A stretch of 45,509 nt of DNA, from the IMG/VR virus record IMGVR_UViG_3300034073_002048, positions 1-45,509 of that record, one strand, 5' to 3'. The notes below the pieces were generated by a model, which worked only from the letters and a program-made list of their open reading frames with translations, did no database searches and was not told the origin of the DNA. A program made the translations under genes and the position numbers. This document shows, in pieces, positions 1 through 45,509 of this stretch. Position 1 is the first letter of the stretch; each line of letters opens with the position of its first letter. This DNA is from a virus.

Positions 1-105
1 GATGTTGCTTACTCACATCTTGTACTTGTGCAAAGTTTGGAAGAATTTTCAGAAAATTTCCTAGAGCTATTGACAAATACGGAATTTGTGGTAGAATGGG
101 TATAA
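1..105 (+). CDS. 3' end of an unknown gene (partial)
   Basis: Reading frame 1 is open from the first base to a TAA at 103-105 and encodes 34 residues ending in EFVVEWV. The gene starts outside the window, so its family cannot be judged. The promoter of the next gene lies inside its last codons. Confidence 0.5.
   Translation, partial: DVAYSHLVLVQSLEEFSENFLELLTNTEFVVEWV
70..97 (+). promoter_or_regulatory. sigma70-type promoter
   Basis: TTGACA (70-75), 16-base spacer, TAGAAT (92-97), preceded by TGTGG, giving the extended -10 motif TG-N-TAGAAT seen at many promoters here. It is followed by an AAAAGGAG ribosome site and the ATG at 128. Confidence 0.65.
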
Positions 106-127
106 CAGATTGAGAAAAGGAGAAATT

Positions 128-326
128 ATGAGCGAATGGCAACCTATTGAGACAGCGCCGAAGGATAAAAAAAATATTGGTCTGTCAAAAACGGAATTCA
201 ATAATTTCAACAGCACATGGTGTTGACGAGTATGGAAACTGGATAACAGGAGGAGGCCACATGGATTTTCTTGTTGGAGTTACACACTGGATGCCATTGC
301 CTACGCCACCTAAAGAGGAAGACTAA
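128..326 (+). pseudogene. DUF551-like protein, frameshifted in an A8 run
   Basis: Starts at ATG 128 after AAAAGGAG. The first frame gives MSEWQPIETAPKDKK and then stops early at a TGA. Removing one base from the A8 run at 167-174 joins it to a frame that continues to TAA 324-326, containing HGVDEYGNW and ending THWMPLPTPPKEED. The start (EWQPIETAPKD) and the end (THWMPLP-PP) are hallmarks of the DUF551 family of small phage and prophage proteins of unknown function. The lesion may be a real one-base insertion, a homopolymer sequencing error or a slippage site; the sequence alone cannot separate these. Confidence 0.7.
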
Positions 327-330
327 AACT

Positions 331-645
331 ATGAAAATCACAGTAAAAGAATTGATGGAAGACATTCGTCGTCACACCATTCCAGTCGATGTTACAGGGT
401 ATAGTTACGGAGTATTTGATGACCTGATTCCACGTTACAAAGTTGGTCTGAACTATGATGAAGTTAGTGCCGAACCTATTGTCAGTATTGTTAACTTCTA
501 TCTGAACAAGAAACTAAAAGAAATCGAGAAGACTAAGGAAGTAGGTGAAATTGTACTTACCTCTACAGAAGATGGAGAACTTGTTGCTGTAACACGGCAA
601 GACGAAGAGGGACGGATTCTTAAACTGATTTGGAGTAAGAAATGA
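331..645 (+). CDS. hypothetical protein, 104 aa
   Basis: Unrecognised. ATG 331 is preferred over an upstream in-frame TTG because that would overlap the DUF551 reading frame. The product is charged, beginning MKITVKELMEDIRRH. The stop overlaps the next start (ATGA at 642). Confidence 0.7.
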   Translation: MKITVKELMEDIRRHTIPVDVTGYSYGVFDDLIPRYKVGLNYDEVSAEPIVSIVNFYLNKKLKEIEKTKEVGEIVLTSTEDGELVAVTRQDEEGRILKLIWSKK

Positions 646-821
646 ACAACAAAGAATTGGAACAACTTGTAAAGAGTGTGGTTCAGGAGGAAGATTGGGG
701 CGAGGTTTATGATGGAAACTGTTTTCATCTAACGCCTTCTGAACTCAAGAAACTTATAAAGTTGTGCTCAACCAAAGAAAATCAAAATAATAGAGCTTTG
801 GCCTATAACGAAAATGAATAA
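642..821 (+). CDS. hypothetical protein, 59 aa
   Basis: Short ORF linked to its neighbours by overlaps at both ends (ATGA at 642; its end overlaps the next ATG at 814). It begins MNNKELEQLVKSVVQEE; the middle LTPSELKKLIKLC looks helical. No family recognised. Confidence 0.55.
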   Translation: MNNKELEQLVKSVVQEEDWGEVYDGNCFHLTPSELKKLIKLCSTKENQNNRALAYNENE

Positions 822-1407
822 CATTTATACAGAAATTGACACCCTGCTTACACATCACATAGATGACCAATTTGAGATGTCGGAGCTTTCTGACAGTCCT
901 CTACTCTCTTTGCGTGTTAAAGACGGAGTAGTTGGTGTACACTGGAGAGAAAGCTTGACAGGAAATGAAGTTGAAGAGATTATTGAGAAGTACAAGTTTC
1001 GTTCTCTACTTCCCTCTTTCAACATCAACTTCACAATTCTAGGCTATGTAGAGAACAAGGAATTCTTTTTGTTTGCTCTATTCCTTGAAGGAAAGCAGCA
1101 TGAGCAGTCTCCTAAAGAACGCTCGCATTTCATGGAATTGTTCAACAGTAATAGAGAAGGAGTGAAGCTACGGCATGTTCCTGTTCTTCCTTTTGTGTTG
1201 TCCCTACCAGGAGCTAAGGCAGCTTTGGAAAACGGCAGTAAATACGAAGATGTTGCCAAGTACACCATCAAAGCTATGGTAGAATTGTGTGAAGGAACAA
1301 GCCCTATGACTGGACGACCACGAAAGGGGCTTGTTATGAAATCACTTAGTTCTACGTATGCTTTTAAATGCTACAGTGAAAGTGCAATGCTAGAAGGAGA
1401 TTTGTAA
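814..1407 (+). CDS. RNA ligase-like protein lacking the catalytic lysine motif
   Basis: 197 aa. The C-terminal third matches the layout of motifs IV and V of the RNA ligase family typified by DRB0094: RKGLVMKSL (usually EGLVFKS) followed by FKCYS (usually FKAIS), with an upstream VPVLPF segment and a FFLFALFL stretch in the motif III region. A canonical KxDG motif I is not visible; VKDGVVGVHW near residue 35 is the closest match and is misspaced, and the motif IV Glu is Lys. It is therefore probably a degenerate or non-catalytic nucleotidyltransferase-fold protein. The family call rests on motif pattern only. It overlaps the next gene by one base. Confidence 0.45.
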   Translation: MNNIYTEIDTLLTHHIDDQFEMSELSDSPLLSLRVKDGVVGVHWRESLTGNEVEEIIEKYKFRSLLPSFNINFTILGYVENKEFFLFALFLEGKQHEQSPKERSHFMELFNSNREGVKLRHVPVLPFVLSLPGAKAALENGSKYEDVAKYTIKAMVELCEGTSPMTGRPRKGLVMKSLSSTYAFKCYSESAMLEGDL

Positions 1408-1736
1408 TGTCAAATGAAGAAATCATGGCTCTAGCTCAAGAGCATTGCTTGCACATCGACTTCTATCAAGGGATGGTGTATAAACCTCAACGAGAGCCTG
1501 AAAAGTCTTGGTGTTGGACAACAATGGAAAATGGGGTGTATGCAGCTATTACAGACTGTGTAGCGAAGGTGAAGAAAATGGAAGAAGAGTTGCTAAATAT
1601 TGACGCTGCAACTTCTTCCTTGAACACTATTCGTAAGATGCATGAGGTTGGTGCTGCTACAATAGAAGATGTAGAGCGTGCAGAAGAGATTCTACGTAAA
1701 GTGTCTACTAACGTACCTAGTAAGGAGGTGTTTTGA
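1407..1736 (+). CDS. hypothetical protein, 109 aa
   Basis: Unrecognised. The second half (from about residue 50) is helical and acidic, with likely coiled coil around KKMEEELLNID. ATG overlaps the preceding TAA; its TGA overlaps the next ATG at 1736. Confidence 0.65.
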   Translation: MSNEEIMALAQEHCLHIDFYQGMVYKPQREPEKSWCWTTMENGVYAAITDCVAKVKKMEEELLNIDAATSSLNTIRKMHEVGAATIEDVERAEEILRKVSTNVPSKEVF

Positions 1737-1888
1737 TGTTGAATCATATTCACGCTTTTGTCGAAGGTAGGACTTCTTTTCTAGATGGAAAGTCTTTGGA
1801 AGATAATCCATATCGTGAAGGGACATTTCTCTCACAACAGTGGATTCTTGGTTGGAATCAAGGTTTGATTATTAAAGAAGGAGATTAA
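1736..1888 (+). CDS. RMF/CrpP-like small protein
   Basis: 50 aa, translationally coupled to the gene before it (TGATG) with AAGGAGGTG upstream. The pattern GRTSFLDGKSLEDNPY, then W..GWNQG, matches the ribosome modulation factor / CrpP family core (G-x-x-A/S-x3-G-x5-NPY ... W-x2-GW). RMF dimerises 70S ribosomes in stationary bacteria; CrpP was reported on a plasmid. A phage copy could act on host ribosomes, but that is inference. The call rests on the NPY and W..GW spacing. Confidence 0.6.
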   Translation: MLNHIHAFVEGRTSFLDGKSLEDNPYREGTFLSQQWILGWNQGLIIKEGD

Positions 1889-1889
1889 A

Positions 1890-2186
1890 ATGAGTATTGA
1901 TATTAATGCTAAACTAATGTACGGACTTCCATATTGGGGTCTTGTTAAAAATCTACGGGAGGACTCTATTGAGTTGCTGAACGAGGAAATTTATGATGGT
2001 GAATGGGATACAGCAAGCCCTTACTATGATTCTGAGATCACATCTTGGTTTATTGGGTATGCGCTCTCAGACTTTGATTCTTCTCATCTCTCACACATGA
2101 TTACAGAGATGAAAGATATGGACGAGAAATTTCAAAAACGATTTGGTGTTCGTGGCTATATTACAGCATGTGCTAATGTTACGTGA
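1890..2186 (+). CDS. hypothetical protein, 98 aa
   Basis: Begins MSIDINAKLMYGLPYWG; acidic, with no membrane segment and no family recognised. Preceded by GAAGGAGATTAAA at a good distance. Confidence 0.65.
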   Translation: MSIDINAKLMYGLPYWGLVKNLREDSIELLNEEIYDGEWDTASPYYDSEITSWFIGYALSDFDSSHLSHMITEMKDMDEKFQKRFGVRGYITACANVT

Positions 2187-2196
2187 GGATGCTCTA

Positions 2197-2469
2197 ATGA
2201 AGATGTTACATTATGATTTGCATAGTGCCTTTGATTCTGGAGAGCCACGCCATGCACAAACTGTGTTGAAAAGCATGGGAGTTACTTATCTCCACGCAGT
2301 CCCGCAGTCTATAGCAGATTGCTGGTGGTTTTATGGCCCACACAACCTGCCAGAACCTTTACCAGATTATATGAGTGTGCGAGAAGTTAATCCTATAGAT
2401 CACGTAGGGTGGGGTTTGAGTGAAGAAGATGCAAAGTTTTTGTTGGAGAGGAATAAGAAATGGACATGA
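2197..2469 (+). CDS. hypothetical protein, 90 aa
   Basis: Starts MKMLHYDLHSAFDSGEP. ATG 2197 is chosen because GAGG lies 8 bases upstream; in-frame codons further upstream would overlap the previous gene. The C-terminal half has GWGLSEEDAKFLLERN. Unrecognised. Confidence 0.6.
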   Translation: MKMLHYDLHSAFDSGEPRHAQTVLKSMGVTYLHAVPQSIADCWWFYGPHNLPEPLPDYMSVREVNPIDHVGWGLSEEDAKFLLERNKKWT

Positions 2470-2675
2470 CAATTTTTCTAATTGCGTATGCTATTGTGTA
2501 TGTACTATGGCTTATTGCAATCTTTGTAATGGGAGAGACAGATAAGATTTTGCATATCACTTTCTTCTACGTGTTCTCTCCGTTGTTTGCTATTGCAGTG
2601 ATGGTGATTACTCCAATTATGATCATTCTTAGTAAAGAAACTCGGCGTATTGCTAAGGAGAAGTATAATGAGTAG
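2460..2675 (+). CDS. small membrane protein, 71 aa
   Basis: Two hydrophobic segments (about residues 4-24 and 33-58) followed by a basic tail KETRRIAKEK. Overlaps both neighbours by a few bases. First of a run of short membrane proteins. Confidence 0.6.
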   Translation: MDMTIFLIAYAIVYVLWLIAIFVMGETDKILHITFFYVFSPLFAIAVMVITPIMIILSKETRRIAKEKYNE

Positions 2676-2841
2676 TGTAATTATTTTTATTCTTTACTGG
2701 ATTGGCTGCTTTATGATGTATGCGCTTCTTGTTCATACGCGAAGCGTAGGTCATAACAACATTTTCACTGTTCTTTTGTACATGGTGACTTGGCCTGTGG
2801 GTTTTGTCGTTTGGTGTTTGAAAGGGCATAAGGATGAGTGA
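2668..2841 (+). CDS. small membrane protein, 57 aa
   Basis: ATG 2668 follows AAGGAGAAGTATA. Two hydrophobic segments (about residues 3-20 and 32-50) and a short charged end KGHKDE. No family recognised. Confidence 0.6.
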   Translation: MSSVIIFILYWIGCFMMYALLVHTRSVGHNNIFTVLLYMVTWPVGFVVWCLKGHKDE

Positions 2842-3019
2842 AGTTTTTCGTTATGTAATTGCACGAGAGGAAAGTGGTCATCTTATGACGTGGATGTTTA
2901 TGAACAGTGAGATTCTAAAGGGAGACTTGCAGGATGCTTGCAATGATCTAGACTACGTTCGCGGTGCTACGAGAGAAAAGGGTTGGGAAATCTTTAAGGT
3001 GAGTTTGGAGAAGATTTGA
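2834..3019 (+). CDS. hypothetical protein, 61 aa
   Basis: Begins MSEVFRYVIAREESGHL; overlaps the previous gene by 8 bases. Soluble-looking; unrecognised. Confidence 0.55.
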   Translation: MSEVFRYVIAREESGHLMTWMFMNSEILKGDLQDACNDLDYVRGATREKGWEIFKVSLEKI

Positions 3020-3029
3020 AGGAGGTTTA

Positions 3030-3431
3030 ATGGCTTTTCTTGAAAAACCCAATGGTTGGAAGCATTGGTTAAAACAGTCCGCTAGAATGTGCTTTCCGAT
3101 GATGCAAGACTTCTATGGGTGCTGGGATGCTACAAAGGAATTTGTTGCAAAAGTAGGAGGAATGCTCTTAAAACTTATTGTAAGACTGTGTTTACTTGTG
3201 TCATTCCCAATCTCTATCCCACTGTTAACCTACATGTTCACTAAACAAAATAGACGTACAATGGAATACCGTGCGAATTGGTTAAGTACAGAGCAAGACG
3301 GATTTCCGCCTCAGTATACGAGGGAAGAGGTAGATAGGGTGTTGCGAGGTGAGTGTACGTTGGAACAATTGGAAAAAGAGCGTGAAGTTAAGTGGGCTAG
3401 TGGTTTGGTGGTAACAAAGGAGGAAAATTAA
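3030..3431 (+). CDS. membrane-associated hypothetical protein, 133 aa
   Basis: AAGGAGGTTTA precedes the ATG. One long hydrophobic stretch (about residues 45-70, LLKLIVRLCLLVSFPISIPL) lies between a basic N-terminal part and a charged C-terminal part (LEQLEKEREVKW). Unrecognised. Confidence 0.6.
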   Translation: MAFLEKPNGWKHWLKQSARMCFPMMQDFYGCWDATKEFVAKVGGMLLKLIVRLCLLVSFPISIPLLTYMFTKQNRRTMEYRANWLSTEQDGFPPQYTREEVDRVLRGECTLEQLEKEREVKWASGLVVTKEEN

Positions 3432-3433
3432 AT

Positions 3434-4183
3434 ATGGCACGACAAGCAGTGACACGAAAGAGTAAGGTAGAATCAGGTACAACTCGTACTATTAAGCCAA
3501 AGTTCGCAGAGCAACGTGAGGCAACTATTCAGGCGAAACCTTTGGTAGCTATGAATTCAAAGCAGAGAGAATACATTGCAACTTTGCAAGAAAAATCTGT
3601 GATTGTGGCGACAGGATACGCAGGAACCTCGAAGACATACATCCCTACGGTGATGGCGGCAGACTTATACAAAATGGGCAAGATTGACAAGATTATCATC
3701 ACGCGCCCTGCGGTAAGTTCTAGCAAGAGTGTGGGCTATTTTAAGGGAACAGCTACAGAAAAGCTCGCGGTTTGGCTAAACTCTGTAATCCCCATCTTTA
3801 AAGAACGACTTGGTGCAGCAGGGTTGGAGATTGCTCTTGCATCTGGAGATATTGAGTTTGTACCGCTTGAAGTTATCAAGGGAATGTCGATTAATAATGC
3901 TTGGGTGTTGGCAGAAGAGTCTTCTGATTTGACTAAAGATGAGGTCATCAAACTTGTAACACGGATGGGTAAAAACTCAAAATTGGTTTTGAGTGGAGAT
4001 ATTAGGCAGGCCGAATTAAAAGGTGATCTGGGCTTGGCGTGGGTTGCTGAGTTTGTTAAACGGCACAATCTGGAGGAAAACTTCGGTTTTATAGATTTTA
4101 ATGATGTCAATGACATTGTTCGTTCAGATGCTGTGCGTCAATTCATTGTTGCCCTTGTTCGGGATGAGAAGCGAAAGGATTAA
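3434..4183 (+). CDS. phoH: PhoH-like ATPase
   Basis: 249 aa, the usual size of phage PhoH proteins. The N-terminal MNSKQREYIATLQEKSVIV is followed by the P-loop GYAGTSKTY (about residue 62). TRPAVSS, the Walker B region AWVLAEESSDLT and the sensor segment VLSGDIRQAEL are in PhoH order. The P-loop carries Ser where most family members have Gly (GTSKT for GTGKT). PhoH proteins are cytosolic P-loop ATPases related to the ATPase part of RNA helicases and are common in phages; the exact role is unknown. ATG follows AAAGGAGGAAAATTAAAT. The ClpP-like gene starts 2 bases after its stop. Confidence 0.9.
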   Translation: MARQAVTRKSKVESGTTRTIKPKFAEQREATIQAKPLVAMNSKQREYIATLQEKSVIVATGYAGTSKTYIPTVMAADLYKMGKIDKIIITRPAVSSSKSVGYFKGTATEKLAVWLNSVIPIFKERLGAAGLEIALASGDIEFVPLEVIKGMSINNAWVLAEESSDLTKDEVIKLVTRMGKNSKLVLSGDIRQAELKGDLGLAWVAEFVKRHNLEENFGFIDFNDVNDIVRSDAVRQFIVALVRDEKRKD

Positions 4184-4185
4184 GT

Positions 4186-4899
4186 ATGGAAATTTTTAAG
4201 CAAATGCAAGGGAACAGTCCTGTACAACGTGTGACTATGAGCTTTGACCATATTCATATTACGTTTGATGAGCGTGGTATTGGTGGGGTATCACAGCACA
4301 TGGAAGAAATTGAGGCTATGACGAATGCAGGAGAGAATGATACAATTATCCTGCATATGAGAGGCTGCCCTGGCGGCAGTATGGATACTTTGCTTGTTTT
4401 TGCCAACTTGCTAGTAACTACTACAGCTAGGACAATTGCTGTTATTGAGGGGTACAATGCCAGTGCTGCCACAATGCTTCCACTTCTATGTCAACACCAC
4501 GAAGTAACGCCCTACGCTGGCTTCATGTGTCATACAGCACAGTCTGGTGAGTTCGGGGCTGTTGGAAATGTAGAGCGTGCTGCTGTATTCAATGCACAAC
4601 GTTGCCACGAGTTTTTGGAAGACATCTATTCTGGTTTCTTTGAGCCAAATGAAATTCAAAAGCTGAAAGACGGGATTGAGATTTATTTGAATGCGGACGA
4701 GATTCAAGAGCGCCTGGAACGACGTGCAAGGGTGATGCAGTGTGATATTACAGAGGAATTTCCAGAGAACGCTTGCGGAATGTGTGAAGACTGCGAAGCG
4801 GAGAAGTTGGTGGCAATAGATGAGGTGGTGAAACCTACCCCTGTAAAGAAGACCCCTGCAAAGAAAGCTGCTCCCAAGAAGGAAGCTAAGAAAGAATAA
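4186..4899 (+). CDS. ClpP-like serine protease with Lys/Ala/Pro tail
   Basis: 237 aa. GCPGGSMDT is the oxyanion-region glycine motif of ClpP-fold proteases; the serine nucleophile is in YNASAATML and the histidine in FMCHTAQSG. These proteases cut peptides, usually with an unfoldase; phage copies may process virion proteins or act with host Clp ATPases, which cannot be settled here. The C-terminus carries repeated KK-TPAKKAAPKK units, similar to histone-like tails and uncommon for this family. A hairpin terminator follows directly. Confidence 0.8.
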   Translation: MEIFKQMQGNSPVQRVTMSFDHIHITFDERGIGGVSQHMEEIEAMTNAGENDTIILHMRGCPGGSMDTLLVFANLLVTTTARTIAVIEGYNASAATMLPLLCQHHEVTPYAGFMCHTAQSGEFGAVGNVERAAVFNAQRCHEFLEDIYSGFFEPNEIQKLKDGIEIYLNADEIQERLERRARVMQCDITEEFPENACGMCEDCEAEKLVAIDEVVKPTPVKKTPAKKAAPKKEAKKE

Positions 4900-4912
4900 T
4901 TCTTGACTAAAG

Positions 4913-4942
4913 AAGCTGGACATTTGTTCCAGCTTTTATTTT
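4913..4942 (+). terminator. Rho-independent terminator after the clpP-like gene
   Basis: AAGCTGGA (4913-4920), 7-base loop, TCCAGCTT (4928-4935), then TTTTATTTT. The right arm and T-tract also form the spacer of the promoter at 4924-4952. Confidence 0.75.
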
Positions 4943-4952
4943 GTGATAGAAT
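4924..4952 (+). promoter_or_regulatory. promoter overlapping the terminator
   Basis: TTGTTC (4924-4929), 17-base spacer, TAGAAT (4947-4952) with TGA before it (extended -10). It lies inside the terminator hairpin and T-tract, so transcription is restarted for the PcfJ-like gene. Confidence 0.55.
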
Positions 4953-4980
4953 TTCCAACATTGAACAACAAGGAGGAAAG

Positions 4981-6231
4981 ATGTACGCTAACCGTAGTGG
5001 AAAGATCACAGTAGAACTTCATGAAAATTTGACAGCAACAGGATACATTGATGGGAAGAAAGTCTACAAGGGGAGTATCTTCAGAAAAGTGTCTGTAAAG
5101 ACGCTAAATAGGGGGAAGTGGGATACTGAGGCTGAAGTTTTTCCTGTTGAAACAAAGGATGATCTATGGGATTTGAAATCCTCCCGAAAAGTCAAGTTTA
5201 TGAATAATCCGTCTAAGGAGTTTTATAAGAAACATGCAGTGACACCATCACAGTTCTGTAAGGTGTTTAATGCTGCCGTATTTAAGTCGGCTATTGCCCC
5301 TTATATGGAATTTGCATCTTTGTATTTTCAAAGGAAGTCAAACATTCCCGGCAAATTTGCATCTGTTGTAAAAAATCATGACCTTCTTGTCCAAGCGGTG
5401 AAAGATGGTCAAAAGAATATTCTACCACTCCTTAATAAATATGGAAAGACCCCTCAAGAGCTTAAGAAAGAGATGGGTAAAGGGTTGTGGAAGAGGTTGT
5501 GTGCGAATACGTTACACCGTAACAAGTTGATTATCCTTTCACCTAGACCGGTATGTGAAGCTATTAACCTTGACAGCGGTGCATTGGAATTTGAAAATGG
5601 TGCAGAAGCGGCACACTGGGTTAGGAATACCTGTAAAATCCCTTACTCTAAAAAGGACTCCCGCGATTGGAAAGACTCTCAAACCCTGTTTACAGATACT
5701 AAATTCATGGCATTGCAAAACGATCAACCTTTTAATCCTGAATGGTCTAAATTGAAGATGCAGGAGAAACACAATGAATACATGGGTATTGTACATCGCG
5801 CCCAGGAAGCTCGTCGTAAGGAACAAGATGAAGCGTATCGTTTGAAGATGGAAAAGATTGAGAAAATTGATTTGTCAAAAGTTTACCCTCAAACCGAATT
5901 TGAATTAAATGGGGCTAAAGCTAAAATCTTAACGACTTATGAACAAATTAAACAAGAAGGTGTTGTTCAAAATCATTGCGTAGGAATTTACGCAGAGAGC
6001 GCCACTGTTGGACAGTATGCTGTTGTTCATATTTCTGGCGATGACGAAGAAACCACCTTGGGATTGTCTACGTCTGTAGGTGCGGCTGGTAAGATTGTGT
6101 TCAGCATTCAACAGCACTATGGAAAGTACAATTCAGGAGTTAGTAGTCAGGGTCACAAGGAGATTGCTGAGATTGTGGTAGAATATTTGAACAGCCTAAA
6201 CTTGGAACGCAATCATTTTGAAAAGCTGTAA
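4981..6231 (+). CDS. PcfJ-like protein
   Basis: 416 aa from ATG 4981, chosen because AAGGAGGAAAG precedes it; an in-frame TTG upstream lies in the terminator. The C-terminal part (about residues 300-410) matches the PcfJ domain known from conjugative plasmids and phages: VVQNHCVGIYAES, then GQYAVVHI, TTLGLS and FSIQQHYGKYNSGVS. The N-terminal 250 residues are not recognised. Family function is unknown. It has its own promoter and a strong ribosome site. Confidence 0.7.
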   Translation: MYANRSGKITVELHENLTATGYIDGKKVYKGSIFRKVSVKTLNRGKWDTEAEVFPVETKDDLWDLKSSRKVKFMNNPSKEFYKKHAVTPSQFCKVFNAAVFKSAIAPYMEFASLYFQRKSNIPGKFASVVKNHDLLVQAVKDGQKNILPLLNKYGKTPQELKKEMGKGLWKRLCANTLHRNKLIILSPRPVCEAINLDSGALEFENGAEAAHWVRNTCKIPYSKKDSRDWKDSQTLFTDTKFMALQNDQPFNPEWSKLKMQEKHNEYMGIVHRAQEARRKEQDEAYRLKMEKIEKIDLSKVYPQTEFELNGAKAKILTTYEQIKQEGVVQNHCVGIYAESATVGQYAVVHISGDDEETTLGLSTSVGAAGKIVFSIQQHYGKYNSGVSSQGHKEIAEIVVEYLNSLNLERNHFEKL

Positions 6232-6249
6232 AAACAGAGGAACAGATTT

Positions 6250-6513
6250 ATGAAGCAAGTGAAACGTGTATCCCCTTATGGTGAACTAGACTGGATTGCT
6301 CCCGAAGAGCGAGATCGGTATATTTATGTCTATAAGGTGGACTTTGAGGAAGAAGGATTTAAGTCACCCGCAGCGTGGTATGTCAACACGGCCTTCGGAG
6401 ATAGATTGTATCTGAAGGCCCGCGACAGGAAGAAAGCGGAAGAGCTGGTGGTAAATTTCTTTGGTAGTGCGAAATATTCGCTAGTTGCAGATAAGGCAAT
6501 TAATATTCGATAA
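6250..6513 (+). CDS. hypothetical protein, 87 aa
   Basis: Begins MKQVKRVSPYGELDW; mixed alpha/beta character with RDRKKAEELVVNFFG near the C-terminus. Unrecognised. Confidence 0.65.
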   Translation: MKQVKRVSPYGELDWIAPEERDRYIYVYKVDFEEEGFKSPAAWYVNTAFGDRLYLKARDRKKAEELVVNFFGSAKYSLVADKAINIR

Positions 6514-6523
6514 GGAGAAGTAG

Positions 6524-6709
6524 ATGACTGACTTTGTATTAATTTTCGTAAGTGGACTGGTTGTTGGTGCTGCCTGTGCAGGGTATACAGTAGCCAAAAG
6601 GGTGGACAATAATATGGAACGGTCTTGTCAAGGGACGCCTTGGATTATTGAAGAGTCCTTAATCACAAAAACTTTGACTTGTAAAGTGGAATTGAAGGAG
6701 AAGAAATGA
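6524..6709 (+). CDS. small membrane-anchored protein, 61 aa
   Basis: One N-terminal hydrophobic segment (residues 3-24) with small residues (GLVVGAACAG), then a soluble part. Preceded by AAGGAGAAGTAG. Confidence 0.55.
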   Translation: MTDFVLIFVSGLVVGAACAGYTVAKRVDNNMERSCQGTPWIIEESLITKTLTCKVELKEKK

Positions 6710-6774
6710 AAAATCTAGCCATTGCTTGTGCCGTAGTAGTAGACTGTACAGACAAGAAAGGTAAGACGCTATGA
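6706..6774 (+). CDS. possible 22-aa peptide
   Basis: ATG 6706 has GAAGGAGAAGA upstream, and the stop overlaps the next ATG (ATGA at 6771), so the spacing fits a translated leader or mini-gene. It encodes MKNLAIACAVVVDCTDKK and four more residues. No family; it could be a remnant. Confidence 0.35.
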   Translation: MKNLAIACAVVVDCTDKKGKTL

Positions 6775-7070
6775 ACCATTCAGCACGTAGAGCAGCGTTT
6801 TCGTCGGTAGAGGAGACATGTCCTTATGTAGACGAAGCGTTTTCAAACATGGTTTACGACATAAAACGCATGACAATTGATGAGTTGGCTGGTGCAGAGT
6901 TTGACGAAGCTGTTGAAAAATGCGTTGACCTTGTGAAAGTACAAACTGTAGCTCTTCGTGATGCGCTGATATTTGCGTATGAAGAAAAAGAAGAGCTTAC
7001 GGATGAGTTGAAAGACAAGATTTACTCCTTAGAACAGCGTATTCAAGAAATGGAGAACCAAATTGGCTAA
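6771..7070 (+). CDS. hypothetical coiled-coil protein, 99 aa
   Basis: The second half is strongly helical with heptad character (ELTDELKDKIYSLEQRIQEM). Its end overlaps the TTG start of the deaminase fragment at 7063. Unrecognised. Confidence 0.6.
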   Translation: MNHSARRAAFSSVEETCPYVDEAFSNMVYDIKRMTIDELAGAEFDEAVEKCVDLVKVQTVALRDALIFAYEEKEELTDELKDKIYSLEQRIQEMENQIG

Positions 7071-7149
7071 AACTGATAAGTTGTATATGGACATTGCAAA
7101 ACGTGTTGCACAAGAGTCTAAATGTCCACGAAAGAAAGTTGGGAGTTGA
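7063..7149 (+). pseudogene. dCMP deaminase 5' fragment, truncated before an HNH gene
   Basis: TTG 7063 with GGAG 7 bases upstream opens a 28-codon frame ending in TGA 7147-7149. The peptide contains DKLYMDIAKRVAQ and CPRKKVGS, the first helix and the start of the first strand of dCMP deaminases, which normally continue V-I-V-K. It stops at that point and the HNH gene starts 3 bases later. A different full-length deaminase follows the HNH gene, so this is a remnant of a second deaminase, not its first exon. Confidence 0.7.
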
Positions 7150-7152
7150 CAT

Positions 7153-7803
7153 ATGGCATATCAAGATATTACAGGAATACGTTCTGGAAGATTAGTTGCT
7201 GTTTCTTACAGTCATAAGAGTGAAAATAATGGTCATCTGTGGAATTGCATTTGTGACTGCGGAAATAAGTCGGTCGTAGGAGAATCTCAGATTAAAGGAG
7301 GACACACACTGTCTTGTGGTTGTTTAAGAAGAGATCGGTCTAAAGAAGCTGCCACCCATGGGCTGTACGGAACTCCTATTTATAGACGATGGGCTTCGAT
7401 GAAGCAGCGATGTGATAATCCTAAGACAACAAATTTTGAAATTTACGGAGGTAGAGGAATAACCTACGACCCCGCGTGGAAAGATTTTGATGCTTTCTAT
7501 AGAGATATGTCAGAAGGTTTTAGAGATGATTTAGAATTAGACCGTATAGATGTAAATGGAAACTGCTGTAAAGAAAATTGCCGTTGGACAACCCACGAGG
7601 AAAATAATTACAACAAGACTATTCAATCGAATAATATTTCAGGAAAAACTGGAGTATCGTTCGATAAACGTTCTAGTAGATGGAGGAGCTACATTAATTT
7701 TAAAGGTAAGAGGATAGAGCTTGGGAAGTTCATTACCATTGAGATGGCAGTTCAGGCGCGAGAGGAAGCAGAAATTAAATATTATGGATACAACAGAGAT
7801 TAA
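7153..7803 (+). CDS. HNH homing-type endonuclease with AP2-like C-terminal domain
   Basis: 216 aa. N-terminal Cys-rich module (WNCICDCGNKS, then LSCGCLRRD) likely binds zinc. The central HNH core has YGGRGI, LELDRIDVNGNC and ENCRWTT. The C-terminal domain (about residue 158 on: SGKTGVSFDKRSSRW ... AREEAEIKYYG) is an AP2/NUMOD-like DNA-binding unit. Such enzymes nick or cut DNA and spread into cognate genomes. It sits between a truncated and an intact deaminase and overlaps the latter by 20 bases. It is a paralogue of the HNH genes at 11739, 13333 and 32335. Confidence 0.85.
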   Translation: MAYQDITGIRSGRLVAVSYSHKSENNGHLWNCICDCGNKSVVGESQIKGGHTLSCGCLRRDRSKEAATHGLYGTPIYRRWASMKQRCDNPKTTNFEIYGGRGITYDPAWKDFDAFYRDMSEGFRDDLELDRIDVNGNCCKENCRWTTHEENNYNKTIQSNNISGKTGVSFDKRSSRWRSYINFKGKRIELGKFITIEMAVQAREEAEIKYYGYNRD

Positions 7804-8269
7804 GTATAAACACAAACGAGCATACATGGAATGTGCTGAAGCTTTTGCTAAGTGCTCTGTCGGTAAGAGATTGACTGTAGGGACGGTGATTGTAAAAAAT
7901 AACCGTATCATCTCTTGTGGGTATAATGCGCTACCAAAAGCAATTGACGGGCCTCTTGAGGACGAAAATAACGTCACCAAGGCTGAAGTCCGCCATAGTG
8001 AGAAAAGTGCGCTAATGGGGTTGATTCGATCTACTGAAAGTGCAGTTGGTGCTGTGATGTTCTGCACACATGCGTGCTGCAAACCGTGCTCTATTGACAT
8101 CGTTGATGCGGGAATAACACACTTTATCTATAAACATGATTACCGTTGCAAGGAAGGGTTAGAATACTTGAAGAAGAACGGAGTAAAGGTGGAAAAGTTT
8201 GAAGAAAATATTAATGATGACCATCCTTGTAGTAGGGATTCTCCTAACAACGAACAAGAGTGTTGTTGA
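7784..8269 (+). CDS. deoxycytidylate (dCMP) deaminase
   Basis: 161 aa. KRAYMECAEAFAKCS, then VGTVIVKNNRIISCGYNALP, is the family N-terminus. The zinc site is HSEKSAL (HxE) with HACCKPCS supplying the two Cys of the CxxC element, where Cys replaces the usual Pro. It converts dCMP to dUMP for dTTP synthesis. The start is uncertain: ATG 7784 lies inside the HNH gene and has no good ribosome site, as expected if the HNH cassette replaced the original upstream region. The tail (DDHPCSRDSPNNEQECC) is Cys-rich and overlaps the next gene. Confidence 0.8.
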   Translation: MDTTEIKYKHKRAYMECAEAFAKCSVGKRLTVGTVIVKNNRIISCGYNALPKAIDGPLEDENNVTKAEVRHSEKSALMGLIRSTESAVGAVMFCTHACCKPCSIDIVDAGITHFIYKHDYRCKEGLEYLKKNGVKVEKFEENINDDHPCSRDSPNNEQECC

Positions 8270-8705
8270 GGGGATTCCTACGGAATCCGGGGCCTCTTCT
8301 GATGACTACTACAAAGCCTTGTGCTTGAAGAGTTTGAAATGTAAGCTCTTGGCTGAAGGGGGCTACTATGAGGCGAGAGGGGAATCTGATGAAGGCGTGG
8401 CTGCTGTAATGTTTGTGATCCTCAACCGTGTGAAGCATCCTACGAGGTGGCCTTCTACTGTTGCAGAAGTTCTGTCGCAAAAGTTGCAATTTAGCTACAA
8501 GCATGATGGTCAGATGAAGAAAGGTTTTGCAGAGAAGGAACAGTACGATAGAATTCTTGTGATTGCCGCGAAAGTGGTTACTGGTGCAATAGACTCTCCA
8601 GTAGGAGAAGCTACACACTACCACACAACCAGCATCAAAGTTCCTAAGTGGGCTAAGAAGAAAAGAAAGGTGGCTACAATTGGAGAACATGTATTCTATG
8701 AATGA
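8199..8705 (+). CDS. SleB-type cell wall hydrolase, secreted
   Basis: 168 aa from TTG 8199, which has AAAGGTGG 6 bases upstream; ATG 8214 is an alternative. The N-terminal ILMMTILVVGILLTT is a signal peptide or anchor. The hydrolase domain has GGYYEARGESDEGVAAVMFV with the family's catalytic Glu in EARGE, then ILNRV, FSY, ATHYHT and a C-terminal GEHVFYE. SleB-like enzymes cleave peptidoglycan glycan strands. No holin or spanin is seen beside it, so a role in lysis is possible but unproven. Confidence 0.8.
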   Translation: MKKILMMTILVVGILLTTNKSVVEGIPTESGASSDDYYKALCLKSLKCKLLAEGGYYEARGESDEGVAAVMFVILNRVKHPTRWPSTVAEVLSQKLQFSYKHDGQMKKGFAEKEQYDRILVIAAKVVTGAIDSPVGEATHYHTTSIKVPKWAKKKRKVATIGEHVFYE

Positions 8706-8886
8706 ACAACTTACAATGGACGACATTAAGTTACATGATGTCTGGATGATGAAGTGTGGTACAATAGTTCAAATCACTGTACTGCATGGAGGTTACACAG
8801 ACAAGCCGTTTCAAGTAAGGCGTGCAGGTAGTTTGCACAACTGGGCGATGAATTTTCATCGTTTGGATTACAAAATTTCTGAATAA
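8698..8886 (+). CDS. hypothetical protein, 62 aa
   Basis: ATG 8698 overlaps the end of the hydrolase gene; a TTG at 8680 with GGAG nearby is an alternative. Begins MNEQLTMDDIKLHDVWMMK. Small beta-rich protein, unrecognised. Confidence 0.5.
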   Translation: MNEQLTMDDIKLHDVWMMKCGTIVQITVLHGGYTDKPFQVRRAGSLHNWAMNFHRLDYKISE

Positions 8887-8897
8887 AGGAGAGAATT

Positions 8898-9269
8898 ATG
8901 GAATTTGCAATTTTTGTTTGGGTGGCTAGTGTGATTGGTAAATTGGCAGGTTTCTTTACTGGAGCTGCGATTTTGTTTGCAGCAGTGGTGGCAGTTGATA
9001 TTATTTGTACAGCTAGCCATAATGGAGTGTACGATGAAAAGAAGAAGTATCCGTTTCAAAAGCGTTGGGGTAAGTGGTGTACATTTATCGCTGCATTTCT
9101 TATGCTAATCGCTTCTCTTCTTCCTTCTGAAAAGACAATGTATGTGATGGCTGGGGCATGGGCTGGGCAAAAGATGGTGGAATCTGAAGCAGCAGGGAAG
9201 GTGATGAAAATCATCAACCTGAAGTTGGATGAATATTTGCAAGAAGCAGAGAAAGAGTTGAAGAAATGA
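8898..9269 (+). CDS. membrane protein, 123 aa
   Basis: AAAGGAGAGAATT precedes the ATG. Hydrophobic segments at about residues 3-15, 18-36 and 59-77, then a helical tail (AAGKVMKIINLKLDEYLQEA). Unrecognised. Confidence 0.7.
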   Translation: MEFAIFVWVASVIGKLAGFFTGAAILFAAVVAVDIICTASHNGVYDEKKKYPFQKRWGKWCTFIAAFLMLIASLLPSEKTMYVMAGAWAGQKMVESEAAGKVMKIINLKLDEYLQEAEKELKK

Positions 9270-9568
9270 AACATACACTAACTGCGGTTGTCTATGACAA
9301 AAGAGGAAGACCTCTTTCGATTGGGCAGAATTCATACACACGTACTCACCCAAGACAGGCTGCTATTGCTGCTAAAGTAGGACTTCCTGAGAAGAAATTT
9401 GTGCATGCGGAATTTGTAGCCATTACAAAATGTAGAGACTTGAAGAAAGCACACAAGATTGTGATTACGAGGTATAATAAGCAAGGTGAGCCAGTGAACG
9501 CTAAACCTTGTCCGGTGTGTATGGAGCTTATCAGGATTAGTGGCATTAAAGAAATCGAACATACTTGA
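9266..9568 (+). CDS. cytidine/deoxycytidylate deaminase-superfamily protein
   Basis: 100 aa. Contains HAEFVAI (zinc His plus catalytic Glu) and KPCPVCMELIRISGI (PCxxC), the two zinc motifs of the superfamily in the right order. It is short and lacks the nucleotide-specific parts of the dCMP deaminase at 7784, so the substrate is unknown. ATGA overlap with the preceding gene. Confidence 0.75.
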   Translation: MKHTLTAVVYDKRGRPLSIGQNSYTRTHPRQAAIAAKVGLPEKKFVHAEFVAITKCRDLKKAHKIVITRYNKQGEPVNAKPCPVCMELIRISGIKEIEHT

Positions 9569-9579
9569 AAGGAGCACAT

Positions 9580-9750
9580 GTGAAGGTGTATCTATGTTAT
9601 GAGCAATATTTCGATGGGTGTGATTTTTGGCCTAAATTGCAGGTTGTTTTTGACACAGAAGATAAAGCATGGCGATGGGAGATTGAAAAAGGTATAGAGA
9701 ACACCTGCGAGAATACTAGCTTTTACTATGAAGAATGGGAGGTTGAATAA
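9580..9750 (+). CDS. hypothetical protein, 56 aa
   Basis: GTG 9580 is chosen because GAAAGGAG lies just upstream. Acidic and aromatic (YEQYFDGCDFW, FYYEEWEVE). Its TAA overlaps the next ATG. Confidence 0.5.
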   Translation: MKVYLCYEQYFDGCDFWPKLQVVFDTEDKAWRWEIEKGIENTCENTSFYYEEWEVE

Positions 9751-10007
9751 TGAAATTTGAAACAGAAGTGAAGCCAACTCCAAAGCAACTCGCAGAAGCT
9801 TTTTGGAATATGTACGATGATGAGCAAGTGGAGTTCTTTGCTGAACTTTTCAATGCTGCAGGTATGGGAGAAAGCTACTACAACTTTGAGTTGCAAGCAT
9901 TCCATATCCACGATAAAATTCGTAGTACGGAAAATGAGGAAGCTAAAGAAGCGTTGATGTCTTTGGCTGCACCATTCTTCTATCACACACTCAACGACAC
10001 TTATTGA
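9750..10007 (+). CDS. hypothetical protein, 85 aa
   Basis: KPTPKQLAEAFWNMYDDEQ then EFFAELFN resembles a small helical phage protein seen in many genomes, with no assigned function. Confidence 0.65.
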   Translation: MKFETEVKPTPKQLAEAFWNMYDDEQVEFFAELFNAAGMGESYYNFELQAFHIHDKIRSTENEEAKEALMSLAAPFFYHTLNDTY

Positions 10008-10018
10008 AAGGACTGTAT

Positions 10019-10249
10019 ATGAAAGTATTTGTTTGGAAAAGTTATGGTGAACTAGATATTCGAGACATCTCGACTCAGGAGCAAAAGACATTACTGAAGA
10101 TTGAGTTAGTTAAAGCTTTGCAGTCTGAAGGAGAGACAGATGTTGACGAATCCATGTCTCTTGGAGGTGTTATTGACTTGGTTTATGACCAACTAGGCAA
10201 TAGTGATGTATTCGAGCATGGTACTGGTATTTATAAGGTGAAAGGATAA
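10019..10249 (+). CDS. hypothetical protein, 76 aa
   Basis: ATG 10019 follows GAAAGGACTGTAT. Begins MKVFVWKSYGELDIRDIS. Unrecognised. The DNA ligase gene starts 2 bases after its stop. Confidence 0.6.
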   Translation: MKVFVWKSYGELDIRDISTQEQKTLLKIELVKALQSEGETDVDESMSLGGVIDLVYDQLGNSDVFEHGTGIYKVKG

Positions 10250-10251
10250 GT

Positions 10252-11358
10252 ATGTACGAGAAGGTTACACTATACACAAAACAAGGTGTAAAATTCCGCC
10301 AATGGTCGGTTTGGACAGAAGGTGCTGAAGTTATTGTTGAACACGGTCAGTTGGACAGTAAGCTAACACAAAAGCGTTACACAGCAGAACCTAGGAATGT
10401 TGGCCGCGCCAATGCCACTACGGCAGAAGAGCAAGCTACACAAGAGGCTGAAGCTAAGGTTGTAAAGCAGCTCAAAAGCGGGTATTACCACACAATCGAA
10501 GAAGCAACAGAACATGTAGAATTCACGCCTATGAAAGCTCAGAATAGTGATGATTACAAGCACAAGCTAGTGTTTCCTTGCTATATTCAACCAAAGCTTA
10601 ATGGTCAACGCTTGATGATTGATAAGAATGGTAATGCTTGGTCAAAACAAGGAGAACCGTTAGAACTCCCTGAGCACTGGAAAAACGTAAAAGAAATTGC
10701 AAAAACTTTTGGTGGGTTAGATGGGGAGATTTACGCAGGACTGGAAAATCGTGGTGGTTTGTCTCTTCAACAAATTATTTCTGCTTTTCGTAAACCAAAC
10801 AAAGATACTCAAAAGCTAAAACTGTTTGTCTATGACCTACCACTTAACAATCTGACGTTTAATTTACGACAAGCAATTATGTTTCAAATAGAAGAAGAAT
10901 ATGATGTAAGTGATATTGTCATTGTAGCTCCAACAGTTGTGCAAAACTGGGAAGAGGCAGTGAGTATTGCGAAATCTTATGTTAAGCAAGGTTACGAAGG
11001 TGCAATCTTGCGGAACTTTGATGGGATGTACGAATTCGGTAAACGTTCTTACGATCTGCAGAAACTTAAGTTTCGATTGGATGCCGAGGCCGTTGTTGTG
11101 TCTGTGACACAAGACAAGAATGGTGACGGTGTTCTTCTGTGTCAAGCTATCAACGGTAAGCAAACTGGTGTACAATTCGAGTGTCTTATGCGTAAGGATG
11201 CTGATCCTAATATCAACTACCGGAAGTATTCTAATGCTTTGCTGTTGATTGGTAAAACGATCACATATGAGTATGAAGAGCTTTCAGACAAAGGTGTTCC
11301 GACGAAGCCTGTGGCAGTTAGTTTGCGGGAAATGGTTGGTAATGAAGGTCGTTATTAA
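10252..11358 (+). CDS. ATP-dependent DNA ligase with N-terminal WGR-like domain
   Basis: 368 aa. Residues 1-75 look like a WGR domain (RQWSVWTEGAEVIVEHGQL), a DNA-binding module fused to several phage ligases. The nucleotidyltransferase core follows: motif I PKLNGQR with the adenylated Lys at about 115 (Asn replaces the usual Asp of KxDG), GLDGEIY (motif III), EGAILRN (motif IV), LQKLKF (motif V), then an OB-like C-terminal part. It seals nicks during replication, recombination and repair, using ATP. Confidence 0.85.
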   Translation: MYEKVTLYTKQGVKFRQWSVWTEGAEVIVEHGQLDSKLTQKRYTAEPRNVGRANATTAEEQATQEAEAKVVKQLKSGYYHTIEEATEHVEFTPMKAQNSDDYKHKLVFPCYIQPKLNGQRLMIDKNGNAWSKQGEPLELPEHWKNVKEIAKTFGGLDGEIYAGLENRGGLSLQQIISAFRKPNKDTQKLKLFVYDLPLNNLTFNLRQAIMFQIEEEYDVSDIVIVAPTVVQNWEEAVSIAKSYVKQGYEGAILRNFDGMYEFGKRSYDLQKLKFRLDAEAVVVSVTQDKNGDGVLLCQAINGKQTGVQFECLMRKDADPNINYRKYSNALLLIGKTITYEYEELSDKGVPTKPVAVSLREMVGNEGRY

Positions 11359-11367
11359 GGAGGAAAT

Positions 11368-11727
11368 ATGCTGAAGTTTGAAAAAGTAAATATGGTGGAT
11401 GTTGGTGATTGGGATGCGTTAGTTGAAGAAACTTATGGAAAGCCTTATAGCTTCCAACAACAAGATGGTTGTAAGCCAAGAGGAGTGGAGCACTTCAGTG
11501 TTCCGAATCATTATCCGTGGGACTATGAAAATGACACACTCCCTTATAAAATCAACGGGGAAGAAATGGGAGTGAGTTTTAAAGAATGGTTGTCAACAAA
11601 CCCGACTGCTTATAAGGATATTTTCTGGGAGAGGAATTTTTACCTAGCACTAGAGATTCTTGCAGATGACCTATATCAGAGGGGTTTGATTCCAGAAGGT
11701 GAATATACAATTAACGTTGATTGGTAA
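11368..11727 (+). CDS. hypothetical protein, 119 aa
   Basis: AAGGAGGAAAT precedes the ATG. Contains SFQQQDGCKPRG and YPWDYENDTLPY; soluble. Unrecognised. An HNH gene follows. Confidence 0.65.
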   Translation: MLKFEKVNMVDVGDWDALVEETYGKPYSFQQQDGCKPRGVEHFSVPNHYPWDYENDTLPYKINGEEMGVSFKEWLSTNPTAYKDIFWERNFYLALEILADDLYQRGLIPEGEYTINVDW

Positions 11728-11738
11728 GGAGGAAATGT

Positions 11739-12434
11739 ATGAGTGGACGAAGACCGACACTATTAAAAGATGAGACAGGAAAGGTATATGGAAAGTGGAC
11801 AGTCCTTCATCTAGACGAAGAATCTGATGTTAATACAAGGCATTGGGTCTGTAGATGTGAGTGCGGTACGGTTAAATCTGTTAGAGGACAAAGTTTAAGG
11901 GAGGGGAAAAACACTCAGTGCAAGGCATGCTGTTCAAAAGAACGTGCAGCGGCAAATGTAAAACACGGGGCACTGATTAAAGGAAAAGACAGGAAAACAT
12001 TCTATTCCTATGAAGCAATGTTAGCGAGATGTTTTAGAGAGGATAACCTCAACTATGAGAACTACGGGGGTCGTGGAATAACAGTATGTGCCAGGTGGAT
12101 GGAAGATGGTGGGAAAGGATATTTAAATTTTCACGAAGATATGGGAGAGCGCCCTAACAAACATGTTTTAGATCGAATAGATCCAAACAAAAATTATGAG
12201 CCCGATAATTGCAGATGGGTTACTGGCTCTGAAAGTTCTTACAATAGGAGACGGTCCAAAAATAATCTATCGGGACGTACTGGGGTTACGTGGAACAAAG
12301 CCAGAGAATTGTGGTTAGCTACAATTTATATTAACTACAAAACAATTCAACTAGGGGCTTTTGATAGTTTTGAAGATGCTGTGAAAGCCAGGGAAGAAGC
12401 AGAGATGAATTATTGGGGTTACACTAAAGAATGA
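11739..12434 (+). CDS. HNH homing-type endonuclease with AP2-like domain
   Basis: 231 aa from ATG 11739 (AAGGAGGAAATGT upstream). N-terminal zinc-type module (WVCRCECGTVKS, QCKACC), HNH core (YGGRGITVCARW, LDRIDPNKNYEPDNCRW) and C-terminal AP2-like unit (SGRTGVTWNKARELW ... AREEAEMNYWGY). Close paralogue of the proteins at 7153 and 13333. Unlike those two sites, no truncated neighbour is recognisable here. Confidence 0.85.
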   Translation: MSGRRPTLLKDETGKVYGKWTVLHLDEESDVNTRHWVCRCECGTVKSVRGQSLREGKNTQCKACCSKERAAANVKHGALIKGKDRKTFYSYEAMLARCFREDNLNYENYGGRGITVCARWMEDGGKGYLNFHEDMGERPNKHVLDRIDPNKNYEPDNCRWVTGSESSYNRRRSKNNLSGRTGVTWNKARELWLATIYINYKTIQLGAFDSFEDAVKAREEAEMNYWGYTKE

Positions 12435-12445
12435 AAGGAAATAAT

Positions 12446-12700
12446 ATGTCAAAAGACGGGATTGCCAAAATCCAAAACGTAGGGCAAGATGCTTCTGGTC
12501 AAACAGTGATCTACGTTCAAGGCACAAGTTCAGAAATTGCTGACACGAAGTTTTCAATGAAGATTCCAGATGGACCTTATGCTTTCTATAATCTGGAGGT
12601 AGCTAAGAAGCTAAAAGGTATGCAAGTAATTTTCACTTACTTGTCCACAAACGATGTTCGTGTGCCGCGTAGCATTACGTTTAAATCTGTGGTAGAGTAA
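12446..12700 (+). CDS. hypothetical protein, 84 aa
   Basis: ATG 12446 is preferred to the upstream in-frame ATG 12431 because AAAGGAAATAAT lies between them. Beta-rich (VGQDASGQTVIYVQGTSSE). Unrecognised. Confidence 0.6.
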   Translation: MSKDGIAKIQNVGQDASGQTVIYVQGTSSEIADTKFSMKIPDGPYAFYNLEVAKKLKGMQVIFTYLSTNDVRVPRSITFKSVVE

Positions 12701-12724
12701 TTAGTCTAGTAGACTAATTTGTTT
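12700..12724 (+). terminator. hairpin, probable weak terminator
   Basis: ATTAGTCT (12700-12707), loop AGT, AGACTAAT (12711-12718), then TTTGTTTAAT, directly after the stop codon. Confidence 0.5.
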
Positions 12725-12740
12725 AATAAAGGAGAGAAGT

Positions 12741-12908
12741 ATGTTGGATGAACTACTGATTAAGAAGTATGATTTGAAGAATCGGCTAGCACTTCTAAAT
12801 TCTGAGTGGAAAGAACTCGAAGATGACCTTCGTTGGTTAAAAGAGGATTACGAAGAGCTTGAAGAAGAACTGGCCCGCGTTGAGCAAGAAATTCAGGAGG
12901 AAATGTAA
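12741..12908 (+). CDS. short coiled-coil protein, 55 aa
   Basis: AAAGGAGAGAAGT precedes the ATG. Nearly all helical and highly charged (WKELEDDLRWLKEDYEELEE), with clear heptads. Stop overlaps the next start (TAATG). No family. Confidence 0.6.
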   Translation: MLDELLIKKYDLKNRLALLNSEWKELEDDLRWLKEDYEELEEELARVEQEIQEEM

Positions 12909-13201
12909 TGGCTAAAGTTTGGAAGAAGCTTACGGTAACTTTGACAAAAGAAATGACAGTAGGTGTAGATGAAGAGTGTCTGACGCCAGAGGCTCTGGAG
13001 TTGTTCTCCAATCATTTTTGGAGAGTCAGCGACCCAGATGAAATCTTTGATACAATCGGTGATCAGTATGTACGTAATGGTGCTAATTTCATCGAAGGTG
13101 TGGGTAAGGTTTCCAGTTGGAATCCAGAAATGCCTATCCAGATTATTGATGATTTCGAGGACACAGAAGTAGAGATTGCAGACGCTAAGGAGGAAATGTG
13201 A
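12908..13201 (+). CDS. hypothetical protein, 97 aa
   Basis: Begins MAKVWKKLTVTLTKEMTVG; the middle VSDPDEIFDTIGDQYVRNG is conserved-looking; acidic tail. Unrecognised. Its stop overlaps the ATG of the nucleotidyltransferase fragment. Confidence 0.6.
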   Translation: MAKVWKKLTVTLTKEMTVGVDEECLTPEALELFSNHFWRVSDPDEIFDTIGDQYVRNGANFIEGVGKVSSWNPEMPIQIIDDFEDTEVEIADAKEEM

Positions 13202-13329
13202 TGTACGAGTTTGAGAAGGCTAAGATTAAGCAATCAATTGGTGTTGATGTCTATGACATGCTGAAAGACTTGAAGTGTGTTCTGGCAGGTGGAGCTATCA
13301 CTTCTATCTTTACAGGGAAAGAAGTCTAG
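13201..13329 (+). pseudogene. nucleotidyltransferase-like 5' fragment, truncated before an HNH gene
   Basis: 42 codons ending in TAG 13327-13329. The end, KCVLAGGAITSIFTGKEV, matches the opening GG motif of nucleotidyltransferase-fold proteins, which normally continue into a D-x-D catalytic pair; here the frame stops just before that pair. The HNH gene begins 3 bases later and an intact relative (ILAGGAPRDWYFN, DLDF) follows it. This is the same arrangement as at 7063-8269. Confidence 0.65.
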
Positions 13330-13332
13330 ATA

Positions 13333-14022
13333 ATGTCTAAGAGAGATATTGATGTAACAGGTCAAATCTTTTCTAGACTGACTGTAGTGGGAAGGGGTGC
13401 GCCATATTTCCCTCCGAGCGGACAAAAACCTATCCCAAGATGGATTTGTAATTGTGAATGTGGTAATACTGTAGAGGTTGGAATCTATCAACTCCTGTCT
13501 AAGCACACTGAATCTTGTGGTTGTTTGCGAAAAGAGATTGCAGATAAAAATAGGACTAAGCATGGGATGAAGCATTCACGAATTTATAACATCCATCAGA
13601 ATATGTTGGCTAGGTGCAATAGAAAGAGCCTTCCTGCTTACGAGGATTACGGAGCTAGAGGAATAACTGTGTGCGATAGGTGGATGGAAGAGGCCCCAAG
13701 TGGATTTCTAAATTTCTTAGAAGATATGGGCGAGCCTACGAATGACTCATTAGAACTTGATAGAATTGATAACGAAAAAGGGTACTGCAAAGAAAATTGT
13801 AGGTGGACAAATAGGACAGAACAGTGCTATAACCAACGAAAGAGGAAAGACAACAAAACAGGGCGAACAGGAGTTTCTTGGAAAGAGTCTATAAATAAGT
13901 ATCAAGTAGTTATTTCAAAAGATGGTAAGAACATCTATCTCGGGGTATACTCAAGCTTTGAACAAGCGTGTAAAGTGAGAGAAGAGGCTGAGATAGGTCT
14001 GTACGGATACGTAAAGGAGTAG
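13333..14022 (+). CDS. HNH homing-type endonuclease with AP2-like domain
   Basis: 229 aa. Zinc-type module (WICNCECGNTVEV, SCGCLRKE), HNH core (YGARGITVCDRW, LELDRIDNEKGYCKENCRW) and AP2-like C-terminus (TGRTGVSWKESINKY ... REEAEIGLYGY). The ribosome site is weak (AGGGAAAGAAG). It lies between a truncated and an intact nucleotidyltransferase-like gene. Confidence 0.85.
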   Translation: MSKRDIDVTGQIFSRLTVVGRGAPYFPPSGQKPIPRWICNCECGNTVEVGIYQLLSKHTESCGCLRKEIADKNRTKHGMKHSRIYNIHQNMLARCNRKSLPAYEDYGARGITVCDRWMEEAPSGFLNFLEDMGEPTNDSLELDRIDNEKGYCKENCRWTNRTEQCYNQRKRKDNKTGRTGVSWKESINKYQVVISKDGKNIYLGVYSSFEQACKVREEAEIGLYGYVKE

Positions 14023-14025
14023 AAA

Positions 14026-14598
14026 ATGGAAACTATCGAAAATCAAAAGCGTGTAGCTAAGAAAATTCTGGAAAAGCTGTCTATCATTGATCCGTATGCC
14101 ATTCTTGCTGGAGGTGCTCCTCGTGATTGGTATTTCAACGAAGAAGCTAAAGACCTGGATTTCTACTACTACACGCAAGAGCGTACAATGGGTGCAAGTA
14201 GTAAACAACTGGAATTCTTCTTCCCCAAGGTTATTCCTTCTTTGCAAGGAGATGGTGATTGGAAGCTATACGAACATATGCCTGGATTGAAGCGTGTTTG
14301 GAATACAACAATTGAAGGCATCCCTGTTCAATTCATTCAGATGGATTCAGAGGAAGCTCGGAGAAACGTTGTAGAGAACATGGACGTATCTATTTGCAAG
14401 ATTTCAATGAATCGTTTTGAGACAACTTTGCACAAGGATTTCAAATTGACAGTTGGAAGCGGTAAAATGTTTTTGAAGGAAGGATATTCTTGGAACGACC
14501 CTCACCCTACAAAAATGATTGAGAAGTACAAAGAAAAGTTCGGGACAACGTATTCTCGTGAAAGTGCAGTGGACTGGATGATTGCTAAAGTGGTTTAA
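14026..14598 (+). CDS. nucleotidyltransferase-fold protein
   Basis: 190 aa. AILAGGAPRDW followed about 10 residues later by KDLDFYYY fits the G-G ... D-x-D pattern of the polymerase-beta-type nucleotidyltransferase fold (compare the GGxxRD ... DxD of the polyA polymerase/CCA enzyme head). Such phage proteins are common, and substrate and activity are unknown. AAGGAGTAGAAA precedes the ATG. Confidence 0.65.
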   Translation: METIENQKRVAKKILEKLSIIDPYAILAGGAPRDWYFNEEAKDLDFYYYTQERTMGASSKQLEFFFPKVIPSLQGDGDWKLYEHMPGLKRVWNTTIEGIPVQFIQMDSEEARRNVVENMDVSICKISMNRFETTLHKDFKLTVGSGKMFLKEGYSWNDPHPTKMIEKYKEKFGTTYSRESAVDWMIAKVV

Positions 14599-14599
14599 T

Positions 14600-14923
14600 A
14601 TGTACTACACAGAACTTCCTGAACTAGATGCTGCAAGATGGGAGGATAGTTTGGAAGCTCAACAAGACTTGTTTGAAAAGCTTTGTGAACAGAAAGCTAC
14701 ACTCCCTGAATACGACCCATTTACAATGGAACATTTGTACGAGTCTTTGTGCTACACTACAAAGGAACAAGACAAGAAAGTAGAAGAAGCTATGAGAGCT
14801 TTTGATAAGTCAAATAGTCTTGAAGATGCTTTCTTGTTAGCTTCTTTGTTAATTGGGTTGACAACATCTCTTCAAAACAATAGAATTGAAGAAGATGTGA
14901 TTAAAGAAATGAAAGGAATGTAA
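14600..14923 (+). CDS. hypothetical protein, 107 aa
   Basis: ATG 14600 immediately follows the preceding gene's TAA. Acidic helical protein (TKEQDKKVEEAMRAF). Unrecognised. Its TAA overlaps the RNA ligase start. Confidence 0.6.
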   Translation: MYYTELPELDAARWEDSLEAQQDLFEKLCEQKATLPEYDPFTMEHLYESLCYTTKEQDKKVEEAMRAFDKSNSLEDAFLLASLLIGLTTSLQNNRIEEDVIKEMKGM

Positions 14924-16020
14924 TGGAGGTAATTAAGTTCTTGCAGAGTAATGCAAATGATTTTTCAAAACTAACTCTAGCTTTTGGTATCAAAGTCAAA
15001 GACTATCCAGAACAAGGGATTGTGGTACTAAATTACGACCAGATTGAAAGCCCTAAAATGGACCCTGTTGTCGTAGAGTGTCGTGGCCTTATTCTGGATT
15101 ACAATCTTAACGTACTCTGCCGACCTTTTGATCGCTTCTTCAACTACGGAGAAGCTTTTACAGATAAGATGGATTTGACAGGTTACACTTACCAACCCAA
15201 ACTCGATGGTAGCCTTATTAAAGTTTACTGGCTGGGTGGTAGTTGGCGCATTGCAACCCGTGGTACAGCATTTGCAGAATCAGATGTTGGTGGATGGGGT
15301 ATCACCTTTGAAGAATTAACTCTTCGTGCTCTAGGCTTCGATTCTTTGGTTATGTTTAGTGAAGCAATGGAAGACGAGGGTATGCCTCAGCACTACACGT
15401 GCCTTCTAGAGCTTACAGCAATGGAGAACAGGGTTGTAACATACTATTCAGAACCATCTGTCACACTATTGGCTGTAAGAAACAACCAATCAGGTGATTA
15501 CGCCCCTGCTGAAAACTATGCTACATACTTTTGGAAAACAAACAGCGTAGTGTCTGGGTTGACCATTGAAGACATCATTCAAAAGGCAGACAGTTTGAAA
15601 AACCTTGAAGAAGGATTTGTAGGATATGACCAACAGGGTGTCCCTCGAATCAAGATCAAATCTGCTGCCTATGTGGCTGTCCACCACATCCGAGGAGAAG
15701 GATTGAATCCAAAACGGGTTGCAGAACTTGTGATTTCCGGAGAGGAAGAGGAATATTTGACCTACTTCCCAGAAGATCGTGATACAATCCTGCCATACTC
15801 GAATTCTTTGAGTAAACTTATCTCTGAGTTAGAAGTGGCTATGTTTAAAAACCACAAGATTAAAGATCAAAAAGAATTTGCATTAGCTATTAAAGATGTG
15901 TATAGTAAGTCTGTATTGTTTACCGCACGAAAGTTGAATATTCCGGTTGCAGAGGCATTTCATGGTGGTACAATGCAGGCTAAGGTAAAAGCATTGTTAG
16001 GTTATTCACAAAGGAGTTAA
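14923..16020 (+). CDS. RNA ligase, T4 Rnl1-like
   Basis: 365 aa, near the Rnl1 size. Motif I is YQPKLDGSLI with the adenylated Lys at about residue 93. CRGLILD and FDRFFNYGE upstream, TRGTAF (motif Ia), LLELTAM (motif III), EEGFVGYD (motif IV) and RIKIKS (motif V) follow in order, and the C-terminal helical domain is present. Rnl1 joins 3'-OH and 5'-phosphate RNA ends, in T4 to repair tRNA cut by host anticodon nucleases. The kinase gene begins 2 bases downstream, supporting an RNA repair pair. Confidence 0.85.
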   Translation: MEVIKFLQSNANDFSKLTLAFGIKVKDYPEQGIVVLNYDQIESPKMDPVVVECRGLILDYNLNVLCRPFDRFFNYGEAFTDKMDLTGYTYQPKLDGSLIKVYWLGGSWRIATRGTAFAESDVGGWGITFEELTLRALGFDSLVMFSEAMEDEGMPQHYTCLLELTAMENRVVTYYSEPSVTLLAVRNNQSGDYAPAENYATYFWKTNSVVSGLTIEDIIQKADSLKNLEEGFVGYDQQGVPRIKIKSAAYVAVHHIRGEGLNPKRVAELVISGEEEEYLTYFPEDRDTILPYSNSLSKLISELEVAMFKNHKIKDQKEFALAIKDVYSKSVLFTARKLNIPVAEAFHGGTMQAKVKALLGYSQRS

Positions 16021-16021
16021 A

Positions 16022-16501
16022 ATGAAGGCTGAGATTTTGATCGGTGTATCCGCCAGCGGAAAGACAACTTATGCAACAATGCTTGAGGGATACACAACTA
16101 TCTCTCGTGATGACATTCGTTTTGGTATTGTTGCTAAGGGTAAGAACTGGACTAACTACAAGTTCTCTAAGGAGAATGAGAACAAGGTCACAGAGATTCA
16201 ACAACAAATGATTGAAGATTGTGCCAAGCACGGAGAGAATGTCGTTATTGCTGATACAAATCTCAACCCTTCTGTCCGTCAAAAGGTGGTGGAAAAGCTT
16301 CGTGCTTGTGGCTATGAGGTTAGCTTTGTAATGTTCCAAGTCAGTAAAGCCGATTGCATTGAGCGAGATTCTTACCGTGGTGCATTCTCTGTTGGGGAAG
16401 ATGTTATTGAAAAGCAATGGGAGAATTGGGAACGTACTGTACGAGGAATGAAGTCGGAGAAGAAGCGACTTGGTGTGAACGTTGTTTATTTGGAGAATTA
16501 A
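16022..16501 (+). CDS. polynucleotide 5'-kinase, Pnk kinase-domain type
   Basis: 159 aa. P-loop GVSASGKTT at residues 8-16, then SRDDIRFG and the DTNLNPSVRQ motif typical of the T4 Pnk kinase domain. The C-terminal 3'-phosphatase domain of T4 Pnk is absent. It would phosphorylate 5'-OH ends made by nucleases, giving substrates for the adjacent RNA ligase. The missing 3'-end healing step could come from the neighbouring phosphoesterases, but that is inference. Confidence 0.8.
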   Translation: MKAEILIGVSASGKTTYATMLEGYTTISRDDIRFGIVAKGKNWTNYKFSKENENKVTEIQQQMIEDCAKHGENVVIADTNLNPSVRQKVVEKLRACGYEVSFVMFQVSKADCIERDSYRGAFSVGEDVIEKQWENWERTVRGMKSEKKRLGVNVVYLEN

Positions 16502-16502
16502 A

Positions 16503-17081
16503 ATGAGTAAAATCTGGGTAACGAGTGATCTTCACATTAGTCATAGGAAAATCTGTGAATACACCGACCGTAAGCTGGTGGTATCTCAAGACCTGCACGA
16601 CCAATGGCTTATTGATCTTTGGAATTCACAAGTTAGCAAGAACGACACTGTTATTCAATGCGGAGACTTTGTTTTCAATTGTCGTGATTTCAATAAGTGG
16701 CAATCTGTTGTAAATCAACTGAATGGAAAGATTATTCACATTGCTGGCAATCACGATTCACACGAAGTTCTGCGTAAGTCTAGACATGAGTGGTATGACC
16801 TGAAGACAAAGACATTCTCTGTCGGAGGTGTTAAACGACAGTTTGTATTCTGTCACTACGCTATGAGAGTGTGGCAAAATAGTCACCACGGTAGTATTCA
16901 TTGCTTCGGACACAGCCATGGAGGGATCAAGGAGCAACACGGAAAGAGCCTTGATGTTGGGCTAGACAGCAGCTATAATTACTTTGGAAAACACAAGTTT
17001 TTCTCTTTGGAGGAGATTGTAGAAATTGCTGACCGACAGGGTGTTGCAACAGTAGATCATCACACAGAAAGGACACAATAA
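16503..17081 (+). CDS. calcineurin-like metallophosphoesterase
   Basis: 192 aa from ATG 16503. Family metal motifs in order: TSDLHISH, CGDFVF, AGNHDSH, VFCHYAM and FGHSHGG. It would cleave phosphoester bonds with a two-metal centre; substrate unknown. The start lies 2 bases after the kinase stop, suggesting co-expression. Confidence 0.85.
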   Translation: MSKIWVTSDLHISHRKICEYTDRKLVVSQDLHDQWLIDLWNSQVSKNDTVIQCGDFVFNCRDFNKWQSVVNQLNGKIIHIAGNHDSHEVLRKSRHEWYDLKTKTFSVGGVKRQFVFCHYAMRVWQNSHHGSIHCFGHSHGGIKEQHGKSLDVGLDSSYNYFGKHKFFSLEEIVEIADRQGVATVDHHTERTQ

Positions 17082-17236
17082 TGAACAAACACAAACAACG
17101 AGGATATTTACCAGACTTAACATCATTCTTTATTTTCTTGATTCTTGCAGGAGTGGTGATTGGTGTGGTATTATCTTTTGGTGTCCCATTCCTATGGGAA
17201 CTCATCAAGCCACTTATTCACGCAGCGACAGCATGA
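17081..17236 (+). CDS. small membrane protein, 51 aa
   Basis: TAATG overlap with the previous gene, AAAGGACACAATA upstream. One long hydrophobic segment (residues 15-38, containing FIFLILAGVVIGVVLSFGVP), then LWELIKPLIH. Short proteins of this pattern recur in tailed phages; function unknown. Confidence 0.6.
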   Translation: MNKHKQRGYLPDLTSFFIFLILAGVVIGVVLSFGVPFLWELIKPLIHAATA

Positions 17237-17442
17237 CTTGGTTCTTTTTCTTTGTTTTCTCCATAACTGCACTAAACAGTATTATAATCTGGGGACTGCT
17301 AAAGAAAGCTGGATTTGAAGACACAAATATACTTCTTGTATCTGGGTTGTGCTTGCTTTCAGCTTGTTTGATGTATAATTCTGCTACAGGAGGAAATCAG
17401 AAAAATGTATTTGAAATACGACAAGAACACACAAGGAACTGA
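17233..17442 (+). CDS. small membrane protein, 69 aa
   Basis: ATGA overlap with the preceding gene (17233). Two hydrophobic segments (about residues 2-21 and 29-47). The in-frame ATG 17194 is rejected because it lies deep in the preceding gene. Confidence 0.55.
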   Translation: MTWFFFFVFSITALNSIIIWGLLKKAGFEDTNILLVSGLCLLSACLMYNSATGGNQKNVFEIRQEHTRN

Positions 17443-18115
17443 CTACTGTGTAGGTGATTTGCACGGTTGTATCGATCGTCTGTATGACTTTCTTGCAGCG
17501 TTAGATTTCAATCCTAAGAAAGATCGTCTGTTCTCAGTGGGCGACCTAGTTGACAGAGGCCCAGACTCGGAACAAATCCTTTCGTTGCTGGAAGAAGATT
17601 GGTTTCACCCCGTCCTAGGCAACCACGAACAGATGGTGATTGAGGCTTACGAAGATGTTGCTGGAAGTGCAGAAGATTGCCTATTCCAGAACGGTGGTGC
17701 TTGGTGGTTTGGGCAACCACAGTCTTTTCAAGACGAAGTTGCTTGGGCTTTCCGTTCTTTGCCAGTAATGATTGAAGTTCCTGTAGGGGATAAAACATTT
17801 GGTATCATCCACTCTGATGTACTAGGAAATAGCTGGACTACGACCAGAGAAGAGTTGTGCTATAATAACTACTCCACAAAGAACTATGTCCTGTGGAACA
17901 GAGCACGACAAATGGATGAGTGGGTGAGTGTAGTGGAAGATGTAGATTGTCTACTTGTTGGGCATACACCAGTAGAACATGCTGCAATGCTTGGAAATGT
18001 GGTAAACTTGGATACAGGTGCTGTGTTTAAAGGTAAGTTTCCTGAGCACGAAGATGGGCTAACTATTTTAAACATGAATGACTTTGAATTTTACAAGGAG
18101 AGTGATTATGTCTAA
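17405..18115 (+). CDS. Ser/Thr-type protein phosphatase, lambda phosphatase-like
   Basis: 236 aa. Motifs in order: VGDLHGCIDR, SVGDLVDRGPDS, LGNHEQM, GIIHSDV and VGHTPVEH, the signature of the PPP family in the short lambda form (about 220 aa). It removes phosphate from proteins or small phosphoesters using Mn2+. ATG 17405 lies 38 bases inside the preceding gene with AGGAGGAAATC upstream. Confidence 0.85.
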   Translation: MYLKYDKNTQGTDYCVGDLHGCIDRLYDFLAALDFNPKKDRLFSVGDLVDRGPDSEQILSLLEEDWFHPVLGNHEQMVIEAYEDVAGSAEDCLFQNGGAWWFGQPQSFQDEVAWAFRSLPVMIEVPVGDKTFGIIHSDVLGNSWTTTREELCYNNYSTKNYVLWNRARQMDEWVSVVEDVDCLLVGHTPVEHAAMLGNVVNLDTGAVFKGKFPEHEDGLTILNMNDFEFYKESDYV

Positions 18116-18251
18116 CCAAATCAATATGTCTAACATGCAAGCTAAGAAAATTGTTGTGCAAGGAAAGAAAGGAAGCTATAGTATTCCTGTGAAGGCGCTG
18201 ATGTTATCTAAAGTAAAGCAACAGTATTTATACGAGGAGTATTGGAAGTAA
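18108..18251 (+). CDS. hypothetical protein, 47 aa
   Basis: CAAGGAGAGTGATT precedes ATG 18108. Basic, MSNQINMSNMQAKKIVV, with KALMLSKVKQQYLYEEYW. Unrecognised. Stop overlaps the next ATG. Confidence 0.5.
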   Translation: MSNQINMSNMQAKKIVVQGKKGSYSIPVKALMLSKVKQQYLYEEYWK

Positions 18252-18373
18252 TGGAACTACTATCCCTCATCCTAAGCTCTTTCTGGGCTTTTGTAGGAAC
18301 AATTATCCTGATCTACGCCATTGGTGATTCCATTGGCTACATCGTAAAACAATTTAAGAAGGAAACTAAATAA
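18251..18373 (+). CDS. small membrane protein, 40 aa
   Basis: Single transmembrane segment (about residues 3-27, SLILSSFWAFVGTIILIYAI) and a basic tail (KQFKKETK). TAATG overlaps at both ends. Similar short anchors occur in many phages. Confidence 0.5.
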   Translation: MELLSLILSSFWAFVGTIILIYAIGDSIGYIVKQFKKETK

Positions 18374-18501
18374 TGAACTGCTCTACTTGGAATGCTATGG
18401 TGAATTCTGCTGAAATCGACTTCGACACATATACATTGGCAGATGCTATTGACTATGCTGAATTCATTGAAGATGTTAATAGTTGGGAAGAGGAGGACTA
18501 A
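18373..18501 (+). CDS. hypothetical acidic protein, 42 aa
   Basis: Overlaps the previous stop and the next start. Very acidic (FIEDVNSWEEED). Unrecognised. Confidence 0.45.
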   Translation: MNCSTWNAMVNSAEIDFDTYTLADAIDYAEFIEDVNSWEEED

Positions 18502-19262
18502 TGAAAATTCTTGTAGGCAGTAGTGCTGCTAAAGTACATCTGCCATTTTTACGAGAAGCAAAAGACATAGACGCATGGTGTAGAGAGAAAATTTTGGGTG
18601 TAGATTATTCAGTGATGCCTCCTGAAATCTTTAGACTAATGGAACACGATAGTCTGGTGAATAGGTGTGCATCTTTGAACGACCTGCTTACAATCAAACT
18701 ATCTCACCTACCTTACGACATCTTTTGGCACAAGCACTTAAATGACTATCTTGTTTTTAAGAAGCATGGTGCTACGGTAAACAAAAAGTTGTACGAGTAT
18801 TTACAGGAATATTGGAAAGAGGTTCATGGAAATAAGACAAACCTATCTCTTTACAAAACAAAGGATGTGTTTTTCGATGACTTTGTGAAGAAAGAGTACG
18901 ATCACGACTACTTACATGAGCTTGTTGCTTTTCCGCACAACCCGGTATACTCTGTGTGCCTTAAAGACGGACAAGATGTTATGATTGACAAGGAAAAATT
19001 CTTTTCTCTGCCTTTTGAACAACAAGTCAAAATGTTTAGGGAAGAAGTTAATGTAATTGCTTGTGAACGGTGGTTGATTCCAACAAGGGACACGAGTAAA
19101 ATTACTTTCCGAGAGGCTTACTCAAAGTCTCTGCACAAGACGGTGACAGCTCTGACTAAAGGATGGGCTTCAAGGTTTATGTGTGAAAATATTGAGTTGT
19201 TCCTCAAACCAAACCGCAAGGAAGTGGAACATTTGTTTTGTGTTGTAGGTATTAATGTTTAA
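18501..19262 (+). CDS. nucleotidyltransferase-fold phage protein, 253 aa
   Basis: ATG 18501 after AAGAGGAGGACTA. The start ILVGSSAAKVHLP and the later AKDIDAW give a GS ... D-x-D pattern at nucleotidyltransferase-like spacing. The body (CASLNDLLTIKLSHLPYDIF, FWHKHLNDYLVFK) matches a conserved phage family of unknown role. Third protein of this general type in the window, not closely similar to the one at 14026. Confidence 0.55.
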   Translation: MKILVGSSAAKVHLPFLREAKDIDAWCREKILGVDYSVMPPEIFRLMEHDSLVNRCASLNDLLTIKLSHLPYDIFWHKHLNDYLVFKKHGATVNKKLYEYLQEYWKEVHGNKTNLSLYKTKDVFFDDFVKKEYDHDYLHELVAFPHNPVYSVCLKDGQDVMIDKEKFFSLPFEQQVKMFREEVNVIACERWLIPTRDTSKITFREAYSKSLHKTVTALTKGWASRFMCENIELFLKPNRKEVEHLFCVVGINV

Positions 19263-19273
19263 AGGAGAAAATT

Positions 19274-19618
19274 ATGGCAAAGCGTATTGGTAGTATTGAG
19301 CAATTTCTGGAAGATGTGGTTCGTGGGGTACAACGTAAGAGTTGGATACCGGAGGAAGGTAGTCCTGTAGAAGACACCTGTGAGTTCCTTATGGGCTTCG
19401 AGGATGGCGATTATGTCATGAACGGTGTTGACATGAAGCATATTGAACAAGACGGTGGTGGAGAAGGTGGCGCCGAACATTGTGAGACTGTGGTTCAAGT
19501 TGGTGAGAAATATTACAAGATTGTATATTCTTACTATTCCTATGACGGTTATAACTACGATCATGCAGATGTGTATGAAGTAGTCCCTGCTGAACGTCTA
19601 GTAACTTTCTACAAGTGA
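19274..19618 (+). CDS. hypothetical protein, 114 aa
   Basis: AAAGGAGAAAATT precedes the ATG. Aromatic-rich centre YYKIVYSYYSYDGYNYDHAD. Unrecognised. Confidence 0.65.
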   Translation: MAKRIGSIEQFLEDVVRGVQRKSWIPEEGSPVEDTCEFLMGFEDGDYVMNGVDMKHIEQDGGGEGGAEHCETVVQVGEKYYKIVYSYYSYDGYNYDHADVYEVVPAERLVTFYK

Positions 19619-19625
19619 GGACTAA

Positions 19626-19892
19626 ATGCAATTTACCTATGAAGAAGCCTTGAAAGAGGTGATGTTGTTTGTTGACAGCAATACCAGTGCTTAGAATAGC
19701 TACAAGATGTCTTGTGTAATGGCTGTTCTCCTTGAAGGCGATACCTCTCTAGAAGAAGAGCGTGAAAATATCTATCAAGACGGGTACGATGATGGATACA
19801 GTCGAGGTCTTCGGGATGTAGACGAAGCTGCTGAAGATGCCTATCAAGAAGGCTATGAGGCTGGACTAGCTCAAGCACACAACAACGAATAA
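19626..19892 (+). pseudogene. small acidic protein interrupted by an in-frame TAG
   Basis: ATG 19626 opens a frame MQFTYEEALKEVMLFVD that meets TAG at 19692-19694 (codon 23) and continues in the same frame, with NSYKMSCVMAVLLEGD and the rest, to TAA 19890-19892. The total would be 88 residues. Downstream are two similar units (IYQDGYDDGYSRGL and AYQEGYEAGLAQA). Either a nonsense mutation has split the gene, or ATG 19707 restarts translation; no ribosome site is seen there. TAG is an ordinary stop elsewhere in the window, so wholesale recoding is unlikely. Confidence 0.6.
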
Positions 19893-19899
19893 TAAACAC

Positions 19900-19938
19900 A
19901 AGCTCCTGTCAAGAATTGTCTTGCGGGAGCTTTTCGTT
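19900..19938 (+). terminator. Rho-independent terminator
   Basis: AAGCTCC ... GGAGCTT arms (from 19900 to 19932) with a second paired part TCAAGA/TCTTG inside, followed by TTTTCGTTT. The promoter at 19916-19944 is nested in it. Confidence 0.75.
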
Positions 19939-19944
19939 TATAAT
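19916..19944 (+). promoter_or_regulatory. promoter nested in the terminator
   Basis: TTGTCT (19916-19921), 17-base spacer, TATAAT (19939-19944). The -35 lies in the terminator stem. Confidence 0.6.
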
Positions 19945-19968
19945 TTGGTTTTGAATAAAGGAGAAATG

Positions 19969-20316
19969 ATGATTTCACAAATTAAGGTGCAAGAGATTCC
20001 TAACTTCGTTGAGAAGTTAAAAGATGCACTACAAGCTAACAGGGATGAGTTGTCATATATTGAATACAAAGTGTGGAAACGTCACAACAGACTGGAGTTG
20101 CTTTGGAACAAATATTTTGGGAACTACATTGAAGCAACGGTGGATAGTGTAGAATATGCAGCAGCTAATAGCCTGTGGGCTGTGGCGCAGAGATACTACT
20201 TAGAACAAGATATTAAGGAGCAAGAGAATCTGTTGATGAGATTGGAATATGCCTTAGCAACAGATTCTTTCATAATGCTCGAAGATAGTGATTACGAATT
20301 ACTAGAAAGGGACTAG
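19969..20316 (+). CDS. hypothetical protein, 115 aa
   Basis: Second ATG of an ATGATG pair, chosen for its 5-base spacing to AAAGGAG; 19966 is the alternative. Mostly helical (KEQENLLMRLEYALATDS). Unrecognised. Confidence 0.65.
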   Translation: MISQIKVQEIPNFVEKLKDALQANRDELSYIEYKVWKRHNRLELLWNKYFGNYIEATVDSVEYAAANSLWAVAQRYYLEQDIKEQENLLMRLEYALATDSFIMLEDSDYELLERD

Positions 20317-20320
20317 AACA

Positions 20321-20515
20321 ATGTTTGATAAGCACACTCTGCCCTATGGATGGGAAGTTAAAGATGAACAAAAGTATTTGGTGTTTGTGGAACAACGGTT
20401 TGGAACTCATATTTGCAGGGAACACTTAGATGAGCTTTATGAGTATAGTCTAAGAAATTCTTGGAAGATTCTTACGGGTTCGACAACAGAGGTTGTATTG
20501 AGGAAGGTAGATTGA
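20321..20515 (+). CDS. hypothetical protein, 64 aa
   Basis: Begins MFDKHTLPYGWEVKDEQKY; soluble; starts 5 bases after the previous stop. Unrecognised. Confidence 0.55.
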   Translation: MFDKHTLPYGWEVKDEQKYLVFVEQRFGTHICREHLDELYEYSLRNSWKILTGSTTEVVLRKVD

Positions 20516-20516
20516 A

Positions 20517-20708
20517 GTGAGTGTTGAGCTACAAGCAGGGTACAGTTATTGTCGTAAAGGACATGAGCTATACATTAAGAGTCCTCAAGGTAAGGAAGTT
20601 GTGAAGTGTGTTATGGCTTCTATTGCTGATGAGCGTGTTAGACAATTCATGCTCAGTTTGACAGAAGGACAATTGAAAGACATGTTTAAAGGGAAGTGGA
20701 ATGAGTAA
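20517..20708 (+). CDS. hypothetical protein, 63 aa
   Basis: GTG start with GAGGAAGGTAG upstream. C-terminal helix SLTEGQLKDMFKGKW. Overlaps the next gene by 8 bases. Unrecognised. Confidence 0.5.
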   Translation: MSVELQAGYSYCRKGHELYIKSPQGKEVVKCVMASIADERVRQFMLSLTEGQLKDMFKGKWNE

Positions 20709-20949
20709 AGTAATTATTGATTTGAATGAGTTTGTACATCTCAAAGGAGAATCTGTGTACAACCATAACTACTACAAACATAAAGAGTTTGGCTACACTA
20801 TTCTGATAGAATGTAGTGAAGAGTTTCAAACACTACATTTCTATAAAGTTGAAAGTGGTGGAAGGGTGTTCCTGTTCTCATGCCAGTGTTTCACAGGGTA
20901 TGAGGAAGAGGATGTCTATGAAGGTGATCTTGGATTCTTTTGGAGTTGA
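20701..20949 (+). CDS. hypothetical protein, 82 aa
   Basis: Begins MSKVIIDLNEFVHLKG; beta-rich, with two Cys in FSCQCF. Unrecognised. Confidence 0.6.
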   Translation: MSKVIIDLNEFVHLKGESVYNHNYYKHKEFGYTILIECSEEFQTLHFYKVESGGRVFLFSCQCFTGYEEEDVYEGDLGFFWS

Positions 20950-20951
20950 TC

Positions 20952-21074
20952 ATGAATGATATTCAGAAACAAGTGTTAGAATACATGAAGACTGTTTGCG
21001 ACCAAGAAGATGTATATTTCCTTGAAGCTTGGAAAGCCGTGGAGCTATATGTTCTGGATGCACTGAGTGATTAA
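20952..21074 (+). CDS. hypothetical protein, 40 aa
   Basis: Short acidic helical protein (YMKTVCDQEDVYFLEAW) immediately after the previous gene and before a terminator. Confidence 0.5.
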   Translation: MNDIQKQVLEYMKTVCDQEDVYFLEAWKAVELYVLDALSD

Positions 21075-21079
21075 AAACA

Positions 21080-21110
21080 AGCCTCTTTAACAGGAGGCTA
21101 TTTGTGTTTA
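21080..21110 (+). terminator. Rho-independent terminator
   Basis: AGCCTC (21080-21085), 8-base loop, GAGGCT (21094-21099), then ATTTGTGTTTATT. Confidence 0.65.
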
Positions 21111-21126
21111 TTGAAAGGAGTAGAGA

Positions 21127-21369
21127 ATGGAAGTCTACCTAGAACACCTGTCTAAATCTATGTCTGAAATTACTCAGACTATGAACACCTTAAAGAAATC
21201 TAAGGTGTATGATGAAGTATTACTGGCTCACTTACAAGAGATACATAGAACTCTTGTGTACACTTGTCGTGACATTGGAGAGCAGAGACATCATTATTTT
21301 TCTGGAAAATTAGCAAAAGAGATTAAGGATAGAAAAGTGAAGAACGCTTTTGGAGGTAAGGTCGTTTAA
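21127..21369 (+). CDS. hypothetical protein, 80 aa
   Basis: GAAAGGAGTAGAGA precedes the ATG. Helical with a basic end (KEIKDRKVKNAFGGK). Last gene of the rightward block. Confidence 0.6.
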   Translation: MEVYLEHLSKSMSEITQTMNTLKKSKVYDEVLLAHLQEIHRTLVYTCRDIGEQRHHYFSGKLAKEIKDRKVKNAFGGKVV

Positions 21370-21411
21370 AGATAGTTATCAAATCCCACCCCCACAATTT
21401 TAGAAACCACT

Positions 21412-21437
21412 AGCAGCCCTTGAGGCTGCTTTTTCTT
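21412..21437 (+). terminator. strong Rho-independent terminator ending the rightward block
   Basis: AGCAGCC (21412-21418), loop CTTGA, GGCTGCT (21424-21430), T-rich tail TTTTTCTTT. Confidence 0.8.
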
Positions 21438-22462
21438 TGCCTAAAATATCTGCCCACTATTTCTTTTGTTTTCTATTTGCCCGGATATTTAGTAAAGGTG
21501 TCTCTTCTGTGCTTTATCAATCTTGTGGCTCTATAGGAAAGGGGTCTAGCACCTAACCAGCCCGACCCCTGACATAATCCTACGATTCACGAATATCTAA
21601 GAGCTTGAACAATCCCCTAGATGCTGGAGATAATCAGGTGGGCATTAACTGCTACTCTCAGCTATGCCATGGATAATCATTCGATAATCTGAGCCATTAG
21701 ATTTTGATTAAATGCTTTTGAATAAGCAGGGAAACCTGCGGCTGTTTCAATAAGCTATCTCTATCCCTTGTGAATAGTGGATAGTCTGTAGCTAATAAAC
21801 TACCCTCTATTTAACATAATGATGGTTGTATTTATTTGACTAGCTACTCATAGCTAATTAGGAGGCTGAAGACTGGCTCCCCATCAGGCATAGCCTGATA
21901 CATTGTCAGCCTCATATATTGAGCCTATGGCTCATTATTTGTCCATAGCTTAATAAGCTATGTCCTACAGATAATAATCACAATAATGCATTCGGATTAA
22001 TAAATAATCCTCACACATTAACATTCGAGAATTGATCGCTTTTTAAGCTCTCATTCTCTCATTTTGTGTAAATTAATGACCCACTGGTCATTATATAATT
22101 TTATATAGTGTTGTGCTCCGGCGTAGCCCACCCACATACGTGTGTGTCCTCCTTGTCGCGTTAATTTTCAGCCTTTGGCTGTATATAGGCTTACATATTC
22201 CCCATATGCAAGCCATTGACCTATAAGGCTTTTGATTGTCTTTAGAAGCTCTAGAGATAGTCCTCTAGAAAGCCCTAGAAACCTTTTAAATTGATTGGGT
22301 AAGGGGTAGGCTAGGGATTGGGAAATTCTTCGTTATAGGGCCTTCTAGCCCTATTGTTAGCTATTTATTGTTTTATTCTTTTGTTATTGTTCTTTATTTA
22401 TTTTTGTTATGTTTACTGTATTCTACCAGAATTTGGGATTGATTGAATTTAGCTATGAATAG
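21438..22462. other. gene-free hairpin-dense region at the convergence of transcription
   Basis: No credible ORF on either strand. It holds at least eight perfect short inverted repeats: 21540-21570 (7 bp arms), 21726-21739 (GCAGG, GAAA loop, CCTGC), 21862-21913 (8 bp arms enclosing a second 7 bp hairpin at 21883-21899), 21920-21934, 21944-21962 (8 bp), 21994-22010, 22074-22093 (8 bp) and 22335-22354 (7 bp). It may be an origin, a packaging or boundary site, or a set of structured RNAs. Confidence 0.6.
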
Positions 22463-22490
22463 GACAAAAGAAAAAGCCCCGGAGGGCTTT
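22463..22490 (-). terminator. Rho-independent terminator (leftward)
   Basis: On the minus strand AAGCCC, loop TCCG, GGGCTT, then TTTTTCTTTTG; directly downstream of the gene ending at 22496. Confidence 0.8.
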
Positions 22491-22495
22491 TAGGT

Positions 22496-22723
22496 TTAGT
22501 GTTTCTCTAACTCTGCTAGGCATGCCTGCTTCAATTGGTCGTAGATTTTCTTGTTGTCTTTTGTAAGCATGCACAGCCCATCTGTGTAGTCGCTGAAGAA
22601 TGAAAACTTTACACCATCAGGACATACTTGTGCTGTCATGCGGTGATGTTCACCTTCTGCAACAACGCGGGCGTGTACTACGTGACGACCTGCTTTAAAA
22701 GATGGTGTGTAAGTTACTTTCAT
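22496..22723 (-). CDS. hypothetical protein, 75 aa
   Basis: Begins MKVTYTPSFKAGRHVVHARV; beta-rich N-terminal half and helical end (DQLKQACLAELEKH). It has its own promoter and terminator, making a single-gene unit at the end of the leftward block. Unrecognised. Confidence 0.65.
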   Translation of the reverse strand: MKVTYTPSFKAGRHVVHARVVAEGEHHRMTAQVCPDGVKFSFFSDYTDGLCMLTKDNKKIYDQLKQACLAELEKH

Positions 22724-22768
22724 TTTATTCCCCTAAGTTTCCCCTGCACTATTGCAAGGTATGGCTAG

Positions 22769-22774
22769 AGTATA
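22769..22774 (-). promoter_or_regulatory. extended -10 promoter for the 22723 gene
   Basis: On the minus strand TGTGTTATACT (TG-N-TATACT), 46 bases before the start codon; no good -35. The 20 bases ending here match the plus promoter at 39396-39415 at 19 positions. Confidence 0.6.
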
Positions 22775-22853
22775 ACACAGTTTTTCCACACAAAGCAAAG
22801 AACCTCAAAGAAAATTAATTCTATCGAGGCTTGTTTTCTATAGCTTTTGACTA

Positions 22854-22919
22854 TTAGCTATTGCTCAGTGTGATGGGTGGTGAGGGTTCCCACTCTTCAA
22901 ACTTTTCATATTGAGCCAT
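22854..22919 (-). CDS. possible 21-aa peptide
   Basis: Begins MAQYEKFEEWEPSPP; GAGGAATAAAG ribosome site just upstream. Placed between the genes at 22965 and 22496. Too short to classify. Confidence 0.4.
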   Translation of the reverse strand: MAQYEKFEEWEPSPPITLSNS

Positions 22920-22964
22920 CTTTATTCCTCTTCAATTTCTCTAGGTTTTGCTGATTTTTGCTTA

Positions 22965-23249
22965 TCAATTAAACTGCACGCCCTGGCGCTCCATGGTTTC
23001 CACAAAATCGCCCAGGGATTGCACGCGATAACGGCCACGCCAATAGATTACCGTGGGCGCGTAGGCGTCTCCAGTGTTTAGATAATCGGCAAACTCGCCG
23101 TTTGTAGTTTGCACAGCCTCTACACCATGCAAGCCGCTATCACATGCGTTCAAAACGTGTAAGCGCAGGTCGTAAGTTTTGGGGGCATGGTAGCATTCTT
23201 TATAGCGTGCTGCACCTGCTTCGGTTTCCGATAGCTGGACACGGCTCAT
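22965..23249 (-). CDS. hypothetical protein, 94 aa
   Basis: Noticeably more GC-rich than the phage average. Begins MSRVQLSETEAGAARYKE; C-terminal WRGRYRVQSLGDFVETMERQ. The frame stays open for about 24 further codons upstream (SDPKKARAIFE) without a canonical start, so the 5' end is uncertain. Confidence 0.6.
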   Translation of the reverse strand: MSRVQLSETEAGAARYKECYHAPKTYDLRLHVLNACDSGLHGVEAVQTTNGEFADYLNTGDAYAPTVIYWRGRYRVQSLGDFVETMERQGVQFN

Positions 23250-23323
23250 CTCAAAAATAGCTCGGGCTTTCTTCGGATCGCTAAAAACGGTCGATATGGT
23301 TTTGATGCTGGGTTTTTGAACAT
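23246..23323 (-). CDS. possible 25-aa basic peptide
   Basis: Starts MFKNPASKPYRPFLAIRRK and ends with TGA overlapping the ATG of the 23249 gene. The AAGG ribosome site is distant, and this frame competes with the upstream extension of the 23249 gene. Confidence 0.25.
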   Translation of the reverse strand: MFKNPASKPYRPFLAIRRKPELFLR

Positions 23324-23335
23324 GGTGGGTTTTCC

Positions 23336-23383
23336 TTATTTAGCTAGTTGCAAGAGAAGATCAATCAAAATAAATACAGCCAT
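23336..23383 (-). CDS. possible 15-aa hydrophobic peptide
   Basis: MAVFILIDLLLQLAK preceded by AAAAAAGGAATAATA, a strong ribosome site. It could be a translated mini-gene or leader; unproven. Confidence 0.3.
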   Translation of the reverse strand: MAVFILIDLLLQLAK

Positions 23384-23385
23384 TA

Positions 23386-23673
23386 TTATTCCTTTTTTAT
23401 AAAGAGTTCTGAGGTGTTAACCACGCCTCTATGCTCTTCTAACATTTGCCACACAAGACTAACAGGTACATAGGGGTAAACTGTCCCGGTCAAATTCTCT
23501 CCGTCTTCTGCATATTCCGCTACATAATCCGGGGGCGGTGAGCTAGGGAAACCAAGTTCAACTTTTGTATACTTGTCTGCATTATCTATGCGAGGCCAGC
23601 AATAATGGAATGCTGAAGCCTGAACAGATACAGAAAAACCATCATTACACACAATTCGATTACGATTAGTCAT
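23386..23673 (-). CDS. hypothetical protein, 95 aa
   Basis: Begins MTNRNRIVCNDGFSVSVQ; contains FPSSPPPDYVAEYAEDGENL and LVWQMLEEHRG. Starts 10 bases after the gene above. Unrecognised. Confidence 0.65.
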   Translation of the reverse strand: MTNRNRIVCNDGFSVSVQASAFHYCWPRIDNADKYTKVELGFPSSPPPDYVAEYAEDGENLTGTVYPYVPVSLVWQMLEEHRGVVNTSELFIKKE

Positions 23674-23683
23674 TTATTTCCCC

Positions 23684-23977
23684 TTATGCAAAATTAGATT
23701 GTTGCTTACGTACCACTACAGACAAAACTTCTTTTGTCCGATAGCTAAACATGCATGCATCAGCATAAGTAGCCGCCATCCATTCTAACGCATCTTTTCG
23801 CGTCATGCAATAGAAATATTTTTGACTATCGCTGTGGTAAACAAGAAACCCGAAACCCATAGCTTTTGCAATTCGCACAATGTCCTTCTTTGTTGTGCCA
23901 GCAATTGCCACCAACGTGACAATAAACGCAAAGCATGCTGCAGCATGGATCAGGGTGGAAACAATGAATTCTGCCAT
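23684..23977 (-). CDS. membrane protein, 97 aa
   Basis: N-terminal hydrophobic segment (residues 3-26, with HAAACFAFIVTLVAIAG) followed by a soluble domain (KYFYCMTRKDALEWMAATYA). Unrecognised. Confidence 0.6.
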   Translation of the reverse strand: MAEFIVSTLIHAAACFAFIVTLVAIAGTTKKDIVRIAKAMGFGFLVYHSDSQKYFYCMTRKDALEWMAATYADACMFSYRTKEVLSVVVRKQQSNFA

Positions 23978-24009
23978 TTGAAAACCTCAGTTTGTTTGTT
24001 GATGGCTCA

Positions 24010-24015
24010 ATTCTA
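24010..24015 (-). promoter_or_regulatory. extended -10 promoter for the 23977 gene
   Basis: Minus strand ATGCTAGAAT (TG-N-TAGAAT), just after the terminator at 24037-24064. Confidence 0.5.
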
Positions 24016-24036
24016 GCATGAAAATTCAGAGAAAAG

Positions 24037-24064
24037 AAAAGCCCCAGTAAATTGTGGGGGCTTT
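24037..24064 (-). terminator. Rho-independent terminator (leftward)
   Basis: Minus strand AAAAGCCCC ... GGGGCTTTT then CTTTTC, downstream of the gene ending at 24090. Confidence 0.8.
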
Positions 24065-24089
24065 TAAATTTCCTATCGATTTTGACCTA

Positions 24090-24230
24090 TCAATCAATCA
24101 AAACAATGTCACCGCATGCTGCGCGGAACAGGGCTAATTCTTTCGCTTGTTCTATTGTAATCTCCTCCCCTTCATCGGCGTATTGTTCTATGAGAATTTC
24201 AGCGTACTCTGCAACTGTATATTCAGGCAT
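24090..24230 (-). CDS. hypothetical acidic protein, 46 aa
   Basis: ATG 24230 follows AAAGGATTAATCAA. MPEYTVAEYAEILIEQYADE then ITIEQAKELALFRAA; helical. A longer frame from 24308 overlaps the gene upstream and is rejected. Confidence 0.55.
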   Translation of the reverse strand: MPEYTVAEYAEILIEQYADEGEEITIEQAKELALFRAACGDIVLID

Positions 24231-24247
24231 TTGATTAATCCTTTGGT

Positions 24248-24349
24248 TTATTTGTCCAGCATGTAAGCGAATAGCGGAGCAGTAAACAATACCGCCACAA
24301 TGGCACATTGCAAAAGCTCAATAATTAGGGTTTTCAGTTTGTAGGACAT
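24248..24349 (-). CDS. small membrane protein, 33 aa
   Basis: One hydrophobic segment (AIVAVLFTAPLFAYML) after a short basic start; AAGG upstream. Placed between the 24555 and 24230 genes. Confidence 0.45.
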   Translation of the reverse strand: MSYKLKTLIIELLQCAIVAVLFTAPLFAYMLDK

Positions 24350-24351
24350 TT

Positions 24352-24555
24352 TTATACCTTCTTTCTCTGATTTTTCCAGAAATCAAGCTCACCTAATAGC
24401 ATTTGACCAACTGGCGAAGAGCGATCAAAGCCTTTTAACGTGCTTTTTAGGTTTTCTATGCGCTCATCAATTGAGATCGAAGCTGTGCCGTATTTCTTCA
24501 AACTCTCCCGGCCTTCTTTAATCCCCATTATATACTCTTGTGTCACGCTTTGCAT
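24352..24555 (-). CDS. hypothetical protein, 67 aa
   Basis: Begins MQSVTQEYIMGIKEGRESL; helical, charged. Has its own extended -10 promoter. Unrecognised. Confidence 0.6.
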   Translation of the reverse strand: MQSVTQEYIMGIKEGRESLKKYGTASISIDERIENLKSTLKGFDRSSPVGQMLLGELDFWKNQRKKV

Positions 24556-24585
24556 GTTTTACCCTGATAGTCTATTGATGCCGAA

Positions 24586-24591
24586 ATTTTA
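24586..24591 (-). promoter_or_regulatory. extended -10 promoter for the 24555 gene
   Basis: Minus strand GTGGTAAAAT (TG-N-TAAAAT), 30 bases before the ATG. Confidence 0.45.
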
Positions 24592-24615
24592 CCACAAAAT
24601 TTAAGGCTTTGTGCG

Positions 24616-24816
24616 TTACTTACCATTCTTGCAGGCCATAACAATAAGCACAACAATTGCCGCACAAGAGAATAGAATGTTCAACATCGGGACAAACCCT
24701 AGAATGCACATCACCAAGCCTAGGGCAATGTTACGATGCACCTTGTCTGTAAAGAAGAAAATCCCAGTGAGAATACAGACAATCAGCGGGACAGTGTAAA
24801 AGAAAAACATTTTCAT
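24616..24816 (-). CDS. small membrane protein, 66 aa
   Basis: Two long hydrophobic segments (about residues 3-22 and 30-61), short basic end CKNGK. CCAAGGAGATATG upstream. Unrecognised. Confidence 0.6.
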   Translation of the reverse strand: MKMFFFYTVPLIVCILTGIFFFTDKVHRNIALGLVMCILGFVPMLNILFSCAAIVVLIVMACKNGK

Positions 24817-24839
24817 ATCTCCTTGGTTAAAGTTTTCTT

Positions 24840-24845
24840 ATTCTA
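24840..24845 (-). promoter_or_regulatory. extended -10 promoter for the 24816 gene
   Basis: Minus strand GTGCTAGAAT (TG-N-TAGAAT) 24 bases before the ATG. Confidence 0.5.
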
Positions 24846-24893
24846 GCACGCTTTTACAAACATGCTAGATAAAAATTCTCTATCGACTTTCCC

Positions 24894-25022
24894 TTATTTC
24901 CAAATTTTTTCTATTGCTTTTGGTTCTGTAGATTCTACATTGCCTGCAGCCCCGTGCCAGCCGTACATATAACCAACAATCCAGCCAAAGCCCATCCCGC
25001 ATAAGAACAAAAAGAAAAACAT
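24894..25022 (-). CDS. small membrane protein, 42 aa
   Basis: Hydrophobic N-terminus (FFFLFLCGMGFGWIVGYMYG) then a short soluble tail (STEPKAIEKIWK). GGAGCTAAACA precedes the ATG. Confidence 0.5.
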   Translation of the reverse strand: MFFFLFLCGMGFGWIVGYMYGWHGAAGNVESTEPKAIEKIWK

Positions 25023-25025
25023 TGT

Positions 25026-25121
25026 TTAGCTCCAATTCCTTTTTTGTTCCCGGCGTTCTTTTCGTTGTTTTTGTTCTTGAATCTTTTTGCGCTTCTCTTG
25101 CTTGTTTTCGTAAAATTTCAT
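25026..25121 (-). CDS. small highly basic peptide, 31 aa
   Basis: More than half Lys/Arg/Gln/Glu (EKRKKIQEQKQRKERREQKR). It ends 3 bases before the next start, which shares its ribosome site region. May bind nucleic acid; inference from charge only. Confidence 0.4.
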   Translation of the reverse strand: MKFYENKQEKRKKIQEQKQRKERREQKRNWS

Positions 25122-25123
25122 TT

Positions 25124-25267
25124 TTAACCCCAGTTTGTAAACATCTGATGATGCGGGAAAATATAAAGCATTGTAGTTTTATTGCATGGGGTGAGATTTC
25201 CGAATTCATCCATTACAGCAAAACATGCGCGCATGGGTGTATTGTATTCATTTAGAAAATGAGGCAT
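25124..25267 (-). CDS. hypothetical protein, 47 aa
   Basis: Begins MPHFLNEYNTPMRACFAVMD; AAGGAATAAGAAA precedes the ATG. Heads a run of three tightly packed small genes (25267, 25121, 25022). Confidence 0.5.
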   Translation of the reverse strand: MPHFLNEYNTPMRACFAVMDEFGNLTPCNKTTMLYIFPHHQMFTNWG

Positions 25268-25323
25268 TTTCTTATTCCTTAAATGGGCTATATTTCAAGC
25301 CCTTATTAAATCCCATCCTAAAC

Positions 25324-25680
25324 TCAAAAAGCTTGCCAAATAATTAGATTCTCTTCGCAAACTACTACGCTAGTATTCTCTTGCAAATAATTCTCAATTG
25401 CTTCTAGCTTTTCGTCGTCGTCCATCTCCTCCCATTCCTCTGCACCAATGTCGGAATAAATCCCGTATTCTTGCCACCAGTCTTCTGCGGATTCTGCCAT
25501 GCTGTAGTCGCAGCAAATGCCCACAATATCAACCTCAATATCTTCCCCAATGTCTTCGCTCAGGTTTTCCAAGTATTCTCCAATAGCGTTCCAGCCATTG
25601 TAGCCGAAATTGTGCCCACGATCCATGCGGCAAGCCATATGATACAAGTCAGAAGAGGAGATTTTTTCGATCAGTGCCAT
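25324..25680 (-). CDS. hypothetical acidic protein, 118 aa
   Basis: ATG 25680 follows AGGAAATAAA and lies 42 bases from a strong promoter. Very acidic (EEWEEMDDDEKLEAIENYL) with GHNFGYNGWNAIGEYLENL near the start. Phage acidic proteins of this type sometimes mimic DNA, but nothing here proves that. Confidence 0.7.
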   Translation of the reverse strand: MALIEKISSSDLYHMACRMDRGHNFGYNGWNAIGEYLENLSEDIGEDIEVDIVGICCDYSMAESAEDWWQEYGIYSDIGAEEWEEMDDDEKLEAIENYLQENTSVVVCEENLIIWQAF

Positions 25681-25721
25681 TTTATTTCCTACTGTGTAGG
25701 CCGTTTGTTGAAGGTGAATAA

Positions 25722-25750
25722 ATTCTAACAAGGGAATTTTGTTTTGTCAA
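25722..25750 (-). promoter_or_regulatory. strong sigma70 promoter (leftward)
   Basis: On the minus strand TTGACA (25750-25745), 17-base spacer, TAGAAT (25727-25722) with TGT before it, so both a perfect -35 and an extended -10. The hairpin at 25753-25770 ends directly before the -35. Confidence 0.75.
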
Positions 25751-25752
25751 AT

Positions 25753-25770
25753 TCCCCCATTTTGTGGGGA
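25753..25770 (-). terminator. hairpin, possible terminator
   Basis: Minus strand TCCCC ... GGGGA arms right after the stop of the 25771 gene, with only a weak T-tract (AATTT). Confidence 0.4.
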
Positions 25771-25953
25771 TTATACGGGGGTGTCGGTTTCGTTATCCAC
25801 TAGCACAGCGTGCAAACAGGGGTACAACGCGTTAAAATCCTCCGCATGCCCTTCTGCTATGGCTTTTGTTGCCCAAAAACTACGTCCTTTGTGCGACATA
25901 TAAGAGTGAAACTTCATATCATGTTTCGTGAAAATCTTGATAGCGTACAACAT
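25771..25953 (-). CDS. hypothetical protein, 60 aa
   Basis: Begins MLYAIKIFTKHDMKFHSYMS; LYPCLHAVLVDNETDTPV at the end. Unrecognised small soluble protein. Confidence 0.6.
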   Translation of the reverse strand: MLYAIKIFTKHDMKFHSYMSHKGRSFWATKAIAEGHAEDFNALYPCLHAVLVDNETDTPV

Positions 25954-25982
25954 ATAAGACCCTTTTTGATTTATTGCAAGCC

Positions 25983-26102
25983 TCAGCCAAGGATTTTAAC
26001 AGCCCAGCGGCTGCCGATAGTGTCTGCGCCCAGGTCAAAAACTTTACGGCCAGACTTCGCGGCAAATGTACGGGCTTTGGAGCGTGTAGAGAATTTCAGC
26101 AT
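25983..26102 (-). CDS. small basic protein, 39 aa
   Basis: MLKFSTRSKARTFAAKSGRK then KVFDLGADTIGSRWAVKI. The pattern of alternating basic residues followed by GxRWAVK resembles short proteins found in several phages. GC-rich relative to its surroundings. AAGGA lies about 10 bases upstream. Confidence 0.55.
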   Translation of the reverse strand: MLKFSTRSKARTFAAKSGRKVFDLGADTIGSRWAVKILG

Positions 26103-26136
26103 GCTGTGCATCCTTGTGTGCGGTTAAGATGGTTTC

Positions 26137-26142
26137 ATTCTA
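26137..26142 (-). promoter_or_regulatory. extended -10 promoter for the 26102 gene
   Basis: Minus strand TTGTGATAGAAT (TG-N-TAGAAT), 34 bases before the ATG. Confidence 0.5.
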
Positions 26143-26342
26143 TCACAATTTTAACGCTTCAAACTTCGCCACTGAGAAAAATTTCTTTTCTTGAATCAAC
26201 CCCGGCACAGCCTTTGAGAGGGTCAATCCGTTCCGTCGTTTGTTACGTTGGGTTCAACTATACCGGAAAAATCCACGCCGTAAACAAAAGATTTTCTATC
26301 AGGTTTCCACGATTGATAGGAATTAGCTATTGTATGGATAAA

Positions 26343-26368
26343 TAAAAAGCGCCACCAGTGGGGCGCTT
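26343..26368 (-). terminator. Rho-independent terminator (leftward)
   Basis: Minus strand AAGCGCC (26368-26362), 8-base loop, GGCGCTT (26353-26347), then TTTATTT; follows the gene ending at 26377. Confidence 0.8.
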
Positions 26369-26376
26369 GTTTATTA

Positions 26377-26580
26377 TCACTCTGATCTTAGTGCAGCCCT
26401 GCATAGTAATGCGTAAAAATAGCGCGCTGTCGATCCGTTCGCTGTTTTTGGTTTGCGGTAGCCGTATTCCTTGGACGCAATCAAAATTCTATCCACTATT
26501 TCAGACGGGAGGGTATGAAAATCAGCGTGTAAAGGTATCTGATTGTTTGTAGCTATTTGCTTTGCAGTGTATGGGTGCAT
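26377..26580 (-). CDS. hypothetical protein, 67 aa
   Basis: ATG 26580 is preferred (AAGGTTTACC upstream) over ATG 26619, which has no ribosome site. MHPYTAKQIATNNQIPLHAD, later STARYFYALLCRAALRSE. Unrecognised. Confidence 0.55.
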   Translation of the reverse strand: MHPYTAKQIATNNQIPLHADFHTLPSEIVDRILIASKEYGYRKPKTANGSTARYFYALLCRAALRSE

Positions 26581-26639
26581 GGTAAACCTTAATTCTGCAT
26601 AGCGCCCTGTGCGATGCATTGCCTAAATTATAACCACAA

Positions 26640-26645
26640 ATTCTA
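26640..26645 (-). promoter_or_regulatory. extended -10 promoter for the 26580 gene
   Basis: Minus strand ATGCTAGAAT (TG-N-TAGAAT), same box as at 24010-24015. Confidence 0.5.
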
Positions 26646-27271
26646 GCATCTCTCAATTGAAATTTTCTATTAACTCAATAGTTATAATCAATCAAGAATG
26701 TCCTGATTTTATGGCTATAATCGGTCCCAGTGGCTCGGATTATCTCCAGATTATCTCCAGGCCGTCTGCTCAATTTTTAGGCAGCGGCTGCGGCTTTTTC
26801 TCGCCTGCTTGGCGCTATGCTCGGCCCGGCGCTCATTTTGCCGCGTTTGGCCCAGTGTATTTTCTCGGTCGCCAAGTGCTGTGCGATCTAGAAATTTCGC
26901 CCGCGATGTATAAAATTTTTGGCCTAGTGAGCTGCTATATTACTTTCGTTCGCTATGTATGGAATTCTACTTGAAGCGTCAGCGAGCTATTGAGCTTTCG
27001 AGGCAGAGCGAGACAACGACAAGTCTTATATCATATAAACCCCTAGTACCCTGGGAGATACTGCGGCTGTACGGCCTTGTAGCGCTTTAAATAGTATAAG
27101 TAATACTTAGCCCTACCCCAAGCCCTGTTGAGCGTTTCTAGGGCGTAATAAAGCCCTCTAAAGCTATTATGCAATAGATGGCTAAAATTTGTATGCAAAA
27201 TTTTTGAAAACGTCAGCCACCAACTCACGCAATATCTGAGGGTTCAAATATTCAGTAGTTTAAATATTTCC
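26646..27271. other. gene-poor region with a GC-rich island
   Basis: No gene is convincing on either strand. 26730-26990 is clearly richer in GC than both flanks and contains a tandem ATTATCTCCAG repeat (26739-26760). An open plus frame (ATG 26711 to TGA 26974, 87 codons) crosses it but has no ribosome site. 27100-27145 holds GCCCT/AGGGC hairpins. Confidence 0.5.
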
Positions 27272-27544
27272 TTAGTCCCAAGTGCGGTGAACCTCTGCTA
27301 CCCACTCAACTCCATCATACTCTCCAATTGTCCATTCCACATCATCAGGAATCTCTACTACTTTTAGTTCAGAAAGTCCTCCATTGGCTGCTTCTCCCAA
27401 CTCTTCCACACATTTCACAAGTTGTGCGTTTGATCGGTCGTCATTGAAACAGCACCCATAATTATCCCACTCAATACCTAAGTAGTTATAAGCTTTCTCC
27501 GACAAACCATATCCACCATAACACTTATTGATAACAACTTTCAT
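27272..27544 (-). CDS. conserved phage protein, 90 aa
   Basis: MKVVINKCYGGYGLSEKAY followed by VKCVEELGEAANG and LKVVEIPDDVEW and a final EVHRTWD is the pattern of a conserved small phage protein family of unknown function. Its start overlaps the stop of the gene above. Confidence 0.75.
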   Translation of the reverse strand: MKVVINKCYGGYGLSEKAYNYLGIEWDNYGCCFNDDRSNAQLVKCVEELGEAANGGLSELKVVEIPDDVEWTIGEYDGVEWVAEVHRTWD

Positions 27545-27942
27545 TTAATATTTCCTTTCATAAACTCAACAATCTCCCACTCCTTCACCTTCTTAGCCTT
27601 CCGCTTCAAGAACATGCTTTGAATGTCACTGCTAATTGTACTAGCTTTATCAGCTTTGTAAAGACTAACTTTGAATCCTAGCCGATGTAAAACATCTGGC
27701 TTTTTCATCCACTCTTTCAAAGCATTCCGAGTAGGAGCACCAAACCTGTAATCTTCTACCCAGATTTTACGCAGAACATCTCGATCAATTCCTTTATCAA
27801 ACTTTGGAGGCGGAAGATCACAGTTGATTGAATCTTCTAGTCTGCAATCCTCTTCTGTAGGGTAGTATTGAAAAGGCCCTCTACCTCGCTTTTCAATGCG
27901 ATAAACACTAATGTATTCTTTCTTTGAAGAAGACCTCTTCAT
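27541..27942 (-). CDS. hypothetical basic protein, 133 aa
   Basis: Begins MKRSSSKKEYISVYRIEKRG; Lys/Arg-rich C-terminal part (FLKRKAKKVKEWEIVEF). Unrecognised. Confidence 0.65.
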   Translation of the reverse strand: MKRSSSKKEYISVYRIEKRGRGPFQYYPTEEDCRLEDSINCDLPPPKFDKGIDRDVLRKIWVEDYRFGAPTRNALKEWMKKPDVLHRLGFKVSLYKADKASTISSDIQSMFLKRKAKKVKEWEIVEFMKGNIK

Positions 27943-27953
27943 GTTCTCTCCTA

Positions 27954-28409
27954 TTAGAAACTATCTCCAGAAACACTCTTTTGCTTACGAATCGCTTGTT
28001 GCAATTCTACTAGCTTTGCTAGACGTTGTTTAGCATGCTTTGTCTTGTTCCGGTAGAATGTATCATAGCGATTATCAAGATAGTCTTGGTGTGCATAATA
28101 TTTCTGCCACTCAGCAGCTTTAATCCAAGCTGTCACCACCTTCTCCATCTTTTGAAGATAGTTGTCAGGAATGCAGAAATTGCATGCATAGACACGCTTC
28201 ACTACCATTTGAATCTTAGAAGCTTTCTTGTAATACTCCGCTTCTTTCTCACGCCATTTGTACAAGCTTGCCATGTCGTAGTAGTTAAAATTCGCTTTGC
28301 AATAACGAATCTCAGTCTCTGTGTCCTCACGGCCACATTGAATGAAAGAAAGCTGCTCAGACATATGAGACATAAATCGTTGCATCAAGCTCTTAGTCAA
28401 ATACTTCAT
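27954..28409 (-). CDS. hypothetical helical protein, 151 aa
   Basis: Mostly helical and basic with many aromatic residues (YKWREKEAEYYKKASKIQM; KHAKQRLAKLVELQQAIRKQ). GGAGAAATTAA upstream. Unrecognised. Confidence 0.65.
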   Translation of the reverse strand: MKYLTKSLMQRFMSHMSEQLSFIQCGREDTETEIRYCKANFNYYDMASLYKWREKEAEYYKKASKIQMVVKRVYACNFCIPDNYLQKMEKVVTAWIKAAEWQKYYAHQDYLDNRYDTFYRNKTKHAKQRLAKLVELQQAIRKQKSVSGDSF

Positions 28410-28432
28410 TTAATTTCTCCTTTTTATGTGAG

Positions 28433-28918
28433 TTAGTTTACAACTGGACGATAAATGAATTTATAGTTTGCAGAAAGCCATCCAAGCTCATCTTTATCTA
28501 CAAACTCTTCACTACAGTATCCATCTCCCAGACACTTGTAGCGAATTTCTTCCGAATTTACTTGAATCACTTCATACCTGACACCTAGACGGTTGTTATA
28601 GCCCTGAGTTATAGCTTCAATAATATCCCCAACCTTCCAGTTCTCTGCATTGGACATATCTTCACTAGTGTCTGTGACGTAGGGCACTGTGCTTTGCTGT
28701 GGAGCACTCCCCCAATTCCCCAATTCAATTGCTTTTTGAAGAGCTTTGATTAGATTTTCTGCATGTTCTGCACTACGGATGTAAAGATAAGCATCCCCAT
28801 CCTGAATTGCAGTGTCTACACCGTTTAGAATAATCTTGTGGGCATCCTCCCAAACAGCATCCCAAAATCGAATCTCTGTAATTTTATCACTAAATCCATC
28901 ACGAATGTCAATTTGCAT
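28433..28918 (-). CDS. hypothetical protein, 161 aa
   Basis: ATG 28918 follows AAGGAGAAAATA; the in-frame extension to 28945 is rejected. The C-terminal half (WKVGDIIEAITQGYNNRLGV, then RYEVIQVN, IRYKCLGDGY) looks like an SH3-like beta barrel. Unrecognised. Confidence 0.65.
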   Translation of the reverse strand: MQIDIRDGFSDKITEIRFWDAVWEDAHKIILNGVDTAIQDGDAYLYIRSAEHAENLIKALQKAIELGNWGSAPQQSTVPYVTDTSEDMSNAENWKVGDIIEAITQGYNNRLGVRYEVIQVNSEEIRYKCLGDGYCSEEFVDKDELGWLSANYKFIYRPVVN

Positions 28919-28928
28919 TATTTTCTCC

Positions 28929-29018
28929 TTAAATAAAACGTTCAATTGCTTTCAAACTTTCAGCCAATGCTACCACAACAATAGGCTGCTGTACAAGATA
29001 AATGTAAAATTCATTCAA
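28929..29018 (-). CDS. possible small peptide, 29 aa
   Basis: TTG start at 29018 with GGGAGAATAATT upstream; MNEFYIYLVQQPIVVVALAE then SLKAIERFI. Fits exactly between two genes and reads as an amphipathic helix. Confidence 0.4.
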   Translation of the reverse strand: MNEFYIYLVQQPIVVVALAESLKAIERFI

Positions 29019-29020
29019 AA

Positions 29021-29236
29021 TTATTCTCCCACTAGTTCAAGCAAAGCTTGTGCAAGAAGTTTAGCTTCTTCCTTTGACACAGAAATGTCACAAGCTCCAT
29101 ACCACTCTTTGCAATCTGTTCGCTCATTGGTTGTAATTGTAATACGGTCAACACAATCTGCATTAGGCTTTACGCTAATAAACACACCCTCTTTGTCGTC
29201 ATAAATACGCAAATGCTTCTCCAATGTATAGCTCAT
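29021..29236 (-). CDS. hypothetical protein, 71 aa
   Basis: MSYTLEKHLRIYDDKEGVFI; ends SVSKEEAKLLAQALLELVGE, a helix common in small phage proteins. Unrecognised. Confidence 0.6.
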   Translation of the reverse strand: MSYTLEKHLRIYDDKEGVFISVKPNADCVDRITITTNERTDCKEWYGACDISVSKEEAKLLAQALLELVGE

Positions 29237-29247
29237 GTCAGTTCTCC

Positions 29248-29580
29248 TTATTTATAACTCACTGTCACTTTGGTTTCAGTAATCTTCTCCATTACACCAT
29301 GCTTCTCACACAAATGCAACCACTGAGAGTTTCCGAAGTCTCTTCCACACATTGCACGTTTGAAACCATACATCAAATCCTCAAGGCTTTCAATCACCTC
29401 TGACATGTCATACCGCATCCGTAGTACTAGACTTCCGTCTTCTAATTCGTGAAGATGCCCATGACTTTTAGCGTCAAAGCTTAAATCTGCGTATATATTT
29501 TCACAAATTGGGTCCCAATCTAGTGTAACAGGAATTCCTTGCTCCACAACTTCTTTCACTAGGTTCATAAACTTAGACAT
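29248..29580 (-). CDS. hypothetical protein, 110 aa
   Basis: Begins MSKFMNLVKEVVEQGIPVTL; contains SLVLRMRYDMSEVIESLEDL. Soluble; AAGGAGATCAA upstream. Unrecognised. Confidence 0.65.
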   Translation of the reverse strand: MSKFMNLVKEVVEQGIPVTLDWDPICENIYADLSFDAKSHGHLHELEDGSLVLRMRYDMSEVIESLEDLMYGFKRAMCGRDFGNSQWLHLCEKHGVMEKITETKVTVSYK

Positions 29581-29589
29581 TTGATCTCC

Positions 29590-29850
29590 TTAAAAATTGT
29601 AAACCTTACCACCAATAGCCAACCGCTTAATAACTGTTGTGTCAACATTACGGAATTGACTCTTTCCATTTCCAAGATTCTCACAGATAGTGATGTACTT
29701 GTCAATATGTGCCACTGTATTTACTCCATCGTGTCCTTGCTTATAGCAATGTTGTCCGTTCAGTGTACGCAGTTCCCCACTTTTCTTTACGAAAGTGACG
29801 CCCAGGTATTGCCCTTTGTGAGCTTGGATGAGAGATTTTAGGCAAGTCAT
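29590..29850 (-). CDS. small SH3-like (DUF2693/WYL_2-type) protein, 86 aa
   Basis: ATG 29850 follows AAAGGAACTGAAC. VTFVKKSGELRTLNGQ matches the signature (F-x-K-x-G-x-x-R-x-x-x-G) of small phage proteins classed as DUF2693. The later VNTVAHIDKYITICEN and the final strands fit a beta barrel. Function unknown. Confidence 0.6.
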   Translation of the reverse strand: MTCLKSLIQAHKGQYLGVTFVKKSGELRTLNGQHCYKQGHDGVNTVAHIDKYITICENLGNGKSQFRNVDTTVIKRLAIGGKVYNF

Positions 29851-29864
29851 GTTCAGTTCCTTTA

Positions 29865-30113
29865 TCAATTGAATTTCCAAAAATACTTCTCTTTTTCCTC
29901 GTCTGTCAATTCAAAATCAATTGTCTCAACAGCTTCTACATTATACACACTGTAGTATACATCATATGCACAAGACATTCTCTCGTAGTAGCAATGAAAT
30001 TTCACCTCAGCTTCACCTTCCGAAGATGCGACAACACGCTTGGTCACACGAAGTTCTGTTTCCTCTTCACTCATGTAGCGTCGTTCAACAACTGTTCCAG
30101 TTACAAGGTACAT
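29865..30113 (-). CDS. hypothetical protein, 82 aa
   Basis: MYLVTGTVVERRYMSEEETE; a beta-rich domain ending ELTDEEKEKYFWKF. GGAGAAAATG at its start. Unrecognised. Confidence 0.6.
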   Translation of the reverse strand: MYLVTGTVVERRYMSEEETELRVTKRVVASSEGEAEVKFHCYYERMSCAYDVYYSVYNVEAVETIDFELTDEEKEKYFWKFN

Positions 30114-30142
30114 TTTCTCTCCTTATTGATTAAGTTGAGGCT

Positions 30143-30148
30143 ATTGTA
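30143..30148 (-). promoter_or_regulatory. probable extended -10 promoter
   Basis: Minus strand TGTGTGCTACAAT (TG-N-TACAAT), 30 bases before the 30113 start. The region upstream folds into the long inverted repeat at 30150-30195. Confidence 0.45.
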
Positions 30149-30149
30149 G

Positions 30150-30195
30150 CACACAACCTCTATCCCTTGTCTAGGATAGTTGAGTAGGTTGTGTG
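30150..30195 (-). repeat. 46-base inverted repeat between polymerase gene and promoter
   Basis: CACACAACCT (30150-30159) pairs perfectly with AGGTTGTGTG (30186-30195). Inside, CTATCC (30160-30165) pairs with GGATAG (30174-30179). There is no T-tract on the minus strand, so it is not a typical terminator; it may be an operator or an RNA processing site. Confidence 0.6.
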
Positions 30196-30239
30196 GTTAC
30201 TCACTGGCGCTCGCAGTTACTCGTTTTACTCGTGACAGG

Positions 30240-32333
30240 TCAATGGGTTTCCTTCCAGTTGTGTCCAATCTTAGCTTCACCAGCTAAGGGAACCTTGATC
30301 TTCAGAAACTCTCCTGCCTTCGCAATAGCTTTGACAATCATATCACCAATCTCTTCAGCAATAGGCTCCTCGGCCTCAAATTCTGCCTCATCGTGCATGT
30401 ATCCGATTCGACGCACTTTATGCCCCTTATAGAGATAGTAAGGCTTGCGATCTTCCCAATGAATTTCACCAAGCCAGTGATCCATGAAGCATAGAGCATA
30501 GTCCATTGCAATACCACCACAAGATTGAAAGATTGTATTCAATAGTGCAGATTTCTTACGAGTGCAGAGCATTCGACCATCAATGGCAGGAAGATACTTC
30601 TCTTTGCCAACCTGTTTCCAATATTTCTCAAGATTGTCCTTCAGTTGCTTTGTTGCAGGATTGGCAGCCCAAAACTTCTCAGAGATTTCCTTACCCCTGT
30701 GCTCTGGCAAGCCCGCTGTCGCAGCAATTTTGGCATCCCCCGCCCCATACAATCCGGCATAGAATACGTTCTTACTACGATCACGGAATGGCTTAAAGAA
30801 AGGGTCATCCTTGTTGAAATTAGGTGCAGTAATGTCAATATGGGCAAGTTCATCTTCATAAACTGATTTAGCTGTCTTACTGTGAATATCTCCTTCAAGC
30901 AAGTCTCGTGCTGTAGCTCCGCCATCGTATTTCCAAGTGTAATGCCCTTGGACTCGCCCTTCGAGGGCTGCCGCATCCGCCGCCGCAATCAGAAACCCAT
31001 CTTCACTTGTCCACAGAGAACGAAACTCATGACCAAGCAAAACCTTCTCTGATGCCTTGGGCACATTTACAACAACCGAGTGCTTCTGTCTGTGTGTCGC
31101 GGCAATACCTGTTCGACTAGCCCCAATACGGCCATCCATGCGTAGTCGCGGATTGTCTAGCCACCCTTGAAGAACACTACGACGATTACGGAGTGACAAC
31201 CACTTGACAACATCACCAACAATCCCTGTTTCCATTGCAAGCAGATTTTTACAAATCTTCCCCTGTTCCTGAATCTTAGGACTAGATTTAATCAGTTCCC
31301 TTGTCTTTGGATCACGCATTGGTTTCCCGTCTGGACCCTTCTTATAATTCCAAAGCGTAGGTTTCCATCCCTGTTCTAAGAACCAGTCCTTCATTTGATC
31401 TTGATTTGCCATTTCCATTGGTAATTCAATATCTAGTTGTTTTCCAGATTCGGGCTTGTACAATTTTCCATAGAACTCCCACTCTTCACCCACTTCTTTG
31501 CCACCATGTTTTGCAACAAATTTTTCCCATGTAGAAGAGAAAGAGCCGTCCTTCTTAAAAGGCTTTGATGGCATAGTATAGTCCTTTTCCTCTGTTTTCT
31601 TCAGAGCACGAGGCGGAAGCTTGGGTTCCACTTCAGCACGAATCTCTTCCATCATGCCGTCAATACGTACTGCAAGTTTCTTTGCTTCTTCTTGGTCAAA
31701 CTTCCATCCTGCTAATTCTTGGCAAGACATAAGATAAAAGGATTTCTGACCGCACTTGAAAGCTTGGGTATGTGTGAATGAGGTTCCGTAGATAGATTCC
31801 CATTCCTTTTTCAAACCATCAAGCACAAGAATGTTAACATCAACGTCGCGAGCACAATAAACGTCCATTTCAGGATGCCACTGCATAAACTCTGCGCCCT
31901 TTGGGCTTGAATGTTCAATCAGCCCAAGTTCAATAGCTTTTTCACGCCAGTTGATCTTCTCCAACCCTAGCTTATCACCAAACCACTCAATACTGTGCCC
32001 AGCACGATCAGGATTCAGGTACATTGAAAGATAGAATGTGTCAACCCACTTAACAGGCTTGCCTTCAATTGTATCTGGGCCAACTGTTGAGTTAATTCCT
32101 AAGAGATTACGGATAACAAAGTTATCAAAGCCCAAAATAAAGTGCCCTGCAATCGTAGGACATTCACCAAAAGAGAAGATAAAATCAATTACTTTCTTCT
32201 TTGCATACATGTCTTTGAATGGATTAACTCTAAGACTTTGACCTGTTTGCTTATGTTTCAAGACAATTGTCCAAATCTTAGTAGATTCAAAAATAAATCC
32301 ATCACTCTCAATGTCGTAGACAATCTCATTCAT
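30240..32333 (-). CDS. DNA polymerase, family A, T7 type
   Basis: 697 aa from ATG 32333, chosen for AAGGAAAATAAG just upstream. N-terminal 3'-5' exonuclease: VYDIESDGF (residues 4-11) and GHFILGFDN. Polymerase motif A is DAAALEGRVQGHY (about 450), motif B RDRSKNVFYAGLYGAGD (about 520) and motif C YMHDEAEFE (about 647); the C-terminus GHNWKETH resembles T7 gp5. It replicates the phage genome with the helicase encoded upstream. The start lies 2 bases from the end of an HNH gene, whose last codons supply its ribosome site. Confidence 0.9.
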   Translation of the reverse strand: MNEIVYDIESDGFIFESTKIWTIVLKHKQTGQSLRVNPFKDMYAKKKVIDFIFSFGECPTIAGHFILGFDNFVIRNLLGINSTVGPDTIEGKPVKWVDTFYLSMYLNPDRAGHSIEWFGDKLGLEKINWREKAIELGLIEHSSPKGAEFMQWHPEMDVYCARDVDVNILVLDGLKKEWESIYGTSFTHTQAFKCGQKSFYLMSCQELAGWKFDQEEAKKLAVRIDGMMEEIRAEVEPKLPPRALKKTEEKDYTMPSKPFKKDGSFSSTWEKFVAKHGGKEVGEEWEFYGKLYKPESGKQLDIELPMEMANQDQMKDWFLEQGWKPTLWNYKKGPDGKPMRDPKTRELIKSSPKIQEQGKICKNLLAMETGIVGDVVKWLSLRNRRSVLQGWLDNPRLRMDGRIGASRTGIAATHRQKHSVVVNVPKASEKVLLGHEFRSLWTSEDGFLIAAADAAALEGRVQGHYTWKYDGGATARDLLEGDIHSKTAKSVYEDELAHIDITAPNFNKDDPFFKPFRDRSKNVFYAGLYGAGDAKIAATAGLPEHRGKEISEKFWAANPATKQLKDNLEKYWKQVGKEKYLPAIDGRMLCTRKKSALLNTIFQSCGGIAMDYALCFMDHWLGEIHWEDRKPYYLYKGHKVRRIGYMHDEAEFEAEEPIAEEIGDMIVKAIAKAGEFLKIKVPLAGEAKIGHNWKETH

Positions 32334-32334
32334 C

Positions 32335-33120
32335 TTATTTTCCTTTCTTACCTCGGACATAGCCTTGAGAATCTACCCACTCCAAAGTTTTCAAAACATT
32401 TTCGTGAGCAGTGTCTTCATTATCGAAGTATCCTACACACTTTTGTTTAATTGGTGAACAACTCGTTAGTCTATAGTTGACATATGCTCTCCACTTATTT
32501 TTAGAATTGCTCCAGCAGACTCCATAGTATTTAGAAGTTTTTCCAGAGTAGAATCTTTTCCCATTCGGAGTAGTTCCATCCAATTCTAAGAAATGTTCCA
32601 CAATTTCATCATCTGTATGTGTTGATTTCATGGCTACAGCCTCTTCATATCTCTTTTTCGCTTTATCTATTTCATGTAGTCCAAATATTCCAACACATGT
32701 TCCAACATTGTTAATGGAGATTATACTTCTCAGTGTCTCACCATCCTGTGCAACTCCGATTACACCCGTACCTCTTTTAATTGCTAATGTCAAGTTATTT
32801 TGCTGTTCTCTTTTTGTTGCCCACCGGCAATTCTCTTTTGAATACCCCAAATCATTGTCAATCCTGTCAATTGTCATCCCATCTGGACGTGGAAACATAT
32901 CTTGCAAGAAGTTTTTAAAACCTGACGCACTATCCCATCTCCATTCAAAACAAACAGTGATACCCGAGCCTCCATAATGATTATATGCCTTGTGCCTGTC
33001 ATCATAGCACCTAACATTCATCATTCTCCAAGTCATGAACAACTCGTGAGAATTATAACTCTCTACACCAACCTGCCTTGTATACGCTATCTCACCAGAA
33101 AATTTTCTCTTGTATCCCAT
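32335..33120 (-). CDS. HNH homing-type endonuclease with two AP2-like domains
   Basis: 261 aa from ATG 33120 (AAAGGAGATGGTCATA upstream). HNH core in the N-terminal half: YGGSGITVCFEW, MTIDRIDNDLGYSKENCRW. Two DNA-binding units follow (GTGVIGVAQDGETLRS ... CVGIFGLHE; SKYYGVCWSNSKNKWRAYV ... CVGYFDNED). Unlike the three plus-strand HNH proteins, it lacks the N-terminal Cys-rich module and has the C-terminal unit twice. It is inserted between the primase-helicase and polymerase genes. Confidence 0.85.
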   Translation of the reverse strand: MGYKRKFSGEIAYTRQVGVESYNSHELFMTWRMMNVRCYDDRHKAYNHYGGSGITVCFEWRWDSASGFKNFLQDMFPRPDGMTIDRIDNDLGYSKENCRWATKREQQNNLTLAIKRGTGVIGVAQDGETLRSIISINNVGTCVGIFGLHEIDKAKKRYEEAVAMKSTHTDDEIVEHFLELDGTTPNGKRFYSGKTSKYYGVCWSNSKNKWRAYVNYRLTSCSPIKQKCVGYFDNEDTAHENVLKTLEWVDSQGYVRGKKGK

Positions 33121-33140
33121 TATGACCATCTCCTTTAAAC

Positions 33141-33173
33141 AAAAATAGGGAAACCCTTTCGGAATTTCCCTAT
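33141..33173 (-). terminator. Rho-independent terminator after primase-helicase
   Basis: Minus strand ATAGGGAAA (33173-33165), 11-base loop, TTTCCCTAT (33153-33145), then TTTTGTTT. Confidence 0.8.
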
Positions 33174-33177
33174 TATA
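33172..33177 (-). promoter_or_regulatory. extended -10 promoter overlapping the terminator
   Basis: Minus strand ATGGTATAAT (TG-N-TATAAT) abuts the terminator's left arm, so a start about 7 bases downstream would leave out most of that arm and escape termination. Likely drives the HNH and polymerase genes. Confidence 0.5.
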
Positions 33178-33194
33178 CCATAACTTAAGCTGTT

Positions 33195-35843
33195 TTAAAA
33201 GTAGTCTGCCGGTGCAGGCTCAAGCTGCCCTGTTTCCTCATTCAGCTTAACAACGTCTGCATGACCAAGCTGGCCCCAAGGTCGGTTCTTCAACACTGTC
33301 AGACGCAAACGTCCTCGTGAACGATCCGGCATGATTTCTGGCTCAAGACCTAGAATAACCCAACTAAGCTGTTCCAAGCTGGCGGAACCACGTAGGCTTT
33401 CCTTTTTTACATTGATAAAGAAAGGCTCGTCTTCCTTGCCCTTCGGAGGCTTGAACTCCTCTGCAACACCACGATTCAAGTGAGACACAGCAATGATGCC
33501 AACATCATGACTAGCAACAAAAGCAGCAAGCTCTGTCATCACCATATCAAGCATTTTTCGTTCGTCTGTTGTAGCAATACCACTAACAAGCATAGACAAG
33601 TGATCCAGAACGATGTAGTTCACATCAAACACGGACATTAGGTACTTGATCTTGTTCATTAGCTGCTCAATCAGCATACTGCCGAAGTGGTCTAGGAAAA
33701 CAAACCCATCATCTTCCTTTACCCACTTAAACGCTTCTTGAAGTTCTTCCTCCGAAACATACTTGCGAGGGTCAAACTTCATTCGGTTATAGTTTACTTG
33801 GCATTTGTGAGCAATCATGCGCAGGACAGTTTCTTTCAACTCTTCCTCCAGAAAGATCATACCAACCTTATATCCTGCAAGACGGATTTCGGCTGCAACC
33901 GTGGAACACAAGGTAGAGTTGTGAGTAATTTGACCGTCAGGAAGGCAGTACAAATGATCTCCATCTACCTCAAAACCGTAGTAGCGTCCGACGCCGACTT
34001 CCTCCACCTTCAAGCCAGTACGAAGCGGGTTCTTGTTAGGATTACGAACAGACTTTTTACGCAACAAACGATTTGGAATGCGATTTGTAAGCCCAGAAAT
34101 AATAATCCGTGAATACATCTCTCCTGCGAAGCCGGGGCACTTACAGAACTTGTCCTTAACGGTTACAACCAACCCAAGTGTGCGGGCAAGTTTGACAACA
34201 TCTAACGCAAGCTGATTCTTTTTCATAATCAGTTCATAAACCCCATTTGTGTAGTAGCCATCTCCGTCCAAGATTCCTGCAAGAACATCTAACCGTGTAC
34301 TCTGGTTTCCTAGCAACAGCTTTTCAGGGATATGTTTAAACCCTTCAAGTGCGTTAGACCGGAGCTTATTGATAAAACCACCACTCACGCGGCAGGTTAC
34401 ACTGTTTTCGCGGTCATTTGTAGGAGAGACAACCAGATTGTAGCCATTCTCTTCTGCATACTTCTTTAATTCCTCATGCAACTCCTTGTCGTGGCGATTT
34501 AGAGTAAAGCCAGTCCCGTTTGTCTCGCCTTCAGCCAACCACAAACCAAGGATATAAGCATCTTTATCCGCAGTGCCCTCACCACCCAGATTCACCATAT
34601 CTGCATACTTACCTGAAAGTACATGTTCTTTATAGTAATTAGGCAACCCGATGAAGTCCTTGACGGACACCAAGAACGAGTGGTTCTTTACCATACCTCT
34701 CGACACAACATCTGTATTACTTTCTGTATACAAGATGTGCTCACTATTTACTGTGTAACTTTGACCCTTGTTTGGTGTGACTTTGTAAATCATATCCACA
34801 CCGGAGTGTAAAGCTTTAACAATACGTGCAGAACCATCGGAACCCATAACTTTGTCTCCAATACGGATATCCTCTACTTTCTTAACTGAAAGATCATGCA
34901 TCAAGATTTCTTGACCCTCACCATGGCACTTGCCATACCCGGAAGGGCCAGTTACCACCCAAAGCTCACGCATACGGGGGCCGCCAGTCATTTCCATCAG
35001 CTCTGGGAACTGCGGGATGTTGACTCCAGGGACACGAGGCTTGATAAGCTCCTCAAAAGAGAGGCTATCGGCTGTCACTACTTTGTCTGCTGTGAACTTC
35101 TTTGTTGCAAAACTCAAAGCATTAGCTAGTTCCTTATATTTGCCAGCTTTTACATAGTCGTTAGGGTCATGGAAGTCTTTGTATTCCGCAACCATAACCT
35201 GTGACTTTGTGATTAGTAGGCCAACATCTTCTGTAGCTTCCTTGCCCTTCTTGATTTTCTTTGCAGCCTCCTCTGGTGTGGCTTCATCGTTGTCAAAACC
35301 AAGTACATTGACTTCAAATGATTCTACAAAGTCTAGGTTTACAGACACTGCGGCCTTGGCATTCCCCGTCCCGCAAGAGAGTCCAACAACAAAAGGCTCC
35401 ATTCCTGCATATTTTGTACCTTCCAATGTATCAACACACGCTTGGTAGGAACTTAACACGTCCCATTCTCCTTCGACAAGGAAAAGCTTTTTCTTAGGAC
35501 GTTTAATACTCTCCGCTACCTGTTGTCCGAACAGCTTGTTTTGGATACCAACTTTTCCTACGACAGTAAAATGGCCTGTGTCATACTTGTCCAGAGTTAG
35601 GTCACGCTTTTTGTAACCTGTTAGCTTCCCATCTTCATTATAGTAAGGAAAGTAAATAGCCTCTACAGAACGGTCTGTTGTTGAGAGTGCCATGCGGACA
35701 CCAAACTTCTCGTAAACCTCTTTACGAATACCTCGTTCGGGGTAGTCTGCAAAAGGAAGTTTACTAACTTCTGCCACTGTCTCTTTTTCTGCCATTTTTG
35801 TGTAATTCCCCTTCTTCATTCCACGTTTAAATTCATAACTCAT
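33195..35843 (-). CDS. gp4-type primase-helicase containing a LAGLIDADG intein
   Basis: 882 codons; the spliced protein would be 545 aa. TOPRIM-type motifs FLVEGEWDV (about 122-130) and GFDNDE (about 182-187) precede a RecA-type hexameric helicase domain: Walker A GPSGYGK-S-T interrupted after Lys 305, Walker B YIVLDHLS, VSHLNRG, SLRGSASLEQ. The N-terminal zinc-binding domain of T7 gp4 is absent. It would unwind the fork for the T7-type polymerase. AGGAACTT precedes ATG 35843; ATG 35795 is an alternative. Function requires intein removal because the intein splits the ATP-binding loop. Confidence 0.9.
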   Translation of the reverse strand: MSYEFKRGMKKGNYTKMAEKETVAEVSKLPFADYPERGIRKEVYEKFGVRMALSTTDRSVEAIYFPYYNEDGKLTGYKKRDLTLDKYDTGHFTVVGKVGIQNKLFGQQVAESIKRPKKKLFLVEGEWDVLSSYQACVDTLEGTKYAGMEPFVVGLSCGTGNAKAAVSVNLDFVESFEVNVLGFDNDEATPEEAAKKIKKGKEATEDVGLLITKSQVMVAEYKDFHDPNDYVKAGKYKELANALSFATKKFTADKVVTADSLSFEELIKPRVPGVNIPQFPELMEMTGGPRMRELWVVTGPSGYGKCHGEGQEILMHDLSVKKVEDIRIGDKVMGSDGSARIVKALHSGVDMIYKVTPNKGQSYTVNSEHILYTESNTDVVSRGMVKNHSFLVSVKDFIGLPNYYKEHVLSGKYADMVNLGGEGTADKDAYILGLWLAEGETNGTGFTLNRHDKELHEELKKYAEENGYNLVVSPTNDRENSVTCRVSGGFINKLRSNALEGFKHIPEKLLLGNQSTRLDVLAGILDGDGYYTNGVYELIMKKNQLALDVVKLARTLGLVVTVKDKFCKCPGFAGEMYSRIIISGLTNRIPNRLLRKKSVRNPNKNPLRTGLKVEEVGVGRYYGFEVDGDHLYCLPDGQITHNSTLCSTVAAEIRLAGYKVGMIFLEEELKETVLRMIAHKCQVNYNRMKFDPRKYVSEEELQEAFKWVKEDDGFVFLDHFGSMLIEQLMNKIKYLMSVFDVNYIVLDHLSMLVSGIATTDERKMLDMVMTELAAFVASHDVGIIAVSHLNRGVAEEFKPPKGKEDEPFFINVKKESLRGSASLEQLSWVILGLEPEIMPDRSRGRLRLTVLKNRPWGQLGHADVVKLNEETGQLEPAPADYF
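33918..34928 (-). mobile_element. intein with LAGLIDADG homing endonuclease, in the helicase P-loop
   Basis: 337 codons, residues 306-642 of the precursor. It begins with Cys (CHGEGQEILM) directly after GPSGYGK and ends with THN before Ser (STLCS), giving all splice residues. Splicing block B is VNSEHILY (365-372). Two LAGLIDADG-like motifs, YILGLWLAEG (430-439) and LAGILDGDG (521-529), indicate a homing endonuclease; the C-terminal blocks are YYGFEVDGDHLY and the final HN. P-loop insertion is a known favoured intein site. Confidence 0.9.
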
Positions 35844-35864
35844 AAGTTCCTATCTATCTAAGGA

Positions 35865-35896
35865 GTGCTTCAGCACGACTACTCTGCTTTAGCAGA
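35865..35896 (-). repeat. two small hairpins in the primase-helicase leader
   Basis: GTGC-TTCA-GCAC (35865-35876) and TCTGC-TTTA-GCAGA (35883-35896) stand side by side just upstream of the ribosome site of the primase-helicase gene. Possible RNA processing or translation control element. Confidence 0.4.
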
Positions 35897-35942
35897 ACCG
35901 CGTAACAACTTTGCTTTCTTTAGAAATACTCAATGTCTCTCC

Positions 35943-36134
35943 TCAATCAATAAATAGTTGAAATCCCGCATCTAGTCCCAAATAATCATCTCTATAGGGC
36001 GAGTATTTTATAGTAAAATTATTTTTAGATTTAGTCCAATACATCCCGTCATAACTGTTTTTATGAACGATATCAATATCCCCGTACTCTTCCTTAACTT
36101 TCTCAAGAAGCTCTTGCAATTCACTGATTTTCAT
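35943..36134 (-). CDS. hypothetical protein, 63 aa
   Basis: MKISELQELLEKVKEEYGD then DIVHKNSYDG. An N-terminal helix followed by a short sheet region, a pattern common among small phage proteins. GAAAGGGAAAT upstream. Unrecognised. Confidence 0.6.
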   Translation of the reverse strand: MKISELQELLEKVKEEYGDIDIVHKNSYDGMYWTKSKNNFTIKYSPYRDDYLGLDAGFQLFID

Positions 36135-36150
36135 ATTTCCCTTTCAAAGA

Positions 36151-36175
36151 CAACAAGCCTCACCAGAGGCTGTTG
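36151..36175 (-). terminator. hairpin, possible terminator
   Basis: AGCCTC (36156-36161), loop ACCA, GAGGCT (36166-36171), flanked by CAAC/GTTG; downstream of the gene ending at 36195. The T-tract on the minus strand is poor. Confidence 0.45.
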
Positions 36176-36194
36176 CATTATACATAATTTCTGC

Positions 36195-37046
36195 TTAAGA
36201 AAACTTGACTTGTTCTCCGAGTTCATGGAAGCTGAAATAATCTTTGTGGAATATTTCTCCACTACGCATAGATACAGAATCTTCTGATTCTTTCTCCACA
36301 TAGCCATAACATGCTACCCGACCATACTCATTAATGACAATCACTTTATCATCAAACTTCAAAGTTGGAACAAAAGTCTTCTTAGGAGGCATTCTTTCTG
36401 CAATGATTTTAGGCTCAGAGAAGAATAACGTACGATTAATTCCTCCATAAATAACACCAATTGTGTCGAAGTTAAGTGCATTATTGTTATTTCGGAAGCA
36501 TACATGAATTTTATTGTCTTCAATGGAAACACTACTCACAACACCATTCCCATAGGAACAATCCCATACTTCTTGCCCAGCTTGCCAGTGAATTTGACCA
36601 TTTTCGTTGGAGGTTTCTTGAGAAGATTCTTCAATTTTTGCTAGATTGGCTAGTTCCAGCGGGTATGTCCAACAATTATCACCAAAGTCAATAACAAACC
36701 GATCTTCGGATACACGACAAACTGTTCCGTGTTCCCCGACAACATCATCCATTGACTCGGGGTATCCAATACCCGGATAGTCGTCCCCATCAAAAACAAA
36801 ACCCTTAACCTCATCACCAACCTTTGGAATGTACTTTTCCATAACCTTCTCCTTTTCTACGTAGTGTTCAAAATGTGTCTTGTGGTAGTATCCTGGCAGT
36901 TCCTTGAGACTGACTACCCGGCTCCCAGGACCATAGCTCTCCTTTATTGTAAACACATCACCTTCCTTAGCGTCAATCATACCAGATTCCAAAGAAGACT
37001 TACAAAACACAACTTTGTCACCAGATTTAAACTTTGTATTGTTCAT
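36195..37046 (-). CDS. multi-domain SH3/KOW-like beta protein, 283 aa
   Basis: Three or four similar beta-barrel segments: FKSGDKVVFCKSS (start), KVGDEVKGFVFDGDD with GTVCRVSEDRFVIDFGD (about 75-125), QAGQEVWDCSYGNGVVSSV (about 153-175) and LKFDDKVIVINEYGRVACYG (about 240-260). Each reads 'entry strand, bulge, value strand', as in KOW/MIB-type modules that bind nucleic acid or protein. No enzyme motif. Unrecognised as a named family. Confidence 0.5.
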   Translation of the reverse strand: MNNTKFKSGDKVVFCKSSLESGMIDAKEGDVFTIKESYGPGSRVVSLKELPGYYHKTHFEHYVEKEKVMEKYIPKVGDEVKGFVFDGDDYPGIGYPESMDDVVGEHGTVCRVSEDRFVIDFGDNCWTYPLELANLAKIEESSQETSNENGQIHWQAGQEVWDCSYGNGVVSSVSIEDNKIHVCFRNNNNALNFDTIGVIYGGINRTLFFSEPKIIAERMPPKKTFVPTLKFDDKVIVINEYGRVACYGYVEKESEDSVSMRSGEIFHKDYFSFHELGEQVKFS

Positions 37047-37055
37047 TCAATACCC

Positions 37056-38105
37056 TCAAGCTGTAACAACTTCAATACCCTTAATTTTCATAAGTTCCAA
37101 ACCGTCTGTTTTTAGCTTAGAACCTCCAAGGATGGCGTTTCCACATGTAACTAGCCCATCTTCTTCGTCCATAGATGGGACAAACACCAACACGTCAAAC
37201 CCGTTTTCTTTCAAAGACTCCTCTACGGGTGTGTAGGGTGCATAGCTCACGTAACCACTCTCTGTCTCGATTCCGTTTTCACGGCAAGCCGTGTTATTGT
37301 GAATTGGTGTAATTTTACACATAAACTTCTCTTTGTCAAAAAGATTTGCAACCTTCTTTCCATCAATCTCAAAGTCCGTAGAGTAGGCAAAATTTAGACA
37401 ATATTTTCGACTAACAGGATCGGGAAACTTCTCAGCAATCTTAGCAAACTCTTCGAGTGTTAGTGACATCCCTTTATACATCTGCTGACGTTGAACCTCA
37501 TTAGTCGAATTGATGCTGAATTGCAATCCGGCTTGTCCGTTGTACAAGTTGTTTTTAATATCAATCCAACGCTGCAGGCGGTCTTCCAAGCTTTTCAAAC
37601 TACGGGGTAGAGATGTTGTCAAGACTGGATGAATAACTTCAATAGACAACCCTGTATCAGTCTTGATCTGACGTTTATTGTTATACAGCCACACACTAAA
37701 TTCAAATACAGCATTATTAAAGATAGGCTCGCCCATCCGTGCAAAATGAATATTCATCCGTTCTGTATAAGTTTGCCCCTCGAACATACCAATTGCGTTA
37801 TAAAACTGGTCTTTCAAATCTTGAAAAGATACATTACCTTTCCATTCTACATTAGGAACATCACAGAACGTACAGTCCATGATACAACCATATTGGGTAG
37901 AAAGCGTAATAACCCACTTTTCAGATAGCGGCATACAGTTTGTATTAGGTACTCCATTGAGTGGTTTAGTATACCCCAGAAAATCTGCCTTTACGTTAAC
38001 ATGCTTACCGTAGTCACCAATAGACAATGTTTCCAAGCCACCCTTGGAATAGTTACCTGTAAACAGATAGCCGGTTGGTAAAGGAAAAATCTTATCTACG
38101 CTCAT
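37056..38105 (-). CDS. RlmN-like radical SAM protein
   Basis: 349 aa from ATG 38105 (AAGGAGAGTAAA upstream). The cluster motif QYGCIMDCTFCD (Cys 74, 78, 81) has RlmN/Cfr spacing CxxxCxxC. RMGEP, SINSTNE and a C-terminal TCGNAILGG (Cys about 321) correspond to RlmN landmarks, the last being the methyl-carrying Cys. The second RlmN Cys, 7 residues before the cluster motif, is Thr here. RlmN methylates A2503 of 23S rRNA and A37 of some tRNAs; whether this phage protein does the same is unknown. Confidence 0.75.
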   Translation of the reverse strand: MSVDKIFPLPTGYLFTGNYSKGGLETLSIGDYGKHVNVKADFLGYTKPLNGVPNTNCMPLSEKWVITLSTQYGCIMDCTFCDVPNVEWKGNVSFQDLKDQFYNAIGMFEGQTYTERMNIHFARMGEPIFNNAVFEFSVWLYNNKRQIKTDTGLSIEVIHPVLTTSLPRSLKSLEDRLQRWIDIKNNLYNGQAGLQFSINSTNEVQRQQMYKGMSLTLEEFAKIAEKFPDPVSRKYCLNFAYSTDFEIDGKKVANLFDKEKFMCKITPIHNNTACRENGIETESGYVSYAPYTPVEESLKENGFDVLVFVPSMDEEDGLVTCGNAILGGSKLKTDGLELMKIKGIEVVTA

Positions 38106-38115
38106 TTTACTCTCC

Positions 38116-38817
38116 TTAAAGAAATTCAGCCATATCAAACAATCGCGGAACAAAACCTCCTTGGTATGTCCCAGGAATAGGAATCAACGTATCTCCTGCA
38201 ATGTCAGCTCCCGGAAGTGAAGTGATGTTCTTGTACCAAGACTTCACGTACTTCTCTTCAATCGCGTCAAGGCGAATGATAACATGAAATCCTCCTCGTG
38301 TCTCAAGAATTTTTACAGCGTCTGGGTTGATGAAATTTCCAATCTGCTTCACAGTGGGTTCAATCTCAACGTTGTCAAAGTCTACATCAACAAACAGCTT
38401 TCGTCCAACGCTTTTGTGAATTGCTGTCAAGCTTTCTTGATAGACGTTAACATTCTGCTCCCCATCTGCAACAACGTCAGCAAGACGCTTTAGAAGCCAC
38501 TTGGCAGCTTTTGTTTGACTACGAGGGTTGATTGTCATGTAAGCAGCTAGAGCTTGTTGTGGAACTTCTATGCCTTTTACAGCATAGTTTCCAATTTCTG
38601 TTTCACATTGCTTTAGCTTCAATAGAAGGCGCTCACTCTTTGTTGTAAAACGAGCACACTGATGTTTGTCAGAATTGAATGTTCCAATTCCTAGCTCACG
38701 GATGTACTTGTCTCGTGCAAGCAGAGTTACGTAGTGACATTCCTCTTTCTCAAGAGGAGGAAGCCATTGTAGGAATTTGTTGAATTCCTGTTCGTCTACA
38801 ACTAGCTTGTAATTCAT
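38116..38817 (-). CDS. conserved phage protein with archaeo-eukaryotic-primase-like motifs
   Basis: 233 aa. KLFVDVDFDN (140-149) resembles the hhhDhD metal motif, ETRGGFHVII (172-181) the sGxGxHh motif and LIPIPGTYQGG (211-221) the PGT-containing third motif of AEP/PrimPol enzymes. The N-terminal 90 residues, with VTLLARDKYI and IEVPQQALAAYMTINPR, match a conserved phage family. Next to replication genes and with the helicase lacking a zinc finger, a priming role is attractive, but this rests on short motifs. Confidence 0.5.
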   Translation of the reverse strand: MNYKLVVDEQEFNKFLQWLPPLEKEECHYVTLLARDKYIRELGIGTFNSDKHQCARFTTKSERLLLKLKQCETEIGNYAVKGIEVPQQALAAYMTINPRSQTKAAKWLLKRLADVVADGEQNVNVYQESLTAIHKSVGRKLFVDVDFDNVEIEPTVKQIGNFINPDAVKILETRGGFHVIIRLDAIEEKYVKSWYKNITSLPGADIAGDTLIPIPGTYQGGFVPRLFDMAEFL

Positions 38818-38820
38818 ACT

Positions 38821-38997
38821 TTAACCTTTCAAGAAATAATTGTGCAATCCTGCACCGATTCTTTGCTTCTCAATCTTACCTTCTTTAACCATCTTCTTCA
38901 AGAGCTTGACAGTTTTCTCATTGCGATAGGACAATGGGTTATCTGGAACACCCCCTTTAGAAGCAATCACAGCTAAAATTGTTTCTTGTTTAACCAT
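38821..38997 (-). CDS. small winged-helix-like protein, 58 aa
   Basis: ATG 38997 follows AAGGAGTAAAAGA. KQETILAVIASKGGVP, then EKTVKLLKKMVKEGKIEKQR ends in a wing-like strand (HNYFLKG). The helix-turn-helix-wing order suggests DNA binding; weak evidence because of size. Confidence 0.5.
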   Translation of the reverse strand: MVKQETILAVIASKGGVPDNPLSYRNEKTVKLLKKMVKEGKIEKQRIGAGLHNYFLKG

Positions 38998-39001
38998 TCT
39001 T

Positions 39002-39247
39002 TTACTCCTTAAGGTCTTTATCGATCTTTGCAATCAGTTCTAGAATAACTGGACGAGTGTCTGTAAACCAATCGCTCTCACCACCATCTTCTTTGTTGGG
39101 TTGTTTTGCAAGCATGAATGCTGTATAGGCGACATCAATGATCCGAGGTGTCAGACGATTGTGTAAATCGTTCTGCAAAATATATGCAACAAGACCATCA
39201 AAAGAACTCTTCCAAGCCAGAGGGACTTCAGTTTCTGTGTATAGCAC
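39002..39247 (-). CDS. hypothetical protein, 81 aa
   Basis: GTG 39247 with AAAGGAGAAAGAA upstream, first gene after the leftward promoter at 39280-39309. VPLAWKSSFDGLVAYILQND and RPVILELIAKIDKDLKE; helical. Unrecognised. Confidence 0.6.
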   Translation of the reverse strand: MLYTETEVPLAWKSSFDGLVAYILQNDLHNRLTPRIIDVAYTAFMLAKQPNKEDGGESDWFTDTRPVILELIAKIDKDLKE

Positions 39248-39279
39248 TTCTTTCTCCTTTCAAATTATCAACAATACCT

Positions 39280-39309
39280 ATTGTACACCACTCATTGCCT
39301 ATCTGTCAA
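39280..39309 (-). promoter_or_regulatory. leftward promoter for the replication block
   Basis: Minus strand TTGACA (39309-39304), 18-base spacer, TACAAT (39285-39280), with GGTG before the -10. Confidence 0.6.
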
Positions 39310-39317
39310 CAACCTTC

Positions 39318-39353
39318 ACATTAGAATTTCTTAATCAACATTAGAATTTATTA
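39318..39353. repeat. two direct repeats, candidate operator
   Basis: ACATTAGAATTTCTTA (from 39318) and ACATTAGAATTTATTA (from 39338) are exactly 20 bases apart, two helical turns, between divergent promoters. Confidence 0.5.
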
Positions 39354-39360
39354 GGTACAT

Positions 39361-39384
39361 AACTACGTAGGACAGTACGTAGTT
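39361..39384. promoter_or_regulatory. 9-bp dyad upstream of the plus promoter
   Basis: AACTACGTA (39361-39369), 6-base gap, TACGTAGTT (39376-39384); perfect inverted repeat ending 3 bases before the -35 box. Confidence 0.55.
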
Positions 39385-39387
39385 CTA

Positions 39388-39415
39388 TTGACAAATGGAA
39401 AAACTGTGGTATACT
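39388..39415 (+). promoter_or_regulatory. strong plus promoter upstream of the structured region
   Basis: TTGACA (39388-39393), 16-base spacer, TATACT (39410-39415) preceded by TGTGG (extended -10). Confidence 0.75.
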
Positions 39416-39419
39416 TATA

Positions 39420-39910
39420 TCTATACATTGAACAAATGTAGCTCTTGTACTTCGGTGAAGATGTGTCTTAACAACATGCATCCGGACGGTCGGTACAAGT
39501 TCTATGCCCAAGGCGCGGATGGGGCTAAGTGTGATAGCTTCTGTAGTACGATGTACATATAAGTCTACAGAAGTGTGTGGGGCTGACAGATTTAACCTGC
39601 ACGAAGTATCGTTGTATTGTACCTGAAGATACAACTCTAGGCTAAACCTAGACAAATAACAGGCTCCGGGGGAATAGTTCTCTGGTGGGTTAGTTGCTTA
39701 CAATAAATTTATACCATGAGAGTGGTAGGGTTTATTGTATCTTCAAAAACTCACCAAGGGAATAATATACTAATAGATATAAGAATATTAATAGAGATAG
39801 ACTATAAAGATAGTACATTCTCTAACATACAATGTACCAAATAAACAACATCAAGGAAGAAAGAGCTAGAAGAACAAAGAATTCTTCAGTTCCTTCTTCC
39901 TTTTCTTGTT
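39420..39910 (+). ncRNA. candidate structured non-coding RNA, about 490 nt
   Basis: Downstream of the strong promoter and without a plus-strand ORF. Perfect inverted repeats in order: 39424-39440 (6 bp), 39444-39450/39493-39499 (7 bp, enclosing CTTC-GGT-GAAG), 39538-39546/39565-39573 (9 bp), 39611-39617/39629-39635 (7 bp), 39636-39641/39647-39652 (6 bp), 39699-39707/39731-39739 (9 bp, enclosing a 5-bp hairpin with TGAGAG loop) and 39813-39819/39831-39837 (7 bp). It ends in a terminator-like stem at 39853-39902. No known RNA family is recognised. Confidence 0.55.
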
Positions 39911-39916
39911 TTTGTG
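39853..39916 (+). terminator. terminator of the structured RNA
   Basis: AAGGAAGAA (39853-39861) pairs with TTCTTCCTT (39894-39902), enclosing GAAGAA/TTCTTC (39869-39874/39882-39887); followed by TTCTTGTTTTTG. Confidence 0.6.
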
Positions 39917-39925
39917 TGCTATGAT
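39917..39925 (+). promoter_or_regulatory. extended -10 promoter for the right-hand plus genes
   Basis: TGC-TATGAT (39917-39925) directly after the terminator; the -35 (TTCCTT, 39897-39902) is poor. The first ATG is at 39956. Confidence 0.5.
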
Positions 39926-39955
39926 ACGTTTATCCACTAACTTAAAGGAGGTTGT

Positions 39956-40339
39956 ATGGAAATTAGTAAGGATTTTAAAGAATGGCTGAGTCAGTATGGT
40001 CATGATTATTCAGAGAGAAACACAGTAGAGCGACGAGAGTATATAAGTAGCACTAACTTGTTTGACGGCAAGACACTTTCGGAGGTGATTCTAAGTGCCA
40101 AGGCATTAATGGCTGAATACGGTGATGTAACCTATGAAGAACATTGGACAGGGTATGAAGATATGTCGCCTTCTTTGGTTTGGTATGCAGAAGAGACAGA
40201 TGAGGAATACTCTGATAGGATTGAAGGGCTTCACAATACTTATCTGAAGCAATGTGCTGAAGAGAAGAAACGTAAAGAACGAGAGAAGCTTGAAGAAGAA
40301 ATGAAAGCTATTCAAAATAAGTTGAATGCTTTGAAGTAA
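39956..40339 (+). CDS. hypothetical protein, 127 aa
   Basis: AAAGGAGGTTGT precedes the ATG. N-terminal FKEWLSQYGHDYSERN; C-terminal coiled coil rich in Lys/Glu (AEEKKRKEREKLEEEMKAIQ). Unrecognised. First gene of the right-hand plus block. Confidence 0.65.
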   Translation: MEISKDFKEWLSQYGHDYSERNTVERREYISSTNLFDGKTLSEVILSAKALMAEYGDVTYEEHWTGYEDMSPSLVWYAEETDEEYSDRIEGLHNTYLKQCAEEKKRKEREKLEEEMKAIQNKLNALK

Positions 40340-40358
40340 ACTTAATAAAGGAGTGAAC

Positions 40359-40562
40359 ATGAAGTTTAAGAAATCTTACACAAATGATACAACCATAACT
40401 GAGGATGTTTATGACAACAGTTATCCTAAAGAGCCTATAGGAGGTACAAATCCGTATTGGTGTTGTACTAGTTGTGGAAAAAGTGATCCAGCAATCAATG
40501 GTAGGTTGCAAAATCATCACACGTGGTGTGAATACAGGTTGCGTAAAGAATCAGAAATTTGA
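40359..40562 (+). CDS. small zinc-ribbon-like protein, 67 aa
   Basis: AAAGGAGTGAAC before ATG 40359. WCCTSCGKSD (CxxC) and NHHTWC supply four candidate zinc ligands 20 residues apart. Nucleic acid or protein binding is possible; unproven. Confidence 0.5.
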   Translation: MKFKKSYTNDTTITEDVYDNSYPKEPIGGTNPYWCCTSCGKSDPAINGRLQNHHTWCEYRLRKESEI

Positions 40563-40596
40563 TAGGATACACTCATCACTTAACAAAGGAGAGACT

Positions 40597-40908
40597 ATGA
40601 AACTTACTATCTATTCATTCAAGACATATGAAGATTTTCAAACCCTTAAAGGTGAATTTAACCATCTTGGGTATGATGTTATGTACAACATTTATGGAGC
40701 CTATGTGCGCCATTCCGAAGAAGCTGTGAAGTACTTCACTTCAATCACAGAAGGTGTTTCAACACAGGAAATCTTGTGCAACAATGGAGACATGGTGAAT
40801 TACATGCTCGGTTGGTGCGAAGACAATGGTTGGGATGCGGAGGTTGTGTACTGTTCTGAAGGTAAAATTGATACAGCTCCTATGGTAGATGGTTTCTTGA
40901 CAAACTGA
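40597..40908 (+). CDS. hypothetical protein, 103 aa
   Basis: AAAGGAGAGACT precedes ATG 40597. MKLTIYSFKTYEDFQTLKG then NHLGYDVMYNIYG; small alpha/beta domain. Unrecognised. Confidence 0.6.
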   Translation: MKLTIYSFKTYEDFQTLKGEFNHLGYDVMYNIYGAYVRHSEEAVKYFTSITEGVSTQEILCNNGDMVNYMLGWCEDNGWDAEVVYCSEGKIDTAPMVDGFLTN

Positions 40909-40926
40909 CCTTATGGTTGGTATATT
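40897..40926 (+). promoter_or_regulatory. sigma70-type promoter
   Basis: TTGACA (40897-40902), 18-base spacer, TATATT (40921-40926) preceded by TGG. Overlaps the end of the upstream gene. Confidence 0.55.
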
Positions 40927-40945
40927 CCAGAATAAAGGAGAAAAC

Positions 40946-41377
40946 ATGCAGCACATCGCTATGATAGAAAGGAAAGAAGAGACTTCTTGGTTTCCTAAGA
41001 TTGGTGTTTATGATTTCAATCATTGGTATCCTAAATCTAAAGTTAAGAAGTGGTTGAAGAAATCAATCGAGAGGTTTCTAATGAAACAGAAGATTGAGTA
41101 TAATGAAGCAACTGTGAAGTTCAAGAACATTAGGATTGATGAAGACAATATTCTTGCTCAACTTAAAATCTCTTCTGATGTACTTTACAAAGCTCACATG
41201 GAAGCTAGACACATCTTGATTGGCAGGGACAGATATTATGAACTGGTTGGAGAGATTGGACAAATGTTTACAGTTTCTGCAAACTATCAAGACAGATTTG
41301 AAGTGTTTGGAATGAAAGTTACATTTGTTCCATGGATGGAAGGTGTTCTTATTTTACCAAAGGATTTTAAATGCTAA
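40946..41377 (+). CDS. hypothetical protein, 143 aa
   Basis: ATG 40946 after AAAGGAGAAAAC. Basic, with KSKVKKWLKKSIERFLMKQK; a beta-rich C-terminal half (VFGMKVTFVPWMEGVLIL). Unrecognised. Confidence 0.65.
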   Translation: MQHIAMIERKEETSWFPKIGVYDFNHWYPKSKVKKWLKKSIERFLMKQKIEYNEATVKFKNIRIDEDNILAQLKISSDVLYKAHMEARHILIGRDRYYELVGEIGQMFTVSANYQDRFEVFGMKVTFVPWMEGVLILPKDFKC

Positions 41378-41655
41378 CAGTTCCAAAAACACTTGAAGAA
41401 TTTGCAAAAGCAAATAACAAATCAGTAGAAGTTGTCAAACGTGAGCTTTTCAGTTATATCGATATGTTGATGGAAATGAATATTTCGGCGGAGGTGTTGG
41501 ATTGTGGACTCTATCATAACCACATACACAATTCTCCGAAGAATATGGTAGACTCCCATAAAGCTTTGTTATTTGCAAAGTATGACCACCTTTGTGGAAA
41601 TATCCCAGAACCGTCTGGACCGAGCATTATTTTTGTTTATCATGAGGAGATTTAA
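41371..41655 (+). CDS. hypothetical protein, 94 aa
   Basis: Overlaps the previous gene by 7 bases. MLTVPKTLEEFAKANNKSVE; ends SIIFVYHEEI. Unrecognised. Confidence 0.55.
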   Translation: MLTVPKTLEEFAKANNKSVEVVKRELFSYIDMLMEMNISAEVLDCGLYHNHIHNSPKNMVDSHKALLFAKYDHLCGNIPEPSGPSIIFVYHEEI

Positions 41656-41846
41656 TGACCAATGAGCAAATGAAAATCCGTCTCAAATCTCTTGAGAAAG
41701 CTCTTGAAATTTCTGAAAAAGATGCTGACAGATATCGCTGGCTTAAGGAATGTGGATTGGTTAATTGGTTATCATTCCTTGAATTCTCTGCAGGTCAGGA
41801 TGTAGATGTAGCTATCGATTTTATTAGATACAGCGGGGATCAATAG
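41655..41846 (+). CDS. conserved phage protein of the 'DxDRYRWLK' type, 63 aa
   Basis: KDADRYRWLKECGLVNW followed by VDVAIDFIRYS matches a widespread small phage and prophage family of unknown function in which D-R-Y-R-W-L is conserved. TAATG overlap with the previous gene. Confidence 0.6.
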   Translation: MTNEQMKIRLKSLEKALEISEKDADRYRWLKECGLVNWLSFLEFSAGQDVDVAIDFIRYSGDQ

Positions 41847-41847
41847 C

Positions 41848-42078
41848 ATGGTCTTATCTGGAAAAGCAAAAGAGCAACAGAATGCAGCCTATCTTTGGAA
41901 ATTACGTATAGAAGACCGTGGAATTGACGCAGCAATATGTGACAAATACCCAGATCTGTTTACTGAAGATGAGGAGTTGTACTCTGCACATTCCCAATAC
42001 TTAGATGCAATTGAAAAGATAAATTCACGGATGAAGGTGCTTTCGATTACATCAGGAAAATCACTGAAGGATCTATAA
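41848..42078 (+). CDS. hypothetical protein, 76 aa
   Basis: Helical (KAKEQQNAAYLWKLRIEDRG). Its TAA overlaps the next ATG. Unrecognised. Confidence 0.55.
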   Translation: MVLSGKAKEQQNAAYLWKLRIEDRGIDAAICDKYPDLFTEDEELYSAHSQYLDAIEKINSRMKVLSITSGKSLKDL

Positions 42079-42260
42079 TGGATTTTGAAAATATTATTTT
42101 GGAAGAGCAATCTAGATATTTCAAAGATGGGTTCTATTCGTTTAGAAATACAGGAAAAATTGTTCTTCCTGATGGGGAAGGACAGGAGGCTATTGAAGAA
42201 TATGTTTTAGGATTTGAATACGGGAATTATTACTTCAATGACGAGGAGAATGACTATTAA
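42078..42260 (+). CDS. hypothetical acidic protein, 60 aa
   Basis: MDFENIILEEQSRYFKDGFY; ends NYYFNDEENDY. Unrecognised. Confidence 0.55.
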   Translation: MDFENIILEEQSRYFKDGFYSFRNTGKIVLPDGEGQEAIEEYVLGFEYGNYYFNDEENDY

Positions 42261-42261
42261 A

Positions 42262-42588
42262 ATGACAACCTATGAATACCTACTAGACAGAAAGAACAAC
42301 AATCTTCCTGTTGTTCCTGAATGAATTGTCTGTGCTGCGAATAGAAAAGGAATTGTACTTTTATTATCTGTACGCCACTGGGATGTGGAAATGATGCTAC
42401 AATACGACAGATACAAGCATGCAGGAGGGGAATATGATATAGATCATTTTGAAGAAGGCTTCTATACGAATTGGCATCGCTTTGTTTCTCGTGAAGAAGC
42501 TATGAAGATTGCTAAAGAACAAGGACAAATTTATCGTCCAGAAGGAACACACAACCCTGATGTGCTGTATAGTGAGTGTTTGTATTGA
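42262..42588 (+). pseudogene. conserved phage protein interrupted by an in-frame TGA
   Basis: ATG 42262 opens 20 codons (ending PVVPE) to TGA 42322-42324. The same frame then continues IVCAANRKGIVLLLSVRHWD, FEEGFYTNWHRFVSREEAM, IAKEQGQIYRPEG and LYSECLY to TGA 42588. The order 'IVCAA ... RHxD ... EGF ... F-V-x-R-x-E-A ... G-Q-I ... L-Y-S-E-x-L-Y' is a known small phage family, so the two halves belong together. One substitution (for example CGA to TGA) would explain the stop. A GTG at 42385 could restart, but no ribosome site is seen. Confidence 0.65.
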
Positions 42589-42600
42589 AAGGAATTTGAA

Positions 42601-42765
42601 ATGTCGGTAAACTATGTTGTCGCACTACTTATGTTGGAGATTTGGAGTGTGGAAAAGATTGACAAACGACTTCCACGGAAATACTATAACAGATGTGCTT
42701 TGTATAGAAAAACCCGTGGCATTGTGCTGCATGATCGTGCCATGAATGGAGAGTTTGATGTATAA
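42601..42765 (+). CDS. hypothetical protein, 54 aa
   Basis: GAAAGGAATTTGAA precedes the ATG. MSVNYVVALLMLEIWSVEKI then basic residues (KRLPRKYYNRCALYRKTRG). Unrecognised. Confidence 0.5.
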   Translation: MSVNYVVALLMLEIWSVEKIDKRLPRKYYNRCALYRKTRGIVLHDRAMNGEFDV

Positions 42766-42946
42766 TTTACCCTACGACTACGCACGTTGTAATGGAACAA
42801 CAAATGAAACATGCTCAGACTGCATGCGTAAGCTGTCTCCAGGACGTGCTGTGTGGCAATCTTTCATTTCTGTTGCTCCAGAAGATAACGGACAATGCAA
42901 GTACAAGATTTCTGTAGAACAATGGACAGGAGAGAAACATGAGTAA
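42758..42946 (+). CDS. small Cys-rich phage protein, 62 aa
   Basis: ATG 42758 after GGAGAGTTTG. YDYARCNGTTNETCSDCMRK gives a C-x7-C-x2-C pattern found in a family of short phage proteins, possibly zinc-binding. Overlaps both neighbours. Confidence 0.55.
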   Translation: MYNLPYDYARCNGTTNETCSDCMRKLSPGRAVWQSFISVAPEDNGQCKYKISVEQWTGEKHE

Positions 42947-43142
42947 CAATCTAACAACAGCAGAATATTTGCTTAAGCAGCTTACCAACGCTCTTGACAA
43001 TGCATTCATTTCCACATGGCAAAGTACACATGCTTGGCAAGCACAACTGGATGAAGCTAAACAGTACCTATATGAAAAAGAGAACGCAGAGGAAATCAAA
43101 TCCACATTGAAGTCACTAGGTAAGGATGTCAAGCATGATTAA
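42939..43142 (+). CDS. hypothetical helical protein, 67 aa
   Basis: MSNNLTTAEYLLKQLTNALD then WQAQLDEAKQYLYEKENAEE; all helical. ACAGGAGAGAAAC upstream. Unrecognised. Confidence 0.55.
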   Translation: MSNNLTTAEYLLKQLTNALDNAFISTWQSTHAWQAQLDEAKQYLYEKENAEEIKSTLKSLGKDVKHD

Positions 43143-43500
43143 ACCTATTTGGTCGAAGGCTCCAGAATGGGCTTCCTACTTCGTAGAGCTTGAAGGCGGA
43201 CGAGTGTTCTGGTCTGACAAGGAGTATTCTGGTAGAATTGGGTTTAACCTGAACGAGTCTCTCCCTGCTATTGTTCTCCCAGATGTAGAGGATTCTAATG
43301 AATTCTTCTCCCTACGTGTGGTACAATGCACTCCACGTCCTAAATGGAAAACATTGATTCATTTCAAGTGGGATGGAGTAGTGGTAACATACGAGGCTGA
43401 AGGAAAGCTTACACATTCTACTGTAAAACGTCAGCTAATGGATGAAATGGGAGTTGACGCAAGCATTCGTGTTATGCTAGAATACATTGAAATTGTTTAA
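43135..43500 (+). CDS. hypothetical protein, 121 aa
   Basis: ATG 43135 preferred (AAGGATG 8 bases upstream); ATG 43126 is also possible. MIKPIWSKAPEWASYFVELE; WKTLIHFKWDGVVVTYEAEG. Unrecognised. Confidence 0.6.
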   Translation: MIKPIWSKAPEWASYFVELEGGRVFWSDKEYSGRIGFNLNESLPAIVLPDVEDSNEFFSLRVVQCTPRPKWKTLIHFKWDGVVVTYEAEGKLTHSTVKRQLMDEMGVDASIRVMLEYIEIV

Positions 43501-43511
43501 AGGAGAATGAA

Positions 43512-43676
43512 ATGGTAGAAGTATTGGTTTGGATGCTTATTCATACTTCAAGTCCTTACGGAATCGTAAACAATCTTGGAAATTTTAAGACCAAAGAACA
43601 ATGCGAGAGTGTGGGAAAGCAAATTAAAAGAGGAGACTATTCTTGTATCCAAGCAAACATCCTTGTCCTGCGCTAA
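43512..43676 (+). CDS. hypothetical protein, 54 aa
   Basis: AAAGGAGAATGAA precedes the ATG. MVEVLVWMLIHTSSPYGIVN; two Cys (EQCESVGKQ, YSCIQAN). The pattern resembles short secreted or Cys-paired phage proteins; unproven. Confidence 0.5.
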   Translation: MVEVLVWMLIHTSSPYGIVNNLGNFKTKEQCESVGKQIKRGDYSCIQANILVLR

Positions 43677-43682
43677 AACGCT

Positions 43683-43696
43683 CTTAAAACGTTTTA
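43683..43696. repeat. 14-bp perfect palindrome
   Basis: TTAAAACGTTTTAA in the 114-base gap between the 43676 stop and the next gene; candidate protein-binding site. Confidence 0.4.
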
Positions 43697-43790
43697 AATA
43701 GCTTGTTAGTACGTAGCCTTTGGTTGTGTTAAAATAAGCGTTTCTAGGCTGTTCTAGCCGTGTTAAAAGTCATTTTGAAAGGAGAATTAA

Positions 43791-43997
43791 GTGAAAGTAT
43801 TCAAGATTAAGATTATTTATAAGTCTGGTGCTACTCATGAGTTCTTGGCTAAGAAGTTTGAATATGAAGGATTTGCAGTGGGTGGTAAAGTGACTTGGAA
43901 GACTTACTCTATGGAAAATCAGCCGCTGCTTTTTGGTCTAGACGATGTCGCTGCTATATGGCAAGTCGGTGTGTTGGAAGTTGGAGATAATTCTTGA
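43791..43997 (+). CDS. hypothetical protein, 68 aa
   Basis: GTG 43791 with GAAAGGAGAATTAA upstream. KVFKIKIIYKSGATHEFLAK, beta-rich, ending VGVLEVGDNS. Unrecognised. Confidence 0.55.
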   Translation: MKVFKIKIIYKSGATHEFLAKKFEYEGFAVGGKVTWKTYSMENQPLLFGLDDVAAIWQVGVLEVGDNS

Positions 43998-44012
43998 CTA
44001 AAGAATAGGGAA

Positions 44013-44066
44013 ATAACACAGCCCTTTAAATTTGTGTTATAATTCAGGTATAACAAGTGTTGTTAT
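44013..44066 (+). promoter_or_regulatory. promoter with overlapping ATAACA dyads
   Basis: -10 TATAAT at 44038-44043 with TGT before it (TG-N-TATAAT). Two inverted pairs, ATAACACA/TGTGTTAT (44013-44020/44033-44040) and ATAACA/TGTTAT (44050-44055/44061-44066), overlap the -10 and the likely start site. The ATG is at 44088. Confidence 0.55.
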
Positions 44067-44087
44067 GTTTTAACGTAAAGGAGAAAA

Positions 44088-44276
44088 ATGTTTTCAACTC
44101 TATTGAATGATAACTACAACAAGGTTGTAGAAGCTTTTAAAGACTGGGAAGATGAGTATCGCAAAGACCCAACTTCATTTCTGACTCCAAAGGAATGCGA
44201 GAAGATGGAAGTTGCAGATATTAGTGAACAACGTGCGATTGCATTCATTGCATATGTACGTCAACGTGAAGATTAA
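44088..44276 (+). CDS. hypothetical protein, 62 aa
   Basis: AAAGGAGAAAA precedes the ATG. MFSTLLNDNYNKVVEAFKDW; small acidic helical protein. Unrecognised. Confidence 0.6.
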   Translation: MFSTLLNDNYNKVVEAFKDWEDEYRKDPTSFLTPKECEKMEVADISEQRAIAFIAYVRQRED

Positions 44277-44293
44277 ATTAAAGGAGAAAGTAA

Positions 44294-44476
44294 ATGAAGA
44301 GTGTAAATGAGCTGCGTATTCCAGCTTATGCTGTTGTGAATGTTGATACGAAGAAGGTGGTACATCTGGCTTATAGTCGTGAAGAAGGTCGTGTAGAACT
44401 TCAAGACCGCAAGACACGGTTTACAGAGTACAATTACAAGCTGTTGAAGCTTGCCCCAGAAAAGTTCGTTCGTTGA
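44294..44476 (+). CDS. hypothetical protein, 60 aa
   Basis: AAAGGAGAAAGTAA precedes the ATG. MKSVNELRIPAYAVVNVDTK then beta strands and basic end. Unrecognised. Confidence 0.55.
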   Translation: MKSVNELRIPAYAVVNVDTKKVVHLAYSREEGRVELQDRKTRFTEYNYKLLKLAPEKFVR

Positions 44477-44502
44477 ATGGGTTGTTCATTAAAGGAGATT
44501 TA

Positions 44503-44727
44503 ATGTTTAAGATGAAAAGAAAGTTTGTTGTGGAGCTTACATACAAGCAATACAACGAGCTGTGTAAGCGGGCTGAAAAGAATCCGAAAGGTGATGACGC
44601 AGATTTCAACCCAATGGACTACTCTGGTGGCAATTTTGATGATTGCTACTACCTTGGACGAGAAGATGGCGATATTGATGCAGCACGAGAAGTTCTGTCT
44701 CTATTGACAGAAGAAATTGAAGATTAA
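44503..44727 (+). CDS. hypothetical protein, 74 aa
   Basis: ATG 44503 after AAAGGAGATTTA. MFKMKRKFVVELTYKQYNEL; acidic second half (YYLGREDGDIDAAREVLSLL). Unrecognised. Confidence 0.55.
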   Translation: MFKMKRKFVVELTYKQYNELCKRAEKNPKGDDADFNPMDYSGGNFDDCYYLGREDGDIDAAREVLSLLTEEIED

Positions 44728-44755
44728 AGTTTAAACAGAGAAGGAAATTAAGAAA

Positions 44756-45509
44756 ATGGTAAAGCTAGTACAAGGTGTAATTCAACGTATCTCCATCAAG
44801 CCAATCCCAAATGGCCCTGATCGTTTTGAGAACAATTTCCGTCGATCTTTTCAGGTTGATGACGTGTGGTACAGCATGGGAGGGTGTAAGACTGATAAGT
44901 GGAATGTGAAGATCGGTAACGACTTTAAGGTTCTGGGTGTTGGTAGCACTGTTGCTTTCAAGGCAGAACAGTCTGGTGACTTCTGGAATGGTAAGAGTCT
45001 GATGGTTCTTGAATTGGTTGAAGGTAGTGACGCAAAGCCTGCCCAGCAACAGCAGTCTTCAGATACAGCTAAGGGTAGCTACACACCAAAGCCACGCAAT
45101 GACACAGGCATTCAACTGGGACATTCCGTAAATGGTGCAATGAATTTTCTAATCACTTGGGGTGTTGAAGCTTCCAATGAAAACATTATTTCTTACGGCA
45201 AGAAAGTTCACGGTGCAACAGAAAAGCTAAAGAAGGAACACAAGGAAGCTAACCATGAGATGAGTGATTATGATGCTTCTGCGAGTGTCGGTAATGCTAT
45301 TCTGAATGCATGTAAGCTTGTCGGTACAGAAGCTGACTTTGAGCAAGGAGTATATGAGATTGCAAAGGATTTGCTAGAAAATGTTGTAAAACCTCTTGGT
45401 GAATTTATTCGTGCTCCGAAGGAATCAGTACAGCCTGCCAAAATTACGCGATCAGCTCCATCCAAGAAAACAGCCACTAAAGCAAAGCCTGTAGAGCAAG
45501 AGATTCCAG
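44756..45509 (+). CDS. possible ssDNA-binding protein (partial, cut by window end)
   Basis: Open from ATG 44756 (AGAAGGAAATTAAGAAA upstream) to the last base, at least 251 residues. The N-terminal 90 residues (VKLVQGVIQRISIKPI, SFQVDDVWYSMGGCK, VGSTVAFKAEQSGDFWNGKS) look like an OB fold. A linker with Gln/Ser/Pro follows (KPAQQQQSSDTAK), then a helical region and a Lys/Ala/Pro-rich stretch (SAPSKKTATKAKPVEQE). OB domain plus flexible tail fits an ssDNA-binding or RNA-binding protein, but no diagnostic motif proves it. Confidence 0.4.
   Translation, partial: MVKLVQGVIQRISIKPIPNGPDRFENNFRRSFQVDDVWYSMGGCKTDKWNVKIGNDFKVLGVGSTVAFKAEQSGDFWNGKSLMVLELVEGSDAKPAQQQQSSDTAKGSYTPKPRNDTGIQLGHSVNGAMNFLITWGVEASNENIISYGKKVHGATEKLKKEHKEANHEMSDYDASASVGNAILNACKLVGTEADFEQGVYEIAKDLLENVVKPLGEFIRAPKESVQPAKITRSAPSKKTATKAKPVEQEIP

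Follow-up and report, generated by a model that had tools for sequence, protein, structure and literature searches.

A large structured RNA at the divergent junction of a phage genome and its possible role as a transcript-primed replication origin

The DNA analysed here, referred to as the window, is a 45,509-base IMG/VR record of a virus of bacteria. One noncoding stretch of the window very probably makes a structured RNA. An earlier note on this DNA had proposed a large structured RNA at this place, and this proposal holds: searches of Rfam are negative, comparable RNAs occupy the same place in five relatives and compensatory changes are seen in the part that can be aligned. In all six phages, the junction between divergent genes shows the same order, namely a promoter, an RNA of 300-440 nt, a pair of repeats and A+T-rich DNA. 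The association of a promoter, a transcript with mutually exclusive folds and easily melted DNA is the layout of a transcript-primed origin of replication, and for this reason our preferred, although tentative, reading is that the RNA could be such an origin, by analogy with ColE1 RNA II and T4 oriF. To our knowledge, the start of replication in the 80-95 kb myophages of this lineage is not established. If the RNA is a primer, it would be a conformational-switch primer RNA in a lytic phage, bridging the ColE1 and T4 origins.

The locus and its features

The window encodes a family-A DNA polymerase (30240-32360, minus strand) that shares 69% identity with its counterpart in Pseudomonas phage vB_PsaM_M1 (hereafter M1), a phage of 89.4 kb classed under Ounavirinae. 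As the earlier note stated, the RNA locus stands at the head of divergent transcription units. These consist of replication genes directed leftward and small genes directed rightward. GC skew switches sign at this locus but tracks gene direction everywhere, and thus cannot be used as a test for an origin. Two more stretches of the window, each longer than 1.1 kb, are free of called genes (21370-22495 and 26103-27271). The features of the RNA locus are as follows.

39361-39384, no strand assigned: palindrome AACTACGTA-GGACAG-TACGTAGTT (6-nt spacer), directly upstream of the -35 box (sequence)
39388-39415, plus strand: sigma-70-type promoter TTGACA-16-TATACT with extended -10 (sequence scoring)
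39422-39760, plus strand: structured RNA body (fold, inverted repeats; position matching five relatives)
39424-39440, plus strand: 5' hairpin, P0-like (fold, inverted repeats)
39444-39499, plus strand: P1-like stem (7 bp) around a smaller hairpin; it does not align with the P1 domain of the relatives (fold, inverted repeats)
39538-39573, plus strand: hairpin with a 9-bp stem (fold, inverted repeats)
39611-39635, plus strand: P4 hairpin (7 bp), with positional counterparts in relatives (fold, inverted repeats)
39636-39652, plus strand: P5 hairpin (6 bp), abutting P4, with positional counterparts in relatives (fold, inverted repeats)
39662-39669, plus strand: linker motif GGCTCCGG, common to the window, M1, L030 and L015
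39670-39676, plus strand: R1, GGGAATA, first copy of a direct repeat (repeat comparison)
39677-39683, plus strand: S, GTTCTCT, anti-repeat able to pair with R1 or R2 (pairing, energies)
39683-39756, plus strand: P6, long 3' hairpin (fold, energy comparison)
39752-39757, plus strand: CACCAA motif, 3' foot of P6 (comparison with relatives)
39758-39764, plus strand: R2, GGGAATA, second copy of the direct repeat (repeat comparison)
39761-39822, no strand assigned: A+T-rich stretch, candidate DNA unwinding element (nearest-neighbour stability)
39853-39910, plus strand: terminator-like hairpin with T-rich tail (inverted repeats, fold, sequence)
39917-39925, plus strand: second promoter, extended -10 TGC-TATGAT with a weak -35, serving the rightward genes (sequence)

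The promoter described in the earlier note is confirmed. Its -35 box TTGACA (39388-39393) and its -10 box TATACT (39410-39415, preceded by TG) are separated by a 16-nt spacer and give 11 matches out of 12, which makes it the joint best site within 38000-41500. A consensus -35 box joined to an extended -10 implies that no activator would be needed, and the RNA would start at about 39421-39423. The palindrome upstream is operator-like and could possibly be an operator. The core of the RNA promoter, GTGGAAAAACTGTG-TATACT, recurs in a further strong promoter of the window (22755-22788, minus strand).

The earlier claim that the stretch has no plus-strand open reading frame is nearly right: frames of 40-55 aa exist, but no longer ones, and a codon-usage gene caller calls zero genes in 39248-39955. 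The double stem with a T-rich tail is present at 39853-39910 and would stop the RNA about 90-150 nt past R2.

Fold and search for known families

The window RNA is rich in perfect inverted repeats. When arms of 6 or more and loops of at most 50 are counted, it has 16 of them, whereas 200 dinucleotide shuffles average 5.3 and 0/200 reach 16. For arms of 7 or more, the count is 6 against 1.6, a number that is again reached by none of the 200 shuffles. The repeats initially named from the letters are exact, at 39444-39499, 39611-39635, 39636-39652, 39699-39739 and 39853-39902, the last two having arms of 9 bp. In the same way, the two hairpins said to sit end to end at 39611-39652 do so, P5 directly abutting P4. 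The folding z is -5.45 for 39422-39912 and -2.60 for the body without the terminator (39422-39760), from which it follows that much of the excess comes from the terminator hairpin.

The RNA had been said to belong to no known family, and a search of the stretch against Rfam agrees, with no credible family at either gathering or relaxed thresholds. A match to mir-1252 (E 0.00065) was rejected, as it covers the terminator hairpin only and lies under the cut-off of that family. GOLLD, ROOL and HEARO are large ornate RNAs found in phage or mobile DNA; none of them gives an Rfam match to the window RNA at either threshold. No tRNA or tmRNA was found in the stretch, and direct comparison of the window RNA with phage DNA records gives no credible similarity. 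The virulent Pseudomonas phage PAK_P3 produces two intergenic noncoding RNAs, sRNA1 and sRNA2 (PMC4933390), but these are about 100 nt long and abundant late.

Relatives with and without the RNA

Scans with the polymerase, used as a single sequence and as an alignment, led to several dozen related loci. In most relatives with a readable junction, the divergent gap is only 160-300 nt and a comparable RNA is missing; the RNA is therefore not needed for replication across the lineage. Carriers were picked by a long noncoding gap together with the motifs. In five relatives, the same junction has a promoter followed by a long noncoding stretch, with shared motifs: M1 (locus L006 of our set, OP714164.2, RNA region 3139-3620) and the IMG/VR loci L015, L020, L030 and L053. 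Three other candidates, L028, L046 and L051, were discarded, their long divergent gaps appearing unrelated. In M1, an annotated CDS (UZS00817.1, L006 3441-3614) overlies R1-P6-R2; its frame is stopped by a TAG in L030, hence it looks spurious and is probably not a gene. Wider searches for carriers brought one genome contig, which ends short of the RNA region, and zero matches with the neighbouring 127-aa and 233-aa genes. In IMG/VR, DNA patterns taken from the 5' domain matched nothing but the carriers already known and chance sites, mostly in coding DNA.

The 5' domain of M1, L030, L015 and L053 can be aligned by sequence alone. In its outer helix P1, 100% of the cells are paired and both sides have changed at four of the five pairs, one cell of this covariation being a G-U. 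A possible pseudoknot helix in the same domain has 75% of its cells paired. The covariation score of P1 with this helix is matched by 0/500 shuffles and exceeds all slid controls. Highly conserved unpaired stretches are also present in these four phages. A swap test on hand-picked helices also passes but was set aside, since it is biased by the choice of strands for their pairing.

A model of the 5' domain (P1, the TTGGGWNAACC loop and TTAAAG) scores 76-87 bits in M1, L030, L015 and L053, and only at background in the window and L020, which indicates that this domain is not universal among carriers. A second model was built for P2 to R1 on the sequences of M1 and L030. It recovers the correct place in L053 (11.7 bits) and, with filters off, in L015 (8.2 bits), but in the window nothing beyond GGCTCCGG. 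Compensatory changes among homologues, which the earlier note had put forward as a check, are thus seen in P1 of the relatives, but formal covariation was counted only in the 5' domain of these relatives, where the window does not align. The case of the window rests on its position, its 3' module and its own fold.

These data bear on one alternative, that the locus is ordinary intergenic DNA with inverted repeats due to chance. It would suit the z of only -2.60 for the window body without its terminator and the failure of covariance models from relatives to score the window. It is nevertheless very unlikely, given the inverted-repeat count that no shuffle reaches, the identity of R1 and R2 at anchored places with GGCTCCGG and CACCAA common to four phages, the covariation in the relatives and their folding (z of -3.66 for M1, -5.56 for L015, -3.73 for L030 and -4.90 for L020, the fold of L053 being ordinary at -1.15).

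A shared 3' module with a repeat, an anti-repeat and a second repeat

The 3' module is ordered as follows: two hairpins, the linker GGCTCCGG, R1, S, P6, CACCAA and R2. In the window, M1, L030 and L015, a short linker joins P5 to GGCTCCGG. The module is present in the window from GGCTCCGG to R2 at 39662-39764. It is through this module and its position only that the window belongs with the five relatives. Within each of the window, M1, L030 and L015, the 7 nt after GGCTCCGG are identical to the 7 nt after CACCAA (7/7), whereas between these phages the repeats share on average 2.3 of 7 positions (GGGAATA in the window, AGAGGAT in M1, GCGAATA in L030, GGTTGAT in L015). M1 and L030 can be aligned end to end, yet both copies of the repeat differ between them. 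In L053 (AGTAGGAT) and L020 (ATTGGGATG), the anchors have changed and a repeat is still found at both places.

A segment S, complementary to the repeat, lies between R1 and P6 in the window (GUUCUCU), M1 (UUCUUUUUG), L030 (UUCUAUUU), L015 (UUAGUCUUG) and L020 (UCAGUCAG); none is evident there in L053. In these five of the six carriers, S can pair with either R1 or R2, the two states being mutually exclusive. Relative to a fold with neither, the gain in energy in the window, M1, L030 and L020 is 6-8 kcal/mol for R1:S and 11-13 kcal/mol for S:R2. In L015, S:R2 is weak and R1:S is favoured; neither state is seen in L053. R1 is preceded by CCGG and R2 by CCAA, and owing to this difference the S:R2 pairing contains fewer G-U pairs. 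Judged from sequence, this arrangement suggests that R1:S forms first and is then displaced by S:R2. In an unanchored scan, repeat-antirepeat triples as strong as these are not rare in shuffles and are not significant in most of the sequences.

The pairing of a segment with one neighbour or the other is also the usual layout of an attenuator (1:2 versus 2:3). The RNA could thus be a cis-acting leader, acting by attenuation or antitermination, in which the R1:S and S:R2 hairpins would decide whether the polymerase enters the rightward genes. The RNA does head the rightward unit, and in M1 and L030 the first gene begins within about 40 nt of R2. However, no U-run lies behind S:R2, and the window terminator (39853-39910) does not overlap the switch. 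A promoter placed behind this terminator would make attenuation pointless. This second promoter, coming after the RNA, makes the attenuator less likely, and we regard it as improbable.

Easily melted DNA after R2

An A+T-rich stretch was spotted after R2 while the carriers were being read, ahead of any ranking. According to nearest-neighbour stability, no place in the window is weaker than 39761-39822, whether 40, 60 or 80 bp are considered. The 40 bp after R2 rank, by instability, 1 in 45.5 kb in the window, 7 in 90 kb in M1, 6 in 84 kb in L030, 18 in 94 kb in L015, 4 in 52 kb in L020 and 1 in 17.5 kb in L053; at 60 bp, the rank is 6 in L015 and 1 in L020. Four relatives without the RNA (87-93 kb) served for comparison: the best 40-bp place in their divergent region ranks 219, 43, 293 and 191, although at 60 bp the rank is 9 in one of the four.

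With its direct repeats next to a palindrome and to A+T-rich DNA, the locus could also be a site that acts as DNA, an origin or a recombination site where R1 and R2 would be repeat-binding sites around a DNA hairpin and the RNA would be incidental. This is quite unlikely: the pairings use G-U pairs, which fail in the other DNA strand, the covariation of P1 includes a G-U cell, and the promoter recurs at the same place in 6/6 carriers.

The origin is only slightly more likely than an early RNA that acts in trans. Such an RNA would act on a host or phage target as a protein decoy, an antisense or an anti-defence RNA; R1-S-R2 would control its folding, and processing would take place in its AU-rich tail. 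It would account for a strong promoter proper to the RNA and, in the window, for a terminator with another promoter behind it that serves the genes; second promoter-like sites also occur in L053, L015 and L020, and within P6 of M1 and L030. The conserved unpaired stretches of M1, L030, L015 and L053 would suit protein binding, and a presence in some relatives only fits an accessory function. However, a trans-acting role does not predict a genome-extreme low stability right after R2 in every carrier. No target is known, and the 5' domain varies between carriers. Even in this role, the phage RNA would be structured and would have no described family.

Proposed function as a transcript-primed origin

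The origin reading could be pictured as follows. A noncoding RNA would be transcribed from a strong host-type promoter that heads two divergent transcription units. It would belong to a group of six or more related RNAs of phages, which combine a variable 5' domain with the shared R1-S-P6-R2 module. During synthesis, S would first pair with R1. Once P6 and R2 have emerged, S would switch partner to R2, which would free the linker and R1. The RNA would stay annealed to the template in the easily melted DNA past R2, and its 3' end, produced by RNase H or by pausing, would serve the family-A DNA polymerase of the phage as a primer for the leading strand. Strand exchange, R-loop formation and priming are the steps that we infer. 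It is more doubtful that these RNAs represent a new class of phage replication origin. In such a class, replication would be primed by a large structured transcript that carries a conserved three-strand switch and controls its own hybridisation to the adjoining unwinding element, the 5' domain being exchangeable between phages.

In favour of the origin, genes for a family-A polymerase and for a DnaB-like helicase, itself weakly similar to Toprim, are present in the window. Several observations argue against it: L053 has no evident S, S:R2 is weak in L015, the window terminator comes soon after R2 and an unpaired AU-rich RNA would equally fit an RNase E site. The RNA had been thought regulatory or host-directed. 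The data support a large structured RNA outside the described families, whereas R1-S-R2 and the easily melted DNA point rather to a primer-type RNA. The primer reading names short segments, R1, S and R2, that are directly testable by mutation.

In the alpha/beta/gamma scheme of ColE1 RNA II, one segment has a choice of two pairing partners, like S in the phage RNA. RNA II adopts two alternative conformations, and priming takes place from the RNA-DNA hybrid that one of them forms (PMC11012335; PMC5043065). The phage RNA would resemble it as a noncoding transcript of a few hundred nt with two predicted alternative conformations, whose promoter lies upstream of the supposed start site: the promoter at 39388-39415 is followed by about 350 nt of noncoding sequence up to R2, the candidate origin. 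The differences are also clear. No minus-strand promoter of the kind that yields antisense RNA I recurs within the RNA, hence a ColE1-type copy control is absent. The window and M1 RNAs have zero matches in a plasmid collection, and no sequence similarity to ColE1-type origins was found. A+T-rich DNA follows the RNA here, whereas ColE1 does not require an A+T-rich origin (PMC5043065), and a family-A polymerase is encoded by the phage. The RNA is not a member of the ColE1-type origins, but it may work like one. The R-loop origins oriF and oriG of T4 measure about 100 bp in their minimal form and have a MotA-dependent promoter, with no large conserved RNA described, whereas here a structured RNA of 300-440 nt separates the promoter from the A+T-rich DNA.

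Other observations on the window and the carriers

An intein carrying a homing-endonuclease domain splits the helicase gene of the window (33195-35843). The DNA of P6 contains a promoter-like site in M1 (TTGACA-17-TAAGAT) and in L030 (TTGACA-17-TATAGT). The first 40 nt of the RNA are complementary to the repeat in L020 (AUCCCAAUC, 9 bp) and, for R1, in L053 (AACAUUCU, 8 bp); this was rejected as a general trait, being absent from the other carriers. In L015, an operator-like dyad, CTAGTTGTAAAAATACAACA, flanks the RNA unit near both promoters (reverse complement, 16540-16560 and 17015-17036). In L020, a homing-endonuclease-like gene with MUG113 and T5orf172 domains lies directly behind the RNA (reverse complement, 16920-17453). 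Behind this gene, 17454-17520 holds a second tail, CTCACCAA-AGGATAGGATAATA, as though the gene had brought with it the 3' end of a further RNA copy.
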